Below, piece after piece: positions 1 through 64,000 of a DNA stretch of 64,000 bases. Origin of the DNA: Streptomyces sp. cg36 (lineage in GTDB: Bacteria; Actinomycetota; Actinomycetes; Streptomycetales; Streptomycetaceae); assembly GCF_041080675.1 (NCBI RefSeq), contig NZ_CP163520.1:6101001-6165000 (forward strand). Direction: 5' to 3'. How positions within the stretch are numbered: position 1 is the stretch's first letter; the number at the start of each line of letters is the position of its first letter. Made by a program: the position numbers and the translations under genes. A model generated the notes under the pieces. It had not been told where the DNA came from. It searched no databases and saw nothing but the letters and a program-made list of their open reading frames with translations.

Positions 1-538
1 AGGCGATCTGTCCGGCCCGGTAGCCCTTGGCGGTGGCCTTCTCGTCCGTGTTGCGGTTGATCCGGTACGTGAGGCGGGTCGCCAGCATCGAGGCGACGCC
101 CGCGACGATCGGGGCGGCGACGGCGGGCAGCAGCACCTTGGTGACGACGGTGGAGCCGTTGACCGAGGACCAGCCGGCCGACATCACGGCCGCGCCGATC
201 AGACCGCCGAACAGGGCGTGGGACGAGCTGGACGGCAGACCGAGCAGCCAGGTCACCAGGTTCCACAGGATGGCGCCGACCAGGGCCGCGAAGATCACTT
301 CGGTTCTGATGCCCTTTTCGTTGACGATCCCGCCGGAGATCGTCTTGGCGACCTCCACCGACAGGAACGCGCCGACCAGGTTGAGCGCGGCGGACATGGC
401 CACCGCGGCTTTGGGCTTCAGTGCGCCGGTCGAGATGGTGGTGGCCATCGCGTTGGCGGTGTCATGGAAACCGTTCGTGAAATCGAACACTAGAGCTGTC
501 ACGACCACAATGGCGAGCAGCAGCGTGATGTGTTCCAT
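1..538 (-). CDS. pit: Inorganic phosphate transporter, PiT family (3' end cut off by window)
   Basis: Low-affinity phosphate permease of the cytoplasmic membrane. The reverse strand from ATG at 538 reads an uninterrupted frame to the window edge (about 179 residues; PiT proteins are usually 330-420, so the C-terminal half is missing). The N-terminus has a hydrophobic helix followed by the PiT signature DFTNGFHDTANAMAT, then KPKAAVAMSAALNLVGAFL and GLPSSSSHALFGG, all typical of the family. A PHO box lies 37-69 bp upstream, which fits PhoP control. From memory this corresponds to pitH2 (SCO1845) of S. coelicolor. Family assignment is very secure; the paralogue assignment rests on remembered synteny and the PHO box. 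Confidence 0.95.
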   Translation of the reverse strand, partial: MEHITLLLAIVVVTALVFDFTNGFHDTANAMATTISTGALKPKAAVAMSAALNLVGAFLSVEVAKTISGGIVNEKGIRTEVIFAALVGAILWNLVTWLLGLPSSSSHALFGGLIGAAVMSAGWSSVNGSTVVTKVLLPAVAAPIVAGVASMLATRLTYRINRNTDEKATAKGYRAGQIA

Positions 539-574
539 TTACCCAGGCAATCGTTCGACGTCAGTGTTGCGATG

Positions 575-607
575 AACGTAAGTAACCTGGATGAACGGAA
601 GGTGAAC
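575..607 (-). promoter_or_regulatory. PHO box upstream of the phosphate transporter
   Basis: Read on the minus strand there are adjacent 11-nt direct repeat units: GTTCACCTTCC (607-597), GTTCATCCAGG (596-586) and a degenerate TTACTTACGTT (585-575), with a further GTTCATC at 577-571. The Streptomyces PhoP box is built of 11-nt repeats beginning GTTCACC, so both phasing and sequence match. The rest of the 539-747 gap shows no gene. Confidence 0.8.
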
Positions 608-747
608 TGGGTCCGGCCCTGCGGTGTATCTGACCGCTTTTTGCGGTGTGCAGGCCCTGACAAACGCCTTCAAGCGTTCAAATGCCCCAGAGAAAGAGAT
701 ACTGGTCACCCTCTGGCGCCCGCCGCACGGCCTGCGAGGATCGCCCC

Positions 748-1425
748 ATGGGAGAGCCGAACGACCGCGAAACGATCGCCGCCGCCTGGGCCGAACTGAC
801 CGCCACCGCGCGCCGCACCGCCGAGGAGGGCCTGGTCGTGGGCACCTCCGGCAACGTCTCGGTACGCGTGGGCGACCTCGTCCTGGTCACCCCGAGCGGC
901 GTCCCCTACGACCGCCTCGGCCCCGACGACACCGTCGCCGTCGACCTCACCGGCCGCCAGGTGACCGGCACGCTCCGCCCCACCAGCGAGCTGCCCGTGC
1001 ACCTCGCCGTGCACGCGAACACCGCCGCCCGCGCCGTCGTCCACACCCACGCCGTGCACGCCACCGCCGTCTCCACCCTGGTCGACGAGCTGCCGCCGGT
1101 CCACTACATGACCGCCGCCCTCGGTGGTCCGGTCCAGGTCGCGCCGTACGCGCTGTACGGCACCGAGGAACTGGCGCGAAACATGGTGCGCGCACTGGAG
1201 GGCCGCACCGCCTGCCTGCTGCGCAACCACGGAACGATCACTTACGGAACCACCCTCTCCGAGGCGTACGACCGCACCGCCCAGCTGGAGTGGATGTGCC
1301 GCCTCTGGCTCACCGCCTCCGCGATCCCCGGCCGCACCCCCTCCCTGCTCTCCCCGGCCGACCTGGACCGGGCCGCCGAGCAGTTCCGGGGGTACGGACA
1401 GCCCGGGGCCGGGCCGGGGGAGTGA
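748..1425 (+). CDS. Class II aldolase/adducin-type sugar-phosphate aldolase
   Basis: Cytoplasmic zinc aldolase of the fuculose/ribulose-phosphate type, 225 residues from the ATG at 748 (GAGGA 8 nt upstream), normal family length. The phosphate-binding TSGNVS motif is at residues 33-38, the catalytic Glu in TSELPVHL is E81, and zinc ligands are H99 and H101 (VVHTHAVH) and H161 (RNHGTI). An upstream in-frame ATG at 682 would add 22 residues that do not resemble the family, so the shorter start is preferred. It is divergent from the phosphate transporter. The substrate cannot be read from sequence; a fuculose-phosphate-like substrate is the default inference. Confidence 0.88.
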   Translation: MGEPNDRETIAAAWAELTATARRTAEEGLVVGTSGNVSVRVGDLVLVTPSGVPYDRLGPDDTVAVDLTGRQVTGTLRPTSELPVHLAVHANTAARAVVHTHAVHATAVSTLVDELPPVHYMTAALGGPVQVAPYALYGTEELARNMVRALEGRTACLLRNHGTITYGTTLSEAYDRTAQLEWMCRLWLTASAIPGRTPSLLSPADLDRAAEQFRGYGQPGAGPGE

Positions 1426-1480
1426 CCCGGTAGGACCCCGTCCACTGGCCGCGCGCGCGACGGCTGCCCACACTGGAGCG

Positions 1481-2605
1481 GTGCGCCCGGCAACAGCGAC
1501 GGCAGCGGCCGTCACCACACTCATCGGCGTCGGCGCGGCAGCGGTGGCCGCCGGACGGTACGCGAGCGACGCCGCCCTCAAGGCGCCGCCGGGCCGCCCC
1601 CTGCCCGCCGACCCCGAACTCACCGTGCACGCCACCGCGCCCGGCCGGATCACCCTGACCCGCTGCCTGGCCGCGCAACGCCCCGGCGTGTACGCGATCG
1701 AGGGCCCCGGCATCCACGCCGTGGTCGGACCCGTCGTCGAGGACGCGCCGCACCCGGCCGACACCGTGGTGCGCCGCCTGGAACGGGTCACCGAAGGCAC
1801 CCCGGCGGCGGGGGACCGGGTCCGGCTCACCCCGCAGATCCACCGCGGCACCCCCGCCACCCTCGGCCTGTCCTACGAGGACGTGGAGATCCCGTCCGAA
1901 CTGGGCTCGCTGCCCGCCTGGCTGGTGGAGGGCGTCCGGGACACCTGGGTCATCGCCGTGCACGGCATCGGCACCACCCGCGAGCACGCGCTGAACATCG
2001 CGGGCTTCCTGCACCGCCACCGCCTCCCCGTCCTCGTCCCCGCCTACCGGGGCGACGAGGGCGCGCCCCGCTCGCCCGACGGCCTCGCCCACCTCGGCGA
2101 CTCCGAGTGGCGCGACCTGGACGCCGCCGTCCGCTACGCGGTCCGGCGCGGCGCCCGGCGCGTCATCCTGCACGGCTGGTCCACCGGCGCCACCATGGCG
2201 CTGCACACCACCACCGGCTCGGCGCTGCGCGACCGCGTCGCGGGCGTCGTCCTGGACTCGCCGGTCCTCGACTGGGAAGGCACCCTGCGCGCCCTCGCCG
2301 TCGCCAACGGGGCCCCGGCCGCCCTGCTGCCGCTCGCCGTACGGGCCGCCCAGGGCCGCACCGGCCCGCACGGCGACCACCTGCGCGAGGCGGTCGACCC
2401 GGCCGCCCTGCGCGTGCCGGCCCTGGTCTTCCACGGCCCCGACGACACCCTGGCCCCCTGGCACCCCACCCGCGCCCTCGCGGCCCGCCGCCCCGACCTG
2501 GTCACCCTGCACACCGTCCCGCAGGCCCCGCACGCCTCGATGTGGAACGCGGACCCCGCCAGGTACGAGGAGGCACTGCGGCGCTTCCTGACGCCCCTGA
2601 TGTAG
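1481..2605 (+). CDS. Membrane-anchored alpha/beta hydrolase
   Basis: Serine hydrolase of the alpha/beta fold, 374 residues from GTG 1481. A short hydrophobic stretch near the N-terminus (ATAAAVTTLIGVGAAAVAAG) suggests a signal anchor. The first ~170 residues are a lineage-specific extension; the catalytic domain follows: HGIGTT oxyanion region, nucleophile elbow GWSTG with Ser234, acid in GPDD (Asp321/322), and His351 in PQAPHASMW. It lies 55 bp after the aldolase and may be cotranscribed. The natural ester or amide substrate is unknown. Start is uncertain because the GGAG upstream is only 2 nt from the GTG. Confidence 0.8.
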   Translation: MRPATATAAAVTTLIGVGAAAVAAGRYASDAALKAPPGRPLPADPELTVHATAPGRITLTRCLAAQRPGVYAIEGPGIHAVVGPVVEDAPHPADTVVRRLERVTEGTPAAGDRVRLTPQIHRGTPATLGLSYEDVEIPSELGSLPAWLVEGVRDTWVIAVHGIGTTREHALNIAGFLHRHRLPVLVPAYRGDEGAPRSPDGLAHLGDSEWRDLDAAVRYAVRRGARRVILHGWSTGATMALHTTTGSALRDRVAGVVLDSPVLDWEGTLRALAVANGAPAALLPLAVRAAQGRTGPHGDHLREAVDPAALRVPALVFHGPDDTLAPWHPTRALAARRPDLVTLHTVPQAPHASMWNADPARYEEALRRFLTPLM

Positions 2606-2696
2606 GAGGGACGGCCGGGCACCTTTCCCGGCCCCCCGGAACCAGCGGACCGCATTCCGTTTGGGCTTTCGGCCCGTCAGCGGGAAGACTGCACCC

Positions 2697-4124
2697 GTGA
2701 CGTCCCGGAAGCCTGAAGAGAAGTTGCCGCGAGACTCCAGACTGCGGCTTGTCCGCGCACCGCACGCGAAGGATGCCCGCCCGCTCGCCACCGCCCGCCG
2801 CGCCGTGACGGACCGGCGCGCCAGGCCGGCCTCCCGCCCACCGGAGGGCACCCCGGCCGCGGCCGAACTGGCCCGCCAGGCCAGAGCGGTGCTCGCCGAC
2901 GCCGTCCGGGTCGCCCGCTGGGCCGACGCCGAGCGCGCCCGGGGCGGCGCACCGCGCCCCGCCCCGACCGGCAGCCTGTCCGGCGCCGCCGCCGAACTGG
3001 CCGCCGCCACCCTGGACCTGACGCCGGGCCAGGTGCGCGAGGGCTGGGACCGGGCCCGGCTCGCCGGACTGATCGAACTGCACGGCGGCACCGCCCGCCC
3101 CGGCTGGCGGCTGCGCGCCTGGGACCGCGACGACGCGGCCGTGCTGCGCGGCTGGGTCGCCCTCTTCGACGCCTGGTCGATCGTCCACCCCGCCCCGGCC
3201 GCCATCGCGCCCGCCGCCGTGGCCGAGGTCGTCGAGGCCGTCCCGCAGGTGCTCTCGCTGCTCCAGCTCTCGGCCGGGCCCGTCCTCGTACCGGCCCTGC
3301 TGGACCTGCTCGGCCAGCGCGTCGCCGAACTCCGCGACGAGCGCTGCGAAGTGCCGTACGGGGGCGACGCGGACGGCGCCGGCGACCCGCCCGCCGCCCT
3401 CGCCTTCCTCTCCCTGCTGCTCGACTGGGTGCTCGCCGCGCTCGCCGCCGTCGGCGCGCTCACCCTCGGCCGGGGCTCGGCGACGCTCACCCCGCTCGGC
3501 AGTTGGGCGGTCTGGGTCAAGCTGGAACAGATCTGCGTCGCCGCGCAGAGCCCGGCGGGCAACATCGAGCAGTCCGCCGATGACATGCTGCGCGGCTGCG
3601 CCCGGCTCACCCCGGGTCCGGCCCGTGCCGAGTACCGCGCCTGGCTCGCCGCGCGGCCCGTCGGCAGCGCGGTCACCGAACTGCTCGACGCCGCGCGGGG
3701 CGAGGACGCCCTGGTGCGCGGACTCGCCTTCGAGGCCCTGCGGGTGGTGGGCGCCCCCGCCGAGCCCGAGGTGCGCGCCGCCACCGACGAGGTCTTCCTG
3801 CGGCCGTATGCCCTGCTCTGGCTCGCCGAGCACGAGGGCACCGACCCGGAGGACGCCACCTCCGTCCTCACCCGGGAGGAGTCGACCTGGCTGTGGGTGG
3901 ACACGGCGGCGGCCGTCGCCGACCACGGCGAGGTGGAGCTGATGGTGCGTCACCTCGACTCGGCGGTGCAGGGCACCGTGGCGGCGCTGCTGGACGAGGT
4001 GAGGGTGGTGGGCCACCCCCGTACCGTCCAGGTCCTGGTCGCCCTGGCAGCGGCCCACCCGGACCCGGCCCTCGCCAAGGCGGTCCGCCGGGCGGCCTTC
4101 CAGGTGCATACGGGCGGGGTGTAG
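2697..4124 (+). CDS. Conserved hypothetical protein, Ala/Leu-rich
   Basis: 475 residues from GTG 2697. I do not recognise a characterised family. The N-terminal 50 residues are basic and disordered-looking. The remainder is Ala/Leu/Glu-rich and predicted helical, with HEAT-like alternation near the C-terminus (residues about 330-475: VRGLAFEALRVVGA, AVQGTVAALLDEVRVVG, VQVLVALAAAHPDPAL). No signal peptide or convincing membrane span. Codon use is typical Streptomyces coding. It is convergent with the metallopeptidase across the heptanucleotide repeat tract. A scaffold or regulatory helical-repeat protein is only a guess. Confidence 0.75.
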   Translation: MTSRKPEEKLPRDSRLRLVRAPHAKDARPLATARRAVTDRRARPASRPPEGTPAAAELARQARAVLADAVRVARWADAERARGGAPRPAPTGSLSGAAAELAAATLDLTPGQVREGWDRARLAGLIELHGGTARPGWRLRAWDRDDAAVLRGWVALFDAWSIVHPAPAAIAPAAVAEVVEAVPQVLSLLQLSAGPVLVPALLDLLGQRVAELRDERCEVPYGGDADGAGDPPAALAFLSLLLDWVLAALAAVGALTLGRGSATLTPLGSWAVWVKLEQICVAAQSPAGNIEQSADDMLRGCARLTPGPARAEYRAWLAARPVGSAVTELLDAARGEDALVRGLAFEALRVVGAPAEPEVRAATDEVFLRPYALLWLAEHEGTDPEDATSVLTREESTWLWVDTAAAVADHGEVELMVRHLDSAVQGTVAALLDEVRVVGHPRTVQVLVALAAAHPDPALAKAVRRAAFQVHTGGV

Positions 4125-4162
4125 GGCGGGGGAGTGGGGGTGGTGGGGCTGGTGGGTGGTGG

Positions 4163-4440
4163 TTAGTCGTCAGCTGTCAGCTGCCATCTGCCAGTCGGCG
4201 TCTGATATCTGACATCTGCCAGTCGTCATCCGACAGTTGCCAGTGGCGGACCGACAGCTGATAGCCGTCAGCCGTCAGCCGTCAGCCGTCAGCCGTCAGC
4301 CGTCAGCCGTCAGCCGTCAGCCGTCAGCCGTCAGCCGTCAGCCGACATCTGTCATCTGACCGCTGACCGCCGTCACCTGCCACCCGTCAGCCGACCGCTG
4401 TCACCCGCCATCTGCCACCCGACCCCCGTCACCCCTCACC
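4163..4440. repeat. Heptanucleotide tandem-repeat tract (AGCCGTC)n with degenerate flanks
   Basis: Positions 4263-4339 hold eleven perfect tandem copies of the 7-mer AGCCGTC. On both sides (about 4163-4262 and 4340-4440) are degraded relatives such as AGCTGTC, ATCTGCC, ATCTGAC, CACCCGTC in roughly 7-nt phase. The tract fills the gap between two convergent genes, with no ORF of coding character. Seven-nt periodicity is unusual for a bacterial intergenic repeat; it looks like a slippage-prone microsatellite. Confidence 0.9.
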
Positions 4441-4442
4441 CC

Positions 4443-5336
4443 TCACCCCGCAAACGTATTGCACCGCCCCATGTCGCCACTGCGGAATCCCGTGGTGAAC
4501 CACTGCTGGCGCTGCTGGGCCGAGCCGTGGGTCCAGGATTCCGGGGTGACCCGGCCCTGGAACTTCTCCTGGATGCGGTCGTCGCCCACGGCCGCCGCCG
4601 CGTCCAGGCCGTCGTCGATGTCCTGCTGGGTGAGCCGGGTCAGCAGCGGGCGTCCGGTCCGCTCGTCCGGGGTGGTGGTCGCGTGGTGCGCCCACACCCC
4701 GGCGTAGCAGTCGGCCTGGAGCTCGACCTTCACCGCGTTGCTGTTCGCTCCCTGGCGGCCGTCCTGCGACTTGGCGAGGGTGCCCATCAGGTTCTGGATG
4801 TGGTGTCCGTACTCGTGCGCCACCACGTACGCCTGCGCGAACGGGCCGCCGCTGGAGCCGAACTTGGTCCGCAGCTCCTCGAAGAAGCCGAGGTCCAGAT
4901 AGACCTGGCGGTCGCCGGGGCAGTAGAACGGCCCGACCGCCGACGTCGCGTTGCCGCACGCGGTGGGGACCCGGCCGGTGAAGAAGACGGTCTGGGCGCG
5001 GGAGTAGCGCCCGCCCCGGCGCGGGAACTCCTGGCCCCAGTAGTCCTGCACGCTGTTGACCACCGCGAGGATCCGGCAGTCCTCCTTGGTGTTGGCGTCC
5101 CGCCCCTTGCGGCAGCTCGCCTGCACCTGCCCCTGCGCGGAGACCGAGGTCGCGGGCTGGGAGTCGCCGGAGGAGAGCCCCAGCTGCTCGGGGCCCACGC
5201 CGAAGAGGAGCCCCAGGACCAGGGCGATGATCCCGGCGATGCCGCCGCCGATGGTGGCCCGGCCGCCCGGGACACGACTGCCGCGTACGTCCTTGACCTC
5301 GGACGTGTCCAGATCGGCGTCGTCGTCGAACTGCAT
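4443..5336 (-). CDS. Neutral zinc metallopeptidase (YpfJ/KPN_02809 family)
   Basis: Membrane-anchored zinc protease, 297 residues from ATG 5336, full family length. A short acidic N-terminus ([14 protein letters not shown]) precedes one membrane helix (about residues 29-47, [19 protein letters not shown]), placing the catalytic domain outside the cell. The zincin motif HEYGHH is at 174-179 (His174, Glu175, His178), and ELQADCYAG at 206-213 supplies the third ligand. Cysteine pairs near 75/87 and 127/139 probably form disulfides. The family is widespread; the physiological substrate is unknown. Confidence 0.9.
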
Positions 5337-5434
5337 GGGTCGCTCACCCTCCGCTCGCCGATGTCACCCCGAGTATCGAACAGGACAGTGCGTCGCGCCC
5401 GTTTTGACGCGGCGGCCGATACGCTCGGCGCCTC

Positions 5435-6145
5435 ATGGACCGGAACCGTCTCGCGCTGGCGCTCGGCGCCGCCGTGCTGGCCCTGCCCCTGGTCGCCGCC
5501 GCCCAGCACGCCCGGCCCGCGCCCTACGGCGACCGCCTCACCGTGCCGCCGGCCGCTCCGTACGCGCGCGCGTACGTGCGCGTACGGGGTGCGGCCGTGG
5601 AGGCGTACGCCCCGGGGAGCGGGGCGCGCGGCTGGACCTACCGGCGCGAGGGGCGGCGTCCGCTCGCCGTGCGCACCGCGCCCGGGCACGCCTTCGCGCT
5701 GTGGAGCGACGGTCTGGTCACCGACTCCGCGCGCGTGCTCTCGGTCGGCGCGGTCCGCTGGCACCGGGCCGTGCCGGGCCTCGCGGGCTGGCTGGCGGCC
5801 CGCCCCGGCCGGGCCGGGGGCGTGCTCCAGGAGCTCGGGCGGCCCGGGCCGGGCGCGGGGGAGGGCGGCATGCTCGCGGTGCTCACCCCCGAGCGGATCG
5901 CCGCGTACCGCACGGCCGACGGTGATCTTCGCTGGACGCTGCCCGCCCGGCGCGGCTGCGCCTTCGACCCGGACCGGACCGCGCGCGTGGCGGGCGTACT
6001 GATCGTCGCCCAGCCCTGCCGGGACCGGGACGCGTGGAGCCAGGAGCTGGTGGCGGTGGACGGCCTGGGGCGGATCGCGCCCGGCCGCACGCCGCTCGGC
6101 AACGAGCTGCCCACCGGGTCGCGGCCAAGGGATCACCGCACGTAA
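5435..6145 (+). CDS. Putative secreted or membrane-anchored protein, PQQ-propeller-like
   Basis: 236 residues from ATG 5435, starting with a signal peptide or anchor (MDRNRLALALGAAVLALPLVAAA). The rest has repeating blades of the kind seen in outer-surface beta-propellers (VEAYAPGSGARGWTYRREG, ALWSDGLVTDSARV, IAAYRTADGDLRWTLPARRG), where a value is read out and compared. I do not recognise a characterised homologue. It is divergent from the zinc peptidase, 98 bp away, so the two may share a promoter region. Function unknown. Confidence 0.7.
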   Translation: MDRNRLALALGAAVLALPLVAAAQHARPAPYGDRLTVPPAAPYARAYVRVRGAAVEAYAPGSGARGWTYRREGRRPLAVRTAPGHAFALWSDGLVTDSARVLSVGAVRWHRAVPGLAGWLAARPGRAGGVLQELGRPGPGAGEGGMLAVLTPERIAAYRTADGDLRWTLPARRGCAFDPDRTARVAGVLIVAQPCRDRDAWSQELVAVDGLGRIAPGRTPLGNELPTGSRPRDHRT

Positions 6146-6166
6146 AAGCAGTTGCACGCCCCCGCT

Positions 6167-6189
6167 AGAATTGTCCGCATGGCAATTCT
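6167..6189. promoter_or_regulatory. Perfect inverted repeat AGAATTG-N9-CAATTCT overlapping a -10-like TAGAAT
   Basis: Left arm 6167-6173 and right arm 6183-6189 are exact reverse complements, 9-nt loop. TAGAAT at 6166-6171 looks like a primary-sigma -10 box, giving a predicted transcript start near 6178. The element could be a repressor operator or an RNA hairpin at the extreme 5' end of the ABC-F transcript. No good -35 is visible at 17 nt. Confidence 0.55.
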
Positions 6190-6202
6190 CCTTGTGCATT
6201 AG
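6179..6202 (+). CDS. Possible 7-codon leader peptide upstream of ABC-F gene
   Basis: ATG GCA ATT CTC CTT GTG CAT TAG encodes MAILLVH. The ATG sits about 8 nt downstream of the TAGAAT -10-like box, so it could be translated as a leaderless message, a common arrangement in actinobacteria. It ends 62 nt before the ABC-F start. Its initiation codon is inside the loop of the inverted repeat. Short translated leaders upstream of antibiotic-resistance ABC-F genes are known to act in ribosome-mediated attenuation; whether this one does so is inference. It may be chance. Confidence 0.35.
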   Translation: MAILLVH

Positions 6203-6264
6203 ACGGCGTCGATCGTCCGCGACCCCCGTCCATCCCGCCGTCCACACCGCCCTGGAGTATTTCC

Positions 6265-7863
6265 GTGATCACCGCCACCGGCATCGAGCTGCGCGCCGGC
6301 GCTCGCATCCTCATCGAGAACGCCTCCTTCCGTGTCGCCAAGGGCGACCGCATCGGCCTCGTCGGCCGCAACGGAGCAGGCAAGACCACCCTCACCAAGT
6401 GCCTGGCCGGTGAGGGCATCCCGGCCGGCGGCACCATCACCCGCTCCGGCGAGGTCGGCTATCTGCCGCAGGACCCCCGCACCGGTGACCTCGACGTCCT
6501 CGCCCGCGACCGGGTGCTCTCCGCCCGCGGCCTCGACGAGGTGCTGCGCAAGATGCGCGAGAACGAGGACCGCATGGCGAACGGCAAGGGCGCCACGCGC
6601 GAGAAGGCGATGAAGAAGTACGAGCGCCTGGAGACCGAGTTCCTGACCAAGGGCGGGTACGCGGCCGAGGCGGAGGCCGCCACCATCGCGGCGGCCCTCG
6701 GGCTGCCCGACCGGGTGCTCGGCCAGCCGCTGCACACCCTCTCCGGCGGTCAGCGCCGCCGCGTCGAGCTCGCCCGCATCCTCTTCTCGGACGCCGACAC
6801 CCTGCTCCTGGACGAGCCGACCAACCACCTCGACGCCGACTCGATCGTCTGGCTGCGCGACTACCTCAAGACGTACCGGGGCGGCTTCATCGTGATCTCC
6901 CACGATGTCGACCTGGTCGAGACGGTCGTCAACAAGGTGTTCTACCTGGACGCCAACCGCTCCCAGATCGATGTCTACAACATGGGCTGGAAGCTCTACC
7001 AGCAGCAGCGCGAGGCCGACGAGAAGCGCCGCAAGCGCGAGCGCCAGAACGCGGAGAAGAAGGCCGCCGCGCTGAACTCGCAGGCCGACAAGATGCGCGC
7101 CAAGGCGACCAAGACGGTGGCCGCGCAGAACATGGCCAAGCGCGCCGAGCGCCTCCTGTCGGGCCTGGAGGCCGTCCGGGTCTCCGACAAGGTCGCCAAG
7201 CTGCGCTTCCCGGACCCGGCGCCCTGCGGCAAGACGCCGCTGACCGCCGAGGGCCTGTCGAAGTCGTACGGTTCGCTGGAGATCTTCACCGACGTCGACC
7301 TGGCCATCGACAAGGGCTCCCGGGTCGTCATCCTCGGCCTCAACGGCGCGGGCAAGACCACCTTGCTGCGGCTGCTCGCGGGCGCCGAGTCCCCGGACAC
7401 CGGCGAGGTCACCCCGGGCCACGGCCTCAAGCTGGGCTACTACGCCCAGGAGCACGAGACGCTCGACCCGGACCGCACGGTCCTGGAGAACATGCGCTCC
7501 TCGGCGCCCGACCTGGACCTGGTCGAGGTCCGCAAGACGCTGGGCTCGTTCCTGTTCTCCGGCGACGACGTGGACAAGCCCGCCGGCGTGCTCTCCGGCG
7601 GCGAGAAGACCCGGCTGGCCCTGGCCACGCTGGTGGTCTCGTCCGCCAACGTGCTGCTGCTCGACGAGCCGACCAACAACCTCGACCCGGCCAGCCGTGA
7701 GGAGATCCTGGGCGCGCTGCGCACCTACAAGGGCGCGGTCGTCCTGGTGACGCACGACGAGGGCGCGGTCGAGGCGCTCCAGCCCGAGCGGATCATCCTG
7801 CTGCCCGACGGCGTCGAGGACCTGTGGGGCCCGGACTACGCGGATCTGGTCGCCCTGGCGTGA
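6265..7863 (+). CDS. ABC-F family ATPase (ribosome-associated)
   Basis: Soluble twin-ATPase of the ABC-F class, 532 residues from GTG 6265 (GGAG 7 nt upstream), with no membrane domain. First cassette: Walker A GRNGAGKTTL, signature LSGGQRRRVELAR, Walker B LLLDEPTNHLD. A charged linker (about residues 240-305, READEKRRKRERQNAEKK) follows, the region that inserts toward the ribosomal peptidyl-transferase centre in this family. Second cassette: GLNGAGKTTLL, LSGGEKTRLALATL, LLLDEPTNNLD. Family members either gate translation (EttA-like) or protect ribosomes from antibiotics; sequence alone does not separate these. The upstream leader structure hints at translation-sensitive control. Confidence 0.92.
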   Translation: MITATGIELRAGARILIENASFRVAKGDRIGLVGRNGAGKTTLTKCLAGEGIPAGGTITRSGEVGYLPQDPRTGDLDVLARDRVLSARGLDEVLRKMRENEDRMANGKGATREKAMKKYERLETEFLTKGGYAAEAEAATIAAALGLPDRVLGQPLHTLSGGQRRRVELARILFSDADTLLLDEPTNHLDADSIVWLRDYLKTYRGGFIVISHDVDLVETVVNKVFYLDANRSQIDVYNMGWKLYQQQREADEKRRKRERQNAEKKAAALNSQADKMRAKATKTVAAQNMAKRAERLLSGLEAVRVSDKVAKLRFPDPAPCGKTPLTAEGLSKSYGSLEIFTDVDLAIDKGSRVVILGLNGAGKTTLLRLLAGAESPDTGEVTPGHGLKLGYYAQEHETLDPDRTVLENMRSSAPDLDLVEVRKTLGSFLFSGDDVDKPAGVLSGGEKTRLALATLVVSSANVLLLDEPTNNLDPASREEILGALRTYKGAVVLVTHDEGAVEALQPERIILLPDGVEDLWGPDYADLVALA

Positions 7864-8210
7864 CCCTGGGCGACTGATCCACTCCATATGGATCATTCGG
7901 CCTACGCGTGATCCTCAATCTGAGTGAGTGCGTCTCGTACCCCGGCGTGTCATGCACGGGATCAAGATCCGATACGTACCGTACGGGACCATTCCGGAGA
8001 GTGACCGGGCGCACACGCCTGACCAGGTACTTCTTGGCGCGTCTGGGCGAAAGGTCACTTCCGAGCCGTCCGGAATCTTGAGTTCCGCCCGTGCCGCACT
8101 AGGGCGCGCCCCGAAACCCGGTCGGATGGACCTTGCCGAATGGGTGGCCAGGAAGCCCGGGAGGGGTGATCATGAGAAGTCCAGAGCGCACTTCCCATGA
8201 GGAGGCACGG
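7864..8210. promoter_or_regulatory. gbn upstream region with clustered GATC sites and inverted repeat
   Basis: This 347-bp gap carries six GATC tetranucleotides (7876, 7891, 7910, 7960, 7966, 8168), where about one is expected at this GC content. Two form an inverted repeat, TGATCC (7875-7880) and GGATCA (7890-7895), spaced by 9 nt. Since Gbn binds GATC-containing DNA, this is probably where the downstream gene is autoregulated. No convincing ORF lies here. Confidence 0.6.
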
Positions 8211-8432
8211 GTGGCCGAGACTCTGAAGAAGGGCAGCCGGGTTACCGGCGCCGCGCGCGACAAGCTCGCGGCAGACCTGAAGAAGAAGTACGACTCCGGT
8301 GCGAGCATCCGGGCGTTGGCCGAAGAGACCGGCCGCTCCTACGGATTCGTCCACCGGATGCTCAGCGAGTCCGGGGTGGTACTGCGCGGACGCGGCGGAG
8401 CGACACGCGGCAAGAAGACCGCCTCGGCCTGA
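8211..8432 (+). CDS. gbn: GATC-binding nucleoid-associated protein Gbn
   Basis: Small basic DNA-binding protein, 73 residues from GTG 8211 with AGGAGG just upstream (about 8198-8206). It contains a single helix-turn-helix (SIRALAEETGRSYGFVHRML, residues 32-51) flanked by lysine-rich helices (DKLAADLKKKYDSG) and a basic tail (GRGGATRGKKTASA). This matches my recollection of S. coelicolor SCO1839, named Gbn for GATC-binding nucleoid-associated protein, reported to bind thousands of GATC-type sites and to influence development. An earlier in-frame ATG at 8172 would add 13 residues but lacks as good a ribosome site. A strong hairpin follows. Confidence 0.88.
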   Translation: MAETLKKGSRVTGAARDKLAADLKKKYDSGASIRALAEETGRSYGFVHRMLSESGVVLRGRGGATRGKKTASA

Positions 8433-8468
8433 CCTGGGCCATGGCGACCGGCCCGCCGGGCCCGGTGG

Positions 8469-8500
8469 CCACCCGGTCGGCCGTGCGGTCGGCCGGGTGG
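8469..8500 (+). terminator. Hairpin terminator after gbn
   Basis: CCACCCGGTCGGCCG (8469-8483) pairs with CGGTCGGCCGGGTGG (8486-8500) as a 15-bp stem with two G-U wobbles and a 2-nt loop. No U-tract, as is usual in Streptomyces. Confidence 0.65.
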
Positions 8501-8535
8501 TTACTGTGCAGTCACTTGTTGACCGCACAGTAACC
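8499..8535. promoter_or_regulatory. 11-bp perfect inverted repeat before enoyl-CoA hydratase
   Basis: GGTTACTGTGC (8499-8509) and GCACAGTAACC (8525-8535) are exact reverse complements separated by 15 nt. The right arm abuts the ribosome-binding site (CCGGAGG, 8535-8541) of the next gene. It could be a regulator operator or an mRNA stem that limits ribosome access. Confidence 0.6.
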
Positions 8536-8547
8536 CGGAGGTGCCCC

Positions 8548-9339
8548 ATGGCCGTGCCCGATCCCGTACTCGACAAGGACGGCGTCCGGCTCACCGTGGA
8601 CGACGCAGTCGCCACGGTGACCCTGACCAATCCGGACAAGCGCAACGCCCAGTCTCCCGCTCTGTGGCGGGCGTTGGTGGCGGCCGGACAGGAACTCCCC
8701 GGGTCCGTCCGGGTCGTGGTCCTGCGGGGCGAGGGCAAGTCCTTCTCCGCCGGGCTCGACCGTCAGGCCTTCACCCCCGAGGGCTTCGACGGCGAGCCGT
8801 CCTTCCTGGACCTGGCGCGCGGCTCCGACGCGGAGCTGGACGCGGTCATCGCCGAGTACCAGGAAGCGTTCACCTGGTGGCGCCGCAACGACATCGTGTC
8901 CATCGCGGCCGTCCAGGGGCATGCGATCGGTGCGGGCTTCCAGCTCGCGCTCGCCTGTGACCTGCGCGTCGTCGCCGACGACGTGCAGTTCGCCATGCGC
9001 GAGACCAGCCTGGGCCTGGTGCCGGACCTGACCGGCACCCACCCGCTGGTCTCCCTGGTGGGCTATGCCCGCGCGCTGGAGATCTGCGCCACCGGCCGCT
9101 TCGTCGGCGCCGAGGAGGCGGAGCGCACCGGCCTCGCCAACCTCGCGGTGCCGGGCGCGGAACTCGACGCGGCCGTACGGGACTTGGCGGGCGCGCTGCT
9201 CGCCGCGCCCCGGGACGCGGTGGTGGAGACCAAGGCGCTGCTGCGGGGCGTCGCCGACCGCGGTTACGAGGACCAGCGCGTCGCCGAGCGGGCCGCTCAG
9301 GCGCGCCGGCTGCGGGACCTGGCGGGTCTGTCGGACTGA
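8548..9339 (+). CDS. Enoyl-CoA hydratase/isomerase family protein
   Basis: Crotonase-fold enzyme, 263 residues from ATG 8548 (CGGAGG 6 nt upstream), normal length. The CoA/oxyanion motif is GEGKSFSAGLDRQAF (residues about 61-75), and the second oxyanion loop GHAIGAGFQLALACDLR lies at about 129-145. The usual catalytic Glu of hydratases at the AxxxG..AE position is replaced: the segment reads TSLGLVPDLTGTHPLV, with Asp where isomerases and some hydratases carry acid residues, so hydratase versus isomerase activity is open. Presumably acts in acyl-CoA catabolism. It stands alone between gbn and the Asp23 operon. Confidence 0.88.
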   Translation: MAVPDPVLDKDGVRLTVDDAVATVTLTNPDKRNAQSPALWRALVAAGQELPGSVRVVVLRGEGKSFSAGLDRQAFTPEGFDGEPSFLDLARGSDAELDAVIAEYQEAFTWWRRNDIVSIAAVQGHAIGAGFQLALACDLRVVADDVQFAMRETSLGLVPDLTGTHPLVSLVGYARALEICATGRFVGAEEAERTGLANLAVPGAELDAAVRDLAGALLAAPRDAVVETKALLRGVADRGYEDQRVAERAAQARRLRDLAGLSD

Positions 9340-9448
9340 GCGTGCTCCGCCCGGGGGGTTGCGCCCCCGGCTGCCGCATCCCCGGCGCGGGATGGGGCAA
9401 CCACACTTAGTGTGGGCAGCCGGGGGGAATCCGAAAGGGACGAACGCC

Positions 9449-9946
9449 ATGAGCGACACCGCAGAACGCAGCCGCCCCGAACCGTCCGGCCAGGGCGGCA
9501 GGGAGACCTCCGAGGGCGGTGCCAGGAAGTCCGGCGCCCGGCGCGGCGGCGGCGATCCGGGGACCCGCGGCCGGACCACCATCGCCGACGGCGTGGTGGA
9601 GAAGATCGCGGGTCTCGCGGCCCGGGAGGTCGTGGGCGTCCACGCGATGGGCAGCGGACTGTCCCGTACGTTCGGCGCGGTCCGCGACCGGGTACCCGGT
9701 GCGAGCAAGGCCGCGGTGGCGCGCGGGGTGAAGGCCGAGGTCGGCGAGGTCCAGACGGCGCTCGATCTGGAGATCGTGGTCGATTACGGCGTGTCGATCT
9801 CCGATGTGGCCCGCGCGGTGCGGGAGAACGTGATCGCGGCCGTCGAGCGCATGACGGGGCTGGAGGTCGTCGAGGTCAACATCGCGGTGAGCGACGTCAA
9901 ACTCCCGGACGAGGAAGAGGACGAGCCGGAGTCGCGGCTCCAGTAG
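9449..9946 (+). CDS. Asp23/Gls24 family envelope stress protein (first of two)
   Basis: 165 residues from ATG 9449 (GAAAGGG upstream). The first ~45 residues are polar, disordered and Gly/Arg-rich; the Asp23 domain follows (TTIADGVVEKIAGLAAREVVGV ... VQTALDLEIVVDYGVSISDVARAVRENVIAAVERMTGLEVVEVNIAV), ending with an acidic tail. In Firmicutes Asp23 is tethered to the membrane by AmaP and deletion triggers cell-wall stress responses; here an AmaP-like gene closes the same operon. The gene opens a tightly packed five-gene unit ending at 11956. Confidence 0.9.
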   Translation: MSDTAERSRPEPSGQGGRETSEGGARKSGARRGGGDPGTRGRTTIADGVVEKIAGLAAREVVGVHAMGSGLSRTFGAVRDRVPGASKAAVARGVKAEVGEVQTALDLEIVVDYGVSISDVARAVRENVIAAVERMTGLEVVEVNIAVSDVKLPDEEEDEPESRLQ

Positions 9947-9973
9947 ACCAGGCCCCCGACTGAGGAGCTCAGG

Positions 9974-10168
9974 ATGAGCATGGCGGTGATCGGCATGGTG
10001 GCCGGCATGGCGCTCGGATTCGCCGGATACTTCGGCGGGTTCGGAGCGTTCTTGCTGGTGGCGGCGCTAGGAGCGATCGGGTTCGTGGTGGGCCGGTTCC
10101 TGGAGGGCGATCTCGAACCGGGCGACTTCTTCCGGCCCCGGGGCGACCGCGGCGACCGGCGGCGGTGA
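9974..10168 (+). CDS. Small membrane protein (DUF2273-like) of the Asp23 operon
   Basis: 64 residues from ATG 9974, preceded by GAGGAG. One long or two short hydrophobic helices (AVIGMVAGMALGFAGYFGGF and AFLLVAALGAIGFVVG) are followed by an acidic and then arginine-rich cytoplasmic tail. Small proteins of this kind sit next to asp23/amaP genes in many Gram-positives. Located 27 nt after the first Asp23 gene. Likely a membrane component of the Asp23 complex, by context. Confidence 0.8.
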   Translation: MSMAVIGMVAGMALGFAGYFGGFGAFLLVAALGAIGFVVGRFLEGDLEPGDFFRPRGDRGDRRR

Positions 10169-10177
10169 CCGCGCCCC

Positions 10178-10600
10178 ATGACGGTGTCGTCGACGGCCCC
10201 CGGCCGCAGGGAGCCGGATCCGCCGGGTCCGGAGCGAGGCGATCCGGGTCGCGCCGGGCCCGCGCGGGTGGAGCCCGCCGAGCGCGGCGCGACCCGGATC
10301 GCCGACCGGGTCGTGGCGAAGATCGCGGCCCGGGCGGCGCGCGAGGCGCTGGGCGCACCGCCCGAGGGCGGCGCCGCGCCCCACGCCACGGTCACGGTCC
10401 ACCAGGAGGTGGCCCGCGTCCGCGTCAGCCTGGAGCTCGGCTACCCCTCCGACATCGGTGCCCAGTGCGGGGCCGTGCGTCGGCAAGTGGCCGAACGGGT
10501 AAGGGCGTTGGCGGGCATGGAGGTGCCCGAGGTGGCGGTGCAGATCGAGCGGCTGCACTCCCCGCACACCCGCGGCACGGACCCGGGGAGGATCCGATGA
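10178..10600 (+). CDS. Asp23-like protein (second, divergent copy)
   Basis: 140 residues from ATG 10178, 9 nt after the previous stop. A disordered Pro/Gly/Arg N-terminus (about 35 residues) precedes a shortened Asp23-type domain: TRIADRVVAKIAARAAREALGA, ATVTVHQEVARVRVSLELGYPSDIGAQCGAVRRQVAERVRALAGMEVPEVAVQIERL. The stop overlaps the next start (ATGA at 10597-10600), so translation is probably coupled. Paired Asp23 copies probably form hetero-assemblies; this is inference. Confidence 0.82.
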   Translation: MTVSSTAPGRREPDPPGPERGDPGRAGPARVEPAERGATRIADRVVAKIAARAAREALGAPPEGGAAPHATVTVHQEVARVRVSLELGYPSDIGAQCGAVRRQVAERVRALAGMEVPEVAVQIERLHSPHTRGTDPGRIR

Positions 10601-11349
10601 GCGAGCCCGGCGGACCGGCCGAACCGGAGCGCACCGGCCCCGGCGCGCCCGGGTACGGGACCGGGGAAGGGGACGGCGCCGGCACCCGGCGGCTGCCCGT
10701 CGTCCTGGAGAAGACCCCCGGCGGGCCGCTCCCCGGCGACGAGGACGGCCTCGACCAGTCCCGGTCGTCCGCCGCCTACGACCCCGTGCCGACCGTCACC
10801 GACGAGCGCGCGGGCCGCTTCTGGTCCGCGCGCCGCGGCCCCGCCCTCCTGGTCGCGCTGGCCGTGCTCGCGCTGGCCGGGCCCCTGCTGTACGACATCG
10901 CGGCCGTCCGCGCCGACCGGCCCGCGATGCGCTGGCGCCGCCGGCTCGCGCACTGGTCGGCCGTGCACGCGCTGGACGACGCGGTGGTCCTGGCGGGCGC
11001 GGGCGCGGCGGTGCTCCTGGGCCTCTGGCTGATCGTGCTCGCGCTGACGCCGGGGCTGCGGGACGTGCTCCCGATGCGCCGCACCACGGCCGGGGTGCGG
11101 GCCGGACTGGACCGGTCCGCCGCCGCGCTGGTGCTGCGGGACCGGGCGATGGAGGTTCCGGGCGTGCAGTCGGCGCGGGTCAGGATGGGCCGCGCCAAGG
11201 TCGCCGTACGGGCCGAGTCGCACTTCCGCGAACTCGACGACGTACGGGCGGACCTGGACGCCGCGCTCGGCGCGGGCATCAAGGAACTCGGGCTGGCCGG
11301 ACGGCCCGGCCTCTCCGTGCACGTCGGCCGCGCGGCCAGGAAGCGGTAG
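10597..11349 (+). CDS. DUF6286-type membrane protein of the Asp23 operon
   Basis: 250 residues from ATG 10597. A long hydrophilic N-terminus (about 75 residues) is followed by a transmembrane helix (GPALLVALAVLALAGPLLYDIAAV), a basic loop (RPAMRWRRRLAHW), a second helix (VVLAGAGAAVLLGLWLIVLALTPGL) and a C-terminal cytoplasmic domain resembling an Asp23/AmaP-type fold (VRMGRAKVAVRAESHFRELDDVRADLDAALG). Conserved in actinobacterial Asp23 operons; function unknown, presumed membrane anchor or partner. Confidence 0.8.
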   Translation: MSEPGGPAEPERTGPGAPGYGTGEGDGAGTRRLPVVLEKTPGGPLPGDEDGLDQSRSSAAYDPVPTVTDERAGRFWSARRGPALLVALAVLALAGPLLYDIAAVRADRPAMRWRRRLAHWSAVHALDDAVVLAGAGAAVLLGLWLIVLALTPGLRDVLPMRRTTAGVRAGLDRSAAALVLRDRAMEVPGVQSARVRMGRAKVAVRAESHFRELDDVRADLDAALGAGIKELGLAGRPGLSVHVGRAARKR

Positions 11350-11377
11350 CCGTGCCGGCGCCGGGAAGGGGGCACGC

Positions 11378-11956
11378 ATGCTCAGGACGGTGAACCGGGT
11401 GCTGATCGGCCTCGCCGGGCTGGCCCTGGTGGCGGCGGGCGGCGCGGCCCTCGCGGCCGGGTCCGGCCTCGCCGTCCCCTCGTGGTGGCCCTGGCACGGC
11501 AGGCACGACGTCCTGCTGAGCCACGCCCGCCGGGAGCGCTGGCACCAGCACGGCTGGTGGTGGCCGGTGGTGATCGCCGCGCTCGCGGTGCTGGTGCTGC
11601 TCGCCCTGTGGTGGCTGCTCGCCCAGCTGCGCCGGGCCCGGCTGGCCGAGATCCTGGTGGACTCCGGCGACGGCGCGGGCGCGCTGCTGCGGGGCCGGGC
11701 CCTGGAGGCGGTGCTGGCGGGCGAGGCCGAGTCGCTGCCCGGGGTGGCGCGCGCCCATGTCACCCTGCACGGGCGGCGCACCACGCCCGAGGCCCGGATC
11801 GCGCTGGCCCTGGAGCCCCACGCGGCCCCGGCCGAGACGCTCACCCTGCTCGTCTCGCAGGCCCTGGCACACGCCCGCGACTCGGCGGGCCTGGCCGAGC
11901 TCCCGGCCGACGTTCGGCTGCGGGGCGTCAAACACCGGGCGCGACGGGTGAATTGA
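11378..11956 (+). CDS. amaP: Alkaline shock response membrane anchor protein AmaP
   Basis: 192 residues from ATG 11378 (GGGAAGGGGG upstream). Two membrane helices (residues about 8-30 and 61-83, VVIAALAVLVLLALWWLLAQL) are separated by a Trp/His/Arg-rich loop, followed by a cytoplasmic domain (ARLAEILVDSGDGAGALLRGRALEAVLAGEAESLPGVARAHVTLHG). The two-helix plus cytosolic domain layout is that of AmaP, which anchors Asp23 to the membrane in staphylococci. Last gene of the operon; the tandem repeat follows immediately. Confidence 0.83.
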   Translation: MLRTVNRVLIGLAGLALVAAGGAALAAGSGLAVPSWWPWHGRHDVLLSHARRERWHQHGWWWPVVIAALAVLVLLALWWLLAQLRRARLAEILVDSGDGAGALLRGRALEAVLAGEAESLPGVARAHVTLHGRRTTPEARIALALEPHAAPAETLTLLVSQALAHARDSAGLAELPADVRLRGVKHRARRVN

Positions 11957-11969
11957 GGCCCGCAAGACC

Positions 11970-12180
11970 GGGCCGATGCCCGCCGGAGGCCCCTGCCCGT
12001 CGGGCCGGTGCCCACTAGCGGTCGTGCGCCGTCGACCCGGTGCTCACTGGCGGCCCCCGCGCCGCCGGGCCGGTGCTCACCAGCGCCCCCGTCGCCGGGC
12101 CGATGCCTACAAGCGGCCCCCGCCGCCGGGCCGGTGCCCACCGGCCCCCGCCGCCGGGCCGAGCCCGCCGAGCGTCGGCC
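11970..12180. repeat. Seven-copy degenerate ~31-bp tandem repeat
   Basis: Units start GGGCCGGTGCYCAC or a close variant at 11970, 12002, 12035, 12067, 12097, 12128 and 12156 (spacing 32, 33, 32, 30, 31, 28). Each unit carries a variable centre and a CCCCCGCCGCC-like end. The block fills the gap between the convergent amaP and SDR genes; the remaining bases to 12242 show no gene. Alternating G- and C-rich halves could form successive hairpins and act as a terminator array. Confidence 0.8.
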
Positions 12181-12242
12181 GGCGGTGCTCCGGCAGCGGG
12201 TCCCGGGACCCGTCGCGGCGCCCCGGGGCCGGTGGTGATCCC

Positions 12243-12998
12243 TCAGAACCCGTGCCGTGCCCCGCCGTCGACCGGCAGCATCAGGCCCGTCAGATACGAC
12301 GCGGCGGGCGAGAGCAGGAACGCGGCCGTGCGGCCGAACTCCTCCGGCGTGCCGTAGCGGCGCAGCGGGATCCGCGACTCGTTGGACGCCCGGGACGCCT
12401 CCGCGTCGCCCGACAGCGCGTCCAGCTGGCGCACCCGGTCCGTGTCGATCCGGGACGGCAGCAGCCCGACCACTCGGACGCCGCGCGGGCCGAGCTCGTC
12501 GGCCAGCGACTTGGCGAAGCCCGCGAGCCCCGGCCGCAGCCCGTTGGAGATGGTCAGACCGGGGATCGGTTCATGGACCGAGCCCGAGAGGACGAAGCCG
12601 ATCACACCGCCCTCGTCCAGCTCGTCCGCCGCCGCCCGGGCCATCCGGACCGCGCCCAGGAACACCGAGTCGAAGGCGGCCCTCCACTGCTCGTCCGTGT
12701 TGTCGGCGAGGAAGCCGGGCGGCGGGCCGCCGACGCTGATCAGCACGCCGTCGACGCGGCCGAACCGCTCGCGGGCGGCGGCGATCAGCCGGGCGGGGGT
12801 CGCCGGGTCCGCGTTGTCGGCGGCCACGCCCAGCGCCCCGGCGCCCAGCTCCTCGGCGGCCGAGGCCACCGCCTTCTCGTCGCGGCCGGTCAGCAGCACC
12901 TTCGCGCCGTCCGCCGCCAGCTCCCGCGCCGCCGCGAGGCCGAGGCCGCGGGAGGCGCCGGTGACGACGTAGACACGGTCCTTCAGTCCAAGATCCAT
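12243..12998 (-). CDS. SDR-family oxidoreductase with atypical active site
   Basis: 251 residues from ATG 12998. The NAD(P)-binding TGASRGLG motif is at 14-21. The usual Tyr-x-x-x-Lys catalytic pair is absent: the corresponding segment reads ISNGLRPGLAGFAKSLA, giving Ser-x-x-x-Arg, as in a known subgroup of SDRs. The Ser-rich strand is VLSGSVHEP. The C-terminus is complete (LTGLMLPVDGGARHGF). Its start lies only 4 nt after the glycosidase stop at 13003, so the two genes form an operon. Substrate unknown; altered catalysis or a binding role is possible. Confidence 0.88.
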   Translation of the reverse strand: MDLGLKDRVYVVTGASRGLGLAAARELAADGAKVLLTGRDEKAVASAAEELGAGALGVAADNADPATPARLIAAARERFGRVDGVLISVGGPPPGFLADNTDEQWRAAFDSVFLGAVRMARAAADELDEGGVIGFVLSGSVHEPIPGLTISNGLRPGLAGFAKSLADELGPRGVRVVGLLPSRIDTDRVRQLDALSGDAEASRASNESRIPLRRYGTPEEFGRTAAFLLSPAASYLTGLMLPVDGGARHGF

Positions 12999-13002
12999 GC
13001 GC

Positions 13003-14784
13003 CTATCCTCCCCCCAGCCCCATCGCGGTGGCCACCAGGCCGATGTGGCTGAACGCCTGCGGGAAGTTGCCCAGCTGACGGCCGCTCGACGGGTCGTACT
13101 CCTCGGCCAGCAGCCCCACGTCGTTGCGGAGCGCCAGCAGGCGTTCGAACAGCTCGCGCGCCTCCTTCTCGCGGCCGGTCAGCCGCAGCGCGTCGGCCAG
13201 CCAGAACGAGCAGGCCAGGAAGGCCCCCTCGCCGCCGGGCAGCCCGTCCACCGTGCTGTCGTCGATGCTGTAGCGGCGTACGAAACCGTCGCGGCCCAGC
13301 TCCGCCCGGACCGCGTCGACCGTCCCGATCACCCGGGGATCGTCGCCCGGAAGGAAGCCGACGCGGGGGATCAGCAGCGTCGCCGCGTCCAGCTGCCGCG
13401 AGCCGTACGACTGGGTGAAGGTGTTGCGGACCGGGTCGAAGCCCTTCTCGCAGACCTCCCGGTGCACCTCGTCCCGCATCCGCCGCCAGCGCTCCGCGTC
13501 GCCGCGCCGCTGCGGGTCGGACTCCAGGGCGCGCACCGCGCGGTCGGCGGCGACCCAGGCCATCACCTTGGAGTGGACGAAGTGGCGGCGGGGGCCGCGC
13601 ACCTCCCACAGCCCCTCGTCGGGCTCGCGCCAGCGGGCCTCCAGGAAGCCGAGCAGGCTGAGCTCGACGTTCCAGGTGTGCGGCTTGGCGGCCATGCCCT
13701 CGGTGCGGGCCAGATGGAGCGAGTCGATGACCTCCCCGTACACATCGAGCTGGAGCTGCGTCACGGCCTCGTTGCCGATCCGGACCGGGCTGGAGTCCAG
13801 ATACCCCTTCAGCCACGGCAGTTCCGTCTCCGGCAGCCGCCGCTCGCCGCCCAGGCCGTACATGATCTGGAGGTCGGCCGGGTCGCCCGCGACCGCGCGG
13901 AGCAGCCAGTCGCGCCAGGCCGCCGCCTCCTCCGTGTATCCGCCCGCGACCAGGGCCTCCAGCGTCAGCGTCGAGTCGCGCAGCCAGCAGTAGCGGTAGT
14001 CCCAGTTGCGCACGCCGCCGATCTCCTCGGGCAGCGAGGTGGTGGGGGCCGCGACGATGCCGCCGGTGGGGGCGTAGGTCAGGGCCTTGAGGGTGATCAG
14101 GGAGCGGACCACGGCTTCGCGGTGGGGGCCCTGGCACAGGCACCTGCCCGCCCACTCGCGCCAGTCCGCCAGGCTCTGCTCCAGCGCCTCGTACGGGTCG
14201 ATCCGGGCGGGCCGGGACTCGTGCGAGGGGTGCCAGGTCATCACGAACGCGACCCGCTCGCCCTCGCCGACGGTGAACGAGGAGCGGGTGCTCATCTGCT
14301 GGCCCCAGGTCTTGACGGGGGGTTCGCTGCGCAGCCACACCGAGTCGGGGCCCGCGACCGCGACGCGGCTGTCCCCGGCGCGCCTTATCCAGGGCACCAC
14401 CCGGCCGTAGTCGAAGCGCAGCCGCAGTGCGGCGTTCATCTCCACGGTGCCGCTGACGCCTTCGACGATCCGCACCAGGTCGGGGGCGGTGTCGCGCTGG
14501 GGCATGAAGTCGAGGACGCGGACGGTGCCGGTCCTGGTCTCCCAGACGGACTCCAGGACGAGCGAGTCCTCCAGGTAGGCGCGGCGCGTGCAGTCGCCGG
14601 CGCCCGCCGGGGCGATCCGCCAGTGCCCGTTGTCGTCGTCGCCGAGGAGCGCCGCGAAACAGGCCGCCGAGTCGAAGCGGGGCAGGCACAGCCAGTCGAT
14701 GGAGCCGTCCCGGCCGACCAGTGCGGCGGTCTGGAGGTCTCCGATGAGGGCGTAGTCCTCGATGCGTTGGGTACGTCGCGTCAC
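13003..14784 (-). CDS. Glycoside hydrolase family 15 protein (glucoamylase/trehalase-like)
   Basis: 593 residues from GTG 14784, typical for actinobacterial GH15. The N-terminal beta-sandwich domain begins with the hallmark RIEDYALIGDLQTAALVGRD. The (alpha/alpha)6 catalytic barrel follows from about residue 230, with the conserved substrate-site block GGVRNWDYRYCWLRDS and DEGLWEVRG containing an invariant acidic residue. No signal peptide, so probably cytoplasmic; mycobacterial and Streptomyces relatives include trehalases. Upstream of and cotranscribed with the SDR gene. Trehalase versus alpha-glucosidase cannot be decided from sequence. Confidence 0.9.
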   Translation of the reverse strand: MTRRTQRIEDYALIGDLQTAALVGRDGSIDWLCLPRFDSAACFAALLGDDDNGHWRIAPAGAGDCTRRAYLEDSLVLESVWETRTGTVRVLDFMPQRDTAPDLVRIVEGVSGTVEMNAALRLRFDYGRVVPWIRRAGDSRVAVAGPDSVWLRSEPPVKTWGQQMSTRSSFTVGEGERVAFVMTWHPSHESRPARIDPYEALEQSLADWREWAGRCLCQGPHREAVVRSLITLKALTYAPTGGIVAAPTTSLPEEIGGVRNWDYRYCWLRDSTLTLEALVAGGYTEEAAAWRDWLLRAVAGDPADLQIMYGLGGERRLPETELPWLKGYLDSSPVRIGNEAVTQLQLDVYGEVIDSLHLARTEGMAAKPHTWNVELSLLGFLEARWREPDEGLWEVRGPRRHFVHSKVMAWVAADRAVRALESDPQRRGDAERWRRMRDEVHREVCEKGFDPVRNTFTQSYGSRQLDAATLLIPRVGFLPGDDPRVIGTVDAVRAELGRDGFVRRYSIDDSTVDGLPGGEGAFLACSFWLADALRLTGREKEARELFERLLALRNDVGLLAEEYDPSSGRQLGNFPQAFSHIGLVATAMGLGGG

Positions 14785-14938
14785 GCTCAGGCGTGTTCCC
14801 GCCCGGCGGTTTTGTCAATCAGACCGATGTGCCCGCAGGATCCGGACGGCCCGGGTCCGGGCCCGGCCGGGCGGTCGCGCGGGCGGGTTCGGGCGCTCGC
14901 GGGGCGGGTTCGGTCGGGCGCTCGCGCGGTGGTCCCGG

Positions 14939-15724
14939 TCAGGCGGCAGCGGGGGCGGGCTCGGCCGTCTCGGCCTGCTCCTTGGCCTCGGCCCGGTCCC
15001 GCTTCTCGCGCCGGACCAGGATCACCCAGCCCACCGGCACCCCGGCGGTGAACAGCCACCACTGCACGGCGTACGCCATGTGCGGGCCGATCGAGGAGTG
15101 GTCCGGGGCCGGGATCAGCTCGGGGGAGTCCGCCTCGGGCGCGGTCTGCTCGATGTAGCCGCCGAGCACCGGGCGGCCGAGCGCCTTCTCCTGCTGGGCG
15201 CTGCTGATCAGCATGACCTGGCGCGGCGGCAGGCCCTTGACGTCCTTGATGCCGCTGGCCGCCGTCGTCTGGTCGGCCATCAGCCGGCCGGTCACCGTCA
15301 CCGTGCCCCGGGGCGGGGCGGGGATCTTCGGGAACTCGGTCTGGCTGCCGTTGTCCGCCACCCAGCCCCGGTTGATCAGTACGGTCGGCCCGCCCTTCAG
15401 GTCGAACGGCGTGAGCACGTGGTAGCCGACGCGGCCGTCGGCGGCGGTCCGGCGGCGCACCACGACCTCGTGGGCCGTGTCGTAGCTGCCGGTCGCGGTG
15501 ACCCGGCGCCAGTACTGGGCGTGCGGGACGGTGTGCCCGGGGGAGGTGAGCTCGGTCACCGGGACAGGCTCGGCCTTCAGATTGTCCGCGATCACGGTGT
15601 TCTGGGCGACGCGGTGCTGATGGCGGTGCAGCTGCCAGAAGCCCAGCTCGATCATCGTGGGGATGAGGACGAGGGCCAGGAGGGTGACGAGCACCCACTG
15701 CCGGGACAACAGGAAGCGATACAC
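14939..15724 (-). CDS. SURF1 family protein (cytochrome oxidase assembly)
   Basis: 261 residues from GTG 15724 (MYRFLLSRQWVLVTLL). An in-frame TTG at 15739 would add five residues and is less family-like. Two membrane helices frame the protein (residues about 9-30 and 218-240), with the SURF1 signatures GFWQLHRHQHR after the first helix and INRGWVADN in the extracytoplasmic domain; the second helix holds YAVQWWLFTAGVPVGWVI. SURF1 proteins help insert heme a into subunit I of the aa3 oxidase. The tail is Ala/Glu-rich. The 14785-14938 gap contains only GC-rich short repeats of GGCGGGTTCGG. Confidence 0.9.
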   Translation of the reverse strand: MYRFLLSRQWVLVTLLALVLIPTMIELGFWQLHRHQHRVAQNTVIADNLKAEPVPVTELTSPGHTVPHAQYWRRVTATGSYDTAHEVVVRRRTAADGRVGYHVLTPFDLKGGPTVLINRGWVADNGSQTEFPKIPAPPRGTVTVTGRLMADQTTAASGIKDVKGLPPRQVMLISSAQQEKALGRPVLGGYIEQTAPEADSPELIPAPDHSSIGPHMAYAVQWWLFTAGVPVGWVILVRREKRDRAEAKEQAETAEPAPAAA

Positions 15725-15782
15725 CCCACGACGGTACAACTCGCTGTCGCGGGGTGTTCAGGAGGGGGGCGGACTGGCGCGG

Positions 15783-16016
15783 TCAGACCTTGTCGACGAT
15801 GCCCACCCGGCCCTCCGCCCGGGCGCAGTGCCCGCCGCAGTACCAGTGGCCCTCGACCTCGACGCCCTGGCCGATGATCTGGACCCGGCAGTGTTCGCAG
15901 ATGGGCGCCATGCGGTGGATGGCGCAGGAGAAGCAGTCGAAGACGTGCACCGCGCCCTGCGCGTGCACCTCGAAGGACATCCCGTAGTCGTTTCCGCAGA
16001 CCTCGCAACGTGCCAT
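15783..16016 (-). CDS. Cys-rich zinc-ribbon-like small protein
   Basis: 77 residues from ATG 16016 (MARCEVCGNDYGMSFEVH). Cysteines occur as CxxC (C4/C7), C28/C31, CxxC (C40/C43) and CxxxC (C60/C64), with several histidines, consistent with two structural zinc sites. The family is very conserved among streptomycetes and is sometimes labelled prokaryotic metallothionein, without experimental support that I know of. Lies 58 bp from SURF1 and 53 bp from the exonuclease on the same strand. Function unknown. Confidence 0.85.
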   Translation of the reverse strand: MARCEVCGNDYGMSFEVHAQGAVHVFDCFSCAIHRMAPICEHCRVQIIGQGVEVEGHWYCGGHCARAEGRVGIVDKV

Positions 16017-16069
16017 GCGCCACAGGGTGGGGCGCGCCGCACGGTATCGGTGGGCGCCGCGCCCTGCGG

Positions 16070-17053
16070 TCACCCGTCTGCCGGAGCCACGTCCCGCAGC
16101 AGCTGGGTGAAGGCGGCCTCGTCGACGACGGGGGTGCCGAAGGACCTGGCCTTGGCCGTCTTGGAGGTCGCCGAGTCCGGGTCGTTGGTGACCAGCAGGC
16201 TGGTCAGCCGGGAGACGCTGCTCGCCACGTGCAGCCCGGCCTCGGTCGCCCGGTCCTCAAGGAGTTCGCGGTCTATGGAGGTGTCCCCGGAGAACGCCAC
16301 CCGCATGCCCTGCTTGAGCGGTTTGTCCGCTTCGTAACGACCGGGGTTGGGGTACGGGCACGCCGGGCGCTTGCGGCTGGGGCGCCAGCTCGACGCGCCC
16401 CTGCCGTACGGCCCCGACGCCTGGTAGCCGATGCGCGGGGCGGCCGGCCGGTCCGACCACTCGGTGAGCGGGCGGCATTCGAGCAGCGGCAGCCGGGCCC
16501 CCACCCGCGCCGCCTCGTGCAGGCTCGGGCGGAACGCCTCGGCCAGCACGCGCGCGTCGTCGAGCGCGTGGTGCGCGCGCTGCTGGACGACCCCGAAGTG
16601 CGCGGCCAGCGACTCCAGCTTGTGGTTGGGCAGCGGCAGGGCGAGCTCCTTGGAGAGCGCGATGGTGCACAGCCGCTGGCGCACCGGCGCGGTCCGCTCG
16701 GCCCGTGCGTACTCCCGGGCGATCATCTGCCAGTCGAAGATCGCGTTGTGCGCGACCAGGACCCGGCCGTCGAGGCGCTCGGCGAACTCCTGGGCGATGT
16801 CCGGGAAGAGCGGGGCGTCCGCCAGCACGTCGGCCGTCAGGCCGTGGATCCACACCGGGCCGGGGTCGCGCTCGGGGTTGACCAGCGTGTACCAGTGGTC
16901 CTCGACGTTGCCCCGGGCGTCCAGGCGGTAGACGGCAGCCGACACTATCCGGTCGTCGCGGGCGAGGCCGGTGGTCTCCACGTCGACGACCGCGTACCCC
17001 TGCGGGTAGGCGGCCGGCCACGTCGTCGCTGCTGTCGTACGGTCGTCGAGCAT
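16070..17053 (-). CDS. DEDDh-type 3'-5' exonuclease with C-terminal BRCT domain
   Basis: 327 residues from ATG 17053. The exonuclease domain (about residues 17-185) shows the DEDDh residues: VVDVETTG (ExoI), HNAIFDWQMI (ExoII, Asp), and HHALDDARVLAE (ExoIII His and Asp), as in DnaQ-like proofreading subunits. After a linker, a BRCT domain (about 250-322, MRVAFSGDTSIDRELLEDRATEAGLHVASSVSRLTS ... LLVTNDPDSATSKTAKARSFG) follows, which usually mediates DNA-end or protein contacts. The combination is common in actinobacteria; probable role in DNA repair or RNA/DNA trimming. Confidence 0.9.
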   Translation of the reverse strand: MLDDRTTAATTWPAAYPQGYAVVDVETTGLARDDRIVSAAVYRLDARGNVEDHWYTLVNPERDPGPVWIHGLTADVLADAPLFPDIAQEFAERLDGRVLVAHNAIFDWQMIAREYARAERTAPVRQRLCTIALSKELALPLPNHKLESLAAHFGVVQQRAHHALDDARVLAEAFRPSLHEAARVGARLPLLECRPLTEWSDRPAAPRIGYQASGPYGRGASSWRPSRKRPACPYPNPGRYEADKPLKQGMRVAFSGDTSIDRELLEDRATEAGLHVASSVSRLTSLLVTNDPDSATSKTAKARSFGTPVVDEAAFTQLLRDVAPADG

Positions 17054-17100
17054 GGTCACAGAGAATACGGGGCCGCACTGACAGCGTGGGCGGCGGCCGG

Positions 17101-17742
17101 TCAGCCGGGGTCCCCGCCGAGTGCCAACAGGCCCGCCACGAGCGCCCGTACGGAGAGGGTGAACAGCCTCTCCTCGTCCACCGGCCGGGCCAGCGCCCGG
17201 GCCAGGGCCGGATCGCCCTCGGCGGACTCCGGCCCGGCCGGCTGCCACAGCTCCTCCTCGGCGGGGTGCTGGACCGGCGCGCGCTCCCGGTTGCGCTCCA
17301 CCAGCAGCTGGCCGACCACATGGAACTGGACGGCCCGCACGGCGTCGGCCGCGCCCGCCCCGCGCAGCCCGGCCGCGTGCATCTCGTGGACGAGCGCCCG
17401 CTGGGCGGGCAGGAACATCCGCTCGGTCAGCCCGCGTTCGTGGACCATCGCGACGAGGTGCGGCCGGGCCCGCAGCTCGCGGCGCAGGGCGCGGGCCACC
17501 GAGACGATCCGGGCGGCGGGCTCCGCCCCGCGCGGCACGATCTCGCCGACCTCCCGCACGGTCCGCTCCACCAGGGCGTCCAGCAGCGACTCGCGGTTGC
17601 CGACGTGCCAGTAGATCGAGGTGACGGCGGTGCCGAGCTCGGCGGCCAGCCGGCGCATGGTGAGCGCGGCCGGGCCGTGGGCGCGGACCAGCGCGGCGGC
17701 GGCGACCAGGACTTCCTCGCGGCTGAGCGACGGACGCGCCAT
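17101..17742 (-). CDS. TetR/AcrR-family transcriptional regulator
   Basis: 213 residues from ATG 17742. The N-terminal TetR helix-turn-helix is clear (LTMRRLAAELGTAVTSIYWHVGNRESLLDAL, residues about 27-57). The C-terminal ligand domain is helical and unrelated to well-known subfamilies by eye. Divergent from the decarboxylase-like operon at 17857 with a 15-bp palindrome between them, so it most likely represses that operon and itself. Ligand unknown, presumably the pathway substrate or its CoA ester. Confidence 0.92.
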   Translation of the reverse strand: MARPSLSREEVLVAAAALVRAHGPAALTMRRLAAELGTAVTSIYWHVGNRESLLDALVERTVREVGEIVPRGAEPAARIVSVARALRRELRARPHLVAMVHERGLTERMFLPAQRALVHEMHAAGLRGAGAADAVRAVQFHVVGQLLVERNRERAPVQHPAEEELWQPAGPESAEGDPALARALARPVDEERLFTLSVRALVAGLLALGGDPG

Positions 17743-17793
17743 GGCTCCTCGACTCCCCTCCCCGCACGGGTCTTTACCTTCATCGGAACGCGG

Positions 17794-17808
17794 TGTAACA
17801 GTGTTACA
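17794..17808. promoter_or_regulatory. Likely TetR operator TGTAACA-g-TGTTACA
   Basis: Perfect 15-bp odd palindrome (arms 17794-17800 and 17802-17808) in the 114-bp divergent promoter region between the TetR gene and the catabolic operon. Size and symmetry are those of TetR-family sites. Confidence 0.75.
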
Positions 17809-17856
17809 GACCCGGGGGACGCACTGCGAGGCACGACCCAGGAAGGGTGGTACGCC

Positions 17857-18654
17857 ATGGCACGCGTACGGTACGGCGCACGGACCGAGGAGGAGATCCG
17901 GGCCGCGCGCACCGCGAGCTCCCGCCTCCCCGACATCTGGTCCACCGGAGTGGTGGCCGTCTGGGAGAGCGACCCCGACGCGGTGGCGGCGGTGCTCCCA
18001 CCGCCCCTCATGCCCGCCGGGAATTCACTCGTACGGGCGAACATCAGCCGCGTCGACCTGCCCGGGCATCCGCTCGGCGCGGGCTCGGTCTCGGTGGCCG
18101 CCGTCCACGACGGCGTGCCCGGCTGGTATCCGCTGGTGATGCCGATGACCACCGAGCGGGCGCTGATCGGCGGGCGCGAGGTGTTCGGCGAGCCCAAGAA
18201 GCTCGGCGAGGTCACCGTGGAGCGGGACGGCCTGGTCGTCCGGGCGGCCCTGGCCCGGCACGGCATCGCCTTCGTCGAGGTGCGCGGCGCCGTCGACAGC
18301 GTGCTCACGCCGCCGGAGCCGAGCGAGAAGGTCGACTTCTACTTCAAGTTCCTGCCCGCCGTCGACGGTACGGGCTTCGACGCGGACCCGGTGCTGGTGC
18401 ACTGCGTCCGCAACGAGAAGGTCCGCAAGCTGGAGCGGCTCACCGGCGACGTGGTGCTGCGCGAGTCGATGTACGACCCGGTCGCCGATCTGCCCGTACG
18501 CCGTGTGGTGGAGCTCACCATCGGCGAGAAGACCTCCGACCAGCGCGGCCGGGTGGCCGAACGGGTCAGCGGGCGGGACCTGTTGCCCTACATCCACCAG
18601 CGGTACGACGACCCCGCCCAGCTCCTGGACGCCCCGCCCGCCGGGAGCGTGTGA
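17857..18654 (+). CDS. Acetoacetate decarboxylase family protein
   Basis: 265 residues from ATG 17857 (GGAAGGG upstream). It has the family's Schiff-base lysine segment FGEPKKLGEV with Lys114 and Lys115; Lys115 aligns with the catalytic Lys115 of Clostridium acetoacetate decarboxylase. VMPMTTERALIGGRE and KVDFYFKFLPA are further family blocks. Many homologues outside clostridia do not act on acetoacetate but on other beta-keto or alpha-keto acids, so substrate is unknown. First gene of a four-gene operon repressed, presumably, by the divergent TetR protein. Confidence 0.87.
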   Translation: MARVRYGARTEEEIRAARTASSRLPDIWSTGVVAVWESDPDAVAAVLPPPLMPAGNSLVRANISRVDLPGHPLGAGSVSVAAVHDGVPGWYPLVMPMTTERALIGGREVFGEPKKLGEVTVERDGLVVRAALARHGIAFVEVRGAVDSVLTPPEPSEKVDFYFKFLPAVDGTGFDADPVLVHCVRNEKVRKLERLTGDVVLRESMYDPVADLPVRRVVELTIGEKTSDQRGRVAERVSGRDLLPYIHQRYDDPAQLLDAPPAGSV

Positions 18655-19538
18655 TGCGGCTCACCGAGGGGCAGGTCGCCGTCGTCACCGGCGCGGCGGG
18701 CGGCATCGGGCTCGCCATGGCCCGCCGGTTCGCGGCCGAGGGGCTGCGGGTGGTCCTCGCCGACGTCGAGGAGGCGGCACTGGAGAAGGCCGCGCGGGAG
18801 CTGCGCGAGGACGGGGCCGACGTCCACGCGCGCGTGGTCGACGTCACCGAGCGCGCCTCGGTGCGCGGGCTCGCCGACGCGGCGTACGAGAGGTTCGGGG
18901 CCGTCCACGTCCTGTGCAACAACGCGGGCGTCGGCTCCGGCGCCGAGGGACGCATGTGGGAGCACGAGGTCAACGACTGGAAGTGGGCCTTCGCGGTCAA
19001 CGTGTGGGGCGTCTTCCACGGCGTCCAGGCGTTCGTGCCCCGCATGATCGCCTCCGGCGAGCCCGGCCACGTCGTCAACACCTCCTCCGCCGACGGCGGC
19101 ATCGCCCCCCTGCCGACCGCCTCGGTGTACGCGGTCACCAAGGCGGCCGTCGTCACCCTGACCGAGTCGCTGTACGCGCACCTGAAGGCGGAGCACGCGC
19201 GCGTGGGCGCGTCCGTGCTCTTCCCCGGCCCGCACATGCTGCGCACCGGACTGTGGGAGTCGCACCGCAACCGGCCCGGCAAGTACGCGAAGGAACGCCC
19301 GCGCCGCACCCCCTACCGCACGCTCGGCCAGTGGGAGGCGGCGATGCGCGCGGCGGGACAGGAGATCGAGTTCACCCCGGTCGAGGAGGTCGCCGAGGAG
19401 GTCGTCGACGGCATCCGCGCCGACCGCTTCTGGATGCTCCCGCCGAGCGAGCACAGCGACCGCCAGATCAGGGCCAGGGCCCGGTCGATGCTGGACCGGG
19501 CCGCCCCGTCGTACCTGGAGAACTTCATTCTGGACTGA
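18654..19538 (+). CDS. SDR-family NAD(P)-dependent oxidoreductase
   Basis: 294 residues from ATG 18654, overlapping the preceding stop by one base (TGATG). Classical SDR: TGAAGGIG at 12-19, NNAG at 89-92, Ser144/145, Tyr159 and Lys163 as the catalytic set (SVYAVTKAA). The C-terminus is extended (RKYAKERPRRTPYRTLGQWEAAMRAAG region and a basic stretch), seen in catabolic SDRs. Likely oxidises or reduces an alcohol/ketone intermediate in the same pathway as the decarboxylase-like enzyme and the two amidohydrolases. Confidence 0.9.
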   Translation: MRLTEGQVAVVTGAAGGIGLAMARRFAAEGLRVVLADVEEAALEKAARELREDGADVHARVVDVTERASVRGLADAAYERFGAVHVLCNNAGVGSGAEGRMWEHEVNDWKWAFAVNVWGVFHGVQAFVPRMIASGEPGHVVNTSSADGGIAPLPTASVYAVTKAAVVTLTESLYAHLKAEHARVGASVLFPGPHMLRTGLWESHRNRPGKYAKERPRRTPYRTLGQWEAAMRAAGQEIEFTPVEEVAEEVVDGIRADRFWMLPPSEHSDRQIRARARSMLDRAAPSYLENFILD

Positions 19539-19549
19539 GGGATTCAGCG

Positions 19550-20830
19550 ATGTCGTACAACGACCCGTACCTGATCGTTTCCTCCGACTGCCACGCCGGG
19601 CTGCCGACCGAGCGGTACCGGCCCTATCTGGACTCCCGCTTCCACCGGGAGTTCGACGAGTTCCTCGACGGGCGCGACCGCCGCCGCGCGGAGATGACCC
19701 GGCTGGGCATCCGCAACGAGGCGTTCGCCGACCAGTGGTTCGCCGACAACGAAGAGGGCCTGAAGGGCGGTTGGGAGCCAGACCGGCGGCTCAAGGAGCT
19801 GGACGGCGACGGGGTGGCGGCCGAGGTCGTCTTCCCCGACGCGGACGCCGTCGACAGCCGGACCGCCGCGCCCTTCGGGGTCGGACTCGGCCTCTCCGGC
19901 GACCAGGACCCCGACCTCGGCATGGCGGGTGCGCAGGCGCACAACCGCTGGCTCGCCGAGTTCGTCGGCCACCACCCCGAACGGCACTGCGGGGTCGCGC
20001 TGCTCCCGGTCACCGGCGAGGTGGACCGGGTGGTCGCGGAGATCCACCGGGCCAGGGAGTCCGGTCTCGGCGCGCTGATGATCCCCTCGATGTGGGTGGA
20101 CCGGGCCCCGTACCACGACCGCCGCTACGACCCGGTGTGGGCGGCGGCGGCCGAGGCCGGGATGCCGCTGGTCACCCACTCGGGCGCGGCCCCCCGCCAC
20201 GAGTACGGCGACCACCTCGGCATCTACGTCAGCGAGGTCACCTGGTGGCCCGCCCGCCCGCTGTGGTTCCTGCTCTGGTCCGGGGTCTTCGAGCGCCACC
20301 CCGGGCTGCGGTTCGGGGTCGCCGAGTCGGGCTGCTGGTGGCTGCCGAACCTGCTGTGGTTCATGGACCGGCTCTATCTCGGCGCGCACGGCGGCAAGAA
20401 GCTCTCGCCCTTCGCCGAGCTGAAGCGCCCGCCCAGCGAGTACCTGGACCGCCAGCTGTTCGTCTGCGCCACCAACACCAAGCGCCGCGAGCTGGCCCAG
20501 CGCTACGAGATCGGCGTCGACAACATCCTGTGGGGCTCCGACTTCCCGCACCCCGAGGGGACCTGGCCGCACACCCGGGAGTGGCTGCGCAAGACCTTCC
20601 ACGACATCCCGGTCGCCGAGACGCGCCGGATGCTGGGGCTCGCGGCGGCCGAGGTGTTCGGCTTCGACACCGCGAAGCTGGCCCCGCTGGCCCGGCGCAT
20701 CGGACCGACCCCGGCCGAACTGGGCCAGAGCGAGGACCAGCGGGCCGTGGAGGCGTCCTGGGCGCGCTCGCGGGACGTGGGCCGCCACTGGCTGACCGAC
20801 CACGACTTCCCGGTCCTGGGGGCGTCATGA
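19550..20830 (+). CDS. Metal-dependent amidohydrolase family protein (first of tandem pair)
   Basis: 426 residues from ATG 19550. TIM-barrel Amidohydro_2 (PF04909 type) signatures: VSSDCHAG at 10-17 (Asp13, His15 in place of the canonical HxH), THSGAAP with His210, and WGSDFPHPEG with Asp331 as the catalytic metal ligand. This subfamily includes ACMSD-like decarboxylases and ring-fission hydrolases. Ends in an ATGA overlap with the paralogous next gene. The pair suggests consecutive C-C or ring hydrolysis steps, or a heteromer; both are inferences. Confidence 0.88.
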   Translation: MSYNDPYLIVSSDCHAGLPTERYRPYLDSRFHREFDEFLDGRDRRRAEMTRLGIRNEAFADQWFADNEEGLKGGWEPDRRLKELDGDGVAAEVVFPDADAVDSRTAAPFGVGLGLSGDQDPDLGMAGAQAHNRWLAEFVGHHPERHCGVALLPVTGEVDRVVAEIHRARESGLGALMIPSMWVDRAPYHDRRYDPVWAAAAEAGMPLVTHSGAAPRHEYGDHLGIYVSEVTWWPARPLWFLLWSGVFERHPGLRFGVAESGCWWLPNLLWFMDRLYLGAHGGKKLSPFAELKRPPSEYLDRQLFVCATNTKRRELAQRYEIGVDNILWGSDFPHPEGTWPHTREWLRKTFHDIPVAETRRMLGLAAAEVFGFDTAKLAPLARRIGPTPAELGQSEDQRAVEASWARSRDVGRHWLTDHDFPVLGAS

Positions 20831-22056
20831 GCGGCGACCGCTACACGGTGATCTCGGCGGACTGCCACGCGGGCGCCGACCTGCTCGACTACAAGCCGTA
20901 CCTGGAGAAGCGGTACCACGACGACTTCGACGCCTGGGCCGCCACCTACGTCAATCCGCACGAGGACCTGCTGGCCGACACCGCCGACCGCAACTGGAAC
21001 TCCGACCGGCGGGTGGCCGAGCTGGAGGCGGACGGGATCGTGGCGGAGGTGGTGTTCCCCAACACCATCCCGCCGTTCTTCCCCTCCGCCTCCCTGCTGG
21101 CCCCCACCCCCACCCGGGAGGAGCTGGAGCGGCGCTGGGCGGGGCTGCGGGCGCACAACCGCTGGCTGGCCGACTTCTGCGCGCTGGTGCCGGGCCGTCG
21201 GGCGGGCGTCGCGCAGCTCCTGCTGAACGACGTCGACGCGGCGGTGGCGGAGATCCACCGGGTGCGGGAGGCGGGACTGACCGGCGGCGTCCTGCTGCCC
21301 GGCGCCCCGCCCGGCTCGGGGGTGCCCGAGCTGTACTCGGAGGTCTACGACCCGATCTGGGCGGCCTGCGCCGAACTCGGCCTCCCGGTCAACCACCACG
21401 GCGGATCCGCCTCCCCGCCGCTGGGGGAGGAGCCGGCCGCGCGGGCCGTCTTCATGGTGGAGACGACCTGGTTCTCGCACCGGGCCCTGTGGCACCTGAT
21501 CTTCGGCGGCGCCTTCCACCGCCATCCGTCGCTGCGGCTCATCCTCACCGAGCAGGGCTCGGGCTGGATCCCGGGCGTCGTCGAGATGCTCGACTACTAC
21601 CACGAGCGGCTGGTGTCGGCGGCGACCCGGGCGGCGACGGCCGAGTCCAAGTTCGGCGCGGGCCTGGCCGAGTCGATGGGCCGGGGACCGGGCGAGGTCT
21701 GGCGCGACAACTGCTACGTGGGCGCCAGCTTCATGCGCCCCCACGAGGTGCCGCTGCGCGACCGGATCGGCCTGGACAAGATCATGTGGGGCAGCGACTA
21801 CCCCCACGACGAGGGCACCACCCCCTACTCCCGCGAGGGCCTGCGCATCGCCTACGCCGGGCTGCCCCGGGACGAGGTGGCCGCGATGGTGGGCGGCAAC
21901 GCGGCCCGCGTCTACGGCTTCGACCTGCCCTTCCTGGACACGATCGCCGCCGGGGTGGGCCCGGGCGTCGAGGAGGTCGCCGAACCGCTGGAGGAGGTCC
22001 CGGCGGACGCCACGAGCCCGGTCTTCGCGCGGGGCGGGTCGGTACGGGTGTGGTGA
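20827..22056 (+). CDS. Metal-dependent amidohydrolase family protein (second of tandem pair)
   Basis: 409 residues from ATG 20827, translationally coupled to the previous gene through ATGA. Same fold and motifs: SADCHAG (Asp12, His14), VNHHGGSA (His190/191), WGSDYPHDEG (Asp324). It resembles the first copy in order of motifs but is clearly diverged, so the duplication is old. The C-terminal 40 residues are acidic and variable. Last gene of the putative catabolic operon before the VIT transporter. Confidence 0.88.
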   Translation: MSGDRYTVISADCHAGADLLDYKPYLEKRYHDDFDAWAATYVNPHEDLLADTADRNWNSDRRVAELEADGIVAEVVFPNTIPPFFPSASLLAPTPTREELERRWAGLRAHNRWLADFCALVPGRRAGVAQLLLNDVDAAVAEIHRVREAGLTGGVLLPGAPPGSGVPELYSEVYDPIWAACAELGLPVNHHGGSASPPLGEEPAARAVFMVETTWFSHRALWHLIFGGAFHRHPSLRLILTEQGSGWIPGVVEMLDYYHERLVSAATRAATAESKFGAGLAESMGRGPGEVWRDNCYVGASFMRPHEVPLRDRIGLDKIMWGSDYPHDEGTTPYSREGLRIAYAGLPRDEVAAMVGGNAARVYGFDLPFLDTIAAGVGPGVEEVAEPLEEVPADATSPVFARGGSVRVW

Positions 22057-22081
22057 CGCGGCGGGTGAGACCCTTCACCGC

Positions 22082-22822
22082 ATGACGGACGCACGGACGC
22101 CGGACGCCGGGAGCTCCCCCGAGGGCCACGACGAGGCCCACGGGGGCGCGCTCGGCGCCCGGCTGAACTGGCTGCGGGCCGCCGTCCTCGGCGCCAACGA
22201 CGGCATCGTCTCCACGGCGGGCCTGGTCGTCGGCGTGGCGGGCGCCACCGACGACCGCTCGGCCCTGCTGACGGCGGGCCTGGCGGGCCTGCTCGCCGGC
22301 TCGATGTCGATGGCGGCCGGCGAGTACGTCTCCGTCTCCACCCAGCGCGACTCCGAGAAGGCCGCGCTCGCCCAGGAGCGGCGCGAGCTGCGCGAGGACC
22401 CGGAGGCCGAACTCGCCGAGCTGACCGAGCTGTTGCAGGGGCACGGCCTCAGCGGCGAGCTGGCCCGCGAGGCGGCCGAACAGCTCACCGAGCGCGACGC
22501 GCTGCGCGCCCACGCGCGCGTGGAGCTCGGCATCGACCCCGACGAGCTGGCCAACCCCTGGCACGCGGCGGCGGCCAGCTTCCTGGCCTTCACGGTGGGC
22601 GCCCTGCTGCCGCTGCTGGCCATCGTCCTGCCGCCGTCCTCGGCACGCCTGTACGTGACGGTCGGCTCGGTCCTGGCCGCCCTGGCCGCCACCGGCTGGT
22701 GGAGCGCCCGCCTGGGCGCGGCCCCGGTGGGGGCGGCGGTGCTGCGGAACGTGGGCGGGGGCGCGGTGGCCATGGGGGTGACCTATGCGGCGGGGGCGCT
22801 GCTGGGGGCGGCGGGGGTGTGA
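22082..22822 (+). CDS. VIT family (VIT1/CCC1-like) membrane transporter
   Basis: 246 residues from ATG 22082. Five predicted membrane helices with the VIT1/CCC1 hallmarks: LRAAVLGANDGIVSTAGLVVGVAGA in helix 1, AGSMSMAAGEYVSVSTQRDSE at the end of helix 2, and a cytoplasmic acidic helical segment (QERRELREDPEAELAELTELL) that in plant VIT1 binds metals. These proteins export Fe(II)/Mn(II) or sequester them. Only 25 nt after the amidohydrolase operon, but not obviously part of its function. Its stop is 3 nt from the convergent NACHT gene's stop. Confidence 0.92.
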   Translation: MTDARTPDAGSSPEGHDEAHGGALGARLNWLRAAVLGANDGIVSTAGLVVGVAGATDDRSALLTAGLAGLLAGSMSMAAGEYVSVSTQRDSEKAALAQERRELREDPEAELAELTELLQGHGLSGELAREAAEQLTERDALRAHARVELGIDPDELANPWHAAAASFLAFTVGALLPLLAIVLPPSSARLYVTVGSVLAALAATGWWSARLGAAPVGAAVLRNVGGGAVAMGVTYAAGALLGAAGV

Positions 22823-22825
22823 GGG

Positions 22826-25800
22826 TCAGGGGCGGGTCCGCTGGATCCTGAGCCGCTCCGGAGGGATGCGGTCGGCGCCGGTCAGGGTGAGGTCGTCGGG
22901 CACGCTGACGGTGAGCGCGGGCAGGTCCCCCAGCGGTGCCAGGTCGACCGGCCCCCCGGCCGTCGTCGACCGGGAGAGCGACACTCTGGTCAGCCGGGGG
23001 AAATCGCGCAACGCCCCCAATCCAAAGGGGAGTTCGCACTCGGACAGGGACAGCGACTGAAGCTCGGTGGCGCCCGCGAACAGTCTCGGATCGAGGAATT
23101 CGATCTCTTGCAGCTCCAGCCGGGTCAGCCGTCCGAGCAGGTCGGGCAGCTCGCTCAGTTCCCGCAGCTGCGCCTGGCCGGAGAGTGCGAGGTCGGTGAG
23201 GAGCGGCCACCGGTCGATCCCGTCGAGGCTCGCGTACCGGATCTGGCGTTCGAGCCGCAGCCCGGCCAGCCGTGGCCCCAGGGGCAGTTCGGCGAGGCTC
23301 TCGATGAGCAGGGGGTGGCCGATCCCGACGGTCCTGATGTCGGTCGCCTCCCGCAGGGGCTCCAGCGAGAGCTCCGGATCGAGCATGTGCAGGGAGATGT
23401 GTTCGAGACCGGGCCTGGCGACGGGTGACAGGTCCCGCAGTGCCGAACACCGGTTCAGATCCAGCTGTTTGAGCCGCCGGAGCGAGGCCAGCGGGGTGAG
23501 GTCGGTGAGATCCAGACTGCCGTAGAGGGAGACCCGTTCCACGTCCGGGACCAGGGTCAGCGGGGTGAGGTCCGAGTGGCTGCCGGTCACATGGACCAGC
23601 CGGATCTGGGGCACCAGCCGCAGGGCGTACAGCTGCTCCTCGGTGGTGGCGGTCAGGAACGCCATGTCCCACGACCGTGCCGCCAGCACCTCGCGCGCGT
23701 ACTCCTCGGTGTCGAAGGCTCCCCAGGCGGCCGAGACCTGGAGGGCCACGGGCCACCGGCGGTCCTCCCGGAACCGCGAGATCACCTCGAACGCCGCGTC
23801 CCCCCGGATCGCCGCGGCCGTCCGTACCACCGCCCCCGCCTCGTACTCGTCCAGCCCGTCCGGGCCCGGCAGCAGTTCGAGGACCAGTTCGCCCACCTTC
23901 GCCAGCTTCTCCGCGTCGTCCAGGCCGCGCGGCGGCAGCAGTTCGCGGGTGCGGGCCTGGACGGACTGGCGGATCGCCGGGTCCAGCTCGGGCGCGTGCT
24001 CCAGGCAGGCCGCCGCCAGCAGCACCAGCCGGTGCCGCAGCTTGGGGGCCCGGTCGGCCCGTCTGAGCAACTGCTTGAGCAGCCGGGCCCGTTCGTCCGC
24101 GCGCGCGTGGCCCACCGCCATCTGGACCACGTCGTCCCAGGTGTCGTCGTGCGCGTTGGCTGCGAGCACGCCGAAGTCGCGGGACTCCACCGCCGCCTTC
24201 GCGCCCAGGTAGTCCTGGAAGGTGCGGTGCACGAAACCCACGGTGCCCGGGGCCGGTTCGCGCAGCAGTCCGCTGCGGATCAGGAGGTGGGCGAAGACCT
24301 GCTCCGGGGTGCCCCGCACCTGCGGCATCGCCGTGAGCCAGTCGGCGATCATCTCCCTGGCCTCGCCGTGCTCGGCCTCCACCTGGGCGTTGCGGATCAG
24401 CCAGTAGGCGAGCCGCTGCAGGAGCGCGGTCTGCTCCTCGCGGGTGAGCTCGACACCCTCCACGCCCGTGATCTCGCGTTCGGTGTCCCGCCGTACGAGC
24501 AGCATGTCCAGGGCCGCGTCGTACAGCTCCTTCCTGGCGCGCGGCAGCTGCATCCGGCGGTCCCGGTTGAGCGCGCACAGCAGGGCGCACATCAGCGGGT
24601 TGGTGGCGAGCCGGCCCAGATCGCGGCGGCTGCCGACGGCCTGGCGCAGCGAGGTCTCGTACGTGGCGAGCTGGGCGCGCTCGGGGTCGGCCAGGCACTC
24701 GCCGCGCGCCGCGTCGTGCCAGTGCCCGATGAAGCGGCGGATGTCGTCCCGCTCCATCGGCAGCAGCGAGTGGGCGGCGAAGCCCTGCCGGGAGAGCCAG
24801 TCCACGGGGACGGCCGAGGGGCGGGTGGTGACGACGTACCGGGCGTTCGGGTAGGCGGCGATCAGGGATTTCAGCCAGGTCTCGGTGCGGTGGCGCAGCC
24901 GGGTGGGGACCTCGTCGACGCCGTCCACCAGGACGAGCGCCCGTCCGTCGGCGAGCATCCGCTCGACCCATCCGGCGGGCGCCGCCCCGTGCAGCGGCAC
25001 CCCGCCCGCCCGGAGGAAGTCGTCGGGCAGCGGGAGCGCGTCGGCGTGGGTGAAGGCGCGCAGCCGCAGCACGAAGGGGACGCACCGGTTCCAGTCCGCC
25101 AGCTCCCCGGTGAAGGTGCGCCGGGCGGCGTTCAGGGCGAGCCACTGCACCAGCGTGCTCTTGCCGGAGCCCGCGGGGCCGCGCAGCACCAGCCGGTCGG
25201 CGCCCGCGAGCGCCTGCTCGGCCTTGACGGCGACCTGGTCGCCGCGGGCGGGCCCGAAGTCCCCGCGCTCGCCGCTCACCGCGAGGCTGATGTAGGCGGT
25301 GTCGAGCGCCCACTCGCCGCGCGAGCGGCCGAGGGTCAGCCCGAAGAGTTCGAGGCGTCCGTGCGTCTCGGTCACATAGGCCGCGTACCGCTCCTCGAAG
25401 CCCAGGGCCGTGGCCTGCGGCCGCGGGCCGAGCCGGTCGCGCACCTCGGCCACCAGCCCGTACGTCCGCCCCGCCGCCCGCACCTGCTCCACCGCGGCCC
25501 GGGCGGCGAACGCGGGGTGCGCGGTCAGCTGCTCCACCACATGGGCGCAGCACAGCCCGAGCAGCTCCTCGTAGAGGGCCCCGCCCGGTCCCGGGTGCGG
25601 GCGGCGCAGCGCGTCCCGCAGCCGCTCGGGGTCCAGGCCGAGCGAGAACAGGTACTCCGGGGTGAGCTCGCCCGCCGCCGCGAGCGCGTCCGCCACGGCG
25701 TCCGCCGCCGCCGTCCGCTCGTGCTCCGGCAGCGGGCCGTACCCGGCCGCCAGGCGGCGCCCGAGCACCTTCGCCAGCCGTTCCGGCGAGGCGGGCCCCG

Positions 25801-25921
25801 GCAGCCGGCGGACCGGGGCGGGCACCAGGCCCGCCCCCGGCTTCGGGCTCAGCAGCGACTTGGCGACGGTGGAGACCACCGTGCCGGCCAGCCGTAAGAG
25901 TGCGACTTCCATGCCTGACAC
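22826..25921 (-). CDS. NACHT-domain NTPase with C-terminal leucine-rich repeats (bacterial NLR-like)
   Basis: 1,031 residues from GTG 25921, chosen because GGAGG lies 9 nt upstream; an ATG three codons later (25912) is 18 nt from it. Layout: N-terminal helical effector-like domain (about 1-205) beginning VALLRLAGTVVSTVAKSLLS; NACHT domain with Walker A GPAGSGKST (248-256, Lys254) and the NACHT-type Walker B LVDGVDEV (Asp333, Asp336, Glu337); STAND-type arm with FVHRTFQDYLGAKA (about 563-576); helical region; then irregular leucine-rich repeats (about 768-1008, for example LTDLTPLASLRRLKQLDLN and SLSECELPFG). Several bacterial NACHT proteins of this build are antiphage sensors; this one lacks a neighbouring effector gene, so any output would reside in its own N-terminus. 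Cytosolic. Confidence 0.9.
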   Translation of the reverse strand: MSGMEVALLRLAGTVVSTVAKSLLSPKPGAGLVPAPVRRLPGPASPERLAKVLGRRLAAGYGPLPEHERTAAADAVADALAAAGELTPEYLFSLGLDPERLRDALRRPHPGPGGALYEELLGLCCAHVVEQLTAHPAFAARAAVEQVRAAGRTYGLVAEVRDRLGPRPQATALGFEERYAAYVTETHGRLELFGLTLGRSRGEWALDTAYISLAVSGERGDFGPARGDQVAVKAEQALAGADRLVLRGPAGSGKSTLVQWLALNAARRTFTGELADWNRCVPFVLRLRAFTHADALPLPDDFLRAGGVPLHGAAPAGWVERMLADGRALVLVDGVDEVPTRLRHRTETWLKSLIAAYPNARYVVTTRPSAVPVDWLSRQGFAAHSLLPMERDDIRRFIGHWHDAARGECLADPERAQLATYETSLRQAVGSRRDLGRLATNPLMCALLCALNRDRRMQLPRARKELYDAALDMLLVRRDTEREITGVEGVELTREEQTALLQRLAYWLIRNAQVEAEHGEAREMIADWLTAMPQVRGTPEQVFAHLLIRSGLLREPAPGTVGFVHRTFQDYLGAKAAVESRDFGVLAANAHDDTWDDVVQMAVGHARADERARLLKQLLRRADRAPKLRHRLVLLAAACLEHAPELDPAIRQSVQARTRELLPPRGLDDAEKLAKVGELVLELLPGPDGLDEYEAGAVVRTAAAIRGDAAFEVISRFREDRRWPVALQVSAAWGAFDTEEYAREVLAARSWDMAFLTATTEEQLYALRLVPQIRLVHVTGSHSDLTPLTLVPDVERVSLYGSLDLTDLTPLASLRRLKQLDLNRCSALRDLSPVARPGLEHISLHMLDPELSLEPLREATDIRTVGIGHPLLIESLAELPLGPRLAGLRLERQIRYASLDGIDRWPLLTDLALSGQAQLRELSELPDLLGRLTRLELQEIEFLDPRLFAGATELQSLSLSECELPFGLGALRDFPRLTRVSLSRSTTAGGPVDLAPLGDLPALTVSVPDDLTLTGADRIPPERLRIQRTRP

Positions 25922-26102
25922 GGCAGTTGACCTCCAAGGGCCCCGGAGGAGGGGAATCCTACGCCGGTGGTCCGGCGCTCTCGCGGCGGACGGCGGACCG
26001 TCCTCGGCGCGCAGCCGCTCCTGGCACAGGCGTACGGTGAGATCCGGACACCGGTGCGGCCGGATCCGGACCATCCCGTATCGATCAGCAAGGACCTGCC
26101 CC

Positions 26103-27146
26103 ATGCGCGCCACCGTCATCCACGCCCCGCACGACATCCGGGTGGAGGAGGTGGCCGACGCCGCCGTGCGGCTGCCCACCGACGCCGTGGTGCGGGTGCT
26201 GCGGGCCTGTATCTGCGGCAGCGACCTGTGGGCCTACCGGGGCGAGGCCGCCCGTCAGCCGGGGCAGCGGATCGGGCACGAGTTCCTCGGCGTGGTCGAG
26301 GACGCGGGCTCCGAGGTGAGCGGCTTCCGGGCCGGTGACCTGGTGGTCGCGCCCTTCATGTGGTCCGACGGCAGCTGCGAGTACTGCGCCGAGGGCCTCC
26401 AGACGTCCTGCACACAGGGCGGGTTCTGGGGCTCGGTGGGCTTCGACGGCGGCCAGGGCGAGGCGGTGCGGGTGCCGTTCGCCGACGGCACGCTCGTGAA
26501 GCTGCCCGCCGAGGCGGCCTCCGACGACCACCTCCTGACCGCCCTGCTCGCCCTCTCCGACGTGCTCGGCACCGGCCACCACGCGGCCGTCGGCGCGGGC
26601 GTGGGGCGCGGCTCCACGGTCGCCGTCGTCGGCGACGGGGCCGTCGGGCTCTGCGGGGTGCTGGCCGCCAAGCGGCTCGGCGCCGAGCGGATCATCGCGC
26701 TGGGGCGCCACCAGGTCCGTACCGACATCGCGCGGACCTTCGGCGCCACCGACGTCGTCGCCGAGCGCGGCGAGGCCGCCGTGGACGCGGTGCGCGAGCT
26801 GACCCGGGGCCAGGGCGCGCACGCCGTCATCGAGGCCGTCGGCACCGAGCAGTCGATGCGCACGGCCGTGGAGATCACCCGCGACGGCGGCTCCATCGGC
26901 TACGTCGGCGTCCCGCACGGCAGCGGCACCGGTCTCGACCTCGGCCTCATGTTCGACCGCAACATCTCGCTGCGCGGCGGCGTCGCCCCCGTCCGCGCCT
27001 ACATCCCCGAGCTGCTCCCGGACGTGCTGTCCGGCGCGGTCGACCCGTCGCCGGTCTTCGACCTGACGACGGGCCTGGACGGCGTCCCCGCCGGATACAA
27101 GGCGATGGACGAGCGCACCGCCCTGAAGGTGCTGATCAAGCCGTAG
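26103..27146 (+). CDS. Zinc-dependent alcohol dehydrogenase family protein
   Basis: 347 residues from ATG 26103. Medium-chain dehydrogenase: catalytic zinc ligands Cys38 (ICGSDLW) and His59-Glu60 (GHEFLG); NAD(P)-binding VGDGAVGLCGVLAAKRLGA. The structural-zinc lobe has three of the usual four cysteines (Cys92, Cys95, Cys103); the first is Asp89, a variant seen in part of the family. Divergent from the NACHT gene, separated by 181 bp with no other ORF. Substrate unknown; threonine/polyol-type or formaldehyde-type roles cannot be distinguished. Confidence 0.9.
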   Translation: MRATVIHAPHDIRVEEVADAAVRLPTDAVVRVLRACICGSDLWAYRGEAARQPGQRIGHEFLGVVEDAGSEVSGFRAGDLVVAPFMWSDGSCEYCAEGLQTSCTQGGFWGSVGFDGGQGEAVRVPFADGTLVKLPAEAASDDHLLTALLALSDVLGTGHHAAVGAGVGRGSTVAVVGDGAVGLCGVLAAKRLGAERIIALGRHQVRTDIARTFGATDVVAERGEAAVDAVRELTRGQGAHAVIEAVGTEQSMRTAVEITRDGGSIGYVGVPHGSGTGLDLGLMFDRNISLRGGVAPVRAYIPELLPDVLSGAVDPSPVFDLTTGLDGVPAGYKAMDERTALKVLIKP

Positions 27147-27182
27147 GACGGCCGCCGGGCCGGGCCCGCGGTCCCGTGGTGT

Positions 27183-27212
27183 GGGGCCGGGCGGAGTGAT
27201 CCGCCCGGCCCC
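27183..27212. terminator. Bidirectional terminator hairpin
   Basis: GGGGCCGGGCGGA (27183-27195) and TCCGCCCGGCCCC (27200-27212) form a perfect 13-bp stem with a GTGA loop between the convergent dehydrogenase and protease genes. Confidence 0.85.
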
Positions 27213-27252
27213 CGTCCGCCCGGCCCCGGTGGGCGGGCCGGGTCCGGCCGGT

Positions 27253-28794
27253 TCAGCGCACGGCGTTGAGGGCGTTCACGACGCCCGCGCCGTAGAACCC
27301 GCTGTGGTGCCTGCCGCCCTCGCAGACCGCGTCCGCCTTGCCGTCCCCGTCGATGTCGTACGGGTCGGGGCAGGCGGTCGGGTCCGCGCCCGCCGCCAGC
27401 AGCGCCTTGATCTTCCAGGCGGGCGCGTGCGGATGCGCCGACTTCAGGAGCGCGGCCACCCCCACCACGTGCGGGGTCGCCATCGACGTGCCCGCCATGT
27501 AGGCCCACTTGCCGCCGGGCACCGGGCCCAGGATCAGCCCGCTGGTGGCGGGGGCCTGCGGCGGCTGGTACGCGGTGGAGTCGCCGCCGGGCGCGGCCAC
27601 GTCGATCACGCCCAGGCCGTAGTTGGAGAACGAGGACTTCAGCCCCTTGGCCCCGGTCGAGGCGACCGTGACGACCCCCGGCAGCTGGGTCGGGATGTCG
27701 AAGCACCGGCTCGGGTCGATCGTGCGGTCGCCGGGCGTGCTGTCGTTGGGGCTGGCCGGGTCGGTGATCGAGTCGGCCGCGAGGTCGTAGCTCTCGTTGC
27801 CGGCCGCGGCCACGTTCACCGTGCCCTTGGACTCGGCGTACCGGCTGGCCCGGGTGATCGCCTCGACCAGCGCCTTCTGGTCCGGGTCGGCCGTGCAGTT
27901 GAAGTACCAGGGGTCGGTGTAATAGCTGTTGTTGGTGACGTCGATGCCGTGGTCGGCGGCCCACATGAAGCCGCAGACGACGGCCTCCGTGTAGAAGAAG
28001 CCGCCGCCCTGGGTCGCGACCTTGATGGCGGCGACCTTCACCCCGGGCGCCACCCCGGTCACGCCGACGCCGTTCTTCGCCGCGGCTATCTCGCCCGCCA
28101 CGTGCGTGCCGTGCGGGGAGCCGCCGGTGGCGAACGGCCGCCAGGCGCCGTCGCTGGTGTCCGGCTTGCCGCCGATGCAGCTGACCGACTTGGCGCGGTC
28201 GAAGTTGGGCGCGATGTCGGGGTGGGTGTCGTCCACGCCCGTGTCGATCACGCCCACGGTGACCCTGGAGCTGCCCAGGGTCTTCTCGTGCGCCTTGTCG
28301 GCCTTGATGGCCTTCAGGTCCCACTGGAGCGGCTCCAGCGGGTCCTCACCGGCGGCGGCCCCGGCGGAGGCGGCCCGCACCTCCTCGGCGGTGAGCTCCT
28401 TGGGCGCGCCCACGTCGGTGGTGCTCTGGGCGGGCAGCGGCGCGGTCCTGGTGGCCCCGGCCGACGCCACGCCCCGGACCGCCCGCAGCTTCTTGGCGAA
28501 GTCGGGGTCGGCCGAGTGGACGACGACCACCCCGATCCGGTCGTACGCCTGCACGACCGTCCCGCCGGCCGCCTCGATCGCTTTGCGGACCCGGGACGAA
28601 TTCCCCTGTCCCTCGCGGAGGTTGACGACATAGCTGAGCGTGGCCGCGTCGGCCGGAGCGGCCGACGCCCTGGTGGCCGCCTCGGCGGCGGGCGCCGCCG
28701 AGGCCGCGCCCGGCAGGATGGCCAGGGCCGTGATCGTCGCCATGCCGACGGATGCGGCGATCACGCGGTGCGTACGGGAGAAGTGCAACGTCAT
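27253..28794 (-). CDS. Secreted S8 family (subtilisin-like) serine protease
   Basis: 513 residues from ATG 28794. Sec signal peptide (about residues 1-33, cut after AASA), an inhibitor-I9-like propeptide to about residue 155, then the catalytic domain with the full triad: Asp184 (VIDTGVD), His228 (SPHGTHVAG) and Ser437 (GTSMATPH). A C-terminal segment with DPYDIDGDGKADAVCEGG resembles a calcium-binding or Cys-bridged loop. Extracellular endopeptidase. Directly downstream of a paralogue with nearly the same architecture. Confidence 0.95.
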   Translation of the reverse strand: MTLHFSRTHRVIAASVGMATITALAILPGAASAAPAAEAATRASAAPADAATLSYVVNLREGQGNSSRVRKAIEAAGGTVVQAYDRIGVVVVHSADPDFAKKLRAVRGVASAGATRTAPLPAQSTTDVGAPKELTAEEVRAASAGAAAGEDPLEPLQWDLKAIKADKAHEKTLGSSRVTVGVIDTGVDDTHPDIAPNFDRAKSVSCIGGKPDTSDGAWRPFATGGSPHGTHVAGEIAAAKNGVGVTGVAPGVKVAAIKVATQGGGFFYTEAVVCGFMWAADHGIDVTNNSYYTDPWYFNCTADPDQKALVEAITRASRYAESKGTVNVAAAGNESYDLAADSITDPASPNDSTPGDRTIDPSRCFDIPTQLPGVVTVASTGAKGLKSSFSNYGLGVIDVAAPGGDSTAYQPPQAPATSGLILGPVPGGKWAYMAGTSMATPHVVGVAALLKSAHPHAPAWKIKALLAAGADPTACPDPYDIDGDGKADAVCEGGRHHSGFYGAGVVNALNAVR

Positions 28795-28859
28795 GGAAGC
28801 TCCATGTGGTTGGCGGATGTCTCGGTACGTACGGGAACGTGCGGTGGGGCCGCGGGCCG

Positions 28860-30377
28860 CTACTCGGTGACCGCGTGGAGCGCGCTCACCACGCCCCGGC
28901 CGTAGAAGCCGTTGACGCGCTTGCCGCCCTCACAGGTGGAGTCCTGCACCCCGTTGCCGTCCGGGTCGTACAGGCCGGTGGGGCAGCCCGGGTTGACGGC
29001 CTGCTCCTTGAGCAGCTGCCGCAGCTCGGCCGGGGACGCCCACGGGTGCTTGGACTTCAGCAGCGCGGCGACGCCCACCACGTGCGGGGTGGCCATCGAG
29101 GTGCCCTGCTTGTAGCCGTACTGCCCGCCGGGGAGCGTCGAGAGGATGCGGCCGTTCTTGTCCGGGGTGTCCGGGATCTGGTACTTGTCGCCGCCGGGCG
29201 CCGCCACGTCGACCTGCCCCAGGCCGTAGCTGGAGTAGTACGACTTGATGCCCTGCACGCCGGTCGCGGAGACCGTGACGACCCCGGGCAGCTGGGCCGG
29301 GATGTCGGGGCAGAGCGCCGGGTCGACGGTGGTCTGCGGGTGCGGCGCGGGCTGGTCGTCCGGGCTGCTGGTGTCGGTGATGGCGTGCTTGGACAGGTCG
29401 TAGTTCTCGTTGCCCGCCGCCGCCACGTTCAGGACGCCCTTGTGCTCGGCGTACCGGGTGGCCCGGGTCACCGCGTCGAGCAGCGCCTTCTGGTCCGGGT
29501 CGCTCTTGCAGTTGAAGTACCAGGGGTCCACGTAATAGCTGTTGTTGGTGACGTCGATGTGGTGCTCGGCGGCGAAGACGAACCCGCAGACCACGGCCTC
29601 GGTGAAGAACAGCCCGCTGCCCTGCTCGGCGACCTTGATCCCGGCCACCTTGACGCCCGGCGCGACACCGGCCACGCCGATCCCGTTGCGGGCCGCCGCG
29701 ATCTCGCCCGCCACGTGCGTGCCGTGGTCGCTGCCGCCCACGTACGGCCGCCAGGCGCCCGGCGAGGTGTCCGCGACGCCGCCCACGCAGTTGGCCGACT
29801 GGGCGGCGGAGAAGTTGGGCGCCAGGTCCGGGTGGGTGTCGTCGACACCCGTGTCGATCACGCCCACGGTGACCCGGCGGCTGCCCGGATAGATCGTGGC
29901 GGCCTTGTCGGCGCCGATCGCCCGCAGGTCCCACTGGTTGGCCTCCAGCGGCTCCTGGCCGGGCCCGGCGGCGGCCGTGGCCCGGGCCGCCTCGGCCGGG
30001 GTGAGGGTCTGGGTGCTGCCCTCCTCGGTGGTGGCCAGCGACTTCAGGGGCGCGGTGCGGGTGGCGCCGGCCGAGGAGACGCCCCTGGCCCGGCGTATCT
30101 CCTGGGCGAACGCGGGGTTCGAGGAGTGCGCCACGACCACGCCTATCCGGTCGTACGAGACGACGACCGTGCCGCCCGCCTTCGCTATCGCCTTCTGCAC
30201 CCGTGCGGAAGTGCCGTGCCCGCCCGTGGTGTTGACCACGTACGACAGGTTCGGGCCATCGGCGGCGGCCGGGGCGGCCGAGGCCGTGCCCGCCGGCAGG
30301 AAGCCGAGCGAGGCCGTGAGCGCGAGGCCGGCGGGGAGGGCGAGGGCCCGACGCCGTCCGGATCCCAGATGAGCCAT
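28860..30377 (-). CDS. Secreted S8 family serine protease (tandem paralogue)
   Basis: 505 residues from ATG 30377. Signal peptide (MAHLGSGRRRALALPAGLALTASLGFLPAGTASA region), propeptide, and catalytic triad Asp175, His218, Ser427. Long blocks are shared with the 27253-28794 protein (TNNSYY.DPWYFNC, QLPGVVTV, GTSMATPHVVGVAALLKS.HP), so the two arose by tandem duplication. The 65-bp spacer contains no obvious terminator; cotranscription is likely. Different surface residues suggest different substrate preference. Confidence 0.95.
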   Translation of the reverse strand: MAHLGSGRRRALALPAGLALTASLGFLPAGTASAAPAAADGPNLSYVVNTTGGHGTSARVQKAIAKAGGTVVVSYDRIGVVVAHSSNPAFAQEIRRARGVSSAGATRTAPLKSLATTEEGSTQTLTPAEAARATAAAGPGQEPLEANQWDLRAIGADKAATIYPGSRRVTVGVIDTGVDDTHPDLAPNFSAAQSANCVGGVADTSPGAWRPYVGGSDHGTHVAGEIAAARNGIGVAGVAPGVKVAGIKVAEQGSGLFFTEAVVCGFVFAAEHHIDVTNNSYYVDPWYFNCKSDPDQKALLDAVTRATRYAEHKGVLNVAAAGNENYDLSKHAITDTSSPDDQPAPHPQTTVDPALCPDIPAQLPGVVTVSATGVQGIKSYYSSYGLGQVDVAAPGGDKYQIPDTPDKNGRILSTLPGGQYGYKQGTSMATPHVVGVAALLKSKHPWASPAELRQLLKEQAVNPGCPTGLYDPDGNGVQDSTCEGGKRVNGFYGRGVVSALHAVTE

Positions 30378-30676
30378 GGGTTCTCCACATCATCCGTCAG
30401 AGCCGTCCGCCCGCGGTCGCGGGTGGACGGGTACATGACCAGCGAAGCTATCGCTGATCATGCTGGCTCATCAACGAGTTGGGACGTCTCGGTCCGAGAA
30501 CGTTGTGCGAGCGCTGTGAAGGAACCCGGGGCGCGGGCGCGGAGAAAAACGACCGGTCTGAACCGAGACGCGACGCCCTCCGTGCCGTTGTCAGGGGGAC
30601 CACCATCACCCCGTCCCCGACAGTGAGGTCCCCCTTGACGTCCATCCCCACCGCACCCGCACCGCGAGGAGACTCC
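30378..30676. promoter_or_regulatory. Divergent intergenic region between protease and symporter operon
   Basis: 299 bp with no convincing gene. It holds GGGGGACC (30594-30601) and GGTCCCCC (30627-30634), an 8-bp inverted repeat with a 25-nt spacer just upstream of the symporter operon, plus an A-rich patch (GAGAAAAAC, 30542-30550). Promoters for both directions should lie here. Confidence 0.5.
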
Positions 30677-31042
30677 GTGGCCACCGACGCGCCACCGCCC
30701 GAGGGCGGCATCGACACCCGCCCCGCCCAGCCCCCCACCGAGAAGTTCGTCGAGGTGCAGGCGAGCGAGGAGTTCGCCGAACTGCGCCGCACCCACCGCC
30801 GGTTCGCCTTCCCGCTCACCGTCGCCTTCATCGGCTGGTACCTGCTCTACGTCCTGCTGTCGAACTACGCGGACGGCTTCATGGGCCACAAGCTGTTCGG
30901 CAACATCAACGTGGCGCTCGTCTTCGGCCTCGCCCAATTCCTCACCACCTTCCTCATCGCCTGGTTCTACTCGCGGTACGCGGCCACCAAGCTCGACCCG
31001 CGCTCCGAGGCGATCAAGTCCCGCATGGAGGCCGACGCATGA
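30677..31042 (+). CDS. DUF485-type small membrane protein
   Basis: 121 residues from GTG 30677, with GAGGAGA 4-5 nt upstream. A hydrophilic N-terminus precedes two membrane helices (FAFPLTVAFIGWYLLYVLLS and VALVFGLAQFLTTFLIAWFY) and ends with a basic-acidic tail. DUF485 proteins are nearly always cotranscribed with acetate-type sodium symporters, as here (ATGA overlap with the next gene). Probably a subunit or regulator of the transporter. Confidence 0.9.
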   Translation: MATDAPPPEGGIDTRPAQPPTEKFVEVQASEEFAELRRTHRRFAFPLTVAFIGWYLLYVLLSNYADGFMGHKLFGNINVALVFGLAQFLTTFLIAWFYSRYAATKLDPRSEAIKSRMEADA

Positions 31043-32673
31043 GCGCCCCGTACGCCCGGCTGCCGCTCGCGGCGACCGCCACCAGCGAGCACCGGCCGCT
31101 GATCATCACGCTCTTCGCGGTGTTCGTCGTCGCGACCCTGGTCATCACCGTCTGGGCGGGCCGCCAGACCAGGAGCGCCGCCGACTTCTACGCGGGCGGG
31201 CGCCAGTTCACCGCCTTCCAGAACGGACTCGCGGTCTCCGGCGACTACATGTCCGCCGCGTCCTTCCTCGGCATCGCGGGAGCCATCGCGCTCTTCGGCT
31301 ACGACGGCTTCCTGTACTCCATCGGCTTCCTGGTCGCCTGGCTGGTGGCGCTGCTCCTGGTCGCCGAACCGCTGCGCAACTCCGGCCGCTACACCATGGG
31401 CGACGTCCTCGCCTACCGGATGCGCCAGCGGCCCGTACGGACCGCGGCCGGCACCTCCACCATCGTCGTCTCGATCTTCTACCTGCTGGCCCAGATGGCC
31501 GGCGCCGGTGTGCTGGTCTCGCTGCTGCTCGGCATCACCAGCGACGCGGGCAAGATCCTGATCGTCGCCCTGGTGGGTGTGCTCATGATCGTGTACGTGA
31601 CGATCGGCGGGATGAAGGGCACCACCTGGGTCCAGATGGTCAAGGCGGTCCTGCTGATCGCGGGCACCATCCTGATCACCTTCCTGATCCTGCTGAAGTT
31701 CCACTTCAACCTCTCGGACCTGCTCGGCAAGGCCGCCGAGAACAGCGGCAAGGGCAGCGCCTTCCTGGAGCCCGGCCTCAAGTACGGCAAGACCGGTACC
31801 TCCAAGCTGGACTTCATCTCGCTCGGCATCGCGCTGGTGCTGGGCACCGCCGGTCTGCCGCACATCCTGATCCGCTTCTACACCGTCCCCACGGCCAAGG
31901 CCGCCCGGAAGTCGGTCAACTGGGCCATCGGCATCATCGGCGCCTTCTACCTGATGACGATCGTGCTCGGCTTCGGCGCCGCCGCCCTGCTGAAACCCGC
32001 CGACATCATCGCCTCCAACCCGGCGGGCAACACGGCGGCGCCGCTCGCGGCCCTGGAGATCGGCGGCGGCAGCGGCTCCAACGGGGGCGCGATCCTGCTC
32101 GCGGTGATCTCGGCGGTCGCCTTCGCCACGATCCTCGCGGTCGTCGCGGGCCTCACCCTCGCCTCCTCGTCCTCCTTCGCGCACGACATCTACGCCAACG
32201 TCATCCGCAAGGGGAAGGCCACCGAGCAGGAGGAGGTGCGGGCCGCGCGCTGGGCGACCGTCTTCATCGGCGCCGTCGCCATCGTGCTCGGCGCCTTCGC
32301 CCGCGATCTGAACGTCGCCGGTCTGGTGGCGCTCGCCTTCGCGGTCGCCGCCTCCGCCAACCTGCCGACCATCCTCTACAGCCTCTTCTGGAAGCGGTTC
32401 ACCACCCAGGGCGCGCTGTGGTCGATCTACGGCGGGCTGACCACGGCCGTCGTCCTGGTCCTCTTCTCGCCGGTGGTCTCCGGCAACCCGAAGACGTCCA
32501 TGTTCAAGGGCGTCGACTTCCACTGGTTCCCGCTGGAGAACCCCGGCCTGATCTCGATCCCCGTCGGCTTCCTGCTCGGCGTGATCGGATCGCTCCTGTC
32601 CAAGGAGGAGCCGGACGCCGGCAAGTACGCCGAACTGGAGGTCAAGTCCCTCACCGGAGTCGGCGCCCACTAG
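31039..32673 (+). CDS. Sodium:solute symporter (ActP-like, acetate/monocarboxylate)
   Basis: 544 residues from ATG 31039, coupled to the DUF485 gene by ATGA. Thirteen hydrophobic helices are predicted; SSS-family blocks include SAADFYAGGRQFTAFQNGLAVSGDYMSAASFLG in helices 1-2 and GTAGLPHILIRFYTVPTAKAARKSVNWA, characteristic of acetate permease ActP. Likely imports acetate or short monocarboxylates with Na+. No acetyl-CoA synthetase gene is adjacent. Confidence 0.92.
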   Translation: MSAPYARLPLAATATSEHRPLIITLFAVFVVATLVITVWAGRQTRSAADFYAGGRQFTAFQNGLAVSGDYMSAASFLGIAGAIALFGYDGFLYSIGFLVAWLVALLLVAEPLRNSGRYTMGDVLAYRMRQRPVRTAAGTSTIVVSIFYLLAQMAGAGVLVSLLLGITSDAGKILIVALVGVLMIVYVTIGGMKGTTWVQMVKAVLLIAGTILITFLILLKFHFNLSDLLGKAAENSGKGSAFLEPGLKYGKTGTSKLDFISLGIALVLGTAGLPHILIRFYTVPTAKAARKSVNWAIGIIGAFYLMTIVLGFGAAALLKPADIIASNPAGNTAAPLAALEIGGGSGSNGGAILLAVISAVAFATILAVVAGLTLASSSSFAHDIYANVIRKGKATEQEEVRAARWATVFIGAVAIVLGAFARDLNVAGLVALAFAVAASANLPTILYSLFWKRFTTQGALWSIYGGLTTAVVLVLFSPVVSGNPKTSMFKGVDFHWFPLENPGLISIPVGFLLGVIGSLLSKEEPDAGKYAELEVKSLTGVGAH

Positions 32674-32695
32674 GCGCCCCGCACCGGTACGGGCC

Positions 32696-32729
32696 GCGGT
32701 CGCGTCGTAGGACCCTACGACGCGACCGC
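32696..32729 (+). terminator. Strong hairpin terminator after the symporter
   Basis: GCGGTCGCGTCGTAG (32696-32710) pairs perfectly with CTACGACGCGACCGC (32715-32729), 15-bp stem and GACC loop, no U-tract. Confidence 0.85.
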
Positions 32730-32824
32730 GCCGCACCTCGTGCCAAACGGCCCCCGCTGTTGTCCCCCCTCTCGCGTAGGCTCGGCCGTATACACCAACC
32801 GCTCATCGGGGGAGGGGGCCCACA

Positions 32825-33814
32825 GTGCTCATCGACACATACGGCCGTGTGGCCACTGACCTGCGCGTCTCACTCACGGACCGCTGCAATCTGCGGTGTA
32901 CGTACTGCATGCCGGAAGAGGGCCTGCAGTGGCTGGCCAAGCCGGATCTGCTCACCGACGACGAGATCGTCCGGCTGATCCGCATCGCCGTGAGCGACCT
33001 CGGGGTCACCGAGGTCCGCTTCACCGGCGGCGAGCCCCTGCTGCGGCCCGGCCTGGTCGGCATCGTGGAGCGCTGCGCGGCCCTGGAGCCCCGCCCCCGG
33101 ATGTCGATCACCACCAACGGCATCGGCCTGAAGCGCACCGCCGCCGCACTGAAATCGGCCGGTCTGGACCGGGTCAACGTCTCCCTCGACACCCTGCGGC
33201 CCGAGGTCTTCAAGACCCTCACCCGCCGCGACCGCCACCAGGACGTCATCGAGGGCATGGAGGCGGCCCGCGCCGCCGGGCTCACCCCGGTCAAGGTCAA
33301 CGCGGTCCTGATGCCCGGGCTCAACGAGGACGAGGCCCCCGACCTGCTGGCCTGGGCCGTGGAGCACGGCTATGAGCTGCGGTTCATCGAGCAGATGCCG
33401 CTCGACGCCCAGCACGGCTGGAAGCGCGACGGCATGATCACCGCCGGCGACATCCTGGCCTCGCTGCGCACCAGGTTCACGCTCACCCCCGAGGACGACG
33501 GCGCCCGCGGCTCCGCGCCCGCCGAGCGCTGGGTGGTGGACGGCGGACCGCACCGGGTCGGCGTCATCGCCTCGGTGACCCGCCCGTTCTGCGCGGCCTG
33601 CGACCGGACCCGGCTCACCGCCGACGGCCAGGTGCGCACCTGCCTCTTCGCCCGCGAGGAGTCCGATCTGCGCGCGGCCCTGCGCTCGGGCGCGGCGGAC
33701 GAGGAGATCGCCCGGCTGTGGCAGGTGGCGATGTGGGGAAAGAAGGCCGGATCCGGTCTGGACGACCCGGCCTTCCTCCAGCCCGACCGCCCGATGTCAG
33801 CGATCGGCGGCTGA
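32825..33814 (+). CDS. moaA: GTP 3',8-cyclase MoaA (molybdenum cofactor biosynthesis)
   Basis: Radical-SAM enzyme catalysing the first step from GTP toward cyclic pyranopterin. 329 residues from GTG 32825, preceded by a GGGGGAGGGGG ribosome site. The N-terminal SAM cluster is CNLRCTYC (Cys21, Cys25, Cys28); FTGGEPLLRP follows; the C-terminal cluster is supplied by PFCAACDRTRLTADGQVRTCLF. The last residues SAIGG carry the conserved GG tail. Its 3' end overlaps the convergent small gene by 18 bp. No other moa genes lie nearby. Confidence 0.97.
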   Translation: MLIDTYGRVATDLRVSLTDRCNLRCTYCMPEEGLQWLAKPDLLTDDEIVRLIRIAVSDLGVTEVRFTGGEPLLRPGLVGIVERCAALEPRPRMSITTNGIGLKRTAAALKSAGLDRVNVSLDTLRPEVFKTLTRRDRHQDVIEGMEAARAAGLTPVKVNAVLMPGLNEDEAPDLLAWAVEHGYELRFIEQMPLDAQHGWKRDGMITAGDILASLRTRFTLTPEDDGARGSAPAERWVVDGGPHRVGVIASVTRPFCAACDRTRLTADGQVRTCLFAREESDLRAALRSGAADEEIARLWQVAMWGKKAGSGLDDPAFLQPDRPMSAIGG

Positions 33815-34045
33815 CTCCCACTCCACGAGCGGGACCACGTCCTTCAGGAAGCCGCGCACCCCGAGGAACTGGGAGAGGTGCTCGCGGTGCTCGTCGCACG
33901 CGAGCCACGTCTTGCGCCGCTCCGGCGTGTGCAGTTTCGGGTTGTTCCAGGCCAGCACCCATATGGCCGCGGCGCGGCAGCCCTTGGCGGAGCAGGTGGG
34001 CGTCTCGTCGGCGATCTCGTCACTCACGGATACATTCTGCGCCAT
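33797..34045 (-). CDS. Conserved small Cys/His protein
   Basis: 82 residues from ATG 34045. Cys18, Cys23 and the CDEH motif (Cys50, His53) could ligate zinc. The protein is soluble and contains a Trp-rich block (AAIWVLAWNNPKLH). I recognise it only as a conserved streptomycete hypothetical located beside moaA. The 3' end overlaps moaA by 18 bp on the opposite strand. No function can be assigned. Confidence 0.8.
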   Translation of the reverse strand: MAQNVSVSDEIADETPTCSAKGCRAAAIWVLAWNNPKLHTPERRKTWLACDEHREHLSQFLGVRGFLKDVVPLVEWESAADR

Positions 34046-34222
34046 GAGCGGGGGGTGACATGGCGACGCCGAGCAGCCACGGGGGGAGCTGCCCGGCGTC
34101 GGTCCGTCGCTCCGACGGGGGATGCGGAGCGCCTACGCAGTATGTCACGGGGGACCCGGTGTGGTGCACCGTAACTTCATGATTGATCTGAGCTTTTCTT
34201 GAGCTTTGCAGACTGTGACGGA

Positions 34223-34597
34223 TCAGGTCTGCTCGCGTGACCACGGTTCGTGGTCAGGGCCTCCGGGGCCCGCCGCGGGTTCCGCCGGACCGCCCACCGG
34301 AGCCGCTCCGAGCATCGGCCGGGCCGGTGCCGGGATGTACGTCGAGGGCAGCGAGGGCACGTTCTCCCGGCCCGCGTTGGCGATCACCACCGCCACATAG
34401 GGGAGCAGGGCCCCCAACACCAGGGTCACGATTGCGACAGGGCGTTCGATGTTCCACAGGACTGCCGTCAGGACGACCGACAGCGTACGGATCGACATCG
34501 AGATCACATAGCGCCGCTGGCGCCCCCGCACGTCCTCGGCGAGTCCCTGCCGGGCCCCGGTGATCCGGAAGACCTCGGCTCCGCTCCGCTTCCGCAT
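34223..34597 (-). CDS. DUF3099 domain membrane protein
   Basis: 124 residues from ATG 34597 (MRKRSGAEVFRITGARQ). The DUF3099 segment has two adjacent membrane helices (SMSIRTLSVVLTAVLWNIERP and AIVTLVLGALLPYVAVVIANAG) preceded by a basic cytoplasmic region and followed by a Pro/Gly-rich tail. Widespread in actinobacteria, function unknown. The 34046-34222 gap to the neighbouring small gene shows no gene. Confidence 0.85.
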   Translation of the reverse strand: MRKRSGAEVFRITGARQGLAEDVRGRQRRYVISMSIRTLSVVLTAVLWNIERPVAIVTLVLGALLPYVAVVIANAGRENVPSLPSTYIPAPARPMLGAAPVGGPAEPAAGPGGPDHEPWSREQT

Positions 34598-34826
34598 CAC
34601 GCTCCACCACCCGACTCCATGCCGGACTCTCCCCGGTCCGGACTCTTCACACGGTACGCCCGGGGTCCGCCGCATTCGAGACCGGGTCGGGTCCGGCCTG
34701 CGTGAATGACCCGGTGCGTACCGCGTACGGGCGAGTCCGACATGCGCCGTATGGCGGATGGGTCAACACTGGCTGCGACTGCTCATATCGGGCGGAATGC
34801 TCCGCCGGACGGAAGAGGAGGCAGCC

Positions 34827-35102
34827 ATGGGCTGGTTGTGGGCGATCATCGTGGGGTTCGTGCTGGGTCTGATCGCCAAGGCGATCCTGCCCGGCAAGCA
34901 GCACAGTCCCCTCTGGCTGACCACCATCTTCGGCATCATCGGCGGTGTGGTCGGCAACTCCATCGCCAGGGCGATCGGCATCGCCGAGACCAAGGGCATC
35001 GACTGGGGCCGCCACGGCCTCCAGATCGCGGCGGCCGTGGTCATCGTCTTCCTCGGCGACATGCTCTACATGGCGCTGCGCGGCAACAAACAGCGGGCCT
35101 GA
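34827..35102 (+). CDS. GlsB/YeaQ/YmgE family stress-response membrane protein
   Basis: 91 residues from ATG 34827, with GAGGAGG 5-6 nt upstream. Three hydrophobic segments: WLWAIIVGFVLGLIAKAILPG, TTIFGIIGGVVGNSIARAIG and QIAAAVVIVFLGDMLYMAL. The Gly-rich helices with KAILPG are the transglycosylase-associated (GlsB) signature. Small integral membrane protein linked to envelope stress in other bacteria; specific role unknown. Confidence 0.92.
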   Translation: MGWLWAIIVGFVLGLIAKAILPGKQHSPLWLTTIFGIIGGVVGNSIARAIGIAETKGIDWGRHGLQIAAAVVIVFLGDMLYMALRGNKQRA

Positions 35103-35122
35103 GCGCCCGGGCGGCACGGCGA

Positions 35123-35150
35123 AGGGGCGGCCCCTGACGGGACCGCCCCT
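35123..35150. terminator. Bidirectional terminator between GlsB-like gene and tyrS
   Basis: AGGGGCGGCCCC (35123-35134) pairs with GGGACCGCCCCT (35139-35150), one mismatch, TGAC loop, between convergent genes. Confidence 0.8.
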
Positions 35151-35164
35151 CGTGTGCTCGCCGG

Positions 35165-36433
35165 TCAGGCGCCCTTGACCTCGATCGCCGCCAGGTTCTT
35201 CTTGCCCCGGCGCAGCACCAGCCAGCGGCCGTGCAGCAGATCGTCGGCCGTGACCACCGCGTCCTCGGACGTCACCTTCGCGTTGTTCACGTAGGCCCCG
35301 CCCTCCTTCACGGTGCGCCGGGCCGCCGACTTGCTCGCCACCAGCTCCACCTCGGCGAACAGGTCCACCACCAGGCCGAGCTCGGCGACCTCGGCGCGCG
35401 GCAGCTCGGAGAGCGCCGCGGCCAGCGTCGGAGCGTCCAGCTCCGCCAGCTCGCCCTGGCCGAACAGCGCCTTCGACGCGGCGACGACCGCCGCGCACTG
35501 GTCGGCGCCGTGCACCAGCGTGGTCAGCTCCTCGGCCAGCGCGCGCTGCGCGGCCCGCGCCTGCGGACGCTCCTCGGTGAGCTTCTCCAGCTCCTCGATC
35601 TCCTCGCGGGACTTGAAGCTGAAGATCCGCAGGAACTTGGAGACGTCACGGTCGTCCGCGTTCAGCCAGAACTGGTAGAACGCGTACGGCGTGGTGCGCT
35701 CGGGGTCCAGCCAGACCGTGCCGGACTCCGTCTTGCCGAACTTGGTGCCGTCCGCCTTGGTGATCAGCGGGGTGGCCAGCGCGTGCACCTCGGCCTCCGG
35801 GGCGACCCGGTGGATCAGGTCGGTGCCCGCGGTGAGGTTGCCCCACTGGTCGCTGCCGCCGGTCTGCAGGACGCAGCCGTGCCGGCGGTACAGCTCCAGG
35901 TAGTCCATGCCCTGGAGGATCTGGTAGCTGAACTCGGTGTAGCTGATGCCCGCGTCCGAGTTCAGCCGGCGCGCGACCGCCTCCTTGGCGATCATCTTGT
36001 TGACCCGGAAGTACTTGCCGACGTCCCGCAGGAAGTCGATGGCCGACAGGCCCGACGTCCAGTCCAGGTTGTTGACCATGGTCGCGGCGTACGGGCCCTC
36101 GAAGTCGAGGAAGCGCTCGATCTGGCCGCGCAGCCGCTCGACCCAGCCCGCGACGACCTCGGGCGCGTTCAGCGTGCGCTCCGAGTTCGGCTTGGGGTCG
36201 CCGATCAGACCGGTGGCCCCGCCGACCAGACCCAGCGGACGGTTGCCCGCCTGCTGGATCCGGCGCATGGTCAGGATCTGGACCAGATTGCCCAGGTGCA
36301 GGCTGGGCGCGGTCGGGTCGAAGCCGCAATAGAACGTGACGGGGCCGTCCGCGAACGCCTTGCGCAGTGCGTCCTCGTCAGTGGAGAGGGCGATCAGCCC
36401 GCGCCACTGCAGCTCATCGACGATGTCCGTCAC
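35165..36433 (-). CDS. tyrS: Tyrosyl-tRNA synthetase
   Basis: Charges tRNA-Tyr. 422 residues from ATG 36433, standard length. Class I signatures: HLGN at 46-49 (the HIGH equivalent) within [15 protein letters not shown], and KFGKTESG (the KMSKS equivalent). The tyrosine pocket segment [22 protein letters not shown] is intact. The C-terminal S4 RNA-binding domain is [21 protein letters not shown]. It lies 52 bp after pmbA/tldE on the same strand; no T-box leader is visible in that short gap. Confidence 0.97.
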
Positions 36434-36485
36434 GGTCGTACAGCTCCTTGGTTGTGGGTATCGGTGTGCGACAAGTCTATGGGGG

Positions 36486-37879
36486 TCAGACGCCCCGGCT
36501 GACCGAGCTCATGTTGAAGTCCGGCACCCGCAGGGCGGGCATGGCGGCACGGGTGAACCAGTCGCTCCACTCGCGCGGCAGGGTCTTCTCCGTCCGGCCC
36601 GCCTCGGTGGCCCGCGACAGCAGGTCGACCGGGGACTCGTTGAACCGGAAGTTGTTGACCTCGCCGACCACCTCGCCGTTCTCGACCAGGTAGACGCCGT
36701 CCCGGGTGAGCCCGGTCAGCAGCAGCGTCGCCGGGTCCACCTCGCGGATGTACCAGAGGCAGGTCAGCAGCAGGCCCCGCTCGGTGGCGGCGACCATCTC
36801 CGCCAGCGAGCGCTCGCCACCGCCGTCCAGGATCAGGTTGCCGATCGACGGCGTCACGGGCAACCGGGTGAGCGCCGCGCTGTGCCGGGTGGTGATCAGC
36901 CGCTCCAGCTTCCCGTCCCGCATCCAGTCGGTGGGGGCCAGCGCCAGACCGTTGTCGAAGACGGACGCGTCGTCGCCGGAGGCGTGCGCCAGCTGGAACG
37001 GCGCGGACTCCAGGCCCGGCTCGTTCGGGTCGCTGCGCAGCGTCAGCGGCAGCCGGGCCAGCTGCTCGCCGAGCCGGGTGCCGCCGCCGGGCTTGGAGAA
37101 CACCGTCCGGCCCTCGGTGGCGTCCCGCGCGTTGGACGACCACAGCTGGTAGATCAGCAGGTCGGCGACGGCGGTGGGCGGCAGCAGCGTCTCGTAGCGG
37201 CCCGCGGGCAGGTCGATGCGGCGCTCGGCCCAGCCCAGCCGTACGGCGAGCTCCTCGTCCAGGGCGCCCGGGTCGACGTCCTTGAAGTCCCGGGTGGAGC
37301 GCCCCGCCCAGGCCGAGCGCGCCCGGTCCGGCGACTTGGCGTTGAGCTCCAGCGTGCCGGTCGGCTGGTCGTGGCGGAGCCGCAGGCCCGTCGAGGTGCC
37401 CAGGTACGAGGTGGTCATCTCGTGGTGCGCGAAGCCGTACAGCTCGCGCCCGCCCGCGCGGGCCCGGGCGAACGCCTCGCCCAGCGCCGGGGCGAAGTCC
37501 GTGAAGACGGCCGAGGAGGTCTCGGCGGGCGCGTCGGTGAAGTCGGCCGCCACCGGTACGCCCTCGACCAGCGGCTGGGCGTCCTCGGCGGGCCCGGCGC
37601 CGCGCGCCGCCGCCTCCGCGGCCCGCACCAGCGGCTCCAGGTCGTCGGCGGTCACCGCGGCCCGGGACACCACGCCCGAGGCCGCGCCCTCGGCCCCGTC
37701 GACGGTCGCGATCACGGTGAGGGTGCGCCCGCGGGTCACCCCGTTGGTGGTCAGCGCGTTCCCGGCCCAGCGCAGATTGGCGGAGGAGTGCTCGTCCGCG
37801 ATGACGACGCACCCGTCGGCGGTCGAGAGCGCCAGCGCCCGCTCGACGATCTCGTGCGGCTTGACGGTCGTACGGGAGC

Positions 37880-37883
<4 letters not shown>
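36486..37883 (-). CDS. TldE/PmbA-like metalloprotease subunit
   Basis: 465 residues from ATG 37883, overlapping the tldD stop (ATGA). Lacks the HExxxH zinc motif of TldD, as expected for the PmbA/TldE partner. Family blocks include [50 protein letters not shown] and the C-terminal [29 protein letters not shown]. TldD/TldE form a heterodimer that degrades unfolded peptides and processes microcin or RiPP leaders. No RiPP precursor is visible next to the pair, so a housekeeping protease role is assumed. Confidence 0.93.
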
Positions 37884-39403
<1,520 letters not shown>

Positions 39404-39463
39404 GGATGTCTCCTGTCGTGTGAGACCGGTCGCCCCGATCATGTCGCGCTTCGGGGTCGCCTG

Positions 39464-39481
39464 CCTACACCTTTCTGTAGG
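39464..39481. promoter_or_regulatory. Inverted repeat CCTACA-N6-TGTAGG in the tldD/fabG divergent region
   Basis: Arms 39464-39469 and 39476-39481 are exact reverse complements. A second, looser pair, CGATAG (39544-39549) and CTATCG (39570-39575), flanks the region just upstream of the fabG ribosome site. Both could be operators; the 185-bp gap holds no gene. Confidence 0.45.
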
Positions 39482-39588
39482 GACCCGACAGCGCATTCCG
39501 TGAGCCACTGTCACAGGTCGATTCCCCGTACAACGGCCGGGACCGATAGTTTGCGGAAGTACGAAACCGCTATCGAAAGGGTGATCCG

Positions 39589-40305
39589 TTGAGCCGCTCG
39601 GTTCTCGTCACCGGAGGAAACCGGGGCATCGGCCTCGCCATCGCCCGCGCTTTCGTCTCCACGGGGGACAAGGTCGCGATCACCTACCGCTCCGGGGACC
39701 CCGACGCCTTGGCGCAGGAAGGGTTCCTCGCCGTCAAGTGCGACATCACCGACGCCGAGCAGGTGGAGCAGGCGTACAAGCAGATCGAGGAGGCCCACGG
39801 GCCCGTCGAGGTGCTCGTCGCCAACGCCGGAGTCACCAAGGACCAGCTCCTGATGCGGATGTCCGAGGAGGACTTCACCTCCGTCCTGGACACCAACCTC
39901 ACCGGCACCTTCCGGGTCGTCAAGCGCGCCAACCGCGGCATGCTGCGCGCCAAGAAGGGCCGCGTCGTGCTGATCTCCTCGGTGGTCGGCCTGATGGGCT
40001 CGCCCGGCCAGGCCAACTACGCCGCGTCCAAGGCCGGTCTCGTCGGCTTCGCCCGCTCCCTCGCGCGTGAGCTGGGCTCCCGCAACATCACGTTCAACGT
40101 CGTCGCGCCCGGTTTTGTCGACACCGACATGACCAAGGTGCTCACCGACGAGCAGCGCACCTCCATCCTCTCCGGGGTGCCGCTGGGCCGCTACGCGCAG
40201 CCCGAGGAGATCGCCGCCGCGGTCCGCTTCCTCGCCTCGGACGACGCCTCGTACATCACTGGTGCCGTCATCCCGGTTGACGGCGGATTGGGCATGGGTC
40301 ACTGA
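39589..40305 (+). CDS. fabG: 3-oxoacyl-[acyl-carrier-protein] reductase FabG
   Basis: 238 residues from TTG 39589, with GAAAGG 8 nt upstream; no better start is in frame. Classical SDR: TGGNRGIG at 8-15, NAG at 79-81, Ser131, Tyr144 and Lys148 (NYAASKAG). The C-terminus YITGAVIPVDGGLGMGH matches FabG of actinobacteria. Reduces beta-ketoacyl-ACP with NADPH in fatty-acid synthase II. Directly upstream of fabI, 4 nt apart, as in the mycobacterial fabG1-inhA operon. Confidence 0.93.
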   Translation: MSRSVLVTGGNRGIGLAIARAFVSTGDKVAITYRSGDPDALAQEGFLAVKCDITDAEQVEQAYKQIEEAHGPVEVLVANAGVTKDQLLMRMSEEDFTSVLDTNLTGTFRVVKRANRGMLRAKKGRVVLISSVVGLMGSPGQANYAASKAGLVGFARSLARELGSRNITFNVVAPGFVDTDMTKVLTDEQRTSILSGVPLGRYAQPEEIAAAVRFLASDDASYITGAVIPVDGGLGMGH

Positions 40306-40309
40306 TCAC

Positions 40310-41080
40310 ATGAGCGGAATTCTCGACGGCAAGCGCATCCTGATCACGGGTGTGCTGATGGAGTCCTCCATCGCCTTCCACGCCGCCAAGCTGGCCCAGG
40401 AGCAGGGCGCCGAGGTCATCCTGACCGCCTGGCCGCGGCCGACCCTGACCGAGCGCATCGCCAAGAAGCTGCCGAAGCCCGTCAAGGTGATTGAGCTCGA
40501 CGTCACCAACGACGAGCACCTGGGCCGCCTGGAGCAGCTCGTCCGCGACGAGCTGGGCGGCCTCGACGGCGTCGTCCACTCGATCGGCTTCGCCCCGCAG
40601 GACGCCCTCGGCGGCAACTTCCTGAACACCCCGTTCGAGTCGGTCTCGACGGCCATGCACGTCTCGGCGTTCTCGCTGAAGTCGCTGACCATGGCCTGCA
40701 AGCCGCTGTTCCCGGCGGAGGGCGCGGCCGTCGTCGGCCTCACCTTCGACGCGCAGTTCGCCTGGCCGCAGTACGACTGGATGGGCCCGGCCAAGGCCGC
40801 CCTGGAGGCCACCAGCCGCTACCTCGCCCGCGACCTGGGCAAGGAGAACATCCGCTGCAACCTGGTCTCGGCCGGCCCGCTCGGCTCGATGGCCGCCAAG
40901 TCCATCCCGGGCTTCTCGGACCTGGCCGACGTGTGGAACCACCGCTCCCCGCTGGAGTGGAACATGGCCGACCCGGAGCCGGCCGGCCGCGGCGTCGTGG
41001 CGCTGCTCTCGGACTGGTTCCCGAAGACGACGGGCGAGATCGTCCACGTCGACGGCGGCGTGCACATGATGGGTGCCTGA
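40310..41080 (+). CDS. fabI: Enoyl-[acyl-carrier-protein] reductase (InhA/FabI type)
   Basis: 256 residues from ATG 40310. Carries the InhA-type nucleotide motif ITGVLMESSIAFHAAKLAQ, catalytic Tyr155 and Lys162 (QYDWMGPAKAALE, Tyr-x6-Lys spacing as in InhA), and the C-terminal TGEIVHVDGGVHMMGA. Performs the final NADH-dependent reduction of each fatty-acid elongation cycle. Cotranscribed with fabG. Confidence 0.95.
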   Translation: MSGILDGKRILITGVLMESSIAFHAAKLAQEQGAEVILTAWPRPTLTERIAKKLPKPVKVIELDVTNDEHLGRLEQLVRDELGGLDGVVHSIGFAPQDALGGNFLNTPFESVSTAMHVSAFSLKSLTMACKPLFPAEGAAVVGLTFDAQFAWPQYDWMGPAKAALEATSRYLARDLGKENIRCNLVSAGPLGSMAAKSIPGFSDLADVWNHRSPLEWNMADPEPAGRGVVALLSDWFPKTTGEIVHVDGGVHMMGA

Positions 41081-41111
41081 GCGCGCTCTTCCGGGCCGCT
41101 GAGCCTGCCCC

Positions 41112-41157
41112 GACGGCCGTCCTCCGGTCCGCCCCGCGCGGACGGAGGGCGGCCGTC
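41112..41157 (+). terminator. Long hairpin terminator after fabG-fabI
   Basis: Segments 41112-41132 and 41138-41157 pair over about 20 bp with one mismatch and one bulge (GACGGCCG ... CGGCCGTC ends). No U-tract. Confidence 0.75.
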
Positions 41158-41233
41158 GTGCGTGTCCGGCCACTTCCCCGCAGACTGAGCGAAGCGGACA
41201 AGTCGGGCAGTCGGCCGGGGAGGAGGTGGGGCG

Positions 41234-41647
41234 GTGCGGCCCTTGCGTACGGCGCAGCGCCGGGCGGTCGCCCTGGCGGCGCTGCTCCTGGTGGCCCTCG
41301 GCGGGCTCGCCCTGCCCTCGGTGGTGCGGTCCGCCACCGCCGACGACCCCGCCCCGTCCCCGCGGCCCGAGCCCTTCGGGGCCGACTGCCGCACCCTGGT
41401 CCGCGGCTCGCACGTCATCGCGTACTGCCACAACCTCTACCCCGGCGTCGACCGCGTACGGCTCCACACGGAGTGCGCCCGCTGGTGGGACATCGACGCG
41501 GACGCGGCCCCCGTGGAGGTCGGCCCGGCGCAGACGGTACGGCTGACCGACCGCTGCTGGAAAGAGGTGCGGGCGGTCTGGGTCACCCATGAGCGGGCGG
41601 ACGCGAGCCCGGCCCCGAACGGCACGCCCCGGGCGGCCACGCCCTAG
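41234..41647 (+). CDS. Secreted four-cysteine protein of unknown function
   Basis: 137 residues from GTG 41234 (AGGAGG 7 nt upstream). Signal peptide ARRAVALAALLLVALGGLALPSVVRSATA-type N-terminus, then a small domain with Cys52, Cys65, Cys81 and Cys108, likely two disulfides, and a Pro/Ala/Thr tail. No family recognised. The stop codon TAG shares the palindrome CTAG (41644-41647) with the stop of the convergent GntR gene. Confidence 0.72.
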   Translation: MRPLRTAQRRAVALAALLLVALGGLALPSVVRSATADDPAPSPRPEPFGADCRTLVRGSHVIAYCHNLYPGVDRVRLHTECARWWDIDADAAPVEVGPAQTVRLTDRCWKEVRAVWVTHERADASPAPNGTPRAATP

Positions 41648-42330
41648 GCCGGGCCCTGGATCCGTTCGGCCAGGCAGGAGAACGCGTACCCGGCCGCCTC
41701 CGTGGCCGCCGTCTCCGCGTCGCCCGCCCGGATCGCCTCGACCAGCCGGGAGTGGTCCATGTGGTTCTCCGGCCGCAGCACGCGGCCCACGTCGTCGCGG
41801 AGCCAGTCGCGCAGCAGATCGCCGAGGTCGGCGTAGAGCTCGGTCAGCACGTCGTTGTGCGAGGCCGCGACGATCGCCAGGTGCAGCGTCGAGTCGACGG
41901 CGACGAACGCCTCCGCGTCGCCCGACTCCCACGCCTCCTCGCGCCGGGCGAGCAGCGCGTCGAGCTGGGCCAGGTCGCGCCCGGTGCGCCGCTCCGCCGC
42001 GAGCCGGGCCGCCGACGACTCCAGGGTGGAGCGCAGTTCGGCCACATGGCGGGGGTCGGCCCCGGCGAACCGCCGGTGCATCACGCCCGCCAGCTCACTG
42101 GTCGCCACGACATAGGTGCCGGAGCCCTGGCGGATGTCGAGCAGCCCGTTGTGCGCGAGCGCCCGGACCGCTTCGCGGACCGTGTTGCGCGCCACCCCGA
42201 GCTGGTCGACCAGTTCGGGTTCGGTGGGGATGCGCGATCCCACCGGCCACTCGCCGGAGGTGATCTGGTTGCGCAGCTGCGCGATCACCTGGTCGGCGAG
42301 GGGGGACCGCCGGGGAGAGCTCAGCGTCAT
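41644..42330 (-). CDS. FadR/GntR-family (FCD) transcriptional regulator
   Basis: 228 residues from ATG 42330. Winged HTH at the N-terminus (SPLADQVIAQLRNQITSGEWPVGSRIPTEPELVDQLGVARNTVREAVRAL) and an FCD ligand domain with metal-type His/Asp residues (VDSTLHLAIVAASHN, ENHMDHSRLVEAI). FCD regulators commonly sense carboxylic acids with a bound metal. Divergent from the MFS gene and most likely controls it through the palindrome at 42402-42415. Confidence 0.92.
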   Translation of the reverse strand: MTLSSPRRSPLADQVIAQLRNQITSGEWPVGSRIPTEPELVDQLGVARNTVREAVRALAHNGLLDIRQGSGTYVVATSELAGVMHRRFAGADPRHVAELRSTLESSAARLAAERRTGRDLAQLDALLARREEAWESGDAEAFVAVDSTLHLAIVAASHNDVLTELYADLGDLLRDWLRDDVGRVLRPENHMDHSRLVEAIRAGDAETAATEAAGYAFSCLAERIQGPA

Positions 42331-42401
42331 GCCGCTCCTTGTTCATCAACGTTCTTCGACTCGGGCACCCGGGCATTGTTCACCAAGTGGTCCAGTGGGC
42401 G

Positions 42402-42415
42402 ATTGGACAACCAAT
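42402..42415. promoter_or_regulatory. Likely GntR operator ATTGG-ACAA-CCAAT with leaderless MFS promoter
   Basis: Arms 42402-42406 and 42411-42415 are perfect inverted repeats, overlapping the expected -35 zone of TATGAT (42429-42434). That -10 is only 6 nt from the MFS ATG at 42441, so the mRNA may begin at the start codon (leaderless). Confidence 0.6.
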
Positions 42416-42440
42416 CATCCCATGATTCTATGATGGTGCC

Positions 42441-43739
42441 ATGGCCGACACCTCACAGATCACCCCCACCCCCGCCCCGACAGCCGAACCGGCCACCGAG
42501 ACGGGTGCGCTCGCCGCGGCCGGGAAGTGGACCACCCGCCTCGTCCTCGTCGGCCTGGTCCTCGCCGCGCTGAACCTGCGCCCCGCCATCACCAGCCTCG
42601 GCGCCCTCTTCGAAGAGGTGCGGGACGGGCTGCACATGAACGGCAGCGTCGCCGGCGTCCTTACCTCCGTGCCGCCGCTCTGCTTCGCCGTCTTCGGCAT
42701 CACCGCCCCCCGCCTCGCCCGCCGCTTCGGCCCCGCCGTCGTCGTCTGCGCGGGCATGGCCGCGATAGCCGCGGGCCTGGCCCTGCGGCCGTTCGCGGGC
42801 GGCACCCCCGGCTTCCTCGCCGCCAGCGCGCTCGCGCTGATGGGCATCGCGGTCAGCAACGTCCTGATGCCGGTGATCGTCAAGCGGTACTTCCCCGACC
42901 GGGTCGGCACCATGACCGGTCTGTACTCCATGGCCCTCGCGCTCGGCACCGCGCTGGCCGCCGCCGCGACCGTCCCGGTCACCCACGGGCTCGGCGGCAG
43001 CTGGCGCACCGGCCTCAGCGTCTGGGCGCTGCTCGCGGCCGTCGCCGTACTGCCGTGGCTGCTGCTGGCCCGCGACCGCTCCGCCCGGCCCGGCGCCGTG
43101 CGCGGGGCCGCGGCCGGGGCGGGCGCCGAGGCCGACGACGAGGGCACCTTCAAGATCACCCGCAGCCGTACGGCCTGGGCGCTCGCCTGCTTCTTCGGCC
43201 TCCAGGCCACCGCCGCCTACATCACCATGGGCTGGATGCCGCAGATCTTCCGGGACGCCGGGGTCTCCGCGGGCACCGCGGGCGTCCTGCTCGCGGTGAC
43301 CATGGTCATGGGCGTGCCGCTGGCGTTCGTCATCCCCCGGGTCGCGACCCGGATGCGCAACCAGGGCCCGATCGTCGCGGTCCTCGGCGCCTGCGGACTG
43401 GCCGGATACGCCGGCCTCTACTTCGCCCCCGCCGCCGGCGCCTGGGCCTGGGCGCTGCTGCTCGGCATCTCCAACTGCGCCTTCCCGCTGGCCCTCACCA
43501 TGATCGGCATGCGCACCCGGACCGGCTCGGGCGTGGTGCGGCTCTCCGCCTTCGCCCAGTCCACCGGCTATCTGATCTCCATCCCCGGCCCCACCCTGGT
43601 CGGCGCCCTCTACGACAGCAGCGGCGGCTGGGGCCTGCCGATCGCGCTGATGGCGGGCCTGATGGTGCCGCAGATCCTGGTCGGTTCGCTGGCGGGCCGG
43701 GACCGGACGGTGGAGGACGAGGCGGGGATGCGAGACTGA
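42441..43739 (+). CDS. MFS transporter, CynX/NimT family
   Basis: 432 residues from ATG 42441. Twelve predicted helices; the cyanate-transporter-like block LNLRPAITSLGALFEEV is in helix 1, and YFPDRVGTMTGLYSMALALGTALAAA follows helix 4. A hydrophilic central loop (ARPGAVRGAAAGAGAEADDEGTFK region) separates the halves. Members export or import small anions and drugs (2-nitroimidazole, cyanate). Expression probably controlled by the divergent GntR. The 38-residue peptide downstream is its usual partner in streptomycetes. Confidence 0.9.
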   Translation: MADTSQITPTPAPTAEPATETGALAAAGKWTTRLVLVGLVLAALNLRPAITSLGALFEEVRDGLHMNGSVAGVLTSVPPLCFAVFGITAPRLARRFGPAVVVCAGMAAIAAGLALRPFAGGTPGFLAASALALMGIAVSNVLMPVIVKRYFPDRVGTMTGLYSMALALGTALAAAATVPVTHGLGGSWRTGLSVWALLAAVAVLPWLLLARDRSARPGAVRGAAAGAGAEADDEGTFKITRSRTAWALACFFGLQATAAYITMGWMPQIFRDAGVSAGTAGVLLAVTMVMGVPLAFVIPRVATRMRNQGPIVAVLGACGLAGYAGLYFAPAAGAWAWALLLGISNCAFPLALTMIGMRTRTGSGVVRLSAFAQSTGYLISIPGPTLVGALYDSSGGWGLPIALMAGLMVPQILVGSLAGRDRTVEDEAGMRD

Positions 43740-43743
43740 GCAC

Positions 43744-43860
43744 ATGCCTGTGCTCGACCCGAACCCCCAGAACGGTCAGAAGAAGCTCCTCTACGTGCTC
43801 GGTGCGATGCTGGCGATCACCGCGGTCATCGCCGTGATCGCGACCCTCGCCTCCCCCTGA
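43744..43860 (+). CDS. SGM_5486-family transporter-associated small membrane peptide
   Basis: 38 residues from ATG 43744, 4 nt after the MFS stop: MPVLDPNPQNGQKKLLYVLG then a hydrophobic helix ending TLASP. It matches my memory of the SGM_5486 family, tiny proteins always encoded beside CynX/NimT-type MFS genes in Streptomyces. Likely a single-span modulator of the transporter; function unproven. Confidence 0.85.
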   Translation: MPVLDPNPQNGQKKLLYVLGAMLAITAVIAVIATLASP

Positions 43861-44087
43861 CCCCACCCCCGTCCAGGGCCCCGCGCCCCCTGATGTGCGG
43901 CCCCGCGCCCACCCCCTGACCTGCCCCGACGTGCCCCATGGTGGTGCTGGCCCCCCTGTCCCCTAGGGGGAAAAGCCCCGGGGGAAGTGGGTGGGTCACC
44001 GGATGGGCCCGGGACGCCCCGGTCCGTAGGTTCGACGTACGTCAGCGAGACGGCGTACTTCACCTTTACGGATTTACGGAGGCGGCC

Positions 44088-44294
44088 ATGTCGGCCCGTA
44101 CGCACACCCGGTCCTCCCGGCCGACCACCGCCGGTGCCGACTTCCGGCTCCCCTGGTGGGGCATCGCGCTCCCCACCGTCGCCTTCGTCGTGCTGCTGGT
44201 GCTCATCACGGGCTCGCACGACGCCGAGGCCGCCGGTGGAGGCCCCGCTCTCAGCCACCTCATGGACCGGATCCAGCACTCCCTGTCGCGGTGA
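44088..44294 (+). CDS. Small membrane protein, unknown
   Basis: 68 residues from ATG 44088, with ACGGAGG 5-6 nt upstream. A polar N-terminus (SARTHTRSSRPTTAGADF) precedes one strong membrane helix (LPWWGIALPTVAFVVLLVLITG) and a short outside tail with LSHLMDRIQHSLSR. Not recognised. The 43861-44087 gap before it has a G/C-rich hairpin-like CCCCCTGTCCCCTAGGGGG (43953-43971) and promoter-like DNA but no other gene. Confidence 0.75.
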   Translation: MSARTHTRSSRPTTAGADFRLPWWGIALPTVAFVVLLVLITGSHDAEAAGGGPALSHLMDRIQHSLSR

Positions 44295-44371
44295 ACACCC
44301 TTGTCAACCCTGGCGCGAGAGCTCCCCGACAGCCTGCGCCCCTTGGCGGGATCCGTGCGAAGCTGTGGGGC

Positions 44372-44890
44372 ATGAGCGTCGACACACCCCGCAGGATCGT
44401 CCTCCTCCGGCATGCGAAAGCCGACTGGCCCCAGGTGTCCGACCACGACCGGCCGCTCGCCGACCGGGGCCGCATGGACGCCCAGGTGGCCGGGCGCAGG
44501 CTCGCCGACACCGGGATCGCCTTCGACCTGACCCTCTGCTCGACCGCGGTCCGTACGCGCGAGACCTGGAAGCTCGCGGTGCCGGAACTGCCCCACCGCC
44601 CCAGGACGGTGTACGAGGAGCGGCTGTACGAGGCGTCGGTCGGCGAGCTCATCGCCGTACTGAACGAGACGCCGGACGACGTCGCCGATCTCCTCGTGGT
44701 GGGCCACAACCCGGGGACGCACGGGCTGGCCGACGGCCTCGCGGGCGGGACCGAGGGCGACGCGCTGGTGCGGATGAACCGGAGCGGCTTCCCGACCGCC
44801 GCCTTCGCGGTCCTCGCCTTCAACGGCTCGTGGAAGTCGCTGGAGCTCGGCTCCGCCACCCTGACCGCCTTCTGGGCGCCGCACGACTGA
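44372..44890 (+). CDS. SixA-type phosphohistidine phosphatase (histidine phosphatase family)
   Basis: 172 residues from ATG 44372. The N-terminal RHAK motif (LLRHAKADW, nucleophile His14) and later VVGHNPGTHGLADGL supply the catalytic histidine pair of the histidine phosphatase family; length matches SixA, which removes phosphate from phosphohistidines. Family members sometimes act on small phosphate esters. Convergent with serB across a terminator hairpin. Confidence 0.88.
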   Translation: MSVDTPRRIVLLRHAKADWPQVSDHDRPLADRGRMDAQVAGRRLADTGIAFDLTLCSTAVRTRETWKLAVPELPHRPRTVYEERLYEASVGELIAVLNETPDDVADLLVVGHNPGTHGLADGLAGGTEGDALVRMNRSGFPTAAFAVLAFNGSWKSLELGSATLTAFWAPHD

Positions 44891-44905
44891 CCATCCGTCA
44901 AGAAG

Positions 44906-44932
44906 GGCCCCGGCATGGACGCTGCCGGGGCC
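44906..44932. terminator. Bidirectional terminator between SixA-like gene and serB
   Basis: GGCCCCGGCA (44906-44915) pairs perfectly with TGCCGGGGCC (44923-44932), 7-nt loop, followed by TT on the plus strand. The rest of 44933-45043 is GC-rich without a gene. Confidence 0.8.
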
Positions 44933-45043
44933 TTCCGCCGTTTCCCGCGGGCCGTCACGGGGGCGGGCCCTACGGAGTCCGGCCCGGGGGAGCGCCCCGG
45001 AAGGTCCGCCCGCGGATCCGCCGGGGAGCCGTCCGCCGTACGT

Positions 45044-46384
45044 CTAGTGCGGCTCGTCCACCAGACCGTCGGCGGCCTCGACTTCCTCCCGGGTGATGCC
45101 CAGGAGGTAGAGCACGGTGTCCAGGAACGGTACGTTCACCGCCGTGTCGGCGGCCCGGCGCACCACCGGCTTGGCGTTGAACGCGACGCCCAGACCGGCC
45201 GCGTTGAGCATGTCGAGGTCGTTGGCGCCGTCACCGATCGCCACGGTCTGGTCGAGCGGGACGCCCGCCTGCGCCGCGAACTCCCGCAGCAGCCGCGCCT
45301 TCCCGGCCCGGTCGACGACCGCCCCGGTGACCCGCCCGGTGAACTTCCCGTCGGCGATCTCCAGGGTGTTGGCCGAGGCGAAGTCGAGCCCGAGGCGCTC
45401 TTGCAGGTCGTCGGTGACCTGGGTGAACCCGCCGGACACCACCCCGACCTGGTAGCCGAGCCGCTTGAGCGTACGGATCAGGGTGCGGGCGCCGGGGGTG
45501 AGCCGCACCTCGGCGCGGACCTTGTCCACCACGGACGCGTCGAGCCCGGCGAGCAGCGCCACGCGCGCGTGGAGCGACTGCTCGAAGTCCAGCTCGCCGC
45601 GCATCGCCTGGGCGGTGACCTCGGCGACCTGGTCCTCGCATCCGGCGTGCGCCGCGAAGAGCTCGATCACCTCGTCCTGGATGAGCGTGGAGTCCACGTC
45701 CATGACGACCAGCCGCTGGGCCCGCCGGTGCAGCCCGGCCGAGACGACCGCGACGTCCACGCCGAGGGCCGCCGCCTCGGTGGCCAGCGCGGTGCGCAGC
45801 GGCTCGGTCTCGGCGCCGGAGACCGCGAACTCGACCGCCGTCACCGGGTACTTGGCGAGCCGGAAGATCCGGTCGATGTTGCCGCCGGTGGCGGTGATCC
45901 GGGCCGCTATGGCCGCCGTGGACTCCGCGGTGAGCGGATGCCCGAGCACCGTGACGTGCGAACGGCCGCTGCCGCGCGGCCGGTTGTCGCCGATGCCGGA
46001 GATGATCTCGGCCTGGAGCTTCAGCGAGTCGGCCCAGCTGTGCACGGTCGCCCGCAGCTCGCCCTCGGTGCTCACGGTGGGCTCGGTGACCAGGGCGCAC
46101 AGGACGATGCGGCCACGGGTGACGACCTGCTCGATGTCGACGACGTCGACGTCGAAGGCGGCCAGGGTGTCGAAGAGGCCGGCCGTGATGCCCGGCCGGT
46201 CCTTCCCGAAGATCTTGACGAGCAGAGTGGGGACATCGGCGGCCTCGACCGCGGCGTCCATGGCCGAGGCGGCGTCGGGGGTGGGGACGTCGGCGTCGAC
46301 CGGGGGGCGGGCCGCGCCGGTGGCCGCACCGAGGGGCGCGTCAGGGTTCTGACCAGCGGGGCGAGGGGGCTGTGATGCGCTCAT
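45044..46384 (-). CDS. serB: Phosphoserine phosphatase SerB with N-terminal ACT domains
   Basis: 446 residues from ATG 46384. A disordered leader (about 45 residues) is followed by ACT-type regulatory repeats (LLVKIFGKDRPGITAGLFDTLAAFDVDVVDIEQ and VTVLGHPLTAESTAAIAARITATGGNIDRI), then a HAD phosphatase domain with VMDVDSTLI (catalytic Asp pair), GVVSGGFTQV and AIGDGANDLDML. Final step of serine biosynthesis; the ACT domains suggest serine feedback. Full length for the actinobacterial type. Confidence 0.96.
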   Translation of the reverse strand: MSASQPPRPAGQNPDAPLGAATGAARPPVDADVPTPDAASAMDAAVEAADVPTLLVKIFGKDRPGITAGLFDTLAAFDVDVVDIEQVVTRGRIVLCALVTEPTVSTEGELRATVHSWADSLKLQAEIISGIGDNRPRGSGRSHVTVLGHPLTAESTAAIAARITATGGNIDRIFRLAKYPVTAVEFAVSGAETEPLRTALATEAAALGVDVAVVSAGLHRRAQRLVVMDVDSTLIQDEVIELFAAHAGCEDQVAEVTAQAMRGELDFEQSLHARVALLAGLDASVVDKVRAEVRLTPGARTLIRTLKRLGYQVGVVSGGFTQVTDDLQERLGLDFASANTLEIADGKFTGRVTGAVVDRAGKARLLREFAAQAGVPLDQTVAIGDGANDLDMLNAAGLGVAFNAKPVVRRAADTAVNVPFLDTVLYLLGITREEVEAADGLVDEPH

Positions 46385-46518
46385 GGTGATCCCACCGTAT
46401 AGGCCGCGCCCACGCCTCCGGTGCCCCGTCCCGCCCACCGGACAGCGTTTCCCCGCCCCGCGGCAAGATGACAGCGGACCGCAACCTCCCGGTCACCCAG
46501 GGGTGGGCGGTGCGCCGC

Positions 46519-48363
46519 TCACCGCCTGCCGCGCGGCGTCCCCGGCGGCGGTGGCGGCGGCTGCTCCCCGGGCGGCGGCGGGGGACCCGGGCGCCCCCGG
46601 CGGTACGGGGGAGGGGCCATCGGCCCCGCCACCGTGGGAGCCCCGTGCACACCCGGCGCCCCTTGTGTCCCGGGCGCCCCTTGCGGCCCCTGGTAGCCCT
46701 GCCGGCCCTGGTCGCCCCGCTCGCCGTCGGCCCCTCGCTCGCCCGCCCGCCCCGTCGGACCCGCCCGCCCCGGCCGTTCGGGCTGCTCCGGGAGGCGCAG
46801 ATACGGGTTGGTCTCGTCGTGCGAGGGCCGGTAGACCGGGGACGGGGTGTACGGGCCGGGCCGCCGGTACACCTCTTCCGCGCCGGGGGCCGCCGGGGCC
46901 GGGACGCGGGAGCGGAGCGGCAGCGCGGAGGCGGCGGCGAGCGGCGCCGCCCGCCACCCGGCCGCGCCCATCACATACGCGAGGAGCGCGCCGAGGCCGC
47001 CCGCCCCGGCACCCCACAGCGCGCCCAGGACCAGCGCGAGCCCGCCGTTCCCGTGCAGCTCGATCCCCGCGCCGAACGCGTCGAAGCCGAGCACCGACAG
47101 CGAGGCGTCGGCGGACACCCCCGTCAGCCACACCAGCAGCGGCAGCGCGAGCGCCGTCACCGCGCCCAGCGCCAGCGCGCAGCGCGCGGCGAAGGCGCCC
47201 GGCGTCAGCTCCCGCACCGGCGTGCGGGCCGCCGCGAGCACCCCCGCGTACAGCATCATCAGCACGCCCGCGACCACGAGCAGCCACACGCGCCCGTCCA
47301 GCTCCGCCAGCCGTCCGAGCGACACGCTCCGGTCCCGGTCGACGGCGAGCAGCTTGTCCAGGGGGTCCGGGAGCACCTTGAGCAGCGCCCCGGTGGCATG
47401 CCCGTTCCACGGCACGAGCAGGCCGAGCGGGATCGCCAGCCACACCCCGTTGGGCGCGCCGAGCAGCGCGGCGCCGAGGATCCGCCGCGGGTGGTCGTCG
47501 CCCAGCAGCGCGTACCCGGCCGCCGCGAGCCCGGCGAGCACCGCCACCAGCACCACCGCGACCAGCGCGGAGGCGGCGGGCCGCACGGTCCGGTGCGCCC
47601 ACTCCCAGCGGCGCGGCAGCGGGGCCCGCCGGGAGGCGAGCAGCGCGATCAGCAGCACCCCGAGCACCCACAGCAGCGCGCCCGCCAGCGAGTCCGCCGT
47701 GTTCACGGTGAACCCGACCCGGGCCTTGGCCTCGGCGAGCTTGCCGAGCCGGTCGGGCAGCAGCCCGCCCAGGTCCCCGAGCCCGCCGAGCCCGGGCACC
47801 TTGATCCCGCCGGCGCCGCCCGGGGTCTTGCCCGTGTCGAGGCCGAGCGAGCCGCCGTCCAGGGTGATGAGGTCGTGCCCGGCCCAGGCGAGCCCCGCCA
47901 CCACGGCGGCGAACAGGGCGACCACCCCGCCCGCCCGCGCGGCCAGTTCGGCCCCGGGCAGGGTCGCGCCCGCCGCCCGCAGCGAGCGGAGGAAGAAGAA
48001 GGAGAGCAGCAGCGCGCCCGCCAGGGAGACGCCCAGGGGCGTGATGTCGATGGCCGTGCGCGCCTGCGCCCCGGTGAGGCCGAACGCCGAGACGTCCCCG
48101 GACGGGGTGACGGAGCCGCCCGCGCCGAGCACCACCACGGCCGCCGTCATCGGCCCGAGCGCCCCGGCCGCGTCGGCGCCGAGCAGATGCAGTCCGAGGG
48201 CCGCGACGCCCGCCATGGCGACCACCGCCCAGCTGACCGAGGCGACCGAGGCGAGCAGTACGTCACCCCAGGGCACCCGGCCGGACCGGGTGGCGGCCCG
48301 CTTCGCGTACGGGGTGGCGGGCTCCTCGGAGAGCCGCTTCGCGTCCCTGTCGCCCCTGCTCAT
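46519..48363 (-). CDS. Streptophobe-family membrane protein with collagen-like and proline-rich tail
   Basis: 614 residues from ATG 48363 (GGGGGG just upstream; an in-frame ATG at 48405 would add 14). About ten hydrophobic helices span residues 25-480, beginning VPWGDVLLASVASVSWAVVAMAGVAAL, typical of the streptophobe family known only from streptomycetes. A Gly-rich extracytoplasmic-looking loop (GGAGGIKVPGLGGLGDLGG) lies in the middle. Residues 532-576 are fifteen uninterrupted Gly-X-Y triplets, a collagen-like segment, followed by a Pro-rich end (PPPPPGEQPPPPPP). Divergent from the FHA-ABC gene. Function unknown. Confidence 0.85.
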   Translation of the reverse strand: MSRGDRDAKRLSEEPATPYAKRAATRSGRVPWGDVLLASVASVSWAVVAMAGVAALGLHLLGADAAGALGPMTAAVVVLGAGGSVTPSGDVSAFGLTGAQARTAIDITPLGVSLAGALLLSFFFLRSLRAAGATLPGAELAARAGGVVALFAAVVAGLAWAGHDLITLDGGSLGLDTGKTPGGAGGIKVPGLGGLGDLGGLLPDRLGKLAEAKARVGFTVNTADSLAGALLWVLGVLLIALLASRRAPLPRRWEWAHRTVRPAASALVAVVLVAVLAGLAAAGYALLGDDHPRRILGAALLGAPNGVWLAIPLGLLVPWNGHATGALLKVLPDPLDKLLAVDRDRSVSLGRLAELDGRVWLLVVAGVLMMLYAGVLAAARTPVRELTPGAFAARCALALGAVTALALPLLVWLTGVSADASLSVLGFDAFGAGIELHGNGGLALVLGALWGAGAGGLGALLAYVMGAAGWRAAPLAAASALPLRSRVPAPAAPGAEEVYRRPGPYTPSPVYRPSHDETNPYLRLPEQPERPGRAGPTGRAGERGADGERGDQGRQGYQGPQGAPGTQGAPGVHGAPTVAGPMAPPPYRRGRPGPPPPPGEQPPPPPPGTPRGRR

Positions 48364-48472
48364 CAGGCCCCCCGGGATTTGCTCCAACTTGTCCCATTCG
48401 CGCATGATCCGTACGCACTCATGGGCGGTTACTACTTTCCGGGCGCGTTTCTCCCAAGTCAACGGCGCGCGC

Positions 48473-48599
48473 GTGCACGGCTGTTGCCGGACTGCAACAG
48501 GTCTGTGCACGTTATTCACAAGGGCCGGGTTTCGGATACGAGCCCGGGCCTGAAATAGTTCCCCACGATGTTCGCCATCCCTAGACTCCCTGCAACAGG
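48473..48599. promoter_or_regulatory. Divergent promoter region with nested inverted repeats
   Basis: CTGTTGC (48481-48487) and GCAACAG (48494-48500) form an inverted repeat flanked by GTGCAC at 48473 and 48505. The 10-mer CTGCAACAGG occurs at 48492-48501 and again at 48590-48599, inside CCCTG-CAA-CAGGG. TAGACT at 48582-48587 resembles a -10. These shared elements probably bind a regulator of one or both divergent genes. Confidence 0.55.
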
Positions 48600-48633
48600 G
48601 GGATTGCTCGGGGGACAACAAGTGGGGCATGGA

Positions 48634-51165
48634 GTGCCGGAACTCGTACTGGAATTGAATGGCAGGACCTGGACGCTGGACGTGTCCCGGTCGTACACCC
48701 TGGGGCGCGATCCCCAGGGCGACCTGGTGATTGACGACGCCAGGGTCTCGTGGCGGCACGCCACGATCAGCTGGGGCGGCCGGAGTTGGGTCATCGAGGA
48801 CCACGGCAGCACCAACGGCACCTATGTGCAGGGCCAGCGGATCCACCAGATGGAAATCGGCCCCGGCTCCGCGGTGAACCTGGGCAACGCGACGGACGGC
48901 CCGCGGCTGAATCTCACCGCTGCCGCCGCTGCCGCCCCGGCCGGCGCCGGCGCGTACGCGCAGCCCGCCGCCGCCCAGCAGGCGCCGCAGCAGGCCCCGC
49001 CGCAGCAGCCCCAGGCGGGCGGCTGGGCGCCGCAGCAGCCGCAGGCTCCCCAGCAGGTGCCCCCGCAGCAGGCATGGCAGCAGGCCCCGCAGGCGCAGGC
49101 CCCGGTGCCGCACCAGCAGGGCCCCGGCCAGGGCGCGGGCCCGCCGGCCCACGGCGACCGCAGCCCCACCACGTTCCACCAGGTCGCGCTCGGCCGGGTG
49201 ATGCGCATCGGCCGTGCGCTGGAGAACGAGCTGGTCGTCTCCGACCTCCAGGTCTCGCGCCACCACGCCGAGTTCCACGCCACGCCCGACGGCCGCATGG
49301 AGATCCGCGACCTCGGGTCCCACAACGGCACCTACGTCAACGGCATGCCGCTGGCCAAGGGCGGCAGCGCGCTGCTCGGCCCCAGCGACATCGTCGGCGT
49401 CGGCCACTCGACGTTCCGCATCGTCGGCGACCGCCTGGAAGAGTTCGTCGACACCGGTGACGTCTCCTTCTCGGCCCGCCACCTCACGGTGACGGTCGAC
49501 GGCGGCAAGCAGATCCTCAAGGACGTCTCCTTCGGCGTCCCCGAGAAGTCGCTGATCGCCGTCATCGGCCCCTCCGGCTCCGGCAAGTCCACCCTGCTCA
49601 AGGCGCTGACCGGCTACCGGCCCGCCAACCAGGGCGATGTCCTCTACGACAACCGGAACCTGTACAAGCAGTTCGCCGAGCTGCGCCAGCGCATCGGTCT
49701 GGTCCCGCAGGACGACATCCTGCACAAGGAGCTGACCGTCAAGAAGGCGCTGAAGTACGCGGCCAAGCTGCGCTTCCCCGCCGACACCAGCGAGGCCGAG
49801 CGCCAGCAGCGGATCGACGAGGTCCTCGGCGAGCTCAAGCTGGACATCCACAAGGAGAAGAAGGTCACCTCCCTCTCCGGCGGCCAGCGCAAGCGCGTCT
49901 CGGTCGCCCTGGAGCTGCTGACCAAGCCGTCGCTGATCTTCCTGGACGAGCCGACCTCCGGCCTCGACCCGGGCATGGACCGCGATGTGATGCAGCTGCT
50001 GCGCGGGCTCGCCGACGACGGCCGCACGGTCCTCGTCGTCACCCACTCGGTGGCCGAGCTGGCGATCTGCGACAAGCTCCTGGTGATGGCGCCGGGCGGC
50101 TCGGTGGCGTACTTCGGCCCGCCCGAGGAGGCGCTCAACTTCTTCGGCTACGGCACCTGGGCCGATGTCTTCTCCGCCTTCGAGAACTACCGCGACTACG
50201 ACTGGGCGGGCCGCTGGAAGGGCTCGCAGCACTACCAGATGTACGCCGCGGACATCGACGCGGTGGCCGCCCAGTCGGTGCAGATGCCGTCCCCGCACCA
50301 GATGCGCCCGCCCAAGCCGCAGGGCTGGGGCTCGCAGCTGTGGACGCTGATGCGCCGCTACAGCTCGGTGATCGCCTCCGACAAGGGCTTCCTGGGCCTG
50401 ATGGTGATACTGCCCGCCGTCCTCGGCGCGGTCAGTGTGGTCATCCCGGCGAAGTTCGGCCTGGCGCCGCCGACGGCGCCGAGCAAGTTCAACAGCGACG
50501 CGGGCACGATCATGCTGATCCTCGCGGTCGGCATGTGCTTCTCGGGCGCGGCCAACTCCGTACGAGAACTGATCAAGGAACGGGTCATCTACGAACGGGA
50601 ACGGGCCACCGGCCTCTCCCGCTCGGCCTATCTGATGTCCAAGGTCATCGTCCTCGGCGTGATCACCGCGATCCAGGGCGTCATCATCTGCGGCATCGGC
50701 TTCTCCACCCGGGACCTCCCCAAGGAGGGCCTGATCATGCCGCCGGCCGTCGAGATCTGCCTGGTGGTCATCGCCCTCGGCTTCACCTCGATGATGTTCG
50801 GCCTGGTCATCTCCTCGCTGGTGAAGACCGCCGAGAAGACCATGCCGCTGCTGGTCATGTTCGCGATCGTGCAGGTCGTCTTCACCGGCATCCTCTTCAA
50901 GGTCTACGGCTCGATCGGCCTTGAGCAGTTCGCCTGGCTGATGCCCTCGCGCTGGGCCATCGCGGGCGCCGGCTCCACGCTGGACCTCGCCCATCTGATG
51001 CCGCCGTGGGACCAGAACAAGCCCACCGACCTGGACCCGCTGTGGGACCACTCGGCGAGCCAGTGGGGCATCAACATCACCGTGCTGATCGCGCTCGGCG
51101 TGATCTGCGGCTTCGCGGTCGCGCGCCTGCTGCGCCGCCACGAGCCGGAGGTCATGCGCAAGTAG
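48634..51165 (+). CDS. FHA-FHA-ABC transporter fusion (ATPase plus permease)
   Basis: 843 residues from GTG 48634; an upstream ATG at 48568 is in frame but precedes a likely -10, so the shorter start is preferred. Domains: FHA-1 (about 1-95, GRDPQGDLVIDDARVSWRHA, STNGTYV), a Gln/Pro/Ala low-complexity linker (96-180), FHA-2 (183-270, GRALENELVVSDLQVSRHHA, SHNGTYVNG), ABC ATPase (283-500, Walker A GPSGSGKST, LSGGQRKRVS, IFLDEPTSGLD) and an ABC-2 permease with six helices (590-843). FHA domains read phospho-threonine, so Ser/Thr kinases probably control it. Similar to mycobacterial Rv1747-type exporters. Confidence 0.93.
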   Translation: MPELVLELNGRTWTLDVSRSYTLGRDPQGDLVIDDARVSWRHATISWGGRSWVIEDHGSTNGTYVQGQRIHQMEIGPGSAVNLGNATDGPRLNLTAAAAAAPAGAGAYAQPAAAQQAPQQAPPQQPQAGGWAPQQPQAPQQVPPQQAWQQAPQAQAPVPHQQGPGQGAGPPAHGDRSPTTFHQVALGRVMRIGRALENELVVSDLQVSRHHAEFHATPDGRMEIRDLGSHNGTYVNGMPLAKGGSALLGPSDIVGVGHSTFRIVGDRLEEFVDTGDVSFSARHLTVTVDGGKQILKDVSFGVPEKSLIAVIGPSGSGKSTLLKALTGYRPANQGDVLYDNRNLYKQFAELRQRIGLVPQDDILHKELTVKKALKYAAKLRFPADTSEAERQQRIDEVLGELKLDIHKEKKVTSLSGGQRKRVSVALELLTKPSLIFLDEPTSGLDPGMDRDVMQLLRGLADDGRTVLVVTHSVAELAICDKLLVMAPGGSVAYFGPPEEALNFFGYGTWADVFSAFENYRDYDWAGRWKGSQHYQMYAADIDAVAAQSVQMPSPHQMRPPKPQGWGSQLWTLMRRYSSVIASDKGFLGLMVILPAVLGAVSVVIPAKFGLAPPTAPSKFNSDAGTIMLILAVGMCFSGAANSVRELIKERVIYERERATGLSRSAYLMSKVIVLGVITAIQGVIICGIGFSTRDLPKEGLIMPPAVEICLVVIALGFTSMMFGLVISSLVKTAEKTMPLLVMFAIVQVVFTGILFKVYGSIGLEQFAWLMPSRWAIAGAGSTLDLAHLMPPWDQNKPTDLDPLWDHSASQWGINITVLIALGVICGFAVARLLRRHEPEVMRK

Positions 51166-51186
51166 CGCGGACCCCCACGTACGCCG

Positions 51187-51219
51187 AAGGGCGGCGCCCC
51201 GCGAGGGGTGCCGCCCTTT
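51187..51219. terminator. Terminator with T-run after FHA-ABC
   Basis: AAGGGCGGCGCCCC (51187-51200) pairs with GGGGTGCCGCCCTTT (51205-51219), one mismatch, GCGA loop, ending in TTT. Lies between convergent genes. Confidence 0.85.
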
Positions 51220-51238
51220 CGTGTGCGTCCGGCGTCCG

Positions 51239-51904
51239 TCAGTAGGCGCCGTTGACGTTGTCGATCGAGCCGTACGTCTTGGCCGCGTAGTTCGCCGCGG
51301 CGGTGATGTTGGCGACCGGGTCGTAGATGTTGGTCGACGTGCCGGGCACGTGGAACGCGTTGAAGGTCGGCTGGATGACCTGGAGGAGGCCGATCGACGG
51401 GGTGCCGTTGATGGCGTTGATGTCCCAGCCGTTGATCGCGTTCGGGTTGCCGGTCGACTCGCGCATGATGTTGCGGTACAGACCGTTGTACGAACCCGGG
51501 ATGCCCTTGGACTTCATGATGTCCAGGGACTGGCGGATCCAGCCGTCCAGGTTGTTGGCGTAGACCGGCTTGCGGGCGGCGGCGCGGCTCGCGGCGGCGT
51601 CGGCCTCGCGCTTCTTCGCCTCGGCCTCGGCCTTGGCCTTCGCGTCGGCCTCGGCCTGCGCCTTGGCCTGCTTGACGGCGCTGGCCTGCTGCTTGGTGAT
51701 GCTGGCCTGGACCGACTTCGCGTTGGCGCCCGCGGCGGTCACGGAGAAGGCGGCGGGCTCGGCGGCCACGGCGGTACCCGACTCACCGTTTCCCGGCAGG
51801 ACCGAGAAGGCGAGGGCGGCGGCACCGAGAGCGGCGACGCCGGCAATCGAGATCTTGTGCGTCTTGTTCAGACGACTGTGACCAGGGTTGCTGGACTCGG
51901 GCAT
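51239..51904 (-). CDS. Secreted transglycosylase SLT domain protein
   Basis: 221 residues from ATG 51904. N-terminal signal region (NKTHKISIAGVAALGAAALAFSVLPG), then an Ala/Lys/Glu coiled-coil (residues about 65-112), then a lysozyme-like SLT domain with the catalytic Glu149 in NIMRESTGNPNAIN and the conserved GLLQVIQPTFNAFHVPG. Such proteins cleave peptidoglycan glycan strands, often during growth or germination. The upstream 283 bp contains no gene and no recognisable c-di-AMP riboswitch. Confidence 0.9.
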   Translation of the reverse strand: MPESSNPGHSRLNKTHKISIAGVAALGAAALAFSVLPGNGESGTAVAAEPAAFSVTAAGANAKSVQASITKQQASAVKQAKAQAEADAKAKAEAEAKKREADAAASRAAARKPVYANNLDGWIRQSLDIMKSKGIPGSYNGLYRNIMRESTGNPNAINGWDINAINGTPSIGLLQVIQPTFNAFHVPGTSTNIYDPVANITAAANYAAKTYGSIDNVNGAY

Positions 51905-52048
51905 GGCTGTTGGACCTCTTCCGAATGGCGGGGACGGCACACGAAAGCGCCGCGGCGGTGAGCCGCAGCGCTGTGCGACGGGAGCCATTCTTAGCGGCCG
52001 CAAAATCTCGTGGCAAAGGTGTGACGTACGAACCGGCATAGTGGATCA

Positions 52049-52076
52049 GGGGCCGGGAAAACCCGCCATTCGCCCC
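52049..52076 (-). terminator. Probable terminator of the SDR-queA operon
   Basis: GGGGC (52049-52053) pairs with GCCCC (52072-52076); inside it CGGG-AAAA-CCCG (52054-52065) forms a second stem. It lies about 110 bp after the queA-like stop on the minus strand; the rest of the 51905-52187 gap shows promoter-length DNA for the SLT gene and a weaker CG-rich hairpin near 51948-51975. Confidence 0.5.
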
Positions 52077-52187
52077 TGCCCACCCCGCTCACAGCGTCTT
52101 TATGCCTCCACTACGCTGCTTCGTAAGTGATGTGCGTCCTATGCCCGGGCTCACATCGAGCACGTAACAGTCTCACCATGAGTTGCA

Positions 52188-53288
52188 TCAGCAATTCAAT
52201 GCGTGACGGTTCTCGTCCGGAAGTATGAGGTGGACGTCGCCGAACTCGTGCCAGAGGTAGAGCCCGGCCAGCGCCTCGGAGTACGCGACCGCCAGCGCGG
52301 CCCGCCCCGCGATCGCCTCCAGCATCAGCAGGTGCGACGCCTCCGGCTCGTGCAGCCCGGTCAGCAGCCCGTCCACCACCCGCACCCCGCGCTCGGGCGT
52401 GACCACCAGATCCGTCCACCCGGCCGCGGGCCGCACCACCGAGTCCTCCCCGGCCGCCGACTCCAGCGCCCGCACCGCCGTCGTCCCCACCGCCACGATC
52501 CGCCCGCCACCCGCCCGCGCCGCGTTCACCAGCCGCGCCGTGGCCCGCGGCACCTCGAACCGCTCCGGGTACGGCGGCTCGTGCGCCTCCGCCGACGCCA
52601 CCCCCGTGTGCAGGGTGATCGGCGCGAACTGCACCCCGCGCCGCACCAGCTCCGCGACCAGCTCCACCGTGAAGGGCCGCGCGGCGCTCGGCATCTCCGC
52701 CGAGCCCGACCCGTCCGCCGCCGCGAGCGCGAACACCGTCTGATAGGCGGAGAGCGGCTGATCGCGCTCGGTGTACGCGTACCGGATCGGCCGCCCGTAC
52801 CGGCCCAGCAGCCCCGGCACGTCCGGGACGTCCGCGCGCGCCCACCACAGCCGGTCCCCGTCCGCGCTCAGCGGCTCCTCCAGGACCAGCAGCCCCCCGC
52901 CCGGCAGCGCCAGCCGCGTCCACGCGCGCGTACCGGTACGCCGCCGGGTGCTCCCCGACGGCTCCGGGGTGCGCGGCTCCACCGCCCAGCGGCCGTCCGG
53001 GCCCGGCGTGGAGAAGTGCACCACGACCCGCTCACCGCCCTCGGCGGTCGCGTCCACGGCGGCCGGCAGCGTCGCCGACGTGTTCACCACCAGCACGTCA
53101 CCGGCCCGCAGCTGCCCCGCCAGCTCCCGGAACGCGCGGTGCGACACCCGGGCGCCCCGCGACACCAGCAGCCGCACGTCGTCCCGCCCCGAGCCGCGCA
53201 CCTCCGCGGGCACCGACGCCATCAGCTCCTCCGGCACCCGGACCGAGAGCCCGGCCCGCGTCCCCACCGCCGCGCCGGGCCCCTTCAC
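52188..53288 (-). CDS. QueA-like S-adenosylmethionine:tRNA ribosyltransferase-isomerase
   Basis: 366 residues from GTG 53288, overlapping the SDR stop (GTGA). Sequence follows QueA: VLVVNTSATLPAAVDA, PYPERFEVPRATARLVNAARAGGGRIVAVGTTAVRALES, GLLTGLHEPEASHLLMLEAIAG, AYSEALAGLYLWHEFGDVHLIL. QueA transfers the ribosyl of SAM to preQ1 in tRNA. Most streptomycetes are thought to lack the rest of the queuosine pathway, and no tgt, queC-F or queG is nearby, so this homologue may act on another substrate. Coupled to an SDR gene. Confidence 0.88.
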   Translation of the reverse strand: MKGPGAAVGTRAGLSVRVPEELMASVPAEVRGSGRDDVRLLVSRGARVSHRAFRELAGQLRAGDVLVVNTSATLPAAVDATAEGGERVVVHFSTPGPDGRWAVEPRTPEPSGSTRRRTGTRAWTRLALPGGGLLVLEEPLSADGDRLWWARADVPDVPGLLGRYGRPIRYAYTERDQPLSAYQTVFALAAADGSGSAEMPSAARPFTVELVAELVRRGVQFAPITLHTGVASAEAHEPPYPERFEVPRATARLVNAARAGGGRIVAVGTTAVRALESAAGEDSVVRPAAGWTDLVVTPERGVRVVDGLLTGLHEPEASHLLMLEAIAGRAALAVAYSEALAGLYLWHEFGDVHLILPDENRHALNC

Positions 53289-53983
53289 CGGGCCTCCCGC
53301 ACCAGGGCGGGCGCCGCGTACCGCCCGCTCGCCGGGCGCCGGTCCAGCAGCCGCAGGAAACCGGGCACCACCGTCTCCGGCTCGGGCCGCGCGTCCTCGT
53401 CCCCCGGCACCGCCGCCCGGTACAGATCGGTGCGCATGTCGCCCGGGTCCACCGCCCACACCCGCAGCCCCGGCTCCTCCACCGCCAGCACGGCCGCCAG
53501 GTGGTCGAGCGCCGCCTTCGACGCCCCGTATCCGCCCCACGTCGCATACGCCTCCGCGGCGGCGTCCGAACTCACCGCCACCACCGCCCCCGCCTCCGCG
53601 CGCCGCAGCAGCGCCAGCGACTCCTGCACGAGCCCGAGCGCCGCCACCGCGTTGGTCTCCAGCGCCGCCCGGAACCCCTCCAGCGGCTGCTCCGCCAGCG
53701 GCACCAGCGGCTCGGCGCCCAGCGCGCTCGCGTTGTGCACCAGCAGGTCCAGCCCGCCGAGCCCCTCCGCCGCCGCTACCAGCGCCCGGCGGTGCGCCGC
53801 GTCCGTCACGTCACCGGCGAGCGGCACGACCCGGCCGCCGTGCCCGTCCAGCCCGTCGGCCGTCTCCTTCAGTACGGACGCGGTCCGCGCGTCCAGTACG
53901 AGGTCCCAGCCCCGCCCGGCCAGCGCCCGGGCCAGCGCCCGCCCCAGCCCCTTCGAAGCCCCCGTGATGATCGCCACCGGCAT
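53285..53983 (-). CDS. SDR-family oxidoreductase coupled to the QueA homologue
   Basis: 232 residues from ATG 53983 (GAGGGGAC upstream). Complete SDR: TGASKGLG near the start, NAS (VHNASALG), VSSDAA and GYGASKAALDHLA (Tyr, Lys). GTGA overlap with queA means the two proteins are probably made in equal amounts and may act in one pathway; a redox step next to a ribosyltransferase is unusual. Substrate unknown. Confidence 0.9.
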   Translation of the reverse strand: MPVAIITGASKGLGRALARALAGRGWDLVLDARTASVLKETADGLDGHGGRVVPLAGDVTDAAHRRALVAAAEGLGGLDLLVHNASALGAEPLVPLAEQPLEGFRAALETNAVAALGLVQESLALLRRAEAGAVVAVSSDAAAEAYATWGGYGASKAALDHLAAVLAVEEPGLRVWAVDPGDMRTDLYRAAVPGDEDARPEPETVVPGFLRLLDRRPASGRYAAPALVREAR

Positions 53984-54199
53984 GTCGTCCGTCCCCTCGG
54001 AGTCCGTACTGATCCGCCGCCGCCCACGCCCACCAGGAGCCCGGTCCGCCGACAGCCCCAGCGTCACTCCCCGCCCGCCCCGTCCGCCTCAGCCGCCCGG
54101 CCCGGCCGCGCAAGGCACTTCGACCTAGTCCCCGGGGCCCATACCGCCGCCGTCCACAGGCGGATACGCACCGTCACACCCCGCGGGTACCGTGATCCC

Positions 54200-55345
54200 A
54201 TGAGTCACCGACCGAGCTCCGGCCTCGCCGCCGTCAGCACCGCGCTCCTCGCGATGAGCAGGCATCTTGAGGTGCGCGACGTCCTCAAGACCATCGTCGC
54301 GTCGGCCCGCGAGCTGCTGGACGCGGAGTACTCGGCGCTCGGCGTCCCCGACGACCACGGCGGCTTCGCCCAGTTCGTGGTCGACGGCGTCAGCGACGAG
54401 CAGTGGAAGGCGATCGGACCGCTGCCGCGCCAGCACGGCATCCTCGCCGCGATGCTCCACGAGGAGAAGGCCGAGCGCCTCGCCGACGTGCGCAAGGACC
54501 CCCGCTTCGGCGGCTGGCCGTCCGCGCACCCCGACATGTCCGACTTCCTCGGCGTCCCCATCCGCGACGGCGACGAGACCCTGGGCACCCTCTTCCTCGC
54601 CAACAAGCGCTGCCCCAAGCCGGAGGGCGGCTGCGGCTTCACCGAGGAGGACGCCGAACTGCTGGGCATCCTCGCCCAGCACGCGGCGATCGCCCTCACC
54701 AACGCCCGCCTCTACGAGCGCAGCCGCGAGCTCACCATCACCGAGGAGCGCACCCGCCTCGCCCACGAGCTGCACGACGCGGTCAGCCAGAAGCTGTTCT
54801 CCCTGCGGCTCACCGCCCAGGCCGCCGCCGCCCTGGTCGACCGCGACCCGGCGCGCGCCAAGGGCGAGCTCCAGCAGGTCGCCGTGCTCGCTGCCGAGGC
54901 CGCCGACGAACTGCGCGCCGCCGTCGTCGAGCTGCGCCCGGCCGCCCTGGAGGAGGACGGCCTGGTCAACACCCTGCGCACCCAGGTCCAGGTCCTGGAC
55001 CGCGCCCACACCGCCGCCGTCACCTTCGAGAACCGGGGGGTGCGCGCGCTGCCGCCCGCCCAGGAGGAGGCGCTGCTGCGGGTCGCCCAGGAAGCCCTGC
55101 ACAACGCCCTGCGCCACTCGGACGCCGAGCACGTCTCGGTCGTCCTCGTCCGGCGCGACCACGGCGCCGTCCTGCGGATCGTCGACGACGGCCGCGGATT
55201 CGAACCCCGCGCGGTCCGCCGGGCCGGCCGCCACCTCGGGCTGGTGTCGATGCGGCACCGGGCGGGCGGCGTCGGAGGCCGGCTCACCGTGAAATCGGCA
55301 CCCGGCGAGGGCGCCACGATCGAAATGGAGGTGCCAGGTGGCTGA
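54200..55345 (+). CDS. GAF-domain sensor histidine kinase (NarL/LuxR-type system)
   Basis: 381 residues from ATG 54200. N-terminal GAF domain (about 10-170), then HisKA_3 dimerisation domain with phospho-acceptor His192 in LAHELHDAVSQKLFSLRL, and an HATPase_c domain (AQEALHNALRHSDAEHVSV, IVDDGRGFEP, GLVSMRHRAGGVGG). No membrane helices, so it is cytoplasmic and senses an internal signal, possibly a small molecule or redox state via GAF. Overlaps the response-regulator gene by 8 bp. Confidence 0.94.
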   Translation: MSHRPSSGLAAVSTALLAMSRHLEVRDVLKTIVASARELLDAEYSALGVPDDHGGFAQFVVDGVSDEQWKAIGPLPRQHGILAAMLHEEKAERLADVRKDPRFGGWPSAHPDMSDFLGVPIRDGDETLGTLFLANKRCPKPEGGCGFTEEDAELLGILAQHAAIALTNARLYERSRELTITEERTRLAHELHDAVSQKLFSLRLTAQAAAALVDRDPARAKGELQQVAVLAAEAADELRAAVVELRPAALEEDGLVNTLRTQVQVLDRAHTAAVTFENRGVRALPPAQEEALLRVAQEALHNALRHSDAEHVSVVLVRRDHGAVLRIVDDGRGFEPRAVRRAGRHLGLVSMRHRAGGVGGRLTVKSAPGEGATIEMEVPGG

Positions 55346-55979
55346 CAGCATCAAAGTCCTCCTGGTCGACGACCACCAAGTGGTGCGCCGCGGCCTGCGG
55401 ACGTTCCTGGAGGTCCAGGACGACATAGAAGTGGTCGGCGAGGCCGCCGACGGCGCCGAGGGCGTGGCCCGCGCCGAGGAGCTGAAGCCCGATGTCGTTC
55501 TGATGGACGTGAAGATGCCGGGCATGGACGGCATCGAGGCCCTGCGCAAGCTGCGGGCGCTGGCCAACCCGGCGAAGGTGCTGATCGTCACCAGCTTCAC
55601 CGAGCAGCGCACGGTGGTGCCCGCGCTGCGCGCGGGAGCCGCGGGTTACGTCTACAAGGACGTGGACCCGGAGGCGCTGGCCGGGGCGATCCGCTCGGTG
55701 CACGCGGGGCACGTCCTGCTCCAGCCGGAGGTCGCCGGCGCGCTGCTCTCCGAGGACGACACGGGCACGGGCCAGGGCCGGGGCACCTCGCTGACCGAGC
55801 GGGAGCGCGAGGTGCTCGGGCTGATCGCGGACGGCCGCTCCAACCGGGAGATCGCCCGCGCGCTGGTCCTGTCGGAGAAGACGGTCAAGACCCACGTCTC
55901 CAACATCCTGATGAAGCTGGACCTCGCGGACCGCACCCAGGCCGCTCTCTGGGCGGTCCGCCACGGCCTGACGGACTGA
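55338..55979 (+). CDS. LuxR/NarL-family response regulator
   Basis: 213 residues from GTG 55338, inside the end of the kinase gene. Receiver domain with phospho-acceptor Asp57 (VVLMDVKMPGMDG), acidic pair DDH at 11-13, and Lys in YVYKDVDPEA. C-terminal LuxR HTH: LTEREREVLGLIADGRSNREIARALVLSEKTVKTHVSNILMKL. Clearly the cognate partner of the GAF kinase. Target genes unknown; the chaplin downstream is on the same strand. Confidence 0.95.
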   Translation: MADSIKVLLVDDHQVVRRGLRTFLEVQDDIEVVGEAADGAEGVARAEELKPDVVLMDVKMPGMDGIEALRKLRALANPAKVLIVTSFTEQRTVVPALRAGAAGYVYKDVDPEALAGAIRSVHAGHVLLQPEVAGALLSEDDTGTGQGRGTSLTEREREVLGLIADGRSNREIARALVLSEKTVKTHVSNILMKLDLADRTQAALWAVRHGLTD

Positions 55980-56005
55980 CGGGGGCGGGTACCAACGGGA
56001 CAGGC

Positions 56006-56099
56006 CCGGACCCGTACGGCCGGACCCGTACGACTCGTACGAGAACGCGCACACGACCTCGCGCGAGACCTCGCACAAGCTCGTACGCGAAGCTCGTAC
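56006..56099. repeat. Short direct repeats and palindrome upstream of chpE
   Basis: CCGGACCCGTACG occurs twice (56006-56018, 56020-56032). CTCGTACGAG (56034-56043) is a perfect palindrome. AAGCTCGTAC occurs at 56077-56086 and 56090-56099. The 55980-56118 stretch has no gene; these elements may bind developmental regulators of the chaplin. Confidence 0.6.
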
Positions 56100-56118
56100 A
56101 AGAGGAGGAGCCGTAAAT

Positions 56119-56253
56119 ATGGATCGTCGCCCTCCGGTGCGAGATTCATACCGTCGGGTGGATGTCACCCATGCGGCGCATCCCCGGCGACCGGCGGGCG
56201 TTCTCCATGGCGTGCCGCGGCGGACCGCCGCGGCGAGACCAGGAGGAACCTGA
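56119..56253 (+). CDS. Possible upstream ORF before chpE
   Basis: ATG 56119 follows GAGGAGGAG (56103-56110) at good spacing and reads 44 codons (MDRRPPVRDSYRRVDVTHA...) to TGA 56251-56253, one base before the chpE GTG. Third-position GC is only about 58 percent, well below real genes here, so it is probably a translated leader or chance frame rather than a functional protein. It could couple ribosome arrival to chpE translation. Confidence 0.3.
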   Translation: MDRRPPVRDSYRRVDVTHAAHPRRPAGVLHGVPRRTAAARPGGT

Positions 56254-56254
56254 A

Positions 56255-56500
56255 GTGAAGAACGTGAAGAAGGCCGCCGCCGTCGCCATGGTCGCCGGAG
56301 GGATCGTCGCCGCGGGCGCCGGTGCCGCGTCCGCCCACGGCGGTGCCGAGGCCAACGGCAAGGCCGAGCACTCCCCGGGCGTCATCTCCGGCAACCTGGT
56401 CCAGGCCCCGATCCACATCCCGGTCAACGCCACCGGCAACTCGGTCAACGTGATCGGCGTCCTGAACCCGGCCTTCGGCAACGAGTCGTCCAACTTCTGA
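56255..56500 (+). CDS. chpE: Chaplin ChpE
   Basis: 81 residues from GTG 56255, with AGGAGGAACC upstream. Sec signal peptide (MKNVKKAAAVAMVAGGIVAAGAGAASA), a short Gly/Ala/His segment, then the chaplin domain (SPGVISGNLVQAPIHIPVNATGNSVNVIGVLNPAFGN). It lacks the two cysteines present in most chaplins, as in S. coelicolor ChpE. Secreted, forms amyloid-like surface fibrils that make aerial hyphae hydrophobic. Position matches SCO1800 by memory. Confidence 0.95.
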   Translation: MKNVKKAAAVAMVAGGIVAAGAGAASAHGGAEANGKAEHSPGVISGNLVQAPIHIPVNATGNSVNVIGVLNPAFGNESSNF

Positions 56501-56558
56501 CGACTGCTGGTGGGGTGCGGGGGCCTCGGCCCCCCGCCCAAACCGTCCCCCGGGGCCG

Positions 56559-57347
56559 CTACCCCCGCTCCCGCTCCTCCACGTACGCGTTGTAGGCCGC
56601 CACCCGCGCCCGCCGCGCCACCCGCTCCACCGGGCGCAGCGCCCCGGCCCGGGCCGCCAGCTCCGACGCGCTGACCGCCCCGCCGACGCCCTCGGCCGCC
56701 TGCGCCACATCGACGAGCAGCGCCACCCGGCGGGCCAGCTCCAGCACCCGTACCGCCCGCGGCGGATAGCCCGGTGCCAGGACCTCCTCGTCCCCGCCCT
56801 CGGCCCGCGCCCGGTACGCGTCGATCGCGGCCTCCGCCGCCGGACCCGAACCGGCGACGTCGAGCCGGGTCAGGACCACGGTCGCCTCCCGCAGCGCCTC
56901 CGCCAGCTCCCGCTCCGCCTCGCCGAGCGACGGCACATCGGCCGGCGGCGCCTCCCGTACCGCCAGGCAGTGCCACAGCACCTCGCGGCGCACATCGCCG
57001 GCGGGCCCCGCCTCGCGCACCTCCGGCACCAGCCCGTGCGGCGCGCCGAACGCGACGACCGCCTCCTCGGCCTCCAGCGCCCGCGCGTTGAACTCCGGCG
57101 GCCCGCTGAGCCCCAGCGGATGCCCCGGCGCGGGCAGCGCGACCCGGAAGCCGGTCACCCCGAGCCCGCGCAGCCGCCCGAGCGCCAGCGTGAGCCCCAC
57201 CGGCTCCGCCTCGCCCGGCAGCCCCGCCACCCGGTGCACCGCGTCGTCCCCGACGATCGCCGAAGCGGCGTCGTCCGGTGAAACTTTCCCGGCCAACAGG
57301 GCATTTCCCCATGCGGCCAGCCGACCTGAACGTGGTTCCGAGAACAT
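56559..57347 (-). CDS. Conserved hypothetical protein
   Basis: 262 residues from ATG 57347. No signal peptide or membrane span. The N-terminal part has an alpha/beta look (AIVGDDAVHRVAG, TLALGRLRGLGVTGFRVALPAPGHPLGL) and a helical C-terminal half rich in Ala/Glu/Arg (LAEALREATVVLTRLD, RARVAAYNAYVEERERG). It recurs in streptomycetes at this place as far as I recall, but I cannot name a family. Divergent from the ABC ATPase. Confidence 0.75.
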   Translation of the reverse strand: MFSEPRSGRLAAWGNALLAGKVSPDDAASAIVGDDAVHRVAGLPGEAEPVGLTLALGRLRGLGVTGFRVALPAPGHPLGLSGPPEFNARALEAEEAVVAFGAPHGLVPEVREAGPAGDVRREVLWHCLAVREAPPADVPSLGEAERELAEALREATVVLTRLDVAGSGPAAEAAIDAYRARAEGGDEEVLAPGYPPRAVRVLELARRVALLVDVAQAAEGVGGAVSASELAARAGALRPVERVARRARVAAYNAYVEERERG

Positions 57348-57486
57348 GGACCCAGCCTAGGTACTGGCCCTCACGCCAGGTCCACTCCCTCAGTGGCGTA
57401 GGTTTTCCCTGGGAGATTTCCCCGGGACCCTGCCCACAGGCAACAGCCCGGACCTCAAGACGATTGCATGGGGAGACAACGCGCTC

Positions 57487-58278
57487 ATGAGCGATGTACT
57501 GGAGCTGGTGGACGTATCCGTGGTCCGCGACGGACGCGCTCTGGTGGACGACGTCTCCTGGTCGGTCAAGGAAGGCGAGCGCTGGGTGATCCTCGGCCCC
57601 AACGGAGCCGGCAAGACCACCCTCCTCAACATCGCCTCCAGCTACCTCTTCCCGACCACCGGCACGGCGAAGATCCTCGGCGACCGACTCGGCAAGGTCG
57701 ACGTCTTCGAGCTGCGCCCGCGCATCGGCATGGCCGGCGTCGCCATGGCCGACAAGCTCCCCAAGCGCCAGACCGTGCTCCAGACGGTCCTCACCGCCGC
57801 GTACGGCATGACCGCCACCTGGCAGGAGCAGTACGACGCCGTCGACGAGGAGCGCGCCCGCGCCTTCCTCGACCGCCTCGGCATGACCGAGTACCTCGAC
57901 CGGAAGTTCGGCACCCTCTCCGAGGGCGAGCGCAAGCGCACCCTGATCGCCCGCGCCATGATGACCGACCCCGAACTGCTGCTCCTCGACGAGCCGGCCG
58001 CCGGGCTCGACCTCGGCGGGCGCGAGGACCTGGTCCGCCGCCTCGGCCGCCTCGCCCGCGACCCGTACGCCCCCTCGATGGTCATGGTCACGCACCACGT
58101 CGAGGAGATCGCCCCCGGCTTCACCCACGTCCTCATGATCCGCCAGGGCAAGGTGCTCGCCGCCGGCCCCATGGAGACCGAGCTCACCTCCCGCAACCTC
58201 TCCCTCTGCTTCGGGCTCCCGCTCGTCGTCGAGCACCGCGGCGACCGGTACTCCGCGACCGGCCTGCCCCTCGGCTGA
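57487..58278 (+). CDS. ABC transporter ATP-binding protein (ModF/YlmA-like)
   Basis: 263 residues from ATG 57487. Complete ATPase: Walker A GPNGAGKTTLL, Q-loop region, signature TLSEGERKRTLIARAM, Walker B LLLLDEPAAGLD and switch His VTHHVEEI. A relatively short, stand-alone cassette; no permease gene is adjacent, so partners lie elsewhere or it acts alone. The signature LSEGE (instead of LSGGQ) is typical of the ModF/YlmA group. Confidence 0.9.
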   Translation: MSDVLELVDVSVVRDGRALVDDVSWSVKEGERWVILGPNGAGKTTLLNIASSYLFPTTGTAKILGDRLGKVDVFELRPRIGMAGVAMADKLPKRQTVLQTVLTAAYGMTATWQEQYDAVDEERARAFLDRLGMTEYLDRKFGTLSEGERKRTLIARAMMTDPELLLLDEPAAGLDLGGREDLVRRLGRLARDPYAPSMVMVTHHVEEIAPGFTHVLMIRQGKVLAAGPMETELTSRNLSLCFGLPLVVEHRGDRYSATGLPLG

Positions 58279-58337
58279 CCCCGGGCGCTCCCCGCGCGCA
58301 CTGTCCGCAAGGGGGTGCCCGGACCTACCATGACCTC

Positions 58338-58760
58338 GTGGACGCATGGGTTGGGTGGCTGATCGCGGCGGCAGGGCTCGGCATTCCCCTGGTGCTCACC
58401 GCCATGCCCGAATTCGGCATGCTGGCGGTCGGCGCGGTCGCCGCGGCCGTGGCAGCCGGGCTCGGGCTCGGCACCGTGGCGCAAGTGCTCGTCTTCGTGG
58501 TGGTCTCGGTCGCCCTCATCGCCGTGGTCCGGCCCATCGCGGCCCGGCACAGCGCCGAACGGCCCCGCCTGGCCACCGGCATCGACGCGCTGAAGGGCCG
58601 TCAGGCCGTCGTGCTGGAACGGGTCGACGGCAGCGGCGGACGCATCAAACTGGCGGGCGAGGTCTGGTCGGCCCGCACCCTCGACGGCGGCCAGTCCTTC
58701 GAACCGGGACAGCAGGTCGATGTGGTCGAGATCGACGGAGCGACTGCCATCGTCATGTGA
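58338..58760 (+). CDS. NfeD family membrane protein
   Basis: 140 residues from GTG 58338. Four hydrophobic segments in the first ~75 residues (WVGWLIAAAGLGIPLVLTAMP, FGMLAVGAVAAAVAAGLGLG, VAQVLVFVVVSVALIAVVRPI), then a soluble OB-fold (QAVVLERVDGSGGRIKLAGEVWSARTLDGGQSFEPGQQVDVVEI), the NfeD C-terminal domain. NfeD proteins pair with SPFH proteins to shape membrane microdomains, and the SPFH gene follows 78 bp later. Confidence 0.92.
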   Translation: MDAWVGWLIAAAGLGIPLVLTAMPEFGMLAVGAVAAAVAAGLGLGTVAQVLVFVVVSVALIAVVRPIAARHSAERPRLATGIDALKGRQAVVLERVDGSGGRIKLAGEVWSARTLDGGQSFEPGQQVDVVEIDGATAIVM

Positions 58761-58838
58761 ACCATGCCAGGATCATCGGGCCGGTAGCCGCACAGCTTCC
58801 GGGCTCTTCCTAGAGGCAAGAAAGGCACGGGGAACGCG

Positions 58839-59768
58839 ATGTCAGCGATCATCATCGTCCTGATCATCCTGGTGGTGCTGGTCTTCATCGCCCTGATCAA
58901 GACCATCCAGGTGATCCCGCAGGCCAGCGCGGCCATCGTGGAGCGCTTCGGCCGTTATACGAGGACGCTCAACGCGGGCCTGAACATCGTGGTCCCGTTC
59001 ATCGACTCGATCCGCAACCGCATCGACCTCCGCGAGCAGGTCGTGCCGTTCCCGCCGCAGCCGGTGATCACCCAGGACAACCTGGTCGTCAACATCGACA
59101 CCGTCATCTACTACCAGGTGACCGACGCCCGGGCCGCCACCTACGAGGTCGCCAGCTACATCCAGGCGATCGAGCAGCTCACCGTCACCACGCTCCGCAA
59201 CATCATCGGCGGCATGGACCTGGAGCGGACCCTGACCTCCCGCGAGGAGATCAACGCGGCCCTGCGCGGCGTCCTCGACGAGGCCACCGGCAAGTGGGGC
59301 ATCCGCGTCAACCGCGTCGAGCTCAAGGCGATCGAGCCGCCCACCTCCATCCAGGACTCGATGGAGAAGCAGATGCGCGCCGACCGTGACAAGCGCGCCG
59401 CGATCCTCCAGGCCGAGGGTGTCCGCCAGTCCGAGATCCTGCGCGCCGAGGGCGAGAAGCAGTCCGCGATCCTGCGCGCCGAGGGCGAGGCGAAGGCCGC
59501 CGCGCTGCGCGCCGAGGGCGAGGCCCAGGCGATCCGTACGGTCTTCGAGTCCATCCACGCGGGCGACCCCGACCAGAAGCTCCTCTCGTACCAGTACCTC
59601 CAGATGCTCCCGAAGATCGCCGAGGGCGACGCCAACAAGCTCTGGATCGTGCCCAGCGAGATCGGCGACGCGCTCAAGGGCCTGTCCGGCGCGTTCGGCA
59701 ACCTCGGCGCCGGAGTGCCCGGCTTCAACACGGGCGCCGAGCGCCGCGAAGAACCGCCGGTCGACTGA
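58839..59768 (+). CDS. SPFH/Band 7 domain protein (stomatin/QmcA-like)
   Basis: 309 residues from ATG 58839. N-terminal membrane helix (IIIVLIILVVLVFIALIKTIQ), SPFH domain (about 25-190, with VEAYGRYTRTLNAGL-type block and MDLERTLTSREEINA), then a coiled repeat with three copies of an ILRAEGE-like heptad (residues about 200-235) and a C-terminal tail. Organises membrane microdomains, probably with the upstream NfeD protein. Confidence 0.92.
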   Translation: MSAIIIVLIILVVLVFIALIKTIQVIPQASAAIVERFGRYTRTLNAGLNIVVPFIDSIRNRIDLREQVVPFPPQPVITQDNLVVNIDTVIYYQVTDARAATYEVASYIQAIEQLTVTTLRNIIGGMDLERTLTSREEINAALRGVLDEATGKWGIRVNRVELKAIEPPTSIQDSMEKQMRADRDKRAAILQAEGVRQSEILRAEGEKQSAILRAEGEAKAAALRAEGEAQAIRTVFESIHAGDPDQKLLSYQYLQMLPKIAEGDANKLWIVPSEIGDALKGLSGAFGNLGAGVPGFNTGAERREEPPVD

Positions 59769-59829
59769 GACGGGACGCCAGCCGGGAGAGCCCGACCAGA
59801 CGGGCCGACCGGCAGACGGCGACCGAGGA

Positions 59830-59893
59830 GGGCCGACCGCGAGACAGGTCGGCCCAGAAAGGTTGACTGCGTCCTACAACATCCGTGCATGAT
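59830..59893. terminator. Terminator after SPFH gene, followed by candidate promoter
   Basis: GGGCCGACC (59830-59838) pairs perfectly with GGTCGGCCC (59847-59855), 8-nt loop. TTGACT at 59863-59868 could be a -35 with CATGAT (59888-59893) as a weak -10 (19-nt spacing) for the downstream permease gene. The 59769-59955 gap holds no gene. Confidence 0.55.
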
Positions 59894-59955
59894 CAGTGCG
59901 GCCCCTCGACCTCCATGGCGGGGAGGCGTCTCACTGAATGTGTAAGGAGATGGCT

Positions 59956-60723
59956 TTGTCCATCTGGGAAGCACTCGCGGTCTTCGCGGCCGGCGTCGGC
60001 GCCGGCACCATCAACACGATCGTCGGCTCCGGCACCCTGATCACCTTCCCCGTGCTGCTGGCCACCGGTCTCTCACCGATCACCGCGAACGTGTCCAACG
60101 CGCTCGGCCTGGTCCCCGGCTCCATCAGCGGAGCCATCGGCTACCGCAAGGAGCTGAAGGGACAGACCCGCCGGGTGCTCCGCCTCGGCACCGCCGCCCT
60201 CGGCGGCGGCCTGGTCGGCGCGATCCTGCTGCTCGCCCTGCCGTCCAAGGCGTTCGACGCGATCGTCCCCGTACTCATCGGGCTCGCGCTGCTGCTCGTC
60301 CTGCTCCAGCCGCGCATCGCCGCCGCCGTCCGGCGCCGCCGCGAGGCCACCGGCTCCGAGGGCCACCCCGACGGCGGCGTCCTGCTCCTCGTCGGCCTCT
60401 TCCTCGCCAGCATGTACGGGGGCTACTTCGGCGCGGCCCAGGGCGTCCTCTACCTCTCGCTGATGGGGCTGCTGCTCCACGAGAGCCTCCAGCGGATCAA
60501 CGCGGTGAAGAACATCCTCGGCGCCGTCGTCAACGGCATCGCGGCCGTCTTCTTCCTCTTCGTCGCCGACTTCGACTGGACCGCGGTCCTGCTCATCGCG
60601 GTCGGCTCCACCATCGGCGGCCAGATCGGCGCCAAGGTCGGCCGCCGCCTCAAGCCCACGGTGCTACGAGGAGTGATCATCGCGGTCGGAGCGGTGGCGA
60701 TCGTGCAACTGCTCCTGCGCTGA
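59956..60723 (+). CDS. TauE/SafE (TSUP) family permease
   Basis: 255 residues from TTG 59956, chosen because AAGGAG is 6 nt upstream; ATGs at 59938 and 59950 are in frame but badly spaced. Eight hydrophobic segments; start SIWEALAVFAAGVGAGTINTIVGSGTLITFPVLLATGL and the repeat-half motif LASMYGGYFGAAQGVLYL are the TSUP hallmarks. These transport small organic or inorganic anions such as sulfite, sulfonates or sulfoacetate. No sulfur genes are adjacent, so the substrate is open. Confidence 0.88.
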   Translation: MSIWEALAVFAAGVGAGTINTIVGSGTLITFPVLLATGLSPITANVSNALGLVPGSISGAIGYRKELKGQTRRVLRLGTAALGGGLVGAILLLALPSKAFDAIVPVLIGLALLLVLLQPRIAAAVRRRREATGSEGHPDGGVLLLVGLFLASMYGGYFGAAQGVLYLSLMGLLLHESLQRINAVKNILGAVVNGIAAVFFLFVADFDWTAVLLIAVGSTIGGQIGAKVGRRLKPTVLRGVIIAVGAVAIVQLLLR

Positions 60724-60735
60724 GGCGGAACCAAG

Positions 60736-60763
60736 AAGGCCCGCCGCGAACGCGGCGGGCCTT
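60736..60763 (+). terminator. Intrinsic-type terminator after the TSUP gene
   Basis: AAGGCCCGCCGCG (60736-60748) pairs with CGCGGCGGGCCTT (60751-60763), 13-bp stem, 2-nt loop, followed by T. Confidence 0.85.
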
Positions 60764-60766
60764 TCG

Positions 60767-60860
60767 GGGGCGCGGAGAACGCGGCGGGCTCTTCCAGGGC
60801 GCGGGAACACGGCGGGTTTTCAGGGGCGCGGGAAACCGCGCGACCAGCGCGGGACGACCC
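60767..60860. repeat. Triplicated GGGCGCGGGAAC-type intergenic repeat
   Basis: Three related copies start at 60767 (GGGCGCGGAGAACGCGGCGG), 60797 (GGGCGCGGGAACACGGCGGG) and 60824 (GGGCGCGGGAAACCGCGCGA, continuing CCAGC). The last closely resembles the element GGGGCGCGGGGAACTGCGCG(ACCAGCC) that I recall from many intergenic regions of Streptomyces genomes; its role is unknown. Confidence 0.6.
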
Positions 60861-60883
60861 GCACCCCAACGACCGTACGAGAA

Positions 60884-61390
60884 CTACGCGGCCCCCCGAG
60901 CCAGCCACTCGGGCAGCGCGGACCGGTCCCCGGCCGCCATGGCCAGCAGCATCGCGTCGGCCGGCGAGGGCACGAACGGCTCGCGCAGCAGCGGCATCCC
61001 CGCCTCCTCCGGCGTCCGGTCCGCCTTGCGGTGGTTGTCCTCCGCGCAGGACGCCACAGTGTTCAGCCAGCTGTCCCGGCCGCCCTGGGCCCGCGGCACC
61101 ACATGGTCCACCGTCGTCGCGCGCCGCCCGCAGTACGCGCACCGGTGCTGGTCCCTCACCAGCACCCCCCGTCTCGACCACGGTGCCTGTCTTCGGAAGG
61201 GCACCCGTACGTAACGGCAGAGCCTGATCACCCTCGGGACCGGTATGTCCACCGCGGCGGCACGCATCCGCAGCTCGGGATGCTCCTGCTCCACGACGGC
61301 CTTGTCCTGGAGGACCAGCACCACCGCACGATTGAGCGTGACCGTCGAGAGCGGCTCGAAGCTCGCGTTCAGTACCAGTGTGTCCCGCAT
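60884..61390 (-). CDS. HNH endonuclease family protein
   Basis: 168 residues from ATG 61390 (MRDTLVLNASFEPLSTV). The HNH motif is complete with zinc-type cysteines: CAYCGRR (Cys84, Cys87), DHVVPRAQGG (His96), and NTVASCAEDNHRK (Cys115, Asn119, His120). Highly conserved and ubiquitous among streptomycetes as a stand-alone gene; a DNA repair or restriction-like role is possible but unproven. Confidence 0.9.
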   Translation of the reverse strand: MRDTLVLNASFEPLSTVTLNRAVVLVLQDKAVVEQEHPELRMRAAAVDIPVPRVIRLCRYVRVPFRRQAPWSRRGVLVRDQHRCAYCGRRATTVDHVVPRAQGGRDSWLNTVASCAEDNHRKADRTPEEAGMPLLREPFVPSPADAMLLAMAAGDRSALPEWLARGAA

Positions 61391-61475
61391 CCTGCCCACC
61401 TCCGCCTTGTGCCGGCCCACCCCCTGGCGGGCTTGGATCAACTCTGGCCGGGCTCGCCACGACGGACAACGCATT

Positions 61476-61516
61476 AAAAATGCCCTGCTCTGATCTCTCC
61501 AAGACCAGAGCAGGGC
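61476..61516 (-). terminator. Rho-independent terminator after the PEBP-like gene
   Basis: GCCCTGCTCTG (61482-61492) pairs perfectly with CAGAGCAGGGC (61506-61516). On the minus strand the stem is followed by five T (from A 61476-61480), a rare true U-tract in this genome. Confidence 0.88.
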
Positions 61517-61547
61517 AAACAATGAAGGAACGATCAGCTACCCGGAG

Positions 61548-62084
61548 TCAGTTGTTCGAGGGACCCGTGTACGTGCCGATCACATGGGCGCGCGCCAGAG
61601 TGTGGAAACGCAGATGGAATCCGACGACGGCCGGCGAGGCGTCCGCGTCCGGCCCCAGCTTCGCCGAATCCACCGCGTACACCGTGAAGACATAGCGGTG
61701 CGTCTCCCCGGCGGGCGGGGCCGCGCCGCCGAAGTCCTTCGACCCGTAGTCATTGCGGACCTGCACCGCGCCCGGGGGCAGCCCCTCGAACTTCCCGCTG
61801 CCCGCACCCACCGGCAGCTCGGTCACCGACGCCGGGATGTCGAACAGCACCCAGTGCCAGAACCCGCTGCCCGTCGGCGCGTCCGGGTCGAAGCAGGTGA
61901 CCGCGAAGCTCCCGGTCTCCGGCGGGAACCCCTCCCAGCGCAGCTGCGGGGAGGTGTTGCCCTCCGCGTGCACCTGGGCGTCGCGCAGCGGCGCGCCGTC
62001 CTGGACGTCGTCGCTCACCACGGTGAACGAGGGCACCTCGGGGTGGAAGTCATGGGGAAGCGGCGGCCTCTTGAGCTCGCTCAC
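61548..62084 (-). CDS. YbhB/YbcL family Raf-kinase-inhibitor-like (PEBP) protein
   Basis: 178 residues from GTG 62084, with AGGAGGTG 5 nt upstream. PEBP motifs: [42 protein letters not shown] (ligand pocket), [29 protein letters not shown] and [12 protein letters not shown] at the end. Cytosolic anion-pocket protein; eukaryotic members bind phosphatidylethanolamine and regulate kinases, bacterial roles are unclear. In many streptomycetes it sits next to spo0M, as here (43 bp apart). Confidence 0.93.
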
Positions 62085-62127
62085 TGGGGCACCTCCTGAT
62101 CGATGGGGGATGGGACGGGGAACGACG

Positions 62128-62910
62128 TCAGAACCAGTTGCGGCGCCCGCCGACCTCGGCGAGCCATTGGTGCAGATAGGCAGCCCAGTCCGTACCCCGA
62201 TAATCCTCCAGACCCACCTGGAACGAGCGGTAGGAGTCGCTGCCCTCACTGAACAGACCCGGCTTCTTGTCCATCTCCAGGACCACGTCCATCGCGCGGT
62301 CGTCCGCGACGAACGTCAGCTCCACCTGGTTCAGCCCCCGGTACTCCGACGGCGCGTGGAACTCGATCTCCTGGTAGAACGGCAGCCGCTGGCGCGTCCC
62401 CCGGATGTGACCGCGCTCCATGTCCGCGCTCTTGAAGCGGAAGCCCAGCTTGATGAAGGCGTCGAGGATCGCCTGCTGCGCGGGCAGCGGATGCACATGG
62501 ATCGGGTCGAGGTCGCCCGAGTCCACGGCGCGCGCGATCGCCAGCTCCGTCGTCACCCCGATGTTCATCCCGCGCAGCTGCTGCCCGTCGATCGCCGTCA
62601 CCGGCGTCTCCCACGGGATCTCCAGACCGAACGGCACCACGTGCACCGCCCCGGCCTTCACCTCGAAGGCGCCGCCGAGCCGCAGCTTGGTGAACTCGAT
62701 GTCCTGCTTCGTCTCGTGCTCACCGCCCTCCACCTCGACCCGCGCCTGCAGGCCGACCGAGAGCCCCTCGATCTGCTGGTCCACGGATCCGCCCTGAATC
62801 CGCACCTCGCCCTGGACGACCCCGCCCGGGACCACATTGGCCTCGGTCAGCTCCGTCTCCACCGAAGCGCCACCGGCTCCCAGGCTCGCGAGCAGACGCT
62901 TGAACCCCAT
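62128..62910 (-). CDS. spo0M: Sporulation-control protein Spo0M-like
   Basis: 260 residues from ATG 62910. The whole length is the Spo0M arrestin-like fold: [81 protein letters not shown], and a C-terminal [19 protein letters not shown]. In Bacillus Spo0M affects sporulation and cell-cycle coupling; in streptomycetes it is conserved and presumably linked to development. Adjacent to the PEBP-like gene and probably cotranscribed. Confidence 0.9.
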
Positions 62911-62995
62911 GCTGTTCCCTCCATAGATCCTGCCCCCACTAAACGCACCACCACGGCGCACGGTTCCGGATTCCCACCCGCTACGCTCGTACGCC

Positions 62996-63637
62996 ATGAT
63001 CGCGGGCCCCGAACGTACGCCACTTCCACGCGGATTCTTCGACCGCCCCGTCCTGGAGGTAGCCCCCGACCTCCTCGGGCGCACCCTCGTACGCACCACC
63101 CCCGAGGGGCCGATCGAGCTGCGCCTGACCGAGGTGGAGGCGTACGACGGCGCGAACGACCCCGGGTCGCACGCGTTCCGGGGCCGCACCGCCCGCAACG
63201 GCGTGATGTTCGGCCCGCCCGGCCACGCGTACGTGTACTTCACGTACGGGATGTGGCACTGCCTGAACATGGTGTGCGGCCCCGAGGGCCGGGCCGCCGG
63301 AGTCCTGCTGCGGGCCGGAGAGATCCAGGTGGGCGCGGAGCTCGCGCGTAAACGTCGAATTTCGGCCCGAAACGACAAGGAACTGGCCAAAGGCCCGGCA
63401 CGCCTGGCCACGGCCCTGGACGTCGACCGCGCCCTGGACGGTACGGACGTGTGCACCGGCCCCGACGCCCCCCTGTCCGTACTGACGGGCACACCGCCAC
63501 CCCGCGACCTGGTACGCAGTGGACCCCGCACCGGAGTGGGCGGCGAAGGGGCGCCGCATCCCTGGCGGTTCTGGATCTCTGACGACCCGACAGTCAGCCC
63601 CTACCGGGCCCATCAGCCGCGCCGCCGCACAACTTGA
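62996..63637 (+). CDS. 3-methyladenine DNA glycosylase (AAG/MPG type)
   Basis: 213 residues from ATG 62996. AAG-family blocks: [45 protein letters not shown] (active-site Glu in EVEAY), [18 protein letters not shown], and [10 protein letters not shown] with [13 protein letters not shown]. Excises alkylated purines in base-excision repair. Length is normal. Divergent from spo0M with an 85-bp gap; the rRNA operon promoter region begins after it. Confidence 0.94.
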
Positions 63638-63728
63638 CTCGGCCTGTCCGGACGCCTAACGTAGCCCGAGCCGCTTGAGACGGGCCCTGCTGTTCAGCAT
63701 CCCGAAGTGGCCACCCACTACCTACGAC

Positions 63729-63755
63729 TGACCCTCTCGGGGTCCTTCTTTCGGC
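63729..63755 (+). terminator. Possible terminator after the DNA glycosylase
   Basis: GACCC (63731-63735) pairs with GGGTC (63741-63745) around TCTCG, followed by CTTCTTT. Short stem, but pyrimidine-rich tail; lies between the glycosylase and the rRNA promoter region. Confidence 0.4.
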
Positions 63756-64000
63756 ATGCCGGAATTCGGATCTCCTGGCTCGATTATGAGCCGCCGGGGA
63801 AATCAGCTAAAGTAGTGACCACGCCGAAAGGGAAACGCGAAAGCGAAAACCTGGAAAGCAAATCCCGCCGACCGGGAATCGGACACGAAAGAGTCTGATA
63901 GAGTCGGAAACGAAGGAAGCGCCCGGAGGGCCCGGAAACGGGAACAAAGGAAGCGTCCGTACCTTGAGAACTCAACAGCGTGCCAAAAGTCAACGCCAGA
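63756..64000 (+). promoter_or_regulatory. rRNA operon promoter and leader (16S gene lies beyond the right edge)
   Basis: The sequence becomes AT-richer and non-coding. -10-like hexamers TAAAGT (63808-63813) and TAGAGT (63899-63904) suggest multiple promoters, as in Streptomyces rrn operons. The terminal segment CTTGAGAACTCAACAGCGTG (63963-63982) and the AAAGTCAACGCCAGA that ends the window match the conserved rrn leader that precedes 16S rRNA in streptomycetes. No part of the mature 16S sequence is yet visible. Confidence 0.75.

Follow-up and report, generated by a model that had tools for sequence, protein, structure and literature searches.

The gene at 22826..25921 of the window (the whole stretch of 64,000 nucleotides from Streptomyces sp. 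cg36 that was analysed) encodes a NACHT protein with leucine-rich repeats (LRR) that stands alone in a core chromosomal setting, and the question it raises is whether such a protein serves as a resident immune sensor or in some other capacity. The original prediction placed a frame in this interval and gave no strand; the frame exists and lies on the minus strand, where its GTG is at 25921 and its stop at 22826-22828, giving a product of 1031 aa. The same frame is also possible from an earlier start (1117 aa in the program's list of open reading frames), and reading through the plus strand across the interval of the gene gave stops. Three domains were indicated by Pfam: NNH1 at aa 8-159 (1.5e-26, 94 bits against a curated cut-off of 27 bits), NACHT at aa 243-404 (7.2e-25, 88 bits, above cut-off) and LRR_4 at aa 804-834 (9.5e-7, 29 bits against a cut-off of 27). 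Of 7990 scored, 1967 were homologues at E<=0.001, so that this architecture is not due to chance; NNH1 and NACHT occurred together in all 120 homologues listed with precomputed Pfam domains, and LRR_4 in part of them. The N-terminal domain that had originally been left undefined is Pfam NNH1. The features of the locus are as follows.

22826..25921, minus strand: NNH1-NACHT-LRR gene, 1031 aa (open reading frame and Pfam).
25931..25935, minus strand: GGAGG, likely ribosome-binding site, 9 nt 5' of the GTG (sequence reading).
25427..25921, minus strand: N-terminal module, aa 1-165 (NNH1 aa 8-159), all helical (Pfam and model).
25850..25918, minus strand: helix 1 (aa 2-24), a hydrophobic segment of net positive charge and a candidate membrane helix.
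25787..25849, minus strand: linker, aa 25-45, with a conserved PGAGLV motif and lower model confidence.
25202..25426, minus strand: pre-NACHT region, aa 166-240, common to HTH- and trypsin-type paralogs.
24710..25195, minus strand: NACHT NTPase domain, aa 243-404 (Pfam).
25154..25180, minus strand: Walker A, GPAGSGKST, aa 248-256.
24908..24937, minus strand: Walker B region with DGVDE, aa 329-338.
24122..24691, minus strand: helical HD1 and winged-helix region, so named by analogy with NLRs, aa 411-600, including H565 in FVHRTFQDYLGA.
23690..24121, minus strand: second helical region, aa 601-744, in which divergence begins to rise.
22829..23689, minus strand: LRR domain, aa 745-1031, hypervariable, with 11 strands in the model.
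22082..22822, plus strand: VIT1-family gene, convergent, its stop 3 bp from that of the NACHT gene; one flank of the syntenic site.
26103..27146, plus strand: zinc-binding alcohol dehydrogenase gene, divergent, 181 bp from the start of the NACHT gene; the other flank of the site.

From about residue 168 onward (aa 168-1031), the modelled structure best matched the animal NLRs NLRC4, NOD2 and NLRP3, with identities of about 12-22% in these structural matches. The NACHT domain carries both Walker motifs (A and B) together with the sensor residues and is followed in the model by a winged helix, a second helical domain and a C-terminal LRR with 11 strands between residues 775 and 1008, which is the order of domains in an NLR. 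The two kinds of protein differ at the N-terminus, where NNH1 is predicted to occupy the position in which NLRC4 carries its CARD (CARD or PYD in animal NLRs). Six residues, K254, D333, D336, E337, R367 and H565, were invariant across 55 aligned full-length orthologues, the window protein included. The NLR build originally proposed (an N-terminal helical domain, NACHT with DGxDE, and LRRs) therefore agreed with both Pfam and the predicted structure, and the residue numbers given for K254, D333 and E337 were correct. Bacterial NACHT proteins with LRRs are already known as NLRs (bona fide bacterial NLRs in the accessible part of PMC12169576), as is NNH1 as a named domain. Antiphage bNACHT proteins share the tripartite STAND build, as far as the accessible text describes them, but bNACHT25 and bNACHT32 are given there as having a PD-(D/E)XK nuclease and NCH1, whereas the window protein has NNH1 and LRR and occupies a fixed core site; clade 14 bNACHTs are said in the same part of that source to lack a readily discernible effector domain (PMC12169576).

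Of 21 loci examined in other genomes, 20 shared the same syntenic neighbourhood. Markers of the site were SURF1/GH15 or SDR-amidohydrolases-VIT1 on one side and ADH, S8 peptidase, DUF485-ActP and MoaA on the other, not all of them present in each of the 21 loci, and at least one marker was seen within the stretch covered in 51 of a second set of 58 named loci. Among the neighbours examined, none of the genes beside the NACHT gene was that of a toxin or an effector. An orthologue-like match (at least 51% identity over most of the length) was present in at least 38 of 296 Streptomyces genomes and any match in at least 228, both counts being lower bounds since two candidates were scored per genome. 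In 15 selected genomes without the gene, the site was still bordered by SURF1 and, at its opposite end, by S8-DUF485-ActP, and 14 of these genomes contained no trace of the gene by tblastn; an 84-residue remnant lay between the flanks in G004 (locus L172). Four further reduced copies were noted in the named set, retaining only aa 279-469 (L153), only aa 1-187 (L154) or aa 1-56 and 194-283 (L155, S. xanthochromogenes JCM 4612), while the fourth (L148) was without aa 1-246 and 366-580 and yet kept a frame of 865 codons. Thus, the core chromosomal, stand-alone setting originally described holds for the site, but the gene itself is accessory.

The C-terminal end of the protein diverged far more than the rest. 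Mean pairwise identity among 20 orthologues was 0.56 for NNH1, 0.73 for NACHT, 0.70 for the helical part that follows and 0.36 for the LRR, and the differences were greater still in single pairs. Thus, L022 and L023 were 97% identical in NACHT (dS 0.04) as opposed to 39% in the LRR (dS 0.85), and two proteins both named S. xanthochromogenes (P0120 and P0121) reached 99.8% identity across aa 1-600 as opposed to about 50% in the LRR. Core dS was below 0.35 in 26 pairs among the 55 orthologues, from which 13 disjoint pairs were built; LRR dS exceeded core dS by more than 1.5-fold in 10 of these and flanking-gene dS by the same factor in 10 of the 12 with flanks (one with only 236 flank codons), and no LRR excess was seen in 3 of the 13. 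Divergence of the flanking genes tracked that of the core, as between the window and S. melanogenes (L099), where dS was 0.20 for the core, 0.23 for the neighbours and 0.59 for the LRR. The onset of divergence depended on the pair and fell at about codons 600-740, in the second helical region. In the protein set that includes P0120 and P0121, which was clustered at 90% identity, the LRR was below 0.7 in 68% of 301 pairs, a value that is not a rate because pairs with near-identical cores must, after such clustering, differ somewhere; the set with one genome per species is free of this bias, although its peptide patterns were derived from the query. These findings indicate that close relatives, with the gene at a single genomic position, have often exchanged or heavily altered its sensing end, a history suggestive of a resident immune sensor and not of a gene with a housekeeping role.

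Since synonymous sites in the LRR rose along with the protein differences, replacement by diverged alleles fits better than fast protein change alone. In the clustered set, 72 sequences had a neighbour in the core above 0.95, and for 21 of them another sequence was clearly closer in the LRR (for example, P0155 and P0164, core 0.87, LRR 0.89). Comparison of core and LRR trees revealed contradiction of 8/26 and 11/34 supported splits, and the corresponding values for halves of the same region were 2/26 and 2/18 in one case and 1/26 and 1/22 in the other. For full regions, the lnL gap was 870 for the LRR alignment on the core tree and 463 for the core alignment on the LRR tree, while the alignment of the second LRR half showed a gap of 393 on the core tree as opposed to 86 on the tree of the first LRR half; control gaps were 151 for a core half on the tree of the other half and 365 for NNH1 on the core tree. 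The AU test was set aside as sole proof of recombination, because the within-core and within-LRR controls were rejected too, and only the size of the tree conflict is therefore informative. The conflict of NNH1 with the core tree indicates that exchange extends beyond the LRR and that the whole gene is somewhat mosaic; NNH1 may have its own history as well. Origin of the diversity from a diversity-generating retroelement (DGR) was also considered and rejected. No reverse transcriptase occurred at the gene (RVT_1 was found only at distant places in the genome), and a search for template-like repeats in window positions 20000-31000 returned, for the gene, only short weak pairs (25 nt within the LRR; 36 nt with one copy in the NNH1 part). 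With neither a reverse transcriptase nearby nor a clear template repeat, homologous recombination is the likely source.

Given the LRR divergence and a fixed site that is empty in other genomes, the resident immune sensor of the original prediction is the best, though indirect, reading of the locus: on balance, and by a slight preponderance, we consider the product a putative NLR-type immune sensor with phages as its most likely target, and the best reading of its history is that sensor specificity is renewed by recombination. In such a sensor, the variable exposed face of the LRR, or the LRR together with the second helical region, would bind a protein derived from or altered by the invader; binding would relieve autoinhibition, the NACHT NTPase would exchange ADP for ATP, and the protein would then assemble into an NLRC4-like ring. 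Clustering of the NNH1 domains by the ring would provide the output, either through membrane insertion of helix 1 or through recruitment of a partner, and the infected hyphal compartment would cease growth or die. Specificity would be renewed when homologous recombination brings in diverged alleles of the 3' part of the gene and leaves the promoter, NNH1 and NTPase where they are. If this is correct, a bacterial NLR shows the population behaviour of hypervariable plant and fungal NLRs (a constant switch and output, a renewable sensor and null alleles, all at one site), and the orthologues form a natural allelic series for testing ligand, switch and NNH1 output in Streptomyces, by which the question of what bacterial LRRs target becomes directly testable.

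With respect to output, no fold match to the NNH1 domain was detected in a structure search for an effector fold, no effector family was indicated in the protein by Pfam, and NNH1 had no listed match to a known effector fold. NACHT proteins with Pfam NNH1 (PF22733) have both domains in common with the window protein, but the NNH1 of the window clade is more diverged (94 bits versus 173-200 bits in nine other proteins scanned). NNH1 matches were present in 19 of 398 genomes of the phylum, 13 of them from the same genus. The reading of NNH1 as a HEPN RNase was dropped, as no R-x4-6-H motif, the motif of these RNases, was seen by eye in conserved columns. Helix 1 is, from its sequence, a candidate membrane helix. 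Its mean 19-residue hydropathy was the highest (1.40 versus 1.07 over 46 sequences; 1.55 versus 1.09 in the window protein), a mean below usual transmembrane values, and another stretch exceeded it in 4 of the 16 sequences listed. NNH1, in which no catalytic fold was detected, may instead recruit a partner encoded elsewhere; it is also possible that sensing and output reside within one polypeptide, which the original prediction took as a necessity.

Searches against defence and mobile-element collections were largely negative. PADLOC 2023 assigned no family (best match mad8 at 0.014), and no NCBIfam family scored above its cut-off (EruA, 19 bits, E 2.8e-4, cut-off 1000 bits). None of 50,697 phage records matched the window protein by tblastn; a phage family with unassigned function, phrog_18297, matched aa 176-575 at 1.2e-12 and is read as containing distant NACHT relatives. 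By sequence, the window LRR matched internalins. Plasmid records matched in 83 of 72,556 cases, and among the 30 plasmid matches listed, one was 59% identical over 97% of the query. This homologue, annotated as two overlapping frames, is on a 616 kb linear plasmid near transposase genes, a location that would suit a defence aimed at plasmids, toxins of competitors or further insults besides phages, by the same logic of sensor, switch and output. The molecular evidence for an immune sensor applies equally to such a defence, but nothing points specifically to a trigger of that kind, and we regard it as unlikely.

Allorecognition or kin discrimination is an improbable explanation. The LRR would in that case read a polymorphic partner carried by other mycelia or strains, and death would limit exchange between unlike hyphae by a logic like that of fungal het genes. 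Near-identical cores with diverse LRRs in P0120 and P0121, two proteins of one named species, and the occurrence of a single gene at a fixed site in some genomes but not in others are features expected of such a system. However, the flanking genes that were compared track core divergence, so that none of them looked like a polymorphic partner, and hyphal fusion of the fungal type is, to our knowledge, not known in Streptomyces. A broader version, in which the gene is a polymorphic specificity locus of a multicellular bacterium, with LRR cassettes exchanged between strains, null alleles, and discrimination of mycelial self from non-self in the manner of fungal het NLRs, beyond phage sensing alone, appears about as improbable. 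Fungal HNWD NLRs, according to the accessible part of PMC12222747, have hypervariable sensor-repeat sites under diversifying selection on a predicted interaction surface, and this resemblance also speaks for allorecognition; they differ in that their repeats are WD40 with the known partner HET-C, whereas the repeats here are LRRs. DGR-diversified NACHT/STAND sensors, as given in the available portion of PMC10907252, likewise belong to multicellular bacteria and vary in their C-terminal sensor, but in those proteins retroelements alter a lectin domain whereas here it is the LRR that varies, in a pattern that fits recombination. A fixed-site bacterial NLR with exchanged LRR alleles and null alleles was not found described in literature that included the accessible parts of PMC12169576, PMC13236601, PMC8195603, PMC7159879, PMC13092281, PMC10907252 and PMC12222747, which is not a claim of its absence from print.

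A further alternative is a developmental or metabolic STAND regulator, AfsR- or MalT-like. Scanning of 18 related NACHT proteins, hand-picked rather than sampled at random, identified N-terminal domains of different types on related cores: NNH1 in 9, an XRE-type HTH in 5, Trypsin_2 in 3 and none in 1. The window genome contains one of each of the three types: the window gene, which is its only NNH1 match, an HTH-type paralog (L032, G000:C1 3341237-3344194) whose related NACHT-LRR core bears an XRE-type HTH, and a Trypsin_2-type paralog at 3.55 Mb (L187); L188 is a more distant NACHT protein of the same genome. When the window protein is aligned with the HTH and trypsin types, the match starts between aa 140 and 175, as would be expected if the output were formed by approximately aa 1-165. 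If the immune sensor reading is true, NNH1 gains a testable context, as HTH and trypsin domains replace it on related cores. The HTH paralog speaks in favour of a regulator, and Streptomyces does employ the STAND-type regulator AfsR (accessible part of PMC10936776). On the other hand, Pfam indicated no HTH or other DNA-binding domain in the window protein, orthologue-like matches are confined to the minority of Streptomyces genomes counted above, five remnants or reduced copies occur in situ, and sensor divergence is far beyond the need of a regulator of a fixed pathway. From this patchy presence, decay and lack of a DNA-binding domain, the developmental regulator offered in the original prediction was not borne out and is distinctly improbable.

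It is just as doubtful that LRR divergence largely reflects relaxed constraint in a decaying, dispensable gene with no specific recognition role, for although gene loss and remnants, a GC3 lower in the LRR than in the core (54 of 55 orthologues) and a dN/dS below 1 at exposed positions would suit it, the NTPase residues are invariant, synonymous sites jump too, which protein-level relaxation alone does not yield, and hydrophobic strand positions vary little (0.84-1.24 bits, dN/dS 0.35) whereas exposed ones vary strongly. The latter difference was evident when repeats were aligned on the strands of the predicted model. Mean entropy at exposed strand positions 0, +2 and +4 was 3.02 bits versus 2.12 bits for the rest, hydrophobic strand positions excluded, the hydrophobic positions being the lowest of all. 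Values of dN/dS were 0.72 at exposed LRR positions (CI 0.58-0.85, resampling pairs), 0.42 in the rest of the LRR, 0.28 in NNH1, 0.18 in NACHT and 0.12 in HD. Positive selection on the LRR was dropped as an explanation since the value at exposed positions is below 1. Variation of the exposed face is as would be expected for a ligand-binding face under changing demands, which is not proof of positive selection. Outside the exposed positions, offset -3 (2.84 bits) was as variable as exposed position +2 (2.81 bits).

Two paralogs with a related NACHT-LRR core were noted in the genome from which the window was taken, and in each the position occupied by NNH1 in the window protein was taken by another domain:

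L032:7238-10195 (contig C1 3341237-3344194), paralog with an XRE-type HTH domain instead of NNH1
L187:2846-6277, paralog with a trypsin-like peptidase domain instead of NNH1

In homologues located near the ends of sequence records, alignment to the window protein started only at about residues 160-174. Such homologues included that of locus L033 (genome G262), which lies close to both ends of that genome's contig C1, and, among the matches listed, those on plasmids NZ_CP108984, NZ_CP108633, NZ_CP109560 and NZ_CP109328. Their distances to the ends were 2.6-23 kb, these being ends of records and not necessarily of linear replicons, and the L033 homologue, the one scanned of this group, was of the HTH type. 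In other Streptomyces, related NACHT genes occurred in adjacent pairs (L063, L067, L069, L071, L077 and L081).

Within NNH1 of the window protein, a PGAGLV..PVR motif was conserved in the linker that follows helix 1 (window 25787-25849), a region of lower model confidence despite this conservation.

The VIT1 and NACHT genes are convergent (window 22082-22828), and because their stop codons are only 3 bp apart, the two transcripts may overlap. Upstream of the NACHT gene, many relatives (L043-L061) carried extra divergent genes. Judged by eye, one product is probably a hydroxylase of the sterol-desaturase type and another resembles YhhN; the corresponding interval of the window, 25921 to 26103, is too short for such genes. 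Also noted in the window was the following feature:

27253-30377, minus strand, two adjacent subtilisin-like frames

These frames were approximately 60% identical to each other, and the first, the only one scanned, was assigned to Peptidase_S8.

Reverse transcriptase domains were present in the same genome away from the NACHT gene, and one pair of these matches, at two places in the genome, gave identical scores:

contig C1, 1030761, reverse transcriptase domain
contig C1, 8537667, reverse transcriptase domain
contig C2, 227942, reverse transcriptase domain
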